Assembly: GCA_009602725.1 (NCBI GenBank)
Contig: WELB01000013.1
Location: 956,362 to 1,007,836 of the forward strand
Reading direction: 5' to 3'
From: Spirogloea muscicola
Taxonomy: Eukaryota > Streptophyta > Zygnematophyceae > Spirogloeales > Spirogloeaceae
DNA: 51,475 nt
This document shows, one piece after another, positions 1 to 51,475 of this stretch. The notes under the pieces were generated by a model. That model was not told the DNA's origin. It did no database searches and saw only the letters and a program-made list of their open reading frames with translations. The translations under genes and the position numbers were made by a program. Every line of letters starts with the position of its first letter. Within the stretch, counting starts at the first letter, position 1.

Positions 1-1
1 G

Positions 2-1931
2 CTTGCGGCGCTGGCGGTGGCGGCGTCGGTGGCCGCCGTGACCGCCGCCGGCGGCGCCGCCGCTTGGGGCATCGACGGGCACGAGGTCGTCTGCAACGTC
101 GCCCAGGCAGGTGGCCCCTCCCCAGCCAGGAACCCCGCTTCGCGGCGGGCGCCCTGCCGCCTGGCCGCCTTCCCCGCCGCCTTTCCCGCCGCCACCGCCG
201 CAGGCGCTGCCATTGCCGAGGATAGTGTCGCCGTTAGCTGCGCCTGGTGACCCGGGGGCCGCGGGCGCCGCCATAGCGGCTCCTCGCGGCGGCTGACGGC
301 GAGCGGCGGCGGCGCCTCCGCGCAGGGCCTGCTGGGCGCCAGCGCCGCCGCGGGCGTGGAGCGCCTGCTGCCACCCTGGGCGCGCGGCTCACTGGCCGCC
401 GCCTGCCTCTGGGCGGACGACATCAAGTGGCAGTGGCAGTGGCACTGGACCGCGCCGCTGCACTTCGTCGACACGCCCGACTTCCTCTGCCGCTACGACT
501 ACGGTCGCGACTGCCACAACGACGCGCGCGAGCCCGGGATGTGCGCCGCGGGCGCCGTCGACAACTACACGGCGCAGATCGATGACGGCTGGGCGCCGCT
601 GCCGGCGGCCTCCGGAGCTCCGAGCTTGCGGACGGGCGTCGCTGCCGAGCTGCTGAGGACGGTCGTGCCCTTGGCCCCCACCGTCGCCGCGGCGGCCTTC
701 AACCTCACCGAGGCGCTCATGTTCCTCGCCCACATCGTCGGCGACATCCACCAGGTGCTCAATTAACGTACTTCTGCAGCACAGGTGATGCCGCCCGCCG
801 CTTGGATGACAATGAGTGTTAGTCACAGGTACTTACGAAAGGGCCATGCAGGCCGATGCTATGGCCCCTTGTGGCCTTGCTGCTATTCGTATTTTACTGC
901 GCCCCACAGCCGCTGCACGTGGGCTTCACCAGTGACCTTGGTGGGAACACAATTCACGTACGCTGGTTCAACCATGCGCACAACCTGCATCAGGTGATCG
1001 CATGGCTCCCTCGCTCATTACTGGTCCCTCGGTTGCTCATTGCTTGTCGCTTGTCGCTCGTCGTTCGTCGCTCGTTTCATATCTCTCGGCTCGAGCATAT
1101 ACAAATGCGCATTGCCACCTGACGCAAAAGGCGATTCGTCGCAGGATTGCATTTTCCTTTCCAAGAGCTTGACTGCCGTTGCAAGAAATATGCTAGCAGG
1201 GGAGGATGTGTAGTTGACGAGGCTTGCAAGTACTTGACGTGGCAGGTGTGGGATGACGAGATCATCATCCACGCTATCGTGACGAGGTACAAGTGGAGCC
1301 AGCGGGCCATGACGGATGCACTTCGGCGCCGTCTGGCGAGCACGTGGGCAGAGGATGCTCGGCAGTGGGCAACCTGCACTGGAAATCAGACCGCATGCCC
1401 GGATCAGTGAGCCTCACATCTTGTGCTGAATTCTTGGTTCTTATAGTAAGCAAGTTGTTGACTGGTAGTTTCAAGTGCTGTTTGAAGCATCGCTGACTTA
1501 CACTGTTGCTGATCACAGGTATGCCAGGGAGAGCATCAAGGCTGCTTGTCAATTTGCATACAGAGGCGCAACGCCTGGATCCCACCTTGGCGGTATTGTC
1601 TGGGCAAACCCTTCGTAATCTGCTGGCACTTTTCCTTTGCAAACTGCATACATATACTGGAGGAGCACGGCTTTCAGCAGGTGTTACAGTTCAGCTGTAG
1701 ATTCGTGCTATATTATACCCTTCTTAAGTGTTAAGTCACTCTCTTGGTCAATGTATGAGGTTATTGAGACTTCTAAGGTGGTTCAACCTTGACATCTTGC
1801 TGGTTGCAGAAGAGTACTTCAGTACGCGGCTGCCCATTGTGGAGCAACGCCTTGCAATGGCTGGCGTACGATTGGCCTCCATACTCAACAATATCTTCTC
1901 GTCGTCAATCAACATGGACAAATCCGCATGA
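2..1931 (+). CDS. S1/P1-type zinc nuclease (5' end outside window)
   Basis: Secreted zinc-dependent single-strand nuclease/3'-nucleotidase family. Exons read as 2-106, 326-754, 910-993, 1246-1406, 1519-1592 and 1810-1931; all phases close and give about 324 residues, near the family's usual 300. The first visible residues are a hydrophobic Ala/Leu/Val stretch ending AAA before WGIDGHEVV, which fits a signal peptide cut that exposes the N-terminal Trp that binds zinc in this family. Other expected zinc-site motifs are present: WADDIK, PLHFVDTPD, LAHIVGDIHQ joined to PLHVGFTSD, and NLHQ joined to VWDDEI. Cysteines typical of the fold are kept (CRYDYGRDCH, WATCTGNQTACPD). Intron 1 uses a GC donor (CAG|GCAGGT). 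The protein ends in NMDKSA and a TGA. The initiator ATG lies before base 1. I am sure of the family; substrate and location (secretory or vacuolar) are inferred. Confidence 0.93.
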
Positions 1932-1939
1932 CAACTTGG

Positions 1940-2165
1940 AGGCAGAGAGCGTGGAGTGGGCACGGTCGAAGGAGTCGGTTGTCAAGACATCCAGAATGAG
2001 GCTCGGTCCGCCAGCCAGTGGAGTGGCCAGGGGGTCAACCCGTCGTCTGGCGTGGAGACCGTCACCCTTGTGTTGATGAAGCGGCAATACCGAGGAGTTC
2101 TCTGCGGTCTCTGCGGCCACTGAAAAGCTTGCCTCCACGAGGATGCCATGCATGACTTCGTGGAA
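1940..2165 (-). mobile_element. RLE-type LINE family A fragment, degenerate
   Basis: The minus strand reads HGILVEASFSVAAET, DGLHARR and ILDVLTTDSFD in nearly one frame, matching the restriction-like-endonuclease core seen at 20.4-20.7 kb (GILVEAGFSVAAEN, DGLHARR). It directly follows the S1/P1 stop codon and overlaps what would be the 3' UTR. It is a short relic with no intact ORF. Confidence 0.7.
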
Positions 2166-2197
2166 GAAGTGCTCGTAGAGCTCGTAGAGGAGAGGGG

Positions 2198-2239
2198 CTT
2201 AGGGTTAGAGTTTAGGGTTTAGGGGTTTAGGGTTTAGGG
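2198..2239 (+). repeat. Interstitial telomeric repeat (TTTAGGG-like)
   Basis: Several contiguous or nearly contiguous TTTAGGG units with small length changes. This is the plant-type telomere repeat, here internal and between two retrotransposon fragments. Similar tracts lie at about 39626-39725 and, as CCCTAAA, at about 9140 and 40850. Confidence 0.85.
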
Positions 2240-2240
2240 C

Positions 2241-2485
2241 TGGGAAAGGCGAGCCCAACAAGAATGAGTCTCTTGTGGAATCAAATTGGAAGAGCTTTCT
2301 TTTACCAGTTTTGGGTGGCTGTTCACAGCCCTTGCCCCGTTTTCTTTTTAGCTGAAAGAGCTGTTCCTTTGGGAGAGCCACATACTTTTGGGCTGGCCAG
2401 TCTGTCTACCGCCCCTGCCTTATATTGGAAGAGCCTTGGGCCGTATTCACTCATTTTGGGCTTGCAGGGGAATTCACGTGTATTT
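2241..2485 (+). mobile_element. Degenerate 3'-end stem-loop modules of LINE family A
   Basis: At least three decayed copies of the family's 3'-terminal module lie in series, each with a GGGCTGG-like or GTGGCTG-TTCACAGCC-like stem followed by an (A/G)GAGC(C/T) box and a pyrimidine run. No coding part is retained. Confidence 0.6.
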
Positions 2486-2489
2486 GAAA

Positions 2490-3640
2490 CAAACGGAAGG
2501 CCAGATGGCCAAGTACAAAGGCAAGCATATCGCGTACATAGCCTGTAGACGATTGACCCGCTCAATAACCACGGGTCAATACGTAGAGGTCGCTATCAAC
2601 GCCTGAATACTAGATGGCAGATACAAAGCCCTCCTGCTACCAAGTAGAGCTCGCCCAGCTTTCTGGTGCGCAGCATTAGCCTGAGCACGCTGCAAACAGG
2701 CCGAAACTCGTCATTGCAAGAACGACAGATATGCAGCTGGCAAGCCCATCTCAGCCGGAAACACATCTGCACGTCGGGCGTAGCCTAGAGTGGCAAGATT
2801 CTGGAGAGTGTGGAAACGAGGACCTAAACAGCCAAAGTCGACTGCCGCTGGCAGGAGCTGATCGCATTGGGGATAACCGGAATAGTGCTGCAGCTTTCTT
2901 TGTTCTGCACTGCCTACTGCGTGGCCAGCGATGTGCATCGATGCTGGATCGATGCTGGCCTCCGTAACAACAAAATGGACCAAGGCCCGTTGCCCTCCAC
3001 CAGGTTGCACGCCCACAATGTCAAGTGTGCCGCGATGATGACGGCCCTGGGCATCCGTGGTGATAGGCATGATGTTGCTCACTTCCACGACCACACGGTA
3101 CCCGGCGTCGCGCATCAAAGCCGCCAGGGCATCGCGGAGGTTGTGGATGCCCACCACTTCTGGTCCAGTGGAGCATCGCAGCATGTGAGTGGCGATCTCA
3201 GCACCCTCTGCACGGAAGCCACACTCACACTGGCGTACCCCAATGAGGTGGGAGGCCGAGGAAGAGTTGAAGCAACGTCCGAAAGGCCTCGGAGCTGAAG
3301 CTGAAGGCGTTGGCAACGGCGTGTGATGTGATCCAGGCGGTGGCACCAGGTGTGGCGAGAGAAGTAAGTCTTGCCAGGCTCCTTGGACTGTTCTGGATCT
3401 GTGGCAGCCTCCTCAACCTTCTGCGCCACTCATCTTCCACTGCCGTAACCGGTCTGGATTGTGCCCCTCTATCAGAAGCTTGGGCGAGGGCGGAGAATGG
3501 CGTGAGTAGGGGTTGTACAGAGGGAAAAGAGCTGATTGCCGAGTCGCGGATGCTTCTCAGATCCGCTTGGAAGGGGAAGCAGCCTTCCTCCACATTGCGT
3601 ACGGGGTCGTGGAGGTGAGGGAAGCGCATGGGAAGCAGAG
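2490..3640 (-). mobile_element. RLE-type LINE family B, C-terminal part and 3' end
   Basis: Longest copy of the second retrotransposon family. Reading down from 3640, one frame carries the linker upstream of the zinc knuckle (FQADLRSI, AFRTLLQLFLG). After a frameshift near 3230-3340 comes the knuckle GVRQCECGFRAEGAEIATHM followed by LRC. The endonuclease core then reads GIHNLRD, RRGTLDIV-like and FVVTEA, and the tail QRKLQHYSGYP and GPRFHTLQNLATLGYARRADV. Beyond the stop near 2711 the 3' UTR contains the TTGACCCG stem-loop at 2553-2579. RLE elements of the R2/CRE/NeSL type have one ORF with RT, CCHC and RLE domains; only the C-terminal third is here, as expected of a 5'-truncated insertion. 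It is non-functional as read. Confidence 0.75.
2553..2579. other. Perfect 8-bp stem-loop in LINE family B 3' end
   Basis: TTGACCCG, an 11-nt loop, then CGGGTCAA. The same stem recurs at about 22865-22891, and as decayed or substituted versions at about 19657-19683 and 49273-49300. In the 19.66-kb copy both outer bases have changed (T:A to C:G), keeping the outer pair, although an inner mismatch has appeared. Confidence 0.75.
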
Positions 3641-3963
3641 AGGCGATCTGGTGCCAGCAGCCCAGGAAGGCTGCTTGCGCCGTCTGCTCCAGCGACCGGC
3701 TACTCTGATTTGCAACTACTGACTAGAGGTTACTGAGAGTTTATTTGCTGCCGTCTCAGCACTTAGTACCTTGCTTTCTGCACCATCCGGCTCCTTCAGA
3801 CCTTGTCCATCCCTTCGGGCTGGCCTCTCACAGCCACCAGTCAATAGACCGCGCTTTCTCCAACGACCGGCAGCCAAGGCCGCCCATGCGAGTGGGAAGT
3901 CAGAGCGACGTCTATCCGTCTGCTAGCTATTTTGATTTGCATCGACTGACTCGAGGTTACTGA
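3641..3963 (+). mobile_element. Two chained 3' tails of LINE family A (subfamily ending LLTRGY)
   Basis: Two successive 5'-truncated tails. The first ends GYSDLQLLTRGY plus stop at 3736 and is followed by a 3' UTR with GGGCTGGCCTCTCACAGCC at about 3818. The second begins directly after that module (CGCGCTTTCTCC) and ends SYFDLHRLTRGY plus stop at 3963. Head-to-tail order without spacer suggests insertion of one element behind another. Confidence 0.65.
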
Positions 3964-4512
3964 GAGTCCCCTTGCTGCCCCTTGCCCCTTGCTGCGTTCA
4001 CGGGGCCTTCGGCAGTGGCTGGTTGGATCTCCTCCAGCGGCTTGCCCGGCAGGCCATCGAGCCGAGTTGGGACGAGTTCGTACCCCTGGCCGTGGATGTG
4101 CACGGGGCTCTCGGGTCCCAGTGGCTCGACCTGCTGGCCGAGCTTGCGCGACGCGCTGTGTCCCGCAGGCGAGGTGAGCAGGCTGACTTCAACGCCGCTG
4201 GCTCATTGGCCCAAGTCTATCGCATGCGACTAGCCGTATCCCTTCAGCGGGCCATGGCCCACGCTTTGCACCTGCGTGCTGGCCGTGCTCTCGCTGCTGC
4301 CTCTGGCTTTCTTCAGGGCGATTGTTTTCCGCCAGCTAGTCTGTCGGATTTGTGGCTCCTCACTCGTTGTTATTGAGTGATTCATCCTTCCCTAGTTTAG
4401 AGCTAGCGCCTCTGGCCCCTACGTAGTTTGGCCCCTTCGAACCTTTTCAATTCTTTTTGGGCTGGCTCACAGTCCTTGCCCCCATTGGGAGAGCCACTTC
4501 TTCTATGGCCGA
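3964..4512 (+). mobile_element. LINE family A RLE C-terminal tail plus 3' module
   Basis: An open frame to 4376 holds the post-catalytic RLE tail: FVPLAVDVHGALGSQWLDLL, AGSLAQVYRMRLAVSLQRAM, LRAGRALAAASGF and SDLWLLTRCY plus stop. The 3' UTR ends in GGGCTGGCTCACAGTCC, then CCCCCATTGGGAGAGCCACTTCTTC. The upstream catalytic half and RT are missing. Confidence 0.75.
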
Positions 4513-4835
4513 GCAATTTCTTCTTATCTTTCTTGCAGAGGTCCCTTGAATTTGCCGTCCACCTGCGGGCAGGCCGCGCCTTGGCTGCAGCCTCCGGGTA
4601 TCTTGCTTCTTGGTGGCTCGAGCTGCTCAACCGGCTCTCACGTCACGCCATCGTCCGCCGCTTCCATGGGGAGCCGGTGGACTTCCATGCAGCCGGGTCG
4701 CTAGCGCAGGTGTACCGCATGCGCTTGGCCGTCTCGCTGCAGAGGTCTATGGCCCGCGCGCTGCACCTGCGTGCTGGCAGAGCCCTCGCTGCTGCCTCTG
4801 GCTCTGGCCAGGGAGAAAGCGCGCGGAGCGCATGA
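4513..4835 (+). mobile_element. LINE family A2 tail (SHGEPVDF subfamily)
   Basis: It begins right behind the 3' terminus of the preceding module and carries VHLRAGRALAAASG, then WWLELLNRLSRHAIVRRFHG, EPVDFHAAGSLAQVYRMRLA and ALHLRAGRALAAASGSGQGE. The duplicated LRAGRALAAASG segment means two tails are joined. It is closest to the minus-strand copy at 20.1-20.3 kb. Confidence 0.7.
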
Positions 4836-4979
4836 CATGACAGGGAGGCAATTTCAATTTCAAGCCAACACAGTGTTCAGGCAGAGCCTTGTGCAAAGTA
4901 AACAAGGCTACATAATACGGAGACCTACACTGAGGTGCCCAAGGTGACGTTAGTACCGAGACGGGACCCGCTTCCAGGA
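4836..4979. repeat. Dispersed repeat with inverted copy at about 24.49-24.59 kb
   Basis: The stretch containing CAGTGTTCAGGCAG, AACAAGGCTACATAA and GGAGACCTACACTGAGGTGCC is matched as reverse complement at about 24488-24592 (GGTCTCCGTGTTATGTAGCC, GCTTGAACACTG). No coding content is seen. Confidence 0.6.
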
Positions 4980-5335
4980 ACCCAGTTTCTCTGATGCTGC
5001 TTAGCAGGGGTTACTGAATGCTTCGTCGCTGCTAAGTGTTTTTTGTGCTTGTGTTTTTTAGTGCTTTCCCTGGCCCCTTCTCGTCTTTTGTTCATTCTTT
5101 TTTGGGCTGGCTTTTTCCAGCCCCTATCCTCAACGGCCGAGCCCTTCTTCTTGCGCCATCAGACCCTGTCCGGCTGCTTAGCAGGGGTTACTGAGTGCTT
5201 CGTAGCTGCGTAGTTTCTGATTGTGCTGTTTTCCTTAGTGCTTCCCCTGGCCCCTTCTCGTCCTTTGTTCGTTCTTTTTTGGGCTGGCTTCTTCCAGCCC
5301 CTATCCTCAATGGGCGAGCCCTTCTTCTTTTCAGA
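4980..5335 (+). mobile_element. Two tandem LINE A2 3' ends with stem-loops
   Basis: Two near-identical units, each from CTGCTTAGCAGGGGTTACTGA (encoding LLSRGY and stop) through a pyrimidine-rich 3' UTR to a stem-loop, GGGCTGG-CTTTTT-CCAGCCC at 5104-5123 and GGGCTGG-CTTCTT-CCAGCCC at 5281-5300. Each then runs into CTATCCTCAA-GGGCGAGCCCTTCTTCTT. They represent only about 170 bp of element each. Confidence 0.75.
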
Positions 5336-5439
5336 GAGAATGGCGCGCCTTAGAGAAGATAGCCTTTGTTTGTTTAAAATACACGAAATAATCCCTACAG
5401 AAGAGGGGCTGGCTTTCCGGCCTTCGATTGTTCTAAATA

Positions 5440-5576
5440 CACGAAACGTTCTCAGACCTTGTCCATTCCTTTGGGCTGGCCTCTCATAGCTGCACAAAGT
5501 GAAACAAGCACAAAAAGAAGCAGCTACGAAGCACTTAGTAACCCCTGCTAAGCAGCCTTAGTCCAGAGAAACTGGG
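5440..5576 (-). mobile_element. Inverted LINE A2 3'-end fragment abutting an A1 module
   Basis: 5519-5556 is the reverse complement of 5171-5207 (LLSRGY-stop region). It is joined to a GGGCTGGCCTCTCATAGC module on the plus strand at about 5475, so two oppositely oriented relics meet here. Confidence 0.55.
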
Positions 5577-6190
5577 CTTATAAGCGCTGAAATAAACGGG
5601 CAGGCCGGAGCGAGGAGAAGGGGTCCCTCCGCTTCACACTGGCGCCAGTCTTGCCGACGTGGAGGGCTGGTTCGCGTGGAGCACCTTCCGCACGAGCGAA
5701 AAGCCAGCGTGGCCTGGGGCTTGCCTCAACTCCCGTGATCCCGAGTGGAGGACCCGGGCACGCCACGTGGCACGGGCAACTGTCTCTGGCCTCCCCGGGA
5801 CTTGCTGCTTCCCATCGCTGTGCCGCGTTTGGCGAACGCGGCGGCGGCGGCGGCGGGGACGGCGGCGGCGGCGGAGACGGCGGCGGCGACGGCGGCGGCG
5901 GCGGCGGCTGTTGAGAAGTCCGTCCAGGCGCTGCTGCTGTGCTTCGCTGAGGAAAGAGGGCATCGCCATCCCGAGTCGGCGGCGGCGGCGGCGGTGGCGG
6001 CGGCGCCGCCGGCGAGCTGCCATGCTCGGCGTCCGGCAGGGGATGGCCGCTGCGAGGCTGGCGACCCCGGATCCTCGGCCGGGCCTGCCGCGGCCGGCGG
6101 CGGGCACCGCCTCCCGAGGCGCCGGGCTGGCGGCCCGATGCACTGTACCATGGCGGCAAGCGAGCGCGCCGCACGTCGGCTTTAAGTCCC
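5577..6190. repeat. GC-rich region with (CGG)n/(GGC)n low complexity
   Basis: Long imperfect CGG/GGC runs at 5838-5910 and 5975-6015 create overlapping Arg-, Gly-, Ala- or Pro-rich ORFs in all six frames; none resembles a protein. It may be a promoter or 5' UTR of the plus-strand hydrolase gene downstream, but no start site is evident. Confidence 0.5.
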
Positions 6191-7110
6191 CCGTAAGCTC
6201 TCTGGATATTATCGTTGATTATCTCGCTTAATTGGTCGCTCCTGAACGAGTGGAAGGCAGGGCTTGGCCACAATCCGCCTCATTAGCCCTTCAAATCGAG
6301 GCACTGAAAAAAGGACTCAGTGAGCTGGAGGATCCCTGACTCAAACCTGCACCTGAGCAATGGACCGCTCTGTTCAGACGCGTCAGGTCCGCGAGCCACT
6401 GCCGTCGTCGTCACGAGAGGTGCGGCGTCGGCTGGCGTTCGGAAGACCAGGGCAGGGTGACCGACGCGGCGCGCTCTCTAAGCCCTTGGCGGAGGCGACT
6501 CTGACCGACGTGAGGCCTGTTCGTGAGCCACCAGCCAGGCCATTGCCGCGGCCACCAAGGGCCCTGGTAAGCCCTCCGGAGCTGGGATCCCGTTTGCAGC
6601 CGCTTGGAGTTCCTCCTATGCAGCCATTGATGACCTTTCACTTTGCACGGATCTGCTGCCGACCCTTTTGCTTCGCTGTGACTATCAAGATCACGCAGAT
6701 AGAGAATACCAGAGCAATCGTGGTGTCATTGTCGGTTTTATTTTCCAGTCTCATGTGTAGTTTCTTCAGTTTGCCACGGCAGAGGCTCACGAGTGGCCAT
6801 GCACTGCGTGCAGGCTTACGAGCTTGTCCAGGGGCCGCTGGTACGTTGAGACAGGGCAGAGCCACTCTTGTCAGCTCACCTCCTGCTCAAGCGAAATTTA
6901 GTCCTGCATTGTCATGATTGGTTGTGATACAGCAGTGGGGCTCACGAAGACCTCACACTGTCTTTCTGGTGCGGAGGCCTCTGCTGGGGCTCCTCTGCTT
7001 TTGCTCTCTTGTTGAGAAGGCAGCCACCATTTGAGCGTGCTCTGCCTTATATGGTACTTAAGTTTACCTGTCAATGGGGACTTTGCTGTGGGCGAATGAT
7101 TGCCGTGCAG
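6191..7110 (+). other. Probable 5' region of the hydrolase gene, unassigned
   Basis: Plant relatives of the downstream hydrolase have an N-terminal extension before the first recognised exon, so upstream exons should lie here. An ORF starting at 6360 (MDRSVQTRQVREPLP) is open to 6917 but has no recognisable similarity. No transcription signal could be fixed. Confidence 0.3.
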
Positions 7111-8553
7111 GTGAGGTGGACGGAGGTGAGGGACAGAACCCTTCCACCGCCGCCGACAGCTGTGCTGCTGCACGGCATCCTTGGGAGCCGCAAGAATTGG
7201 GGCAAGTGCCCTGCCATCAAACCCGCGACAGTCTACAATTTGGTTAACAAGACTTTCGTGATCCATAGTGTTGGAACACTTTCTTCCTTCTTCTTTCTTC
7301 TTTCTTCTGGAGGACTTTACTTTCACATGCAATGCGGTTCCTCCAGCTTGGGTAAATGGGATCTCAGACCTGCATTGTGCAAAGTGATGTTTCGAGCAGT
7401 TGGCTGATTGTCGTCTTGCTTGTGTCAGTCTCCTTCGCCAAGCGATTGGCTCAGGCATTTCCAACCTGGCAGGTACTACTCTGGCTTGCTTGAAGCTTCT
7501 CTTTGGATGGGTGACACCTGATTGCAGGATAGATGTGATACTACAATCGTAGCAGGCTATGCACAACAGGCTGCACTTTACTCAAGATCGTAAGTCAACA
7601 AGATCTGCAACTATCCACGATGACAGGCTGACACAAGCAGAGTGAGAATCACCACTGACAACCAATATGAGCTGTCACAGTTCTTGCTATGCGATCTGAG
7701 GTGCCACGGCGACTCCACCTTGCTGCAGAAGGCAGGCCCTCATGGTGTTGCATCTGCTGCCTCCGACGTACTCCAGCTGGTCAGTCCCAAGTCAAGCAAC
7801 ATAGAGTGGTATACCTTTACTAGCTTAGCCTATTCAACATTCTTGTGCTGAGCAAGCCCATGGCTCAACTCTCCTGCCTGCAAGACAAATACTTCTAGAT
7901 TGTTTGCAAGCCACCCCTTTGCATGGACGGAAGCTGCAGCTGTCAGCATGATCCACAGCTGCAGAAGCCAGCTTTGCAAAGCTACCACTTTGCTGTATCT
8001 CTGCAGATGGGTCAGCTAAGGATAACTCCCAGGGTCCTCATTGGGCATAGCTTTGGTGGCAAAGGTAGGTGTCTGTGCTGACTTGGCTCAGGTGCTGAGT
8101 CAGGCATTGCTATGCTGAGCTGCGTCCGTTGACAAGTTGTTTTTGCGCGTAGATTTTCGCCAGTGTGCTTTTCAGGAGCCCTTCAGAATCGTCTGTTTTT
8201 GCACTACCAGAATTTCACTGTCTCTGTGTTAAGCAAGCCTGGGCATCTTCTCGGGTTGCCGGGAGACAGCAACAAGTTACTCAAGCATGCGTGTGTTTTC
8301 TCTGGCAGTGGCCCTGAGTATGATTGACCAAGCAGCAAAGCCACTGGCAAGACCCATCCAAGTAATTTCGACTGGACAGGGATGCTCAAACGTTGTGCAT
8401 GGAAAGGCTTGGACTTGGGCTCTTGACTTACCACTTGGCATTGACCCACTTTTCACAGTGCAATGGAGTTGCAGCTTATTGAGCCCGGCAAGATCTGCGA
8501 GCCTCGTCCCACTTGTATGCACGCCACGTTGTATCCACCCGCAGGTTTGGGTG
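7111..8553 (+). CDS. ABHD11-like alpha/beta hydrolase, apparently 3'-truncated
   Basis: Exons with closing phases: 7111-7201, 7429-7472, 7681-7779, 8007-8064, 8309-8361, and the start of another at 8545. They encode PPTAVLLHGILGSRKNW (oxyanion HG motif), FAKRLAQAFPTWQ, FLLCDLRCHGDS, GPHGVASAASDVLQL, GQLRITPRVLIGHSFGGK (GxSxG nucleophile elbow) and VALSMIDQAAKPLARPIQ. This is the plant/algal organellar esterase-lipase group related to human ABHD11. The next exon starts VWV, as relatives do, but then runs into retrotransposon sequence; the catalytic Asp and His region is not found. The intron after 7201 has a GC donor (GG|GCAAGT). N-terminal exons are not identified. The gene is probably disrupted, though a long intron to an unseen exon is possible. 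Confidence 0.8.
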
Positions 8554-8554
8554 T

Positions 8555-9113
8555 TCGCAGCTTCGTGGAGGGGCAGCTGCGAGCCCGCCTCGAGGAGCAC
8601 CTCCAGCCTGCGGCCCGGCTCCCCGAGCTGCAGGATATGCAGCTGCCTCTGGCCATGTTGACCAAGGCCATTGCGCAGAGTCCCCAGTATCTGACGCGGG
8701 CTACCCCGCCGTCCCCAGGGGCGCTGGCGGCGTACGCGGATTTCGACGCAGGCATGGTGACGAGCCTGGCGGCCCTGGTCCGCCACCAGGGCTTCCCCCA
8801 GTCGCCTGCCGCTTTTCATCAGGCGACGCTACCCCTCAGTCACAGCGGTCCCGGTTTGCGCCCGCTCGTCCGTTCCTGCCGTGCGGCGTACCTCGGCAGC
8901 TGGGCGCAGACAGCCGCCTCCGTGGCCCAGCGCTTCTTGGTCCACGGCCGGCGTGCGCTGGAGCAGGCGGTGGTGGAGGTAGAAACAGGTGTGCTGCCTT
9001 TCCAGGCGTCGCTACGCTCCGCCCACCAGGAGCTGCTCGCGGCGCACCCGGACCTGGAAGGCCAGGCGGTCTCCTTTGCGCATCTCGCGCACACCGCCGA
9101 CCTGCGCTAGGAC
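8555..9113 (+). mobile_element. LINE family A, RT-to-knuckle linker fragment
   Basis: An open frame to 9110 reads SFVEGQLRARLEEHLQP, PELQDMQLPLAMLTKAIAQS, GLRPLVRSCRAAYLGSWAQT, VHGRRALEQAVVEVETG, FQASLRSAHQELLAAHPDL and VSFAHLAHTADLR. The latter half equals the minus-strand copy at 20.95-21.2 kb. It stops before the zinc knuckle, so it lacks both ends. It begins inside or next to the last visible hydrolase exon. Confidence 0.75.
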
Positions 9114-9942
9114 TTGGCGCCTGGAGTTCCGCTAGATCGTCAACCCTAAACCCTCGACCGAGGTGGGAGGTTGTACCGCCGGTGGAGGAGGGCTAGGACA
9201 AGCACTGGGTGTCAAGCTCTACTGCTCAGCCGATCCGCAGCTCGTCGCTTTTGGCATTGCCGGCTCGCTGTAAGAATTATGGCTGCATCGCATTATGTGG
9301 GGACAGCCACTGACCCTCAGCAGAGTCACTGTCTTTTGGGAGTGCCTCGGGGTGAAATTTCCGCTGCGATCTGCGCGCATGTGCGCTGTGCGCGCTGTCA
9401 TTCCACTGTAACAATGTTCTCTCTGAGATTCCCTATATTCGAACCATTACAGGATGTCCTGACCCTAACTGTGTACAGGGATTAGTATATTACAGTCATA
9501 AGTTAGTTTGCTACTTTTGTAAACTCCTCAATTTCGCGGAGATGAGGAGAAAGAAGCAGCATCAGAGAAATATTCAAGTAAGAGCATGTATTAAGAAACT
9601 TATGTAAACTCATTTTCATATAAGTCAACATTTCTAGAACTCTTGAGTACACGAATATACTGAGAGGCTCCACATCCGGAGATTTCTCCACAGAAAAACA
9701 ACTAGAACAACTAATCAGAGGAAGACGACTTCTTGAACCAAAATTGCTTTGGAAGCGTTGAGCAAGTTCATCTTGCAATGTTGTGAATATGAGTGTGGAA
9801 TACTGGCCAGAATGACCAGCCCTGGCTAATGACATAAGTGGTGTTGGCAATTTAAGTGAATGTGATACACTTCTTATGCTTATGCCTGTCCTCCACGCGG
9901 TAAGAACAGTGCATGTAAGAAGCCTACTCTACATGAGATGCT
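9114..9942. other. Intergenic, no gene recognised
   Basis: A CCCTAAACCCT motif lies at about 9140. From about 9480 the sequence is AT-richer than its surroundings. Short ORFs lack similarity. The right edge is the 3' end of the minus-strand orphan-family gene. Confidence 0.5.
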
Positions 9943-12510
<2,568 letters not shown>

Positions 12511-12587
12511 GGCCGCTGAAAATGCGGGCCGCCCTGCCGGGCCGCGGCGCCGCCGCCTCGGGCGAAGACTCCGCGCCGACAAGCGTC

Positions 12588-12621
<34 letters not shown>

Positions 12622-12900
12622 AATGCCAATGGCGGCAGTGGCGGCTCGGCTCGACCAGGCCGCCAGCTGGGCTGCCACGCAAGTCGTCACGTGGCGTAAG
12701 CGTGGGCCACCTGTCGTACCTGTCACGTGGCGCCGCCGCCGAGGTGGCAGATGGCGCCGGCCGTCAAAGGCGGCCCCGCTACCGGGGTGGGGCGCCGTTT
12801 GCGTCGCCGTTCCTGTTCAGTTAGCCGCCCGCTCCCGTCGCCTGCCGCGCTGCCCCGGTCCCCATCGCTGAGAACGGCGGGCATGGGCGACCTCGTGCTC
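12511..12900. other. GC-rich upstream region
   Basis: It contains (GGC)n at about 12590-12625 and the G-box pair. No conserved coding sequence was recognised; its right edge meets the stem-loop module array. Confidence 0.4.
12688..12731 (-). promoter_or_regulatory. Paired G-box-like CACGTGGC motifs
   Basis: CACGTGGC occurs at 12688-12695 and 12724-12731, 36 bp apart and about 180-215 bp upstream of the minus-strand ATG at 12510. G-boxes bind bZIP/bHLH factors in plants and algae. Placement fits a promoter; function is inferred. Confidence 0.4.
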
Positions 12901-13400
12901 AGGCGTGCTCGCCGATAGAAGAAGTGGCTCTCCCAATGGGGCAAGGGCTGTGAGAAGCCAGCCCGAAAAGAATTGACAAGGTTCGAAGGGGCCAAACTAC
13001 GAGCTAAGCGGCGACTGCGGGGCCTGAAGAGGCTATGGCAGAACGGGGGAGGATGGACCAGTTAGTAGTTAACGAGTGAGGAGCCTCACATCCGACAGAC
13101 TAGCTGCCGGTAAACTATCCCCCTGACGAAAGCCGGAGGCCGCAGCGAGAGCACGGCCAGCACGCAGATGCAAGGCGTGGGCCATGGACCGCTGGAGGGA
13201 GACGGACAAGAGACGGATAGAGAAGAAAGTGCTCGCCCATAGAGAAGAAGAAGTGGCCCTCCCAATGGGGGCAAGGGCTGTGAGAAGCCAGCCCGAAAAG
13301 AATTGACAAGGTTCGAAGGGCCCAAATCACTGAAGAGGCTATGGCAGAACGGGGGAGGATGGACCACTCAGTAGTTAGGAGCCTCACATCCGTAGGAGCC
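12901..13400 (-). mobile_element. Two chained A3 tails and 3' modules
   Basis: On the minus strand the A3 3' UTR (CATAGCCTCTTCAGGCCCC, TAGTTTGGCCCCTTCGAACC) and its terminus GGGCTGGCTTCTCACAGCCC ... GGGAGAGCCACTTCTTC occur twice (about 13060-12905 and 13360-13240). Behind the upstream one the sequence restarts with a short A4 terminus (CTCTATGGGCGAGCACTTTC) and then a frameshifted RLE tail to about 13085. Confidence 0.7.
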
Positions 13401-13419
13401 TCACATCCGACAGACTAGC

Positions 13420-14040
13420 TGCCGAGGAAAGAAAGTGGCTCTCCAAGTTGGAAAAGCTGCTTCTTGTTATTCTTTTTTTAAGCAAGCGCGGCCAGATTAA
13501 CTGGTGGCTGGGAGAGGCTAGCCCAAAGGAATGAACAAGGTCTGAAGGAGCCGGAGTGCTAAGGACTGCGACAGCAGCAAGCGAACTCTCAGTAACCTCT
13601 AGTCAGGAGATGCAAGTCTGAATAGCTAGTAGGCGGAAAGACATCGCCCTGACGGAAGCCGGAGGCCGCCGCCAAAGCGCGGCCTGCGCGCAAGCAGACG
13701 AGATCTTCCGCAGGGCCGTCCATAGCCTCCTGGGACTTTCCCCCGCCCTGTCTTCTTCTTCGAAGAAATAGAAGTGGCTCTCGCAATGGGGACAAGGGCT
13801 GTGAAAACCAAGGAACGGAAAGAAAACCAGCCCGAAAAGAATTGACAGGGCTCGAAGGGGAAAATGCGCTCTCAAAAGTGGGATGGGATGAGTCTTCTAT
13901 GAGTGCTGCAGTGCAGTGCAGAAGTAGTGGCTCTCACAATGGGGTCAAGGGCTGTGAAAAGCCAGCCCGGAAAGAATTGACAAAGCTTTGAAGGGGCCAA
14001 ATGACGGAGGGGCCTAAAGCGCTATAATAGAACGGGCTGC
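13420..14040 (-). mobile_element. Chained A3 termini and an A1 tail
   Basis: From 14035 down: an A3 terminus, a second A3 terminus (about 13870-13765) ending AGAGCCACTTCT, then directly an RLE tail (AGRALAAASGFRQGD, SDLHLLTRGY and stop at 13589), its 3' UTR with GGGCTAGCCTCTCCCAGCC, and another remnant to 13420. All are 5'-truncated. Confidence 0.65.
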
Positions 14041-14526
14041 AGTGCAAGTGCGGCTAATTGGCGGCGGATTTACTGGAGCTGAGGACGCACATCCTCGGCT
14101 GCGCAATCGAGGCGAGCGAACGGCTGCCCATGACCTCCTGTGGCCTCTCACAGCCACCAGTCAATCTGGCCGCGCTTTCCCCTCAGGGATGCCATGTTCA
14201 GCATCTTCCTGGAGGCAGGGTGCATGGTGGCGATCGAAAACACGTCCATCATGCCCATACTGCAGAGGGCTGATGCACTCCATGCTCGGCGGGTCGACCT
14301 GGTGGCCTCCACGCCAAGCGGCGGCCCGCAAGTCATCGCAGACGTGGTCACCACAGATGTGGTCGACCGCTCCAATGCGGGGCTCTCTGCCTCGAAGGCT
14401 GGTCATGCAGCTGCAAATGCCTCTCGTAAAAATGAGGCTAAGTACGTGAACATCTCGCCCTCTTGGCGGGCTGAACAATTCGTATGCACAGCGGCTTGCC
14501 TCTTTGGCCACCTTGACACTGGTTAA
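14041..14526 (+). mobile_element. LINE family A RLE core, interrupted by a short module
   Basis: It encodes part of the knuckle (ELRTHILGC), then FLEAGCMVAIENTSIMPILQ, ALHARRVDLVAS, PQVIADVVTTDVVDRS and SASKAGHAAANAS. At about 14133-14183 the His-Asp motif region (HDLL...RDAM in other copies) is split by a GGCCTCTCACAGCCACCAGTC module. It is truncated before the usual tail. Confidence 0.7.
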
Positions 14527-15040
14527 ACGAATGGAGCTGTGCTCTGTCGAAGTGCTTTTGATAGTCCTGGTTCATGTAACAACCTGCCCCTTACTCACAC
14601 AGTCAGGGGTGACTTGTCCTACTTAGGTTCAGACTGTGCGGGGGTTAAGGAGCCAGTCCTCTACAAGGTGAAGCACCTGCGCATCTTCGCAGTGGAAGGC
14701 TTGCTCTGTGGCGCCGCCGCCAGGCGGCGACTGGGCACCGGTCAGCAGCTCCCCCCGAAGGAAAGCAGCCACGGACTCCCGGCAGACAGCTGCAGCGAGC
14801 TGCGGCTGCGGCAGCAGCAGCAGCAGGGCTGCGCTTCTCTCAAGGCTTCACCGGGTCCAAATTCCGCGAGGTCGCATTTTGGCCCAAGACTGGAAGTGCT
14901 TCTTCTCCTGCCGCTCCACCTCCAGGAAATAAAGCATGTTTCGACTTTCGACTCGAGGATGTAAGTGTCCCCCCAGCTCATTGCCCCGTTACCAGGACTT
15001 TTGAAAGGCTCGAATTGGCCTCCCTTTCATTTCATGCGCA
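14527..15040. other. No gene recognised; short (CAG)n
   Basis: A CAG/CTG trinucleotide run at about 14808-14828 makes a short poly-Gln or poly-Ala ORF. Otherwise nothing was recognised. A TTGGCCTCCCTTTCATTTCATGCG motif at about 15012 recurs at 24584. Confidence 0.35.
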
Positions 15041-15300
15041 CCGCGCGCCTTCTCTGTTCCAAAGAAGAAGTGGCTCTCCCAAAGGGGGCAAGCCAGGGCG
15101 ACGCTTTTCCGCCCTCTACTTATTCGGACCTGCAGTTGCTGACCAGAGGATGTTGAGCGTCTATTTGCACAAGTCACGGATGGTAGCTTTGCGTATCTTG
15201 CACCTTCTGGCCTTTTCAGACATTGTTGATTTCTTTGGGCTGGCCTCTCACAGCCACTGCCTTACATTGGAAGAGCTGTTTCTCCTTTCTTAGCTGCTTA
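15041..15300 (+). mobile_element. A1 tail with 3' stem-loop
   Basis: GDAFPPSTYSDLQLLTRGC is followed by stop at about 15156, then a 3' UTR ending TTTGGGCTGGCCTCTCACAGCC at 15234-15255. It directly follows an A3-like GAAGTGGCTCTCCC element in the opposite orientation. Confidence 0.6.
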
Positions 15301-16239
15301 TTCAGTAAATTATAGCTGTTCCTGCAGCGAAATCCCCATCCCTCAAGACACTCAGCAAGGCAAAGTGGGGAGGGCAGACCTACAGGACGGCATCTGCACA
15401 GCCAGAGGCGCGGCCTTGGATTGGGAGGCACAGCGAAGATTGAATTACACCAGCACTAGGCTGTGGGACTGAGGCAAGGCCTACACGTTGCGACTTCACT
15501 TTCTCACTCAGCCGCCCCATGATGACAAGACATGGCATTGCATGAACCTCTGAAACAGTGTTCAGCAAGACTGTGACCTGCCTCCGTGCGAGCCGGACAT
15601 ATTGATTATATTTGCTCCTTGCGAGGCACAAGCAGTGTACATGTAGATGCAGACGTATGACAATTTAACGCATATCAAGTGTAACAATGCGACAGTGTTC
15701 CATTTTAATTAATTCCTCTTCACCTTCCCATCAAACAATCTAGACATTCAGGATGTACACGCTAACCCTGTCATTGACAAGGGCGGTACATCGAGCAGCA
15801 AATCTCAATGTCTGAGAAGGTCAGCGATTGACAGCAGTAAGGACTAATGAGCTCATCCACATGGACAGGTGTTGGAATATTGTCAGCAGCTTCGTTCTGA
15901 CAAGCGAAAGTGCAATTCACGTAATTTGCACTTACATTCGCCATGCCTTGCAAAAACGGTCCTAATGTAAACTTCCCAAACCAGCTTTTCCAAGTGCGGT
16001 TGTTGGGCACCACAAGTACGAGCAAGAATCATAAGCAGGCACACCTGCAACAGCTCATGTATGGACCAAATGTGGAAGATGCATACCTTACGATGGATGT
16101 GATCAGTGAAGTCTCAGCCACAGTTAAGCGAACTAGCCTTCAGCCTAGTGTGTCACATGTGAGGCTGTGGCATGAGGTGTTCCTAACGATGATGAAGTCA
16201 TCCCTGAATTTCATGACATCAATTTCATGATCATCGTAC

Positions 16240-17650
16240 GATAGTTTGGCAATGAACATGGCGATGGATATAGTGAGACGACTGCACGCCTTCATGGCGG
16301 TATTTGCTGTCGGGTATCTGCCGTTGGCCGTCGGACGTCGTGGAAATGGGAAGAAGTGGTCGTTGATAGAAGTCGATAGGATTGGTAGGCAAGGGCGCCG
16401 TCACGATGACCGTTGACGTAGGAGTCGTAGTAATACTTATGCTGTATGGTTGATGATATTGATACTGAAAGAAATGGTCCTGAGAAGTGCTCATCACCTG
16501 CATCAAGTGGTGAAAGTGCAATAGCCAGCGTCAGTGTGCACTCGTACTATGCTGGACTACCTCAACCTCGATGTGGAATGATGCGTCAGAATGCATGACT
16601 GAGATGTCAGCTCTTGGTGCACTATGACATATGAGTCGACTTATCTTCTTCAGATGATAGTGTTGATGAAAATGATAATATGGTTGATGACACTCAATGT
16701 TTTGATTAATGACATTGACAATATGGTTGAAGAAAATCAATACTCTGGTTGATGACATTCATAATGAAGCTGATGATATTGAAATAAGGGTGATGATATT
16801 GATATCATGGAAGATATTAATAACGAAGTCGATGATATTGACAATGAAATTGATGATATCGATAATCTGGTTGATGGTACTGATACTTGGTCGACGACAT
16901 CGAAGATATTGATAACAATTTGATGACATCGATAGTGAAGTCGATGATATTGATGATATGGTATCGATGATAAAAAAGTGGTCCTGAAATTGCTCATCAC
17001 CTGCATCAAGTGGTGAAAGTGCAATAGCCAGGGTCGTACTATGCTGGACTACCTCAACCTCGATGTGAAACGATGCGTCAGAATGCATGACTGAGATGTC
17101 AGCCCTTGGTGCACTATGACACATGAGTCGACTTAGCTTTTCAGATGATATGGTTGATGATGTTGATAATATGGTTGATGACACTCAATGGTTTGCTTGA
17201 TGACATTGACAATATGGTTGAAGATTATCAACTATTTGGTCGATGACATTGATACTGAAGCTGATGATGTTCAAAATGATGTTGATGGTGTTGATGTCAT
17301 GGAAGATATTGAAAGTGAAGTCGATGACACTGAAACTGAAGCTGATGAATATGATGATCTGGTTGATGGTACTGATAATTGGTTGATGAATTGAATATAA
17401 GTCGATGACATTGGTAATATACTTGAAGATGTCGGATATGAGATGGATGACAAAGTCGATGACACTGATACTGATGTTGATGAAATTGATGATCTGGTTG
17501 ATGGTACTGATAATTGGCTGATGAATTGATAAGAAGTCGATGACATTGGTCATGTACTTGAAGATGTTGGATATGCGGTTGATGACATTGATAATGAAGT
17601 CGATGATAACGAGCATATAGTTGATATATAGATATATCTATTGGATCGAC
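16240..17650 (+). repeat. AT-rich GATGATATT minisatellite with higher-order spacers
   Basis: Imperfect 6-15 bp units (GATGATATTGATAATGAAGTC and variants) fill 16630-16985 and 17140-17640. They are separated by two copies of a conserved spacer of about 150 bp containing GTCAGAATGCATGACTGAGATG and GTGCACTATGACA (about 16490-16650 and 16985-17140). ORFs here (DDIDNEVDDID-like) are by-products of the repeat. Confidence 0.9.
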
Positions 17651-17677
17651 TCATTATCAATGTCATCAACCGCATAT
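17571..17677. repeat. 27-bp perfect inverted repeat at minisatellite edge
   Basis: 17571-17597 (ATATGCGGTTGATGACATTG...) is the exact reverse complement of 17651-17677, with a 53-bp AT-rich loop containing ATATATAGATATAT. The minisatellite strand polarity flips across it. Confidence 0.95.
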
Positions 17678-17682
17678 TTGTA

Positions 17683-18170
17683 GGGCGCCTGTGCCAGCTG
17701 TGCCCCCCGCGCGGGGGGAACAACATGTGTATTAAGTGATGGAGGGCCGGGAGCGTGGGGTGGTGGCATGGCGCGCGCCGCGCTTGGAATGCAAGGGTGG
17801 TGTAACGGGCAAGAAAAGCGCGTCCAACCTGAGAGCAGCGGCTGTGAGAGGCCAGCCCAAAGAAGGAAGTGCTCGCCGCGCCCATACAGAAGAGGGACTG
17901 GCAAAGCTGTGAGAGGCCAGCCATAAGAGAAGAGAGGCTGGCAAAGCCAGCCTCAATAAGAATGGACAAATGTCTGAAGCCAAAGAAAGAGGAGCCGGGA
18001 AAGAAGAAAGTGCCCGCCCATAGAGAAGAGGGGCTGGCAAAGCCAGCCCAAAGAAGGATGGACAATGTCCAAAGCCAAAGAAAGAGAAGCCGGAAAAAGG
18101 ACTGCACTACAAAACACTGCAAAGCACATAGACGATGCAGAGGGAAGCTCAGTACCCACGAGTGAGCAAC
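17683..18170 (-). mobile_element. Chained A4/A1 3'-end modules
   Basis: On the minus strand at least four stem-loop termini lie in series, including the perfect GGGCTGGC-TTT-GCCAGCCC at 18031-18049, each with CTTTGGCTTTGGACATTGTCC upstream and TATGGGCGAGCACTTTCTTC downstream. A GC-rich boundary CGCCCC(C)GCGCGGGGGG lies at about 17703-17718. It is mirrored at 25.7-26.15 kb. Confidence 0.75.
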
Positions 18171-18955
18171 ATCAGGTCTGAGTAGCTCGCTGCAGGGAAA
18201 GAGGCATTCCACCGAGACCCAGAGGCGGTGGCCATAGCACGGCCTGCTCGCGTGTGGACGGCGTGGGCAAGGGAGCGTTGAAGCGATACGGCCAGGCGCA
18301 TGCGGAAGACTTGTGCGAGCGAACCGGCGGCGTTGAAGCCGGGCATCGCCCCTGGCAGACCCGGCCGCCGGTCAATGGCCTGGCGGGCAAGCCGCTGAAG
18401 GAGATCCAGCCAGCGGCTGCCGAAAGCCCCGTTCCGTGTACATCCATCGCCAGGGCCGCGGATTCATCACCAACCGGGTGATCAGCATATTTTCGCTCCT
18501 TGCCCCGGGCTGCCAGGCCGACCGCGTGCCCTGCAAACGACGCCGATCTGGTGGGATTGGCGGAGTCGATGCAGTCAGTTGTCACCACATCGGTGATGTT
18601 GCGGGGACCGCCGCCGGGCGGGATGGCGACCAGGTCGGCGCGTCGTGTATGGGGCTGGCCGTCCGGGCCCAGCTGGATGGGCATTATTGAGGAGTTCTTC
18701 ACAGCCACCTTGAAGCCAGCCTCCGAAACACCCCCTGCATACCATCTCGCGGGAGGTCGTGGGAAGCGGTCCGCTCGCCCCTGTGCGCGCAACGGAGTAT
18801 ATGCGCAGCCAGCTCCGCAGGTTCAACGTGACGGGCACCGCACTCGCACTGAGTGACGCCCACGAGGCAGGGAGGGAGGAGGCCCAAGAGCCGGTGGACC
18901 GCCGTCCTGAAGACCTCATCGGGCATGGTGAGCGCCGCGTGGAGTGGGAGCGCTG
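18171..18955 (-). mobile_element. LINE family A4: zinc knuckle, RLE domain and C-terminus
   Basis: Best complete RLE copy, with frameshifts only. In order: LTMPDEVFRTAVHRLLGLLP, CCHC knuckle GVTQCECGARHVEPAELAAH then ILRC, ERTASHDLPRDGMQ, GFKVAVKNSSIMPIQLGPDG, TRRADLVAIPPGGGPRNITD, VVTTDCIDSANPT, SASFAGHAVG, GKERKYADHPVGDE, GAGWISFSGL-like tail, NAAGSLAQVFRMRLAVSLQR, HTRAGRAMATASGSRWNASF and SDLMLLTRGY with stop at about 18150. R/H-D, D-x(n)-D and K residues expected for an RLE site are visible. This is the empty-site reference for insertions in the 25-kb copy. Confidence 0.85.
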
Positions 18956-19100
18956 ATAACAGCGCGTCGCGCAAGCCTGGCCAGCAGGTCGAGCCACTGG
19001 GACCCGAGAGCCCCGTGCACATCCACGGCCAGGGGTACGAACTCGTACCCAGCGGGGTGGTCAGCGTGTTTGGCGGCCTTGCTGCCTAAGGCCCATAGAG
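18956..19100 (-). mobile_element. RLE tail fragment fused in front of the A4 copy
   Basis: KAAKHADHPAGYEFVPLAVD and VHGALGSQWLDLLARLARRA are post-catalytic sequences, yet lie upstream of the A4 knuckle copy, so the order is scrambled. The junction is at about 18955 (GCGCTG/TTATCAGCG). Confidence 0.65.
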
Positions 19101-19590
19101 AAGAGGGGCTAGGAAAGCCAGTCCAAAAGAAATGGACAAAATCCAAAAGCCAAAAGAGGTGCCGAAAAGAAAAACTACACAATCAGACACGAGATGATGT
19201 AGATGGAAGCTCAGTACCCACGAGTGAGCAACAGCAAGTCCTAATAATTCGCAGCTGCAAAAGAGGCACTCCGCCGAGACCCAGGTGCTGCAGCCATGAG
19301 AATGGCGCGCCCTTAGAGGAGAAGGGCTGGCCTAAGCGAGCCCAAAAAGAAGCGACAACATCCAAAGCCAAAAAAGGTGCCGAAAAAGAAAATGCGCCAT
19401 GCAAGGCCGGCTTGCATGTGGACTGCGTGAGCCAGGGTGGCCGCGAGACCACCAGCCGCATGAGAATACCTTCGCTAGCGAGCCGGCAGCATTGAAGCCG
19501 GGCAGCGCCCCTGACTTTGTTCATTCTTCTTTCTGGGCTGGCCCTCTCCCAGCCACCGCCCTCTCTTGGATGAACGAGTGTATCAAGAGA
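19101..19590 (-). mobile_element. Chained stem-loop modules and short tails
   Basis: It contains GGGCTAGG/CCAGTCC- and GGGCTGGCCT-like termini at about 19090-19130 and 19320-19350, and a LIRTCCCSLVGTEL-like remnant of the A4 LLTRGY region. An opposite-strand GGGCTGGCCCTCTCCCAGCC module lies at about 19534. No gene was seen. Confidence 0.55.
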
Positions 19591-19925
19591 TGGAGGGCCT
19601 GTATGGCCAAGTACAAAGGCAAGCACATTGACAAATGTACGTCACCTGCTGCTAAGCTGACCCGCTCAGTAAGCACGAGTCAGCACATAGAGGTCGCTAA
19701 CCAATGCCCGCATACCAGATGGCAATCGACAAGCTTGAGCTACTAGCTAAGGCTCAACCAGCTTTCCGATGCAACGCATGAGCCTGAGCTCGCTGCAGAC
19801 AAGCTGACACTCGACGTCGCAAGAATGACAAATAGGCTGCCGGCATGCCCATCTGAGCTGGAAGCATATCCTCACGTCGAGCATATCCCAAACTTGCCAT
19901 GTTCTCCGGTCAGGTATGGAAAAGG
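19591..19925 (-). mobile_element. LINE family B 3' end
   Basis: Closely similar to 2500-2790 (AAGTACAAAGGCAAGCA, CATAGAGGTCGCTA, GAGCCTGAGC-CGCTGCA). It includes the family B stem-loop with a changed outer base pair (CTGACCCG / CGAGTCAG). Confidence 0.65.
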
Positions 19926-21073
19926 TAAGGGCTCGCCCATTGAGGATAGGGGCTGGAAAAGCCAGCCCAAAAATGAGGAACAAAGTACGAGAAGGGGGCC
20001 AGGGAAAGCGCTAAGAGAAACAAGCACAACGAGAAACAAAGCAGCTACGTATTACTCAGTAACCCCTGCTAAGCAGCCTAGAGAAGCTAGGCTCCTGGAA
20101 GTGGGTCCCCTGGCCAGAGCCAGAGGCAGCAGCGAGGGCTCTGCCGACACGCAGGTGCAGCGCGCGGGCCACAGACCTCTGCAGCGAGACGGCCAAGCGC
20201 ATCCGGTACACCTGCGCTAGCGACCCGGCTGCAGGGAAGTCCACCGGCTCCCCATGGGAGCGGCGGACGATGGCGTGGCGGGCGAGCTGGTTGAGCAGCT
20301 CGAGCCACCGAGCGCCCAACGCCCCATGCGTGTCGCTCGCAAGCGGGAAAAACTCGTCGTCCCGCGAGTAATCTGCATGTCTGAGCTCCTTAGCTCGAGC
20401 GGCGCAGGCGACCGCATACCCAGCCTTGATGGCACATTGGGCTGGGTGTGACGTATGCGTCTGTGGTCACCACGTCCGGGATAAGACGTGGCCCGCCGGC
20501 TGGTGGGGTGGCCGACGCGACGTGCGTGGAGACCGTCGGCCCTTTGCTGGAGCGGCATGACGGCGGAGTTCTCCGCTGCCACCGAGAAGCCAGCCTCCAC
20601 CAGGATGCCTCCAGGATGCATCGCATCCCGGAGGCGGTCGTGGGCCGCTGTCCACTCTCCACCGTGAGAACAGCCCAGAACATGAGCGGCCAGCTCCCCA
20701 GGCTCGGCCCCTCGCTCGCCACATTCGCACTGACGCACACCCTGGAGGCATGGCGGCGGCAGGCCAGGAGCCGGTGGACGGCACTGCGAAATACCTCGTC
20801 CGGGAGAGTGAGGGCGTCGTTGAGGGGGAGGGCCTGGAGCCACGCCGCGGCCCCCGGGGAAGAGGCCGAGTGGAGTCTCGCGCGCCCGCGCAGGTCGGCC
20901 TCCGGGAGCTGCAGCCAGGCGGTGGTGAAGGCGGCCTTGTCCATCGCGGCTGCGAAGCGCGCTTTGGACGCGCAGGTCGGCGATGTGCGCGAGGTGCGCA
21001 AAGGAGACCGCCTGGCCCGCCAGGTCCGGGTGCGCCGCGAGCAGCTCCTGGTGGGCGGAGCGTAGCGACGCCT
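19926..21073 (-). mobile_element. LINE family A2 copy: linker, knuckle, RLE and 3' end
   Basis: About 1.1 kb in one orientation. From 21073 down: FQASLRSAHQELLAAHPDLA, VSFAHLAHIADLR, a frameshift, LNDALTLPDEVFRSAVHRLL, knuckle GVRQCECGERGAEPGELAAH then VLGC, TAAHDRLRDAM, GGILVEAGFSVAAENSAVMP, DGLHARR, a frameshift, ARWLELLNQLARHAIVRRSH, DFPAAGSLAQVYRMRLAVSL, ALHLRVGRALAAASGSGQG and SRLLSRGY stop at about 20056. The 3' UTR ends in GGGCTGGCTTTTCCAGCCCC and CTCAATGGGCGAGCCC at about 19930-19970. Confidence 0.8.
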
Positions 21074-21144
21074 GGAAAGAGCAAGCGCGGCCAAATTTAA
21101 CTGGTGGCTGGGAGAGGCCAGCCCAAAAGAACGGACAAGGAAAG
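21074..21144 (-). mobile_element. About 65-bp module insertion with CTTTCC target duplication
   Basis: On the minus strand TTGTCCGTTCTTTTGGGCTG...GGCCGCGCTTGCT interrupts the frame between VETG and FQASLRS. CTTTCC flanks both sides (21074-21079 and 21139-21144). The homologous copy at 8991-9010 has a single CTTTCC and no insertion. Confidence 0.8.
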
Positions 21145-21300
21145 GCAGCACACCCCGTTTCTACCTCCACCACCGCCTGCTCCAGCGCACGCCGGCCGTG
21201 GACCAAGAAAAGAGCGCGCCCATAGAAAAGAGGGGCTGGCAAAGCCAGCCCAAAAAGAATGGACAATGTCCACAGCCAAAGCAAGAGGAGCCGGAGAAAG
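21145..21300 (-). mobile_element. VHGRRALEQAVVE linker piece plus A4 terminus
   Basis: The linker FLVHGRRALEQAVVEVETG at 21145-21215 is immediately preceded (minus strand) by GGGCTGGCTTTGCCAGCCC and TCTATGGGCGCGCTCTTTTC at about 21215-21255. The upstream coding part seen at 8.9 kb has been replaced by a module terminus. Confidence 0.65.
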
Positions 21301-21870
21301 GACTACACTACAACATACTGCAGAACAGAGAAACGATGCAGAGGAAAGCTCAGTACCCACGAGAGAGCAACATCAGGTCTGAGTAGCTCGCTGCAGGGAA
21401 AGAGGCGCTCCGCCGAGACCCAGAGGCGGCGGCCATAGCACGGCCTGCGCGCGTATGGACGGCGTGGGCAAGAGAGCGTTGAAGCGATACAGCCAGGCGC
21501 ATGCGGAGCGCTGGGCCACGGAGGCGGCTGTCTGCGCCCAGCTGCTGAGGTACGCCGCCCGGAAGCGAGGACCCATGCAGCCGAAAGTGTCGATTGCCGC
21601 CGGTAGGAGGTGATCGCTGCGGGGGTAGTGAGAGTAGTGTCGGAGCTTTCTCTGCTCAGCACCTCCCACTGCGTGGCCAGCAATGTGCGTCGAAGCGGAC
21701 CTCTTGTATGCCTCCGTCACCACCACATCAACCAAGGCTCGTGGGCCTCCGCAGGTTGTACATCCACGATGTCCAGGGTGCGACGGTGATGGCGACCCTG
21801 GGAATCCGTGGTGATGGGCATTATATAGCTCACTTCCACAATGTCGGAGAAGAAGTGGCTCTCCCAATGG
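21301..21870 (-). mobile_element. LINE B/A mosaic tail
   Basis: The minus frame joins family B endonuclease/tail sequence (VVTEAYKRSASTHIAGHAVG, EQRKLRHYSHYPRSDHLLPA, GCMGPRFRAAYLSSWAQTAA) to an A-type ending (ACAWLYRFNALLPTPS, then ELLRPDVALSWVLS). The two families are recombined or spliced at about 21500-21540. Confidence 0.65.
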
Positions 21871-22270
21871 GGGCAAGGGCTGTCAGAAGCCAGCCCGAAA
21901 AGAATTGACAAGGTTCGAAGGGGCCAAACTACGAGCTAAGCAGCGACTGTGGGGCCTGAAGAGGCTATGGCAGGACGGAGAAGAGAGAAGGGCTCGCCCA
22001 TCTTGGAAGCGTCTATCCCCCTGGCTGACCCGGCCGCGGTCAGTGGCCTGACGGGCAAGCCGCTGGAGCAGATCCAGCCAGCGAATGCCGAAAGCCCCTT
22101 TCACGTCAATCGCGAGTGCCGCGAATTCGTAATCAGCAGGGTGGTCAGCGTACTTGCGCTCCTTGCCCCGGGTCGCCAGGCCGACCGCGTGCCCTGCGGT
22201 CGACGCCAATCTCGTGAGATTGGCGGAGTCGACGCAGTCGGTGGTCACCAAGTCTATCTGAACTTTCGTA
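21835..22270 (-). mobile_element. A3 terminus behind an RLE fragment
   Basis: On the minus strand VTTDCVDSANLTRLASTAGH, GKERKYADHPADYEFAALAI and VKGAFGIRWLDLLQRLARQA (22260-22010) come first. After that come the A3 3' UTR and GGGCTGGCTTCTGACAGCCC...GAGAGCCACTTCTTC (about 21850-21960), after which family B sequence restarts. Confidence 0.7.
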
Positions 22271-22600
22271 ACTACTAAGCGGTCCATCCTCCCCCGTTCT
22301 GCCATAGCCTCTTCAGGCCCCGCAGCCGCTGCTTAGCTCGTAGTTTGGCCCCTTCGAACCTTGTCAATTCTTTTCGGGCTGGCTTCTCACAGCCCTTGCC
22401 CCCATTGGGAGAGCCACTTCTTCTTCTATCTGAACAGGCGCATTCTGAACACTTGAGCAAGCGACCCGGCGGCATTGAAGCCGGGTTGCTCGCTCTTAAA
22501 TTCTTAGTGCTTCCCCTGGCCCCTTCTCGTACTTCGATCATTCCTTTTTGGGCTGGCTGTTCCCAGCGCCTATCCTCAACGGGCGAGCCCTTTCTCTCTG
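22271..22600 (+). mobile_element. A3 3' end followed by an A2 terminus
   Basis: Plus-strand A3 UTR (CATAGCCTCTTCAGGCCCCG ... GGGCTGGCTTCTCACAGCCC, GGGAGAGCCACTTCTTC at about 22376-22420), then GCGACCCGGCGGCATTGAAGC of opposite polarity. An A2-like GGGCTGGCTGTTCCCAGCGCC/CTCAACGGGCGAGCCC follows at about 22549-22592. Confidence 0.65.
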
Positions 22601-22905
22601 CTGCCCTTGGCGGCGGGCCACTGCACGCCTCGCAAGGCGCTGCAGGAGGTCGAGCCACCGAGTCCCAAACGCTCCGCGTACGTCCACGGCGAGCGGGACA
22701 AACTCTCGCCCGCGGGGATCGCGGTAGTTTCTCTCCTTGACGCCCGCCGCTTGCGAAGTAAGACGCTTCCAGGAGAGCAAAGTTCGTGTATTCGAAACGA
22801 AGGAGGGCCAAATGGCCATATACAAAGGCAAGCACATCTATAGACCTACATAATCTACAGCAGATTGACCCGCTCAGTAACCACGGGTCAAAACATGGGG
22901 GGCGG
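22601..22905 (-). mobile_element. RLE tail piece and family B 3' end
   Basis: 22760-22620 encodes GVKERNYRDPRGREFVPLAV and DVRGAFGTRWLDLLQRLARR on the minus strand. 22796-22900 carries the family B 3' end with TTGACCCG / CGGGTCAA at about 22865-22891. Confidence 0.65.
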
Positions 22906-23215
22906 TGGCTGGGAGAGGCCTGCCCAGAAGAATTCACAGTCCGAGGGGACCAGGCCGCTTGGCGGACTATGTAGCCCGCCTCCTCCGACTAGCGTTTTGC
23001 GCTCCTGGAATTGACGCAGTCAGTGGTGACGTCGTCTGCAATGAGCTGGGGCCCCCGGCCCAGCTCATTGCAGCCCCTCTTCTCTACGGGCGAGCACTTT
23101 CTTTCCCCGCCCAGCGCGCTGGCGACGAGATGGCGCGCCCAGCGTGAAGGTGGCCATCCGCCCCAGCTGTCAGAGGCATAATTACTTGAGTATTCCAGTG
23201 CCACTCAGTAACCTG
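22906..23215 (-). mobile_element. RLE fragment with internal palindrome
   Basis: The minus strand encodes GRGPQLIADDVTTDCVNS (RLE core). It is interrupted by a GAGAAGAGGGGCTGCAATG module end. 23038-23050 (GCAATGAGCTGGG) and 23059-23071 form a perfect 13-bp inverted repeat with an 8-nt loop. Confidence 0.6.
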
Positions 23216-23560
23216 CCTCCTGTCAAGGCGACTTCTTCCGCCCTCTAGCTATTTGACCTGCACTTGCAGACAAGACAGTCTCCTTTCTGACGTCTTAGCG
23301 CTTAGTATCTTGCTTCTTGCCCCATGTGGCCCTTTCATTCCCTGTCCATTCTTTTGGGCTGGCTTCGCACAGCCACTGCTGTCAATCTGGAGCGCGTTTT
23401 TTCTTGTCGCGGATTGGGCTGACCTCTAATTAGCAGCCAGCGGTTAGCAAACAATGTAATGGTCGATGGAAGCGCGTCCAGATTAAGAGCAGTGGCTGTG
23501 AGAGGCTAGCCCCAAGAGTAAACAAGGTCTGAAAGGGCCGGATGGAGCATAAAATGACCA
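23216..23560 (+). mobile_element. A1-like 3' end and inverted partner
   Basis: A tail remnant (GCGACTTCTTCCGCCCTCTAG, ACTTGCAGACAAGA) and GGGCTGGCTTCGCACAGCC at about 23357. At 23470-23560 an inverted A1 module (AGCAGTGGCTGTGAGAGGCTAGCCC) follows. No coding sequence was recognised. Confidence 0.5.
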
Positions 23561-24487
23561 TAAATACGGGGGACCGGACGGGTGTCACGTATTTCGGCAC
23601 CTTTTGGCTCTTTGGACCTTGTCCATCCTTGTGGGCCTGGCCTTTCCCAATTGCCTCTTTCCATGCAGTGAATCATCGGTCTTGATGTTGCTCACTCGCG
23701 GGTACTGAGCTTCCATCTGCATCGTCTCATGTCTAGTTGTGTAGTGTTTTCTTTCGGCACCTTTTTTGGCTTTTGGATATTAATCATACTTTTTGAGGCT
23801 GGCTTTGCCAGCTCCTCTTTTCTATGGGCGAGCAATTCTCTTTCGGCGCGCGCATCATTGCAGACGTGGTCATCACCGATGTGGTGGACCGATCAAATCC
23901 GGAGTTCTCTGCCTCGCGGGCTGGCCATGCTGCGGCGAAGGCCAGCAAGGCGGCCAAACACGCTGACCACCCGGTTGGAGACGAGTTCGTACCCCTGGCC
24001 GTGGACGTGCACGGGGCTCTCGGGTCCCAGTCGCTCGACCTGCTGGCCAGGCTTGCGCAGCCCGCTGTGTCCCGCAGGCGAGGTGAGCCGGCTGAGTTCA
24101 ACGCCGCTGGCTCGTGGGGCCCAGGTATATCGCATGCGTTTGTCAGTCTCCCTTCAGCGACCCATGGCCCACGCCTTGCATCTGCGTGCTGCCGTGCTCT
24201 CGCTGCAGCCTCTGGCTTTCGTCAGGAAGAAGTGCTCGCCCAGAGAGATCAGGGGGATAGTTTTCCAGCAGCTAGTCTGTCGGATTTGAGGCTCCTCACT
24301 CGTAGCTACTGAGTGGTCCATCCTCCACCCGTTCTGACATTGCATCTTCAGGCCCCCCCGTCGTTGTGGCTTTAGACCCATCCGTCATGTGGCCTCTTAG
24401 AACCTTTGTCAATCCTTTTCGGGCTGGCTTCTCACAGCCCTTGCCCCCATTGGGAGAGCCACTTCTTTCCCAGCCCTTACCCTCTAT
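23561..24487 (+). mobile_element. A4 terminus, RLE domain and A3 3' end in series
   Basis: An A4 terminus (GAGGCTGGCTTTGCCAGCTCC, CTATGGGCGAGC, 23790-23840) is followed without gap by RIIADVVITDVVDRSNPEFS, ASRAGHAAAKASKAAKHADH, EFVPLAVDVHGALGSQSLDL, AGEPAEFNAAG-like tail, ALAAASGFRQEE and SDLRLLTRSY stop at 24312. The A3 3' UTR follows, to GGGCTGGCTTCTCACAGCCC and GAGAGCCACTTCTT at about 24420-24467. Confidence 0.75.
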
Positions 24488-24789
24488 CTGAATGTCACCT
24501 TAGGCACCTTAGTTTAGGTCTCCGTGTTATGTAGCCTTGTTTAGTTTGCACTAGCCACTGCTTGAACACTGTATTCGGTTGAATTGGCCTCCCTTTCATT
24601 TCATGCGACCCGCGCGCCTTCTCTCTTCATCTGGAAGCGCTGTTTCTTCTTGCTTCTTGCGCCATCCGGCCCTTTCAGACCTTTTCCCTTTTAGGCTGGC
24701 TTTGCCAGCCCCTCTCGTGTTTTCTAATTAGTCCGTTTTCGGCAACTTTTTCTTTGGCTTTGGACATTGTCCATCTTTATGGGCTGGCT
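24488..24789 (+). mobile_element. Dispersed repeat copy and A4 3' modules
   Basis: 24488-24592 is the inverted partner of 4855-4960. It is followed by TTGGCCTCCCTTTCATTTCATGCG (also at 15012) and two A4 termini, including TTTTAGGCTGGCTTTGCCAGCCCC at about 24690. The second terminus, GGGCTGGCTTTGCC, ends at the junction with the RLE copy. Confidence 0.6.
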
Positions 24790-24954
24790 TTGCCTCCTCC
24801 CTCCTGCCTCGTGGGCGTCACTCAGTGCGAGTGCTGTGCCCGTCACGCTGACCCTGCGGGGCTGGCTGCGCATATGCTCCGGTGCGCGCAGGGGGCCGAG
24901 CGGACCGCTTCCCACGACCTCCTGCGAGATGGTATGCAGGGGGTGTTTTCGGAG

Positions 24955-24991
24955 CCCCCAGCCACCAGTTAATGTGGCCGCGCTTGCTCTC
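24955..24991 (+). mobile_element. 37-bp module fragment flanked by 8-bp direct repeats
   Basis: CCCCCAGCCACCAGTTAATG...CTTGCTCTC is the last part of an A1 terminus. TTTCGGAG occurs on both sides (24947-24954 and 24992-24999). The left-arm copy has the single site at 18720-18727 and no insert. Confidence 0.85.
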
Positions 24992-25521
24992 TTTCGGAGG
25001 CTGGCATAGCCACCATCTAGGTGGCTATGAAGAACTCCTCAATAATGCCCATCCAGCTGGGCCCGGACGGCCAGCCCCATACACGACGCGCCGACCTGGT
25101 CGCCATCCCGCCCGGCGGCGGTCCCCGCAACATCGCCGATGTGGTGACAACTGACTGCATCGACTCCGCCAATCCCACCAGATCGGCGTCGTTTGCAGGG
25201 CACGCGGTCGGCCCGGGGCAACGAGCGAAAATATGCTGATCACCCGGTTGGTGATGAATACGCGGCCCTGGCGATGGATGTACACGGGGCTTTCGGCAGC
25301 CGCTGGCTGGATCTCCTTCAGCGGCTTGCCTGCCATGCCATCGACCGGCGGCCAGGTCTGCCAGGGGCGATGCCCAGCTTCAACGCCGCCGGTTCGCTCG
25401 CCCAAGTCTTCCGCATGCGCCCGGGGGTATCGCTTCAACGCTCCCTTGCCCACGCCGTCCACACGCGAGCAGGCCGTGCTATGGCCGCCGCCTCTGGGTC
25501 TCGATGGAATGCCTCTTTCCC

Positions 25522-25639
25522 ATTGCCTCTTCAGGCCCCGCAGTCGCTGCTTAGCTCGTAGTTTGGCATCTTCGAACCTTGTCAATTCTATTCGGGCTGG
25601 CTTCTCACAGCCCTTGCCCCCATTGGGAGAGCCACTTCT
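25522..25639 (+). mobile_element. 118-bp A3 module with 8-bp target duplication
   Basis: Starts ATTGCCTCTTCAGGCCCCGC and ends GGGAGAGCCACTTCT. TCTTTCCC is present at 25514-25521 and 25640-25647. The allelic-like position at 18195-18202 has a single copy and an uninterrupted frame. This defines the A3 terminus as a transposed unit. Confidence 0.88.
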
Positions 25640-25690
25640 TCTTTCCCTGCAGCGAGCTACTCAGACCTGATGTTGCTCACTCGTGGGTAC

Positions 25691-26272
25691 TGAGCTTCCC
25701 TCTGCATCGTCTGTGTTTTGCAGTGTTTTGAGTGTAGTCCTTTTTCCGGCTCCTCTTTCTTTGGCTTTGGACATTGTCCATTCTTCTTTGGGCTGGCTTT
25801 GCCAGCCCCTCTTCTCTATGGGCGAGCACTTTCTTCTTTTTCCGGCTCCTCTTTCTTTGGCTTCAGACATTGTCCATTCTTTTTGAGGCTGGCTTTGCCA
25901 GCCTCACTTCTCTTATGGCTGGCCTCTCACCGCTTTGCCAGCCTCTCTTCTCTACGGGCGAGCACTTTCTTCTGTGGGCTGGCCTCTCACAGCCACTGCT
26001 CTCAGGTTGGACGCGCTTTTCTTGCCCGTTACACCACCCTTGCATTCCAAGCGCACGGCGCGCCATGCCACCACCCCACGCTCCGGGCCCTCCATCACTC
26101 AACACGCATATTGTTCCCCCCGCGAGGGGGGGCACAGCTGGCACAGGCGCCCCTACAAGAGCCAGCCGCGGGCCGCCTCCCGCCACATCGCACTTGCCCA
26201 CGGCTCTCGTCGCGCTGCTCCCCCGCGCCTGCGCTCCCCGCCGCGCCCCGCGCCCGCGCCCGCGCCCCGCGC
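25691..26272 (+). mobile_element. Right-arm A4/A1 modules and GC-rich gap edge
   Basis: Mirror of 17683-18170: perfect GGGCTGGC-TTT-GCCAGCCC at 25790-25808, further A4 and A1 termini to about 26020, the CACTGCTCTCAGGTTGGACGC segment, and CCCCCCGCGAGGGGGGG at about 26117. After about 26155 the two arms part and a CG-rich run enters the gap. Confidence 0.75.
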
Positions 26273-26883
26273 NNNNNNNNNNNNNNNNNNNNNNNNNNNN
26301 NNNNNNNNNNNNNNNNNNNNNNNNNNNNNNNNNNNNNNNNNNNNNNNNNNNNNNNNNNNNNNNNNNNNNNNNNNNNNNNNNNNNNNNNNNNNNNNNNNNN
26401 NNNNNNNNNNNNNNNNNNNNNNNNNNNNNNNNNNNNNNNNNNNNNNNNNNNNNNNNNNNNNNNNNNNNNNNNNNNNNNNNNNNNNNNNNNNNNNNNNNNN
26501 NNNNNNNNNNNNNNNNNNNNNNNNNNNNNNNNNNNNNNNNNNNNNNNNNNNNNNNNNNNNNNNNNNNNNNNNNNNNNNNNNNNNNNNNNNNNNNNNNNNN
26601 NNNNNNNNNNNNNNNNNNNNNNNNNNNNNNNNNNNNNNNNNNNNNNNNNNNNNNNNNNNNNNNNNNNNNNNNNNNNNNNNNNNNNNNNNNNNNNNNNNNN
26701 NNNNNNNNNNNNNNNNNNNNNNNNNNNNNNNNNNNNNNNNNNNNNNNNNNNNNNNNNNNNNNNNNNNNNNNNNNNNNNNNNNNNNNNNNNNNNNNNNNNN
26801 NNNNNNNNNNNNNNNNNNNNNNNNNNNNNNNNNNNNNNNNNNNNNNNNNNNNNNNNNNNNNNNNNNNNNNNNNNNNNNNNNNN
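26273..26883. other. Assembly gap (611 N)
   Basis: Run of N. Left flank is (CGCGCCCG)-like, right flank is a 33-bp tandem repeat, so both edges are hard to assemble. Sequence across it may not be truly contiguous. Confidence 1.
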
Positions 26884-27737
26884 GGCCGCCAAGCCCAAGG
26901 CGGCCGCGCCCGGCCCGGCCGCCAAGCCCAAGGCGGCCGCGCCCGGCCCGGCCGCCAAGCCCAAGGCGGCCGCGCCCGGCCCGGCCGCCAAGCCCAAGGC
27001 GGCCAGGTCCGGCCTGGCAGCCAAGCCGGGTGAGTGCCCGCCCCCTGCCGCCGCATTGCCCTCTGCCTGTGTTCCCCGGCGACCCTTGGCCGGAATGAGT
27101 GCCCAGGTCGCCGACGCCCGGCGCAAGCCAGGGGAGGTCAGCAAGACCAGGGCGGGTGTGGCTGCGGACACGCGGCCGCCAGCACCTGTGCTCAGCACGT
27201 CAGCCGGCATGCCGACACGATCGGCTGCCTTTCTCAAGTAGGACATCCTCAAACCTGCACATATCTCTCCTCCCAATGCTTGGTCCTGCACAATGCTGGT
27301 CCTGCTCGCCCTCCGCTGCGCGGCTCCAAGGCGTCCTGGAGCAGCTGGCCTGCTCGGTTGCCTTGACGTTTGGGATGGGGTGTGCTGGACTGCTTTGTCG
27401 GGTGTGTGCTGGACTGCTGCGCTGGCTAGTTGCCACGATGAGCAGCTGCAGCCTCTGTCTATGCGATCCCATGCTGCCACTAACTTGAGGCACTCTGCAT
27501 GCCTTGCAGGCCCAACGGCAAGGGCAAGCCTGCTGCCAAGGTGCGGCCATGGCTGTGACGGCCTCTTTTGAAGCCATACGCCCGAACCAAGTTCCTTCCC
27601 GTCCCTGATGGTTGTACAGGCCTCCGACCTCAGTAGATTGACTCGGTATGATACTCCGCCTGCCCACGTGCCCGCCCGCCCGCAGAGTCTTTCAGAAGGA
27701 GATGCAGAGTATTGCTGGGAGGGGTAGAGTGGCACAT
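26884..27737 (+). CDS. Partial gene with Lys/Pro/Ala 33-bp repeats
   Basis: Directly after the gap about four tandem 33-bp units encode AAKPKAAAPGP in the most protein-like frame, ending AAKPG at a GTGAGT donor (27030). This resembles Lys/Ala/Pro-rich linker-histone or nucleolar protein tails but is not assignable. Possible later exons: PNGKGKPAAK near 27510-27540 (after TTGCAG, before GTGCGG) and VFQKEMQSIAGRGRVAH ending in TGA at about 27737. Phases between these were not all reconciled. The N-terminal part is in or beyond the gap. Confidence 0.4.
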
Positions 27738-27829
27738 TGATCGCACAAACCGAGGCTCCCACTCACACCAGCTTGCTGTCCCTCAATCTCGTTCATGCCA
27801 ACTTGCCGTAAAAGTGCGTCACTTAGAAG

Positions 27830-29190
27830 AAGCCAAGTCGACTCATGTGTCATAATGCACCAAGGGCTGACATCTCAGTCATGTATTCTGACGCATTACG
27901 TCAAGGCCGAGGTAGTCCAGCATAGTACGAGTGCACACTGACGCTGGCTATTGCACTTTCACAACTTGGTGCAGGTGACGAACACTTTTCAGGACCATTC
28001 TTTTCATCATCGTATAGTTGAAGATGTCGGATATGAGATTGATGACATTGATAATGAAGTCGACGATAATGAGAATATCGTTGATATATGATCAATGGTA
28101 TTCTCATTATCATCAACAATATTCTCATTATCATCGACTTCGTTATCAATGTCATCAATCTCCAACATCTTCAACGATACTACCAATGTCATCGACTTGA
28201 TATCCATTCATCAACCGATTATCAGTACCATCAACCAGATCATCAATTACATCATTTTCAGTATCAGTGTCATTAACTTCACTTTCAATGTCTTCCATGA
28301 CATCAATACCATCAACATCATTTTAAATATCATCAGCTTCAGTATCAATGTCATCAACCAAATTGTTGATAATCTTCAACCATATTCAATGTCATCAAGC
28401 AAAACATTGAGTGTCATCAACCATATCATCAACATCATCAACCATATCATCTGAAGAAGCTAAGTCAACTCATGTGTCATAGTGCACCGAGGCCTGACAT
28501 CTTAGTCATGCATTTTGACGCATCGTTTCACATTGAGGTTGAGATAGTCCAGCATAGTACGAGTGCACACTGATGCTGGCTATCTGACGCTGACTTTCAC
28601 CACTCGGTGCAGGTGATGAGCACTTTCAGGACCACTTCTTTTATCATCAATATGATCAACCATATCATCAATATCATCGACTTCATTATTGATGTCATCA
28701 AATTGTTATCAATATCTTCAACTACATTGCCAATATCATCGACTTCATTATCAATGTCGTCGACCAATTATCAGTACCATCAACCAGATTATCGATATCA
28801 TCAACTTCATTATCAATATCATCGCCTTCCTTATCAATATCTTCCATAATATCAATATCAGTACCCTTATTTTCAATATCATCAGCTTCATAATCAATGT
28901 CATCAACCAAAGTATTGGTTATCTACAACAACAACCATATTGTCAATGTCGTCAAGCAAAACATTAAATATCATCAACCATATTATCAACAACATCAACC
29001 ATATCATCTGAAGAAGATAAGTCGACTCATATGTCATAGTGCACCAAGAGCTGACATCCCAGTTATGCATTCTGACACATCATTCCACACCGAGGTTGAG
29101 GTAGTCCAGCATAATACGAGTGCAAACTGACGCTGGCTATTGCACTTTCACCACTTGGTGCAGGTGATGAGCACATTTCAGGACCATTTC
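27830..29190 (-). repeat. Minisatellite and spacers, right arm
   Basis: ATCATCAATATCATCAAC-type units (the complement of the left-arm unit) at about 28005-28450 and 28620-29010. Three copies of the conserved spacer with CATTCTGAC/GCACCAAG occur at about 27830-28000, 28455-28620 and 29020-29190. The left arm holds two. Confidence 0.9.
28038..28160. repeat. Inverted repeat at polarity switch of right minisatellite
   Basis: About 40-bp arms (TTGATGACATTGATAATGAA... and its complement ...TTCGTTATCAATGTCATCAA, one mismatch) flank an AT-rich centre with TTGATATATGATCAA. Equivalent in position to the 17571-17677 hairpin. Confidence 0.85.
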
Positions 29191-30009
29191 TTTCAGTATC
29201 AACATCATCAACCATACAGCATCAATATTACTATGACTCCCACATCAGCAGTCATCGTGACGGCGCTATCGCCTACCAATCCTATCCAATTTTATCAACG
29301 ACCACTTCTCCCACTTCCGCGACGCCCAACGGCCAACACCGGATACCCGACGGCAGATATCGTCGTGAAGGCGTGCAGTCTTCTTGCTTTGTTCATCGCC
29401 ATGTTCATCGCCAAAGTATCGTATGATGATCATGAAATTCATGTTTCAGGGATGACACATCGTCTGTTAGGAACACCTCATGCCACAGCCTCACATGTGA
29501 CACACTAGGCTGAAGCTCGTTTGCTCAACTGTGGCTGAGATTTCACTGATCACTATTATCATAAGATATGCATTTCCACATTTGGGTCCACACATGTGTT
29601 GTTGCAGATGTGCGTGCTTATGGTTCTTGCTTGTTCTTATGATGCCCAATGACTTCAGTCGGAAAAGCAGATCTGGGAAGCTTACATTTCACTGGTAAAC
29701 ATTCACATGGCATGGATAATATAAGCGCACATCACTTGTGATGCATTTTCGCTTGTCAGAGTTGATTACATGGAAATATCTCAACCTCTGTCATGTTGAT
29801 AAGCACATTGATGTCTACTCCTGTATTATGCTGACCTTGTCAGATATTGAAATTTGCTGCTCGATGTACTTGTCAATGACAGAGGCAGCAAGTAAATCCC
29901 GAATGTCTACATTGTTTGATGCAAATGTGAAGAGAAAAAGGATAGACCGAGACACTGTCCTCAACCCTGAAGACCTTCTTGCAATAAGATATTGGCGGCA
30001 GCAGTATGA

Positions 30010-30300
30010 ACATAGTCACACTTGACACGTCTTGGTTTCTCATACATGATTTTGCCCCTTTTTGCCCAGAAATATATTTGATAACTTCTACCATTATATT
30101 GCTTCTCTATGGTGTTTTATTTAGCATTTCTTCTCGATATTACTATCCACCTCTAGTTCGCAATGTGAGCTGGTTAGGATTATGTAGTATTTTAATAACT
30201 GTTCTTTTAACAGGCTCTCGAGGCACACAAGCAAATATGTTTTATGACAATTGCATTCATGACAATTTTACCTACTTTTATTAGTCAGTACTGCAAGCAC
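30010..30300 (+). pseudogene. nad2: Nuclear mitochondrial DNA: nad2 fragment
   Basis: AT-rich frame encoding FAPFCPEIYLITSTIILLLY, GVLFSISSRYYYPPLVRNVS, WLGLCSILITVLLTGSRG and NMFYDNCIHDNFTYF. This matches the N-terminal region of plant/algal NADH dehydrogenase subunit 2 (PEIFLI...GVVFS...YPPLV-NVGWLGLLS, from memory). Two membrane helices are visible; the frame stops at 30284 and the rest of nad2 is absent. Base composition and codon use differ sharply from nuclear genes nearby. The mirrored left arm lacks it. Confidence 0.85.
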
Positions 30301-30670
30301 TATTTTGTTGTGCATCTACATGCACACTGCTTGTGCCTCGCTAGGAGCAAGTAAAACGAACATAGGTCGACTAGCAAGTGCGAGGAAGGTCAAAGTCTTG
30401 CTGAGCAGTCTTTTTGAAGGTCTCTTCTGTTCTTTTCAACACTCCAATTCTTTTTGGAGGTCCAGGCAATGGCATGTCTTGTTGTCACGGAGTGCCTGAG
30501 TGAAATAGTGAAGTCGCAATGCGTAGGCCTTGCCTCAGCCCCACCAACTCGTGCTGGTGTTGTGCGGATTGTACCGCACCTTCTGATCCAAAGCTGCCCC
30601 TCTGGCTGGCAGATGCACCCGTTCAGGTGCCCTCCCGCTGTCTGCTGGGTCTTCACGACAAGGGAAGAAT

Positions 30671-31410
30671 TTGAGTTCCCGCTTGACAGGACTGGGAAGG
30701 GGAAGTCGTGCCCATTCACTAAGATGCACGTGGCCTAGGAGCTGCTTGTGGCTTTCACGGCCGTAGTCCTGCTTTTCCCTCTTCGTCCCTCCAACTTGTA
30801 CAGACGGTACTGAGGAGGCCCCTCTTTATTTTCTTTGCACACTTGACTGTCAGTACTCTCGTGGCCAGTGTCGTGCCAGTGTGAATGGCCATATACAGCA
30901 CACAATTGTGATGATATCACATGGTTGGAATATCGAATGCCGTGAGAAAGACAGCTTCACAGATGGTTGGAGGAGCTGGGCAGCTCATCAGGTGGACGAC
31001 AGGGAGACTCAAGCCGCTTCATCGCGACAAAGAAAAGCGCGACCCCGGAGTCGTGGTGCAAGACAGTGTGGAGCTGGCATGGGAGACGTTGATGGAGGGC
31101 GACTGATCTGGAGTCAATCGTTCCTGGGAGACTTCAGGGGAAGACCGTTAATGGGAGACCGTAGTGGTAGACCGTCATCAGTGGACCGTTGGTAGAAGAC
31201 CGCTGGCGTGGAAAAGCCTTGGTGACTACTCTTACAGACCGAGGGTACTTGAAGGCCCGAAGGCTGCCCGGAAGGCTATGTGGGGAAGATGTGAGATTGT
31301 CGGGGTGGGTGAGTTCCTTTCCGACCCTCATTTGCATACGTGCCATTGGCCAAACCCATCAAACCTTCCAGCTTTTCCTCTGTAGCTACGCGCTTGGGCC
31401 TGATTGATCT
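30671..31410. other. No gene recognised
   Basis: Short ORFs without similarity. 31135-31200 contains a tandem GGGAGACCGTAGTGG / GGTAGACCGTCATCAGTGG-like repeat of a GACCGT core. Otherwise nothing was seen. Confidence 0.4.
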
Positions 31411-31735
31411 GGTCATCCTTTTCAAGTCCGTCCCACCGGGCGTCGATGTGCACGGGGCTTTCGGGTCTCAGTGGCTCAACCTGTTGGCCCGGCTTGCGCA
31501 ACACGCTGTGTCCTGCAGGCGAGGCGAGCAGGCCGACTTTAACCCCGCTGGCTCGCTAGCGCAGGTGTGTCGCATGAACCTGTCCATATTGCTCCAGTGG
31601 TCCATGGCCCACGCCTTGCCTCTGCGTGCTGGCCGTGCTCTAGCTGCAGCATCTGGCGTTCGTCAAGGGAATTCCTTTCCCGGCGGCCAGTCTTTCTGAC
31701 TTGCGGCTGCTAACTCAAATTTATTAAGTGATTAT
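31411..31735 (+). mobile_element. LINE family A RLE tail
   Basis: VDVHGAFGSQWLNLLARLAQ, RRGEQADFNPAGSLAQVCRM, LRAGRALAAASGVRQGNSFP and a decayed SDLRLLTQIY end at about 31725. 5'-truncated. Confidence 0.7.
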
Positions 31736-32285
31736 CCTACGTGGTCCTTGCTTATCTTTCAGCACTTTTCGGCCCCTTTCGGACCTTTGTCGTACCTTTT
31801 CGGACTGGCTGTTCACAGCCCTCGCCCCCTTTAGGAGAGCCACTTTCTTCTTTTTCTGCCAAGCCGGTCGCGCCCTTGCAGCCCTCGCCCTCTTGTTAAT
31901 TTGATCTGCACTTGTTGACTAGAGGTCATTGAGCGCCCACTCGCAGGAGTTACAAGGGGTAGTTTCATTCTTTTGCACCTTTCGGCCCTTCCAGGCATTG
32001 TACATTTGTTTGGGCTGGCCTCTCACAGCCACTGCTGTCAATCTGGAAGCGCTTTTTCTCACAGCCACTGCCGTTAATTAAAAGAGCTGTTGCATGCAGC
32101 AGCCTTCGACTTGCGAAGCGGGTTGCTCTCGGACTTTCTATTGCTGACACGGGGGTAGTTAGAGCCCCCAGTTTGCCTGTTGCTTCGCTACTGTAGCTAT
32201 GAACACCCTCTGTATGCACCCGCCTGGCAAAGAAGTGGCTCTTCCAATGGGGGCAAAGGCTGTGATAAGCCAGCCCGAACAAAGA
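31736..32285 (+). mobile_element. Chained 3' modules, both orientations
   Basis: An A3-like terminus at 31795-31850, an A1 terminus GGGCTGGCCTCTCACAGCCAC at about 32013, and a second CTCACAGCCACTGCCGTTAAT fragment at about 32057. An inverted A3 terminus lies at 32225-32285. Coding remnants are negligible. Confidence 0.55.
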
Positions 32286-32830
32286 ACTGACAAGATTCGA
32301 AGGGGCTAAACGACGAAGGGGCCAAAAGCGCTAATAGAACTGGGTAGGATGACTCACTCAACAACTACGAACGAGGAGCCGCAAATCCGAAAGGCTGCCG
32401 GAAACAATTCCCCTGACGAATGCCAGAGGCTGCAGCAAGAGCACGGCCAGCGTGCAGGTGCAAAGCGTGGGCCATGGACCGCTGTGAGGGAAGTGGAGAG
32501 TCGCCAGCGGTAGACCTGGGCTAACGAGCCAGCGGCGTTGAAGACAGCCTGCTCACCCCGCCGTAGGGACACAGAGAGACAGCGCAGCCTGATTGACTGG
32601 TGGCTGTGAGAGGCCAGCCCAAAGGAATGGACAAAGTCTGAAGGAGCCGGATGGAGCAGAAAGCGCGGCCAGATTGACTGGTGGCTGTGAGAGGCCAGCC
32701 CAAAGGAATGGACAAGGTCTGAAGGAGCCGGAATGCCCAAGTGCTAAGTGCTGAGACAGCAGCAAGGAGACTCTCAGTAACCGCTAGTCAGTAGATGCAG
32801 TAGATGCAGAACGCAAGGTACTAAGTGTCA
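32286..32830 (-). mobile_element. Tandem A1 modules and RLE tail
   Basis: The minus strand has two adjacent, nearly identical 75-bp A1 termini (about 32735-32670 and 32655-32582: CAGACCTTGTCCATTCCTTT, GGGCTGGCCTCTCACAGCCA), then RRGEQAVFNAAGSLAQVYRW and a decayed RLE tail, then the A3 3' UTR down to about 32290. Confidence 0.65.
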
Positions 32831-33480
32831 AGACAGCGTGGCCTCGCAAGCCTGGCTAGCAGGTCGAGGTCGACTGGGACTCGAGAGCGTCGTGCACGTC
32901 CACGGCCTGGCAAAGGGAACTGGAGTGTGTATGCCCCTAGCGTGCACAGCTGTGTGGACTGGGCGCCTTTCGGCCCTTTCTGAAACCTCGTCCATTCTTT
33001 CTGGCCATCCACGGGCTCACCTCCTGGCTTCTACAGCTTGGGGATAGTTTTCCGGCAGCTAGTCTGTCGGATTTGAGACTCCTCACTCGTGACTACTGAG
33101 TGGTCCATCCTCCCCCGTTCTGACATAGCATCTTCAGGCCCCTTAGTAGCTGCTTTTAGCGTTTATTAAGGCCCCTCCATCATTTGGCCCCTTCGAACCG
33201 TTGTCAATTCTTTTTCGGGCGGCTTTTTCACAGCCCTTACACCCGTTGGGAGTGCCACTTCTATATACAGGGGATAGTTTACCGGCAGCTAGTCTGTCGG
33301 ATGTGAGGCTCCTCACTCGTAACTACTAAGTGGTCCATCCTCCCCCGTTCTACCATAGCCTCTTCAGGCCCCGCAGTCGCTGCTTAGCTCGTAGTTTGGC
33401 CCCTTCGAACCTTGTCAATTCTTTTCGGGCTGGCTTCTCGCAGCCCTTGCCCCCAATGGAAGAGCCACTTCTTCTATGTA
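32831..33480 (+). mobile_element. RLE remnants and two A3 3' ends
   Basis: A decayed minus-strand RLE piece at 32830-32920 is followed by plus-strand SDLRLLTR-stop and the A3 3' UTR twice (33040-33265 and 33275-33475), each ending in a GGGC(T)GGCTT-CAGCCC stem and GAGAGCCACTTCT-like terminus (33427-33446 for the second). The last one abuts the 5' end of TSR1. Confidence 0.65.
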
Positions 33481-33573
33481 CAGCCGCTCTTCTGCTGTCA
33501 GCAGTGGCGAGGGCTCCCTAGAACCCCGAACCCTCGTCGTGGTGGGCGCCCCTCAGGACTTGCGCCGGGAAAC

Positions 33574-33607
<34 letters not shown>

Positions 33608-33608
33608 G

Positions 33609-33745
33609 ATGGCGGGCAAGGGGCCCAGCGGCGGCGGCGGCGGTGGCGGCGGCAGCAGAGCGCAGACGAACAAGGCGCACAAGTCGCGCTTCGCGGCCAA
33701 GTCGCAGCGCACCCGCCACAAGACGGCGCGCCGTCAGCGCCTCTC

Positions 33746-33777
<32 letters not shown>

Positions 33778-33936
33778 GCGCGGCGCTGCTGCAGGGCACC
33801 TCTGCTAGCCCCCGGCGTTGGAGCTCGGGGGATTTCTGACGATTCAGATGCGGGCTGTCATCGGCGGCTTGCGCAGAGGAGGCGAGGCCCGGCGGCGAGG
33901 CGCGGCAGGCGCACCGGGCGGCGGCGGCGGCGGCGN

Positions 33937-33997
<61 letters not shown>

Positions 33998-36900
33998 GCC
34001 GAGCGCCGCGCCGGCGGGGCCTCCGGCGGCGCGCCGCTGGTCCTGGTGAGGCCGCCGCAGCCGGCCCGCCTGCCGGCCATTGCCGGATCTCCTTCGAGGC
34101 AACTTGCAGCGAAGCCCACTTCCGCAGCGAAGCGTCAGTGCTGACGGTCTCTCTGTGACGCCTTCGCTGTTGCTCACCGCTGCCGCCGCTGCCGTCGCAA
34201 CTCCGCAGGTACTGGTGGGGCTCTCCGCCAGCGGTGACGTAGGCCACGTGCGCGCGCAGCTCCTCGCGGCGTGCCGCGACGGCGCCACGGAGGAGGCCGC
34301 CTGCGACGGCATGGACGGCGTGGAGGGCGGCGCGCCTGCCCACGACGAGCCGGCGGGGATGGCCACCGTGGCCGTGCCAAACCACAAGCTCCGCCTCACG
34401 GTCAGCGGCGCCCGCCGGCGTTGGCGCTGGTCCAGCGTCCTGTGAGGCGCGACGCGCCCTGCCTCACAGTGTGGCCAATGCCTTCGCCGGCTGCTGCGCC
34501 GTCTGTTTCGCAGGTCCTGGCGCCCCCTCGGCATGATCTGGCGGCTTGCCTGCAAGCTTTCAAGGTGCAGGCTACCGTAGATCGCGCCGCAGCATTGCTC
34601 ACAGTGCGTCCGCAGCCCACTTCAGAACCTGACTTGTGTTCCGGTTTACGGAGCTGGTGGTGGCGGCGTCAGATCGCCGATGTACTGGCATGGGTCGTGC
34701 CAGCGGCGGGCGGTGACGGAGGTGCCAGCGGCGGTGATGGCCCCGGCGGCAACGGCGACCCCGGCGCAGCCGCGCGCTCGCGGTTGCTGCTCAGCGTTGC
34801 CCGGGCTCAGGGCCTCCCGTCGGTCGTCGGCATCGTCCAGGGCTTGGTGGACGTGCTGCCCAAGCGGCGAGCCGATGCGCGGCGGCTTGCCACAAATTTG
34901 CTGCACGGGCAGTTTCCTGGCTGCCGAGCCTTCCCCGTTGACACCGCCAACGACTGCCAGCAGGTCGCGCCCTTCCTCGACACAGACATCTAGCGGCGAA
35001 GCCACGACTGAGCGGCCATGGCTCTGCAGCGTCATGGCTCAGTCCTCTGATTGCAGCCCCTGATGCCGCTGTCTTGGTGGCCCCTGTCATCTTGTCCAGC
35101 TCCTCCGCCACCTGGCGGAGGCGAGGCCCGCAGCGCCGGCCTGGCGTGCAGCCCGCCCCTACGTCATAGCTCACGAGGTTTGGCACTCTGACCGCCTCGC
35201 CGGATACAACCAGCCCATCCGGTTGCTAGGTCTAAGCAAGCATGGGGCTCCATGCAAGTCCACCACGAAGCTCTGAGCATCCAAGTGGTGTATGTCTGCG
35301 TGCTGGGACATCAGATTGCATACGAGGCTGGAACACTGCTCCTGTCGGGCTACGTGCGCAGCCGCGGGTTGGATGTCAACGGCCTGGTGATGCTCGCACC
35401 TCTTCCTTGTCCTGGTCAATCGTGTAGCACTTTCCATCCTCCCGTCTACCTGGGCGCCTGCAGACGCTCCCAGTCCTGAGGGAGGCTTGGACCTCAGCTG
35501 TAGGTTGTCAATATGTTGAAGATGCGCCATCAAAGCTGCTGCAGCGAGGTTGTTCAGAAGCGACGAGAACTGCAATAGTGTCTTGTCGTAAGGTCCTGCA
35601 GCAAAGTCCAGCAGAGAAAGCCAGCCTCTATTGTGAAGGCTGCAATTACCCTGTCATGCTTTGACGACTCTCTCAAGGTGTCCGCTTCTACTCAAGGGAT
35701 AGGAGCACTCCAAATTTCTCTCGATGCCTTGCAAACAATTGCTGCTACAGGCCAGATTGTTGGCTTTGGTTTTTGAGAATGCATACCCACTCCTACTTGG
35801 TCGTAAGCTACAATTGAATCTGACTTTCCAATTTTTATGTGTGGCGGGGAGGCTAGGTCCACATTTCTGGCTATGGCAGCTACCAGCTGTCCCAGATTGA
35901 CGGGCCGGAGGACCCCTGCCCGTTGCACGGGGGCCGCAAGGCAACTGTGATTGCTGACCGAATGGACTCCAGCTTCGCTGGCTCTGCTGAGGTCCTGGCG
36001 GAGGCAGACCCGGTCCTGCAGGAGAGAGTTGTGGTCGAGCACGACCCTGACCCCTTGGCCGGCGAGCAGGTCAAGTCCAAGTCTCACTACGATGAACACC
36101 CTGCTCGCCAGATGAGCCGCTTTGGCCTTGCAGTAGTCCTCCCAAGTCATGCGAGGGTGCATTCAGTCCAACAAGCTGACATGAGCTGACGTCTCACACA
36201 GACACGCGCCGCTTTGCACACAGACATGGCCGACCGAGGAGGAAATGCAAGATGCTGTGGAGGAGTGGCGGTCAGCAAGCCTCAAACAGCGGCGGGTTCC
36301 CAAGGGCACATCCAGCTACCAGGCGAGCCGCCAGGCCTCACGGCATCCCGCTCAGAGCTGTAATGATGCTCTCCATTGGTCAATCCTGCATGATCATGTG
36401 TGTATCTGGCATGCTGATGCACTTATTGTCGCCACGCAGGCGGCATGGATACTGGATGATGGTTCCGATGTGGAGGACGGTGAGGACGGCGAGGAGGGCG
36501 ACGCCAACATGGCCAAGGAGGATGGCCATGACGAGGGAGGCGACGAGGACGAGGGTGGTAATAGCGACTGGGAGGACCTGGGCACAACGGAGGACATGGA
36601 GGGCAAGCGGCGACGCTCGTCCTCGCGGGCAACCTCGACATGGGGTGACACTGACGAGGACCCGGCCGCTGGCATGGATGTGGGTCTTGCTCCTCTTTGG
36701 GTCTGGTCGTGTTCCACTGTGTGTTACTGGTTGTATCTTGGACTGCCGCTGCTGAAGCTTGTGCTGACTTCCTCTGCCACGGCTCCCATTGTAAGACTTC
36801 GGAAATGTGCCTTACCTCTTGGTCGTCTATATTTTCTGCGTCCCAGGAGGATGAGGCCATGACAGCAGAGCAACGGGAGGAGGATTGGCAGAGGCTCAAA

Positions 36901-39133
36901 GCTGCCCACCGGTCTGACCAAGGTTCGGCTGCCCCTTGTCACTCTTTTGACTATTTGATGTTTTATTGATTTATTGACTTTCCTACCTTTTTCAAGCAGG
37001 CTTTAGGTGGTCATGCAAGCTGGTGCGTGCTCGTCTAACTATCTTGTGGTCCATCAGCTCCCTTTTGCTTCTTGTATTCGGGCAATAGGATAGGTTACAA
37101 TTGTGCATCTCGCTTGACATGCGTGAACACTGCTTTCTCACTTAGACAATAGGACCAAGTGTCTATCTCTCTTGACAAACTTGACTAAGATATGGTATGG
37201 GTGATGAATCAAAGCAACAAAGATCCTGAGCCAGGTGTGTAGTCCCCATCACAACCATTGGGTTCCATTGTAAGGAGCTATTGTGCAGCGTAATTGTGCA
37301 GAGTTTCCCGATGAGATGGACACGCCCATGGACGTGCCTGCCCGTCAGCGGTTTGCCAAGTACCGCGGTCTCAAGTCATTCAGGACGTCACCCTGGGACG
37401 CCAAGGTGAGGCCACCTCAAGCATTTGAAGACCAGCCTTCTGCTGACAGTTAGAAGATTCTCTTTCCGCCTTGCTTAATGCTGGCAGTGCTTTTGCTGAG
37501 GCAGGAGGGGTACGTTCTTTGCCACTACAATAACGGTTTGTGAAGGGTTCGACTAATGCCCAGGCTTTGAGTAACAGGAAGCGCTCCCTCCTGAGTATGC
37601 AAGAATCTTTTCCTTCGACAACTACAAGCGTACTCAGAAGCACGTCAAGGCCAAGATGGCCAACCAGGACACCTCTAGCCTGGTGCATCGTGGGCGATTT
37701 GTGCGGCTCCACATTGCCAACTTTCCTGCCGAGGCTGCTGGTGTGCCATCTCACCCACACTTGTGCCATGCTCTCATCTGAAGATTTGACAAGGGTGTAG
37801 GCTTTAGGGGATGACGGTCTGCTTCAGGGTCATTGATCAGGTGGACATAGTTCTGCAAAGCATCATGATGCTTGATCATGTATGGCGTGACGGTCAGTAA
37901 TACCTGGACGCCGCTGTGGTTCAGAAAGCTTGGCAAAGTCTACAATGCCAGTTGTGGTATGTGGGCTCCTTCAACATGAGACAAAGATGTCACTTTTGCA
38001 TTTTGCGCTACGCAAGGCAGAGGCATTTACCGAGCCTGTCAAGGCCAAGCAGCCCCTCCTCTTCCACACCGGCTTCCAACAATATGTCGCTAGGTGGGGC
38101 CGTTATGCAAGGGTGGAGCTGCAGCTGTCTCTCTCTTTTCGCAGCTCGCAGGGTACTCGAATAGAGCGTTGGATGCTGGCAGCCGTCTTAATGTATTTGG
38201 GTATTCTATAAGATGTTGTCAGCTGAAGTTGGATTGGTTGACGTAGGCCGATTTACTCGAGCGACGACCCCAATGTGGACAAGCACAAGGCGGAGAGGTT
38301 TTTGCAGCCAGGGAGATTCTGCATTGCGTCGGTGTATGCTCCCATCTCGTTTCCACCGCTGCCCCTCCTGGCTTTCAGGACAGATGGTGCTGGCGGCCTC
38401 GATCTGGTTGCCACAGGTAGCCTTCGGGGCGTGGATGCGAACCGCGTCATACTGAAGCGGATCGTGCTGTCGGCGTACCCCTTCAGCGTCTCCAAGCGCA
38501 AGGCGGTGGTCCGGTACATGTTCCACAATCCAGAGGACGTTCGCTGGTTCAAGGTGAACTTCTTTGAAGAACAGTGCAATTCTCAGCTTATGCCTGTCAG
38601 TAATGAATTAGAAAGGTATAAATATGGCTGATCTTGCTCACTTTTGCTAAGGTGCTCAAGCTCTGTCACGAGCTTTTATTGCGGCTACAGTAGAGTACAT
38701 GACAAGAGTCATTGATATTAAGCCTATTTGAGCATGCTTTCAATTTTGCAATGCTGGGCTGCAGCCACTGGAGCTCTGGACAAAGTATGGTCGCCGGGGT
38801 CGAATTAAAGAGCCAGTGGGGACCAAAGGTGTGCTCATTGGGCAAGAAGTATGGCAACGAGAGCGCTCTGCCCAAGCTGCCGTGTTCGTCTATAAGAGCG
38901 TGTCGTGCATCTGAGCACATTATGTGAAGATAAGAGCATTGCGTAGTAGTGCCAAGCTGCCGCCCTTGCTTGCACAAATGTGCTGACAAACCCTCGGTGT
39001 GCCACTGCCTCGCTCACTCTTGGTGGCCGCAGGGAGCATGAAGTGCATCTTTGACGGCGTGGTGCAGCAGCGGGATGCCGTATGTGTCAGTCTCTACAAG
39101 CGCGTCTTCCCCAGGTGGCCCACGGAGGATTGA
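33609..39133 (+). CDS. TSR1: TSR1, 40S ribosome-maturation GTPase-like protein
   Basis: Nucleolar/cytoplasmic pre-40S assembly factor related to BMS1 and translational GTPases. ATG at 33609; N-terminus [20 protein letters not shown] is the typical basic start. Exons after the problem region: to 34045 (GAPLVL), 34209-34400 ([11 protein letters not shown]), 34514-34564, 34673-34963 ([37 protein letters not shown]), 35100-35177 ([11 protein letters not shown]), 35315-35386 ([19 protein letters not shown]), 35857-36069, 36224-36322 ([16 protein letters not shown]), 36440-36679 (acidic), 36847-36922, 37302-37405 ([16 protein letters not shown]), 37578-37740, 37925-38093 ([19 protein letters not shown]), 38247-38553 ([27 protein letters not shown]-type), 38765-38828 ([12 protein letters not shown]), 39033-39133 ([13 protein letters not shown] to RWPTED stop). 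All these phases close. The intron after 36322 is GC-AG. One N plus 57 T at 33936-33993 break the N-terminal coding part. Confidence 0.95.
33936..33993. other. Ambiguous base plus 57-T tract inside TSR1
   Basis: A single N followed by 57 T, with GC-rich coding sequence on both sides. Family relatives have a basic linker here, so this is most likely an assembly join. Confidence 0.85.
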
Positions 39134-39625
39134 TCCCCTGGTAGCTATTGATGCCGCTGGCCAATGGTCAGGCCTTTTGCGGCCTCTGCGCCAAGTTTTG
39201 CCGCATGTCTCGTGACCTGGCCGTCTTACTGCAAGCAGGAGCCCTTCTCTGTGTAGAAGGCACTTGGTCACTGCCGCTTTGTTGCTTCCTGGGCCATACC
39301 GTGACATACTCACTTGGCCAAGGGCAAAGGGGTGTCGCTGGACCAAGAGAGGTCACTAAATTGGCGCTGCCGAGCTGTGGGTGCTGCCATCGTGCCCGAG
39401 CCGGCAGCCAGGGTGTCCCTAAGCCAGCTCGGTCAGGTGTACAAGGCGGCCAGGGTGCGCCTCGGTGTGAAGCTCGGTCGTGGAGGTGGCTCTGCCAGGC
39501 TGACGACCAAGTTGGTCGCCTGCCGATTGCTGGAATCACACGCTGTCAAGCTTTTGTAGTAATCGCTGGCAGTGCCAAGATATCACTCACACTTTGCCTG
39601 CGGAGCATGGTGCTGTGTTGGGTAT
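39134..39625. other. TSR1 3' region, no further gene
   Basis: Short ORFs only. A phrase such as VSLSQLGQVYKAARVRLG at about 39415 faintly resembles the LINE A linker/tail but is not supported. It ends at the telomeric-like repeat. Confidence 0.4.
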
Positions 39626-39725
39626 TAGGATCTAGGGCTTAGGGTTTGGACTTTAAGGTTTAGGGTTTAGGGTAGGGTTTATGGTTTGTAGTTAGGGTTT
39701 AAGCTTTAGGTCTAGACTTTAAGCA
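39626..39725 (+). repeat. Degenerate interstitial telomeric repeat
   Basis: About ten TTTAGGG-related units with substitutions and length changes (TTTAGGGTTTAGGGTAGGG, TTAGGGTTTAAGC). It marks the junction between the TSR1 region and an Ala-rich GC segment before the gap. Confidence 0.85.
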
Positions 39726-39857
39726 ACGGCTTCCAGCTTCAGCCCGCGGCGACTGTGAGGCGGTCGCCAGGGCCGAGGCAGGCCTCCAGCTCTGCGGCGG
39801 CGGCGGCGGCCTGGTCGGCCAGCCGGGCCAGCGCGCGGTCGGCGTCGTCGGCGCCGG
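39726..39857 (-). other. Ala-rich GC segment before gap
   Basis: The minus strand is open as DRALARLADQAAAAAAELEA then CLGPGDRLTVAAG and stop at about 39739. It could be the C-terminus of a coiled-coil-like protein cut by the gap; too short to identify. Confidence 0.25.
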
Positions 39858-40524
39858 NNNNNNNNNNNNNNNNNNNNNNNNNNNNNNNNNNNNNNNNNNN
39901 NNNNNNNNNNNNNNNNNNNNNNNNNNNNNNNNNNNNNNNNNNNNNNNNNNNNNNNNNNNNNNNNNNNNNNNNNNNNNNNNNNNNNNNNNNNNNNNNNNNN
40001 NNNNNNNNNNNNNNNNNNNNNNNNNNNNNNNNNNNNNNNNNNNNNNNNNNNNNNNNNNNNNNNNNNNNNNNNNNNNNNNNNNNNNNNNNNNNNNNNNNNN
40101 NNNNNNNNNNNNNNNNNNNNNNNNNNNNNNNNNNNNNNNNNNNNNNNNNNNNNNNNNNNNNNNNNNNNNNNNNNNNNNNNNNNNNNNNNNNNNNNNNNNN
40201 NNNNNNNNNNNNNNNNNNNNNNNNNNNNNNNNNNNNNNNNNNNNNNNNNNNNNNNNNNNNNNNNNNNNNNNNNNNNNNNNNNNNNNNNNNNNNNNNNNNN
40301 NNNNNNNNNNNNNNNNNNNNNNNNNNNNNNNNNNNNNNNNNNNNNNNNNNNNNNNNNNNNNNNNNNNNNNNNNNNNNNNNNNNNNNNNNNNNNNNNNNNN
40401 NNNNNNNNNNNNNNNNNNNNNNNNNNNNNNNNNNNNNNNNNNNNNNNNNNNNNNNNNNNNNNNNNNNNNNNNNNNNNNNNNNNNNNNNNNNNNNNNNNNN
40501 NNNNNNNNNNNNNNNNNNNNNNNN
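39858..40524. other. Assembly gap (667 N)
   Basis: Run of N between an Ala-rich segment and a LINE fragment, followed within 75 bp by a 93-T tract. Confidence 1.
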
Positions 40525-40594
40525 CGTCTGGACGTGGTCGCTACCCCGCGGGGCGGTGGGCCTCGTCTGCTCTTGGACGTGGTACTGATCGACG

Positions 40595-40596
<2 letters not shown>
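40525..40596 (+). mobile_element. LINE family A RLE scrap
   Basis: RLDVVATPRGGGPRLLLDVV then LIDA corresponds to RADLVAIPPGGGPRNIADVV-TTD of other copies. It is cut by the gap on the left and by poly-T on the right. Confidence 0.6.

Positions 40597-40689
<93 letters not shown>
40597..40689. other. 93-T tract
   Basis: Uninterrupted T homopolymer between an RLE scrap and a (GGC)n segment. Length and position next to a gap suggest a join or filler rather than biology. Confidence 0.85.
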
Positions 40690-40702
40690 CCTCGAGCGGC
40701 GT

Positions 40703-40735
<33 letters not shown>

Positions 40736-40943
40736 CGGCGGTGACGGCGGCCTCGTGGCGTCGGAGGTAGACGGCGCTGGCGGGCAGGCCCTGCGCAGCG
40801 GGGGGCCGCTGCCGTCTGAGTCCTCCTACTCATTCGCTGTAAGGGGGAAACCCTAAACCTCAAACCCACAACCCTAAAGTGGTATAATGGTAGATCCAGG
40901 TTCAAATCCTGTAGAGTGCAAGTTAACGCAATGACGCCTTCCA
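40690..40943. other. Upstream region of the phosphoesterase, tRNA-like scrap
   Basis: (GGC)n at 40700-40735, degenerate CCCTAAA units at about 40850-40875, then TGGTATAATGGTAGA and GGTTCAAATCC (perfect T-loop/B-box core, with CAGG/CCTG stem) at about 40877-40910. A- and B-box-like elements are too close for a tRNA, so this is at most a deleted tRNA or SINE relic. Confidence 0.4.
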
Positions 40944-43900
40944 GGCGGCGCCCACGTTGCCGCCGCCGCTGCTGCAGCGCTGTTCAGGAGCCGTGCAGCC
41001 CCCGCGGCCGCGCTGCGGCGCCGCCAGGTTGTCGGCGACCTCCACCTGGAGCCCGCGCAGGCGCACTACTTCGAGCAGGGGCGCTCCCAGATTGCCAACG
41101 AGGTGGTTGTCCCACGCCGTCCGCTAGCACCGGCAGCCATTGCCACCGCTCACTCGCCCGGCTGGTGCTGACCAATCTGGGACCTTGGCCACCGTCCCCG
41201 CGCTCAGCTCCGCGGCAGCGGCAGCGGCGACGCGGCGGGCACACCCAACAACCCCCCGGCCAGCGATGTCCGCCTCTTCCAGCTCGGTGACCTTGGAGCG
41301 TACAGCAACTTCCCGGGCTCCGCCGCTTGCTTCCAGGTTGCTGCGCGCCCCACCGCCCCCTCGGTGGCTCTCGCGCTCTTGTGGGCTCTAGCTGGTTTGT
41401 TGACATTGCGCACAAGCTGTCGATAAATTGCCAGACGGCACGTGAGTTCCTGGACGGCTTCGGCATGCCGTGCCACATGATCCTTGGGAATCACGACCTT
41501 GAGGTCCGCGGCCCCTCCAGCAACCTGTTGGCGCTGACTGTGTGGACCACGCAAAGGCGCATGCCCAGACTTGCGCTGCAGCCTAGATGGATGCTGGAGC
41601 TGCAATGATGCGGTCCGGCGTCGGCTGCAGGGGGCTGAGTTCGACAGCGACAGTGAGAACCTCGCAGCTTGGGCAGCCGCGTTCGGGCAGCGGCACTACT
41701 GGTCAGTGCCGCTGGGCGGCGGAGCTGCGCTGGCCGTCGGCCTCAGCACCGTGCGCTTCCGTGCCTCCCCCAACAGCTGCCACGAGGTGATCCTCCCTCC
41801 CTCCTCCCTCCTTCTTCCCCTTCCCTCCCTCCTCCTCCCTCGCTGTGGCCAGCTGATGAAGTGGAGCCGAAGGGCGCATGTGCAGGTCCACATCGACGAC
41901 GAGCAGCTGGAGTGGTTCCGGCATGTGCTGGCACGTAACACCGACAGGCCCATCTTCGTCTTTACGCACGCGCCGCCAATGGGGGCCGGAATTCCCAGCC
42001 TCCAGGAGGTGCACGTGCGCAACCTCTGCGCATGGCTCAACCACAGCAACCGCCCCCAGCGCTTCCTGGAGCTAGTGCGCCAACACCCCCAGGTGCAGTG
42101 CGCCGGTCCTCCATCCCAAGCGCTCTACGATGTATAGTGGTAATCTAGGGGTTCAGGCTGAGGTCAGCATTGCACTTCACAGCTGTTGAGCTGAATGCTG
42201 TGGTCCAGGGCCTAAACATAATTGCGGCAGCTGTAGCTGCTGTGCAAGACCTGGGCCAGTCGTCGCCGGAATCGGCAAGGCTGTGCTGCTAGCTGAGTCC
42301 TCCGTCTGGAGGCATGCTTGCGTTCTCAGATCAAGCTGTGGTTCTCGGGCCATTTCCACCTGAGCCATGACTATGAGCACTCGGTCAACAAAGTTGGTGC
42401 CTGCCACTTTGTCCAGGTCCGTGCCACGAGCACACTGCACGGCACTGCCTCGCCTCTATTGTGTGATTCTCTCCTGCCGGCCCCCCTGCAATACCAATTG
42501 TCACTGCAGCGCACCCGCTCCCTCCGTGGCATAGATTGTATTGTAATTGCCAAGCTTCCGCTGCTCGTATTCGTGTGCAGGTGGGTGTCATGGGCGACTG
42601 CCATCGAGATGGCCTGCGGCAGTCGCGCATTGTGCGTGGTGATGCGTACGGCTTCCAGATCTGTGAGCCCCGATGCCCCAGCCCCAGCTGGCAAACTCCT
42701 CCAAATGACATCTTCGCAGTGTCTCCGTGATTATTTACGGTCCCCAACAGTCGAGATCTTGGTTCTTCTTGCATGCCTGTGCAGTCACGCTGGACCATGG
42801 AAGCGGGTACATCCGCCAAGATCTGGCACACAGCTACGCCGCTGACCCGCTCGGCGAGGCCGAAAAGCTCTGGTGCTCCACGCTGCGAAGTGAGCTGCTA
42901 GGTCTGTGTCTCTGGTGCTGCATGCAATAGCGCCAAATATATTTGGATCACAGTGTCTTGGCAGAGTCTGACAAGGCGCCTGTCTAGCCCAGATGTGAGG
43001 TGGTGCAGGAAAGGCGGCACGTTCAGCCCCGAGATGCCAGCCAGCATCCGTGACGCGCCAGCGGACGATGCTGAAGATTTGCCAAGCGGAGAGGACCAGG
43101 TGAGCTTGGCAGGTCTGTTGACCTGGGCAAGATAGACTTTGCATGACTGCTCGCAATCAACTGCTGTGAGATTCACCTATGGGTGCTTCTGAGTCGATGT
43201 TTGTAGCCTATTACTGGATCCTACACCCTCTAGTATCTTTGGGATAGACTTTGCTAACATGCTGCGCAAGAGAGCCGCAGGTGCGGTGGTTCAAGGCCGG
43301 GGACACTGTCCTGGCGCTCTCAGGCAACCAGGTGGATTTTGAAGCTTGCTCTGCGCCTGGTGCAAATAGTGCTGCTCTCAAATATTGTTGAGTCAGCATT
43401 GGCAATCCTTGACACAAGCTTCGGGCTGCTTGCTATGGTATGTGGCTCACTGCAATCATTCTCTGCCGTGCGGTAGCTCGTCCAGTACGACCCAGCAACA
43501 GAGGCCCCACTTGGCATCGTATGTGATGCAGTCAATGGCCGAGGCGTCAAGCTTGTCACCTGTATGGACACAGACTGGCCAATCCACCAGTCAATCCCCC
43601 ACCAATTTGTCACTTGCATGCTTCTTATGTCATCCTTTGACTCGTGACACACTAATCTCTTGGCACAGATAACAACGATAGCGAGCACTCAGATAAGTCG
43701 CACTTTGTGATCTGTTGTTGCAGTGGCCGACAAGCAGGTAGACTACATTCAGCTCTTTGCAACACCTGAGTCGGCCGCCATTGGTGCGGAGCGCAACCTC
43801 CCATGGGCTGAGACCCAGGACGAACAGATTCTTCGCCAAGGTGATGGGTCACTCGTCCGTGTCTTCCAACGCAACAAGTGGGTTGGCATCGACAGGACTA

Positions 43901-43971
43901 CGCGGCTCGCCCAGCACGAGAGCAAATGGCAAAAGGCGCAAATGAGCATTCCCAGCATCGTGCAAGTGTGA
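40944..43971 (+). CDS. Calcineurin-like metallophosphoesterase (plastid/cyanobacterial type)
   Basis: Metal-dependent phosphoesterase. Exons: about 40944-41102, ending about 41336, 41435-41503, 41631-41786, 41886-42092, 42330-42416, 42581-42662, 42785-42889, 42993-43099, about 43282-43332, about 43469-43557, 43724-43971. Signature motifs in order: VVGDLHLEP (GDxH), FQLGDLGAYSNFPGS, MILGNHDLE (GNHD), HVHIDDEQLEWFRHV-type block, PIFVFTHAPPMGAGIP, LWFSGHFHLSHDYEHS (GHxH) and GVMGDCHRDGLRQSR. The C-terminal extension has VRWFKAGDTVLAL, QYDPATEAPLGIV and WVGIDRTTRLAQHESKWQKA before TGA. The family is shared by cyanobacteria and green plastids (I recall TIGR04168). An Ala/Arg-rich N-terminus could be a transit peptide. 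The donor of exon 1 and acceptor of exon 2 do not close as read, so a small exon may be missing; the start codon is not fixed. Confidence 0.9.
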
Positions 43972-44642
43972 TGTATACCAGTGCATTATAGCTCCAGGGC
44001 CGGGGGTGCGCGATAGGCGCGCGGGTCGCATGAGAATGGAGGGGATGCCAACTCGAGCCTTACAGAAGCCTGGTAACAGGAACCGTAAAGGGCAACAACA
44101 GCATGGCCAAAGCAGGTCATGCTGTTGACCCTCATTGCACAGCTCCACAAAGAAGACAAAGAGCTGATTCTGACTTCCCAATTGGCCTGCAGCAAATCCT
44201 GCTGATTAGTACAGCATGGCAAGGCTGCCCTTCCTCCCGCTGAGTCAGGCATGACATATTCGTTCCCGTTACAGCCGCTGCATATATGTTTTAAATATAT
44301 ATAGAGAACATATATATACACACACATGTATCATTTTATATTATTTTGCAGCTTTCTTCCTTATGCAGGGCAAGAAGCTGAGGAAAATTTACATAGATGA
44401 TATTGGGTACCCACTTCCATTACTACCACTGTGCAAACGTCTAGATACAGTTGAAGACAGACAACTGACTTGTGTCAGAACATCGTTGTCGAGCCAGAAG
44501 TGTACACTGACCAGCAAGCAACGACTCCCATCTGACATTGCAAAACTGCCCATAAGTGTCCAGGCAAATTATTGCTGAACATATCTCATTAGATGGCTGT
44601 GAAATTATCGTTGTCTTTGTTGACAGAGTTAATGTGTATAAG
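43972..44642. other. Convergent intergenic region
   Basis: Lies between two convergent genes. Contains TATATATA/CACACACA at about 44295-44330. Short ORFs lack similarity; probably 3' UTRs. Confidence 0.5.
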
Positions 44643-47600
44643 TCACAATTGCACAATGGCTTGGGATTGATTTGGTGCTGCAGTGACTCCATTAATATCA
44701 TGGAAGACTACGTAGGTGAAGAACGTTCCATCGCCCCCTAAGGGATCCATGTCCGGGTGGAGGCCACGCACGAAGCTGCTGTTGTAAGTGTCCAGCTTCT
44801 CAGAAATACCGGCTATGACTCCCTTGCCAGACACGACCAGCTTGACCTGCACAATGACACACGCACATGTCCCGCTACCTTTGGATGATGATGACAACGA
44901 AAGCACTAACAACAGTAGAATACACATCATGTCTCAAAGTCTAGAAGGCTCACAGTCATTGGTGACTGAGCCACTCAGGGCCAAGACATCCCTCGGGTGG
45001 TAGAATGAGCCACTTCAATTGAACTTGTGTTCTAAGATCTTAGTGTTTGTACAAAGCTTGCTTTGACTGATCAAGGTGCCTCTAGGGAGTGCGCCATGTC
45101 GACAAATGAAGACATAGTAAGTAAGACTTGCATGCAGACAGCTGAGACAGAAGTGCTGAGGTGTACAGGGAGCTCAACAAACCAAAGTCACTCTCCTATC
45201 CGACTCAATTCGCTAATGCTTTGCTTTGCGCTATGCGGCGTTGCCTCACCTCCACTTTTCCCAGGGCTAAGATAGGCCACAGCTTTGTCAACTGGCTGTC
45301 CTCAGCCGTGGAGAAGCATTTCTCAACAACCTCCTGCAATTGGCGTCAAGGGCCATTGACACAGAAAAGATGAACACTCCTATAGTCAATGACCAGTCTG
45401 CAGGGGCTCAGGGAGATATGTGATTCACAAATCTCAAGCAATGCGTTTCCACAGTAAAGAAACTGTACTGAAATTGCACAGGTCATGCTCAGCTACCACT
45501 CTGGATACCTCAAGTACTCTTGTTGTGTCAAGCTAGCCTGTGAAGCAATGGAAGCAAAGTGCAGTCCTTACAACCCTCAGACACCTGGTTCGCTGCACAC
45601 CTTGCATGGCGTCAGCTCCAGAGCCGCTTGAATTGCATGTCTGAGCCTGCCGCTATCATCGCCCGGATCCACAGCGACAGCCAGCAGCGGGGCCCTGAGA
45701 TGCTTTGCCTGCGCCATGATCGCCCTGAGCGAGACTGGGAGGACCCTTGGGAGGAGGCTGTCCGCTTGTCTCTCCACAATCCTCCCAGAGGAGGTTTCGA
45801 AGCACGTCACCAAGCAGGTACATTTGTCGGGCAGCTGGTCCAGCTGAGAGTAAGGATCTCTGATCTGCAGTTTCAGGTACATGATTGGTCATCCACCAGC
45901 TTATACATGCCACTATACATGGTCCAAGTTGCCTTTACCAACATTGCAAGGGGTTCTCATGCAGAGACTAACACTTTCTAAAAATCCGAGACCAGAATGG
46001 AACCTGGAGCATCAGCAGAGAAGAGACGTCTCCTATCCACTCCAGGGCGTAACCTGCGCCGTGCTCAGAGCGTGACTTTGTGTTTGCGCTCTCGACCAGG
46101 TAAGTGGTACTCTGTATGAACGTAAAACAGTATAAGGGCCCTTCAAAGGTGTGCACAGCAGCCAGCCAGGCAACGAGCTTCAACAGCACATGTATGACTT
46201 GACATTAAGCTCATACTGCAGTGACCAACTGATACCGTAATGATCACCATTCAGAAATACAAGTATCCCGACAGCGAGGGGCATGTGCTGTGCCCACAAG
46301 GTGGAATGTGAAAATTATTGGCGAGAGAGTGCTGCTGGCTTTGATCAACAACCTTGATGATGTTGACCGGAGGCCCTCTGGCCAAGGGCACATTGAAATG
46401 TCCATATGGGCAATGGCGACAGCGATTGCCGCAGCACACACCTCGCTCTTGGAGGGCCCTCTCCGTGAAGACCGCAAAACCTGCTACCCTGACTCGCGAG
46501 AGGACGTTGAGCAGGTAACCATATCAGCATGTTGGCCTTGCTTTGCATGTCGATTCATGCTCGGCGAGCATTACTCACCCAACCACGCACCTGTTTGGGG
46601 ATCGGTGTAAGTAGCACTGCCTGCCAAACAAGCAGCTGTGTGCATGTCCTCCACATCTTTCCCACATTCAGATTGCACCCAAGTCTCTGTCGAGAGAGAC
46701 TTCTCGCTAGTCTGATCAAGAAGTGAAGGATGCCCTTCCTCCTGAGATGCATCAGGTCCTCCGGACCTACTTTTCTCCAGGCTTGGCTGGACCCATTTCT
46801 CCCAAGGAAACTCGGAGGGGATGAGCTCAGGAACATCATTCAACACCGCCACCAGCCTGCAAACATGCAAAGATGATCGTACCAAATTGTGGGCAGCGTG
46901 TCACCAACAACTTGAAGGTAGAGCAGCAATTTCCATGAAACAAAGTCGGATATGTCCGGGTTTGGTACTTACCACTCCAATGCATCGATGATGCGAGGAC
47001 CGGAGCGGTTGAACATGTGATTGCCATCGACGAGGACAACATGGTCATTCTTGACAGCTCGCAGTTTGCGCCACCACGCCCTTAAGGACACGGCCTCCAA
47101 CTCTTTCTGTGGGCAGGCATGCAGCACACAGCCACCATATCAATTGAACCCTGCTCCACACGTCTCCTGGCTCCTGTGTTCGTCGAGCTCGTGTTGAACA
47201 TCAAAATATCATAAGGAAAGTGCAAATGTAGGAGGAGTGAGGATGAGGATGGGAGGCGCCTGCAGCTACCTTGGTTGTTTGAATGTTGAGACCGCAAGGA
47301 CAGACAATGATCCAGTCGGGGTCGACCGCAACCACCTGCTCTGGGGAGACCCGGAAGGACTCGCCTGCGCCCCTCCTGGAGCAGCGACAAGCACGGACCT
47401 CATTGCTTAGATGGCAGTCCAAGTTGCCACTGCAGACACGGGGGGTGCTGATGACAAAGGACTGGACTTATGTCCTCAGTTCCTGCACTGCGCACTGACG
47501 AGATCACGTGCAGTCGATGCTTACCCTGGACCTCGGCAAGGATTCAGGGGGTGCCGGCCGCCCGCCATCTCGATGAGCTGCGGCGTCCAGTGGCCGCCGC

Positions 47601-48973
47601 AGAAGATGGGGTCTGTCCATTCCATGAATACAACTGTGGGTGTAGCGGTAGCGGCCTGCTCGAGGACGCTTGCCTTCACATTGGACCTTGCCATCAGCAC
47701 CCTCTGCTTCAGGCGCTCTGCTGCAGCCAGAGCTTGGTGCGACAGGCCTGCACATGTCGTCCCGGCTACAGTCCTCAACCTTGCTCTTTCTTCTGGTCTA
47801 CCCCAGGCTGGCAGAGGATGCGGGACTGTCGTGCTGTGGCAAGCATCCCATGACAAGATAGTTACTGGACTGGCAGCAGTGGCCCCCAGCCATGGCCCTC
47901 ACAATCACGGGGTTGTTCTCACCTACAGCATCGCCGATTCTCACGACATCCTGAATGATGTCCTCCACGCTCCCCGGATTCAAGCTGACGAGCTTTGGCG
48001 GGACATCCATTTGCCTGACAGAAGACGAGCAGCTGCTCAGAGACAGCAAGCGCCTTGCTTGCAGAGATCACAGACTAACGCACCACTGTCAAACTCCAGC
48101 AGCCATTGCAAGCATCAGCCCACCAGCTGAGTCAAGGTTTTAGTGTTGCAGTTCTGTTACTGGGCTTGGGATGTTTAGGTGCATGATGATCAATGTGAAC
48201 AAATGGCTTGCCTGGCGTGAGAACAAGGACAGCTAGTACCTGGCAATGCGGCTGACAAGGGAGTAGTCAATGGCGCACACGCTGCACAACGACTGTGTGA
48301 GGATGACAGTCGGCCGCAGGTGCTCCAGCAGTGCGGTGTCTATGGCATACAGGCCTTGGCCGCTCTTCAGCGCCTCTGTAATTGTGCGGTCGACCTCTGC
48401 GGAGGCGCAGCCCAAAACCCACGTAGTCAGTGTGTATGTCAGGTCAGTCGACAGGGACCGAGTCGCATGCAGCGACATGCAGCAACTGCCGGGCCCAGCT
48501 CGGGAGCTCACGCGAGATTGAGCAGCTATCATTGACAGTGTTGTGGTAAGGGTTCAGTGTTTGCTTCATGAGGCCAGAACATTAGTCCTGAGACCCCACA
48601 ATACCCCAAATATATAGAGCTAACCAGCCGAGGTGGTGAAGCTCGTGCGTGCGGCAGTGACGGCGGGGCGGTCGGCGATGGAGGCGGGGTAGTCGTCCTC
48701 GTGGCCCCGCCCCACGAGCAGCGCCGCGCCGCCCGCCAGGCACAGCAGCTCCGTCGCCGCCGGCAGCAGCGACACCACCCGGTGCCACTGCTGGCCGCTT
48801 GCGGAGGGTCGCCCGCCATCGGCGCCGGCCTCGGCGGCAGGGCGGCTGCGGCTGCCCGGATGGCCAAGGCTGCGCTGCGGCGGGGCCCCGTGCTGGCCAG
48901 GAGAGCCTCGGCCCGCCGCCGCAGGCACGGCTGCGACGCCCGACGACGCCTGGTCGACGTCCAGGCTGCGCAA
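44643..48973 (-). CDS. BtuF-like / DUF5522-like / DPH6-like fusion protein
   Basis: Exons (minus): about 48973-48625, 48396-48240, 48014-47923, 47747-47532, 47364-47270, 47106-46973, 46856-46579, 46480-46353, 46063-46004, 45864-45601, perhaps 45337-45254, and 44846 to the stop at 44643. Domain 1 is a BtuF/FhuD-type substrate-binding fold: HRVVSLLPAATELLCLAG, GHEDDYPASI, LLEHLRPTVILTQSLCSVCA, PTVVFMEWTDPIFCGGHWTP, VAVDPDWIIVCPCGLNIQ and LVDGNHMFNRSGPRIIDALE. Domain 2: YTDPQTGAWLGFAVFTERAL then GVCCGNRCRHCPYGHFNV. Domain 3 resembles diphthine-ammonia ligase/DUF71: LVTCFETSSGRIVE, IMAQAKHLRAPLLAVAVDPG and LHPDMDPLGGDGTFFTYVV. The nucleotide-binding SGGKDS appears replaced (ALEWIGDVSSLLML). Domain 1 is confident, domain 2 likely, domain 3 moderate. 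Start codon and exons between 45600 and 44850 are uncertain. Confidence 0.82.
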
Positions 48974-49214
48974 GGCACGGTCTGGTGCCAGCGAACGTCC
49001 ACGAAGTGCCTACGAGAGGCACTTGCTCCTGCGGCAGCGGCGGCGGCGGCGGCTGTCTCCTGGAGGCTCTCGCTGTGAGGCTCGTGCTAGAGACTGAAGG
49101 TGTTGCGGATCTGCATGCCCATTTGGTCAAGCCTAATGAAACTTGCAGTGTGTTGAGAAACTAGAAGGCCCAAGTGCGAGTGACTTGGCACAAGTGACGA
49201 TTGACAGGTGACTT
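48974..49214. other. Upstream region of the fusion gene
   Basis: GC-rich next to the gene. An ATG at 49128-49130 opens a frame (MTKWACRSATPSVSS) that is not in phase with the BtuF-like domain without an intron. It could encode a transit peptide if spliced; unproven. Confidence 0.3.
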
Positions 49215-49930
49215 GGCCAAAGCGACCAAGTACAACGACAAGCACCTCTGATGACGGACATTATCCACTGCAGGTTGACCCGCTCAGTAACGACGCGTCA
49301 GCACATAGAGGTTCAGCTCATCGATGCCTGAAAACCGGATGGCAGATTCCAAGCCTTTCTGCCACCAACTACAGCTCGCCCAGCTTTCTGGTGCAAAGCA
49401 TGAGCCTGAGCACGCTGCAAACAAGCCGACACACAACGGGCAAACACGACAGATATGCAGCTTCCAGCCCATCTCGGCCAGGAGCACATCTGCGCGTCGT
49501 GCGTAGCCTAGATTGGCAATTTTCTCTAGGAGGGTGTGGAAACGAGGACCTATGCCGCCAAAGATACCGACTGCAGCTGGCAGGAGCTGATCAAAGTGGG
49601 GGTTGTCATGGCATTGCTGCAGCTTTCTTTGTTCTGCATGGCCCACTGCATGGCCAGCGATGTTGGTCGATGCTGGACAATATATAACTCCGTAAAAACG
49701 ACATCGACCAAGGCCCTAAGGATGACAGCAATGCCCGCCAATGCCCGTCCAATCTCCATTGTCTCTGCAGGCAGCCTATGCAGCATGGCAGCTCGCAAGC
49801 CTTCTCCCTCCACTTGCAACATGCCCGTGCACCACTGCTGCATGACGTTGTAATTGCTGGCGAGGCTCCGACCTGGGAGGCTCCGACGCGGCGGACGATG
49901 TCTCAGGGATCTGAGGCAGCGGCACAAACT
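49215..49930 (-). mobile_element. LINE family B fragment with 3' end
   Basis: The minus strand encodes RALVDVVFTE, a frameshift, GHAEQRKLQQCHDNPHFDQL, GGIGPRFHTLLEKIANLGYA and RRADVLLAEMGWKLHIC, then the family B 3' end with a decayed TTGACCCG stem-loop near 49273-49300. It matches 2500-3100. Confidence 0.7.
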
Positions 49931-50404
49931 TGCTCCACTCCATGAATTGCAGTCCGGAATGTCTTGTCATTCCTCCTGTCTCTGCAATGCAATATGCAGT
50001 TGCAGAGACTACACCAGAACACCATCACACAAACCAGGCTGGTCACCTGCTTAACTATCGCGAGGCCGATGTGCTCTAATTGCTGCTCAAAGCGAAGGCG
50101 AGTAGCTTAGAAAGCTGCGCTTCCAGACTGATGTGCACGCACATGGCCAAGCGACCTGTACTGCTTAAGCAGCTGCACGGCGCGACCAGCGACAGCCGCG
50201 GAGCGTGAGCTAGGACTGCACCAAGCCTCAGCCGGGCAAGTCCCGACTAGGAAGACACCCTGCCTTGCGCTTGTACCCACCTCAGCCCTCTGAAGCTGGC
50301 GGGACTAGCAAGCATTGAGGAGCTTCAGGTCGGCTCGAGAGCAGCAGGTCCATGAATGCACCAGGTGTAAAGCAGATTGCGCCATTGCTCAGCCTTCCTC
50401 ATCG
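49931..50404. other. No gene recognised
   Basis: Short ORFs only. Probably the 3' flank of the minus-strand histone-fold gene. Nothing repeated was recognised. Confidence 0.4.
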
Positions 50405-51475
50405 TCAATCTCGTCCTGCGGTTCTGCTGGCAGGGCCAGCCAAAAGCCCACAGCTGAGGTCAGGCAATGGAGACTTGCGGGCAATGCTCTTGAGCTCAGA
50501 GCACTCCCAAACTTTGCAGGCACAATCACAGCAGCCTCCTAAAAAGCCATCAGAGTGGGCACACGGCAGCAGGATACATGGGGGCGTAAGGCAGCTAACC
50601 CCACCTTGGCCAGGAGTTGCAACAGAAGGCAACTCGTCGAGCTCCACAGGGGACCCTGGCCGGTCGCTCCCATCTTCGTCCTCGTCGTCATAGGTGTCGT
50701 TGGCGAACCCGTCCTCGGCCCTGTCATCTCCATCTCCAGTAGTGTCGGCGTCAGTCCTCCTTTGCACCATCTCAGACTCCTCCTTCACTGGCTCCCTGGC
50801 GCCGTCGACGTCCTCGTCGCCATCCAGGCCCGCGCCCTCCTCCTCCTCCTCCACTTTGCGCTTCCTCCCTAGGGACCGCCGCTTGTACTCCTCCTTCCTG
50901 GAGAGATTCTCCTTCCTAAAGTCTGCCATGCCAGTCCGCACAAGCAAAGCGCCACCGCGGCAAGCTTTCACTCAGCCTCCACAAAATGATAGGCACGGCG
51001 TGGCAGCGGCGCACCGCCTTGCAATGCCAAGAGCGAGACTGCCGCGCCTCCTGCAGCTCGCGGGCAGTCCGCACTTTCCAAGGTCTCGCGCAGCGGAGCC
51101 AGGAACTCGGGGAAGTCCAGCTCCGCGATGGCCTTGAAGACGTCGTCGGCGCTGATCGTCTGCCGCTTGTGCTCCCGGCAGATGTCGTTCGCGCTGCCGC
51201 ACATGCCCACATCGTTCGCAGCGACCACGCAGCTGGGTCAGCTCTCGCCGCTGGAGGCCCTCCCGCGACGACGAGCTGACGGAATGGATCGCAGCTCAGC
51301 TCGCCAACGACGGCCGACGCGGCGTTGACGGCGGGAGGCGGCACTCACGTGGCGGAGAGGTAGTGGATGAAGATCTTGGCGCCCTCGCAGAAGGCCAGCA
51401 GGCCGTCGCGCGTCACCTGCACCTCGCGCCGCCGCCCGTCGTCGGCGGCGCCGCCGCCGCTGGCGCTCGGCGGCC
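50405..51475 (-). CDS. POLE3/Dpb4-type histone-fold protein (5' end outside window)
   Basis: Histone-fold subunit of DNA polymerase epsilon and of CHRAC-type remodelers, NF-YB related. Exons (minus): 51475-51348, 51193-51075 and 50922 to a stop at 50405; phases close. They encode VTRDGLLAFCEGAKIFIHYL then SATANDICREHKRQTISADD, VFKAIAELDFPEFLAPLRET, LENFRKENLSRKEEYKRRSL and GRKRK, then an acidic Asp/Glu tail (VEEEEEGAGLDGDEDVDGA). The ANDICREHKRQTISADDV signature separates it from NF-YB. A Gly/Ala/Asp/Arg-rich insert (SASGGGAADDGRRR) lies where the loop before helix 2 should be short. Helix 1 and the start codon lie past the window end. The last ~60 residues before the stop look non-conserved, so an additional intron there is possible. 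Confidence 0.88.

Follow-up and report, generated by a model that had tools for sequence, protein, structure and literature searches.

The known systems most similar to the insert analyzed here are the 5'-truncated copies of L1 and of the zebrafish LINE ZfL2. In the account given in PMC4245944, these copies are made by target-primed reverse transcription and have a common 3' end, a variable 5' end, a short target site duplication (TSD) of varying length, and microhomology at the 5' junction. All of these features recur in the LINE copies of Spirogloea muscicola considered here, among them the insert in the window, i.e. the whole stretch of 51,475 nucleotides that was analyzed. The source of this insert differs from L1 and ZfL2 (as treated in PMC4245944) in LINE family and host. 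Two other systems are relevant to the LINE family from which the insert stems. The RLE-encoding LINEs, including R2, R4, NeSL, HERO, CRE, and Utopia, are, as far as the descriptions in PMC4640811 and PMC5678591 extend, similar to it in motif order, in a weak match to the R2 reverse transcriptase (RT), and in the TCTT-type target preference of the Spirogloea LINE. Likewise, the Zepp LINE of the alga Coccomyxa is described in PMC3446292 as forming nested copies, though in one cluster per chromosome, whereas copies of the Spirogloea LINE are found on many contigs.

The filled site and its empty counterparts

The insert is located in the right-hand of two inverted LINE-containing arms. Positions 25514-25647 read TCTTTCCC, 118 bp, and TCTTTCCC again. 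The 118 bp occupy 25522-25639 on the plus strand, with the 8-bp TSD copies at 25514-25521 and 25640-25647 on the same strand. When the right arm is aligned with the reverse complement of the left arm, it contains 126 extra bases, equal to the 118 bp plus one 8-bp repeat, and the blocks flanking the insert are 94.4% identical over 519 bp and 93.2% identical over 528 bp. The left-arm LINE copy has a single TCTTTCCC without insert (18195-18202, minus strand), and so does a third copy of the host LINE (21205-21507), in which the empty target lies at 21396-21403 on the minus strand. The 24-mer spanning the uninterrupted site, AATGCCTCTTTCCCTGCAGCGAGC, has 13 exact matches, including the one in the left arm, across the 153-Mb genome, compared with none for the control. 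Translation of these stretches showed that the reading frame of the left and third copies is open through the site to the stop, ending in ASFPAASYSDLMLLTRGY and ASFPAASYSDLMLLSRGY respectively, whereas in the right copy the insert introduces a TAG in frame. Since the other copies are empty and the frame is broken by the insert, the insert is the derived state, and the locus is a filled site rather than the intact partner of a deletion scar.

These results uphold what an earlier note on this DNA had described at the site, namely 118 bp between direct repeats in the right-arm copy and a single repeat with an intact frame in the left-arm copy. It had also claimed that the terminus of the insert recurs in the window, where GAGAGCCACTTCT indeed has eight exact occurrences. 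The edges are defined to within a few bases. The 5' edge carries a 2-bp ambiguity because the inserted LINE has CC at the same place as the final CC of the 5' TSD copy, and the BLAST alignment accordingly begins at 25520. The 3' edge falls in a TTCT-rich tail, its position being uncertain by a few bases.

Source of the insert and 5' ends of its copies

The 118 bp are non-coding and correspond to the final 118 bp of the 3' UTR of an RT-encoding LINE, beginning 25 bp past the stop codon (positions 7922-8039 of the reference LINE copy). In longer copies, the sequence continues unbroken upstream of the insert boundary through a 3' UTR of 143 bp in all, past a TAA stop and into an open frame. In the longest native copy, which lies on contig C10 (loci L059 and L047), this frame extends over approximately 1,100 codons before meeting an N run; the 964-aa part in L047 matches RVT_1 with E=2.5e-17 and contains YADD. 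Four other copies of this LINE are present in the window. Three are tails, at 22266-22421 (plus strand, 5' end at reference 7884), 21851-21978 (minus strand, 7912), and 33270-33472 (plus strand, 7837), and one extends into the ORF, at 12920-13210 (minus strand, 7749). On the basis of this evidence and of the 5' ends described below, 25522-25639 is very probably a dead-on-arrival, extremely 5'-truncated LINE (non-LTR retrotransposon) insertion inside another LINE. The event is neatly documented but ordinary, and the insert is no new kind of mobile element.

To compare 5' ends, the native copy served as reference for aligning the copies found in the window and in 99 loci (L001-L099). A 3' end was found for 157 copies, of which the 107 with at least 92% identity were kept and the 50 below this threshold left out. 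Among the kept copies, 95 have both flanks, 102 have room upstream, and 104 have 50 bp or more of N-free sequence on the 3' side. A further set was picked by the 3' end alone: 70 of 278 places were fetched, 52 of which are among the 157 copies, 42 pass the identity threshold, and 38 have room upstream. This set misses very short or diverged copies. BLAST with default settings produces gap-tolerant chains that mix nested neighbours, and these were left out of the counts.

The 102 copies with room upstream have 86 distinct 5' ends, which lie between reference 8005 and reference 5501, the latter being as far as the reference used extends. Nine of them begin within reference 7919-7925. These nine comprise the query itself, seven copies in loci fetched by ranking on similarity to the query, and one from the 3'-picked set, in which it is the only copy of 38 to start near the insert boundary. 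The cluster was therefore rejected as a real boundary. Exact 22-mer counts across the genome are in agreement with this: 622 matches for a 22-mer starting 3 bp inside it and 585 for one crossing it and reaching 9 bp beyond (control 0 for each). From the 3' end (reference 8013) inward, the counts are 1486, 622, 585, 220, and 2 (controls 0), where 220 is for the 22-mer at the end of the ORF (reference 7747) and 2 for that in the RT (reference 6203), a value also lowered by divergence. The ATTGCC start of the window copy is found exactly in seven places, three of which also match the corresponding crossing pattern; this pattern has five occurrences in all.

The earlier note had regarded the insert as a discrete, very short unit and had reasoned that shared 5' ends would mark a SINE-like element and scattered ends truncated LINE copies. 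The ends proved to be scattered. Instead of a discrete unit, the insert is a LINE tail, and most copies run across its supposed 5' boundary. The second reading offered in that note, an extreme 5'-truncated LINE insertion, is consequently the one supported by the RT-encoding longer copies and the variable 5' ends. A lack of other copies with the same boundary, named there as telling against the mobile unit, comes close to being the case, with the single exception among the 38 copies that were not picked by their 5' end.

If the insert were a SINE-like unit, namely a 118-bp element that has its own promoter and a fixed 5' end and uses the LINE machinery in trans through a shared 3' end, it would likewise be short and coding-free and have a clean TSD, and the nine copies beginning within 7919-7925 could be read as its boundary. 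However, almost as many exact matches cross that boundary as lie just inside it, the set picked by 3' end alone yields one such start, and a fixed shared 5' end was not observed. Nor was a tRNA-, 7SL-, or 5S-derived head detected, given that ARAGORN identified no tRNA in the window and that 25400-25760 had no Rfam match with an E-value of 1 or lower. The predicted RNA structure of the 118 bp provides no evidence either (z-score -1.24; 21 of 200 shuffles fold as well). A SINE-like parasite, one of the two readings in the earlier note, is thus very unlikely and was rejected on the scatter of 5' ends and the counts across the boundary.

A deletion is more improbable still. If the insert were ancestral and the left arm had lost 126 bp between the direct repeats, the left arm would have the same sequence as it has now, but the site is also uninterrupted in the third copy and at the 13 exact places genome-wide, the ORF runs to its stop in the uninterrupted form and is broken by the insert, and the insert itself belongs to the 3' UTR of a different LINE. 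The deletion scar in the left arm that the earlier note had held out as a counter-indication was accordingly not found. It is scarcely credible that the insert is instead a fragment of a MITE-like DNA transposon. Such a fragment could be non-coding, short, and flanked by an 8-bp direct repeat, but the two ends of the insert as read from the sequence, ATTGCCTCTT and AGAAGTGGCT (the latter read from the other end), mismatch and are not terminal inverted repeats, and both the repeat length and the 5' ends differ among copies. The truncated LINE copy remains the reading that we adopt below.

Target sites and placement of the LINE family

Direct repeats flank many copies of the family. Exact flanking repeats of at least 8 bp are present at 35 of 95 copies, compared with 2.9 expected from mismatched flanks, and repeats of at least 9 bp at 24 of 95, compared with 1.0 expected; 17 of the 95 have no exact flanking repeat of at least 4 bp. 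The length of the TSD varies among copies and is 8 bp at the window copy. In the 63 copies that were not picked by the TCTTT pattern, the element is followed by T (59 copies), C (55), and T (43) at successive positions. This T-C-T mixes the TTCT-rich 3' tail of the element with a T/C-rich target, and the two are inseparable. Strong site-specific targeting was considered and is unsupported, because the 3' flank is shared in register with another copy in 24 of 104 cases, and random TCTT sites drawn ten times from this DNA gave 6 to 21 such cases.

One target is nonetheless notable. The target TCTTTCCCTGCAGC in sister LINE ORFs is filled in the window and, with another 5' end, in L021 (near 812 and 1513), and L078 has an insertion near 278-336 at a target overlapping TCTTTCCCTGCAGC. 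In addition, 22 of 104 copies lie directly before sequence resembling the tail of their own family, 20 of them in the same orientation and thus in head-to-tail stacks. Self-stacked copies are found in L004, L014-L018, L033, L037, L038, L046, L049-L052, L066, L079, and L083. Zepp, whose copies are also nested, carries another endonuclease type. It is conceivable, if rather unlikely, that the family is partly LINE-directed and self-stacking, with a preference for TCTT-type sites that lie in the tails and C-terminal codons of other LINEs, members of its own family among them. As a separate observation, all three frames of the minus strand of L052 (1-1571) encode a 7-residue repeat, GFRVQGS, implying a 7-bp tandem repeat that is perhaps telomere-like.

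In terms of motifs, the LINE comprises a zinc-finger motif, the RT, a Cys-His knuckle, and an RxDL...DVxxTD block, in this order. On this basis, the family resembles early-branching RLE LINEs, with the RLE label resting on motifs only. Some features depart from that group. The knuckle of the native copy, CECGERSTDPAELAAHILRC, has the spacing CX1CX12HX3C, rather than the CX2-3CX7-8HX4C stated for the CCHC knuckle of RLE LINEs in the relevant part of PMC5678591. Downstream of the RT, no Pfam or PDB profile match to a nuclease domain was obtained, and the lack of strong site specificity, as discussed above, is likewise a point of difference from the RLE-encoding LINEs as they are presented in those sources. 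In the PDB, the RT part is matched best, though weakly, by R2 proteins (E=0.011 and 0.28), and the whole 964 aa have no PDB match at E up to 0.01. An AlphaFold model of a 119-residue piece from the window has a mean pLDDT of 34.3, which is too low for use. No paper recovered by the literature searches was recognized as describing this LINE family. The host genome has 68 matches to PF00504, in keeping with a photosynthetic organism; a PDB comparison with a cutoff of E up to 1e-30 yielded nothing.

Order of events and significance

The two arms share approximately 240 bp past the point where the LINE match ends in other copies (17678-17920 on the left; the stretch ending at 26158 on the right), and 17678-17920 is reached by none of the 86 non-window matches in the fetched loci. 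Because this sequence beyond the LINE end is common to the arms only, among the fetched loci, a duplication of the arms, apparently an inverted one, is plausible. The earlier note proposed that the insertion postdates the duplication, which agrees with the insert being present in one copy and absent from two and with the flank shared beyond the LINE. Beside the site, the arms are approximately 93-94% alike; such identity figures are too coarse to order insertion and duplication finely, whereas the distribution of the insert among the three copies (one filled, two empty) can order them. A second inverted pair in the window, at 15716-17486 and 28106-29934, lies outside both LINE arms and consists of internally repeated, satellite-like DNA with approximately 83% identity. 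The window also contains long homopolymer tracts at 33937-33993 and 40597-40689, each near an N run (33936; 39858-40524).

With respect to age, 66 copies were compared with the majority base at each of the 118 positions, including nine with large ungapped differences owing to indels. As 32 of these 66 copies match the majority without exception, the LINE family may have been active recently. The window copy has four differences from the majority over the 118 positions.

Established LINE biology suggests how the insert may have arisen. Within the C-terminal codons of a related LINE, the LINE protein would have nicked a target of the TCTT type, and reverse transcription would have been primed at the nick from the 3' end of the LINE RNA. 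Synthesis probably halted early, once about 118-120 nt had been copied; the 5' end would then have been joined via 2-bp (CC) microhomology, leaving the 8-bp TSD. That the last two TSD bases of the window copy also match the LINE is as expected for microhomology joining; for other LINEs, joining by annealing as well as direct joining is described in PMC4245944. The insertion would have struck one of two duplicated arms, so that the other arm preserves the empty site.

What looked plausibly like a new short mobile element is hence settled as an ordinary truncated LINE copy, and a clean pair of filled and empty sites with a TSD is now at hand for this LINE family. If true, the preference for sister LINEs would help explain the growth of LINE-in-LINE nests.
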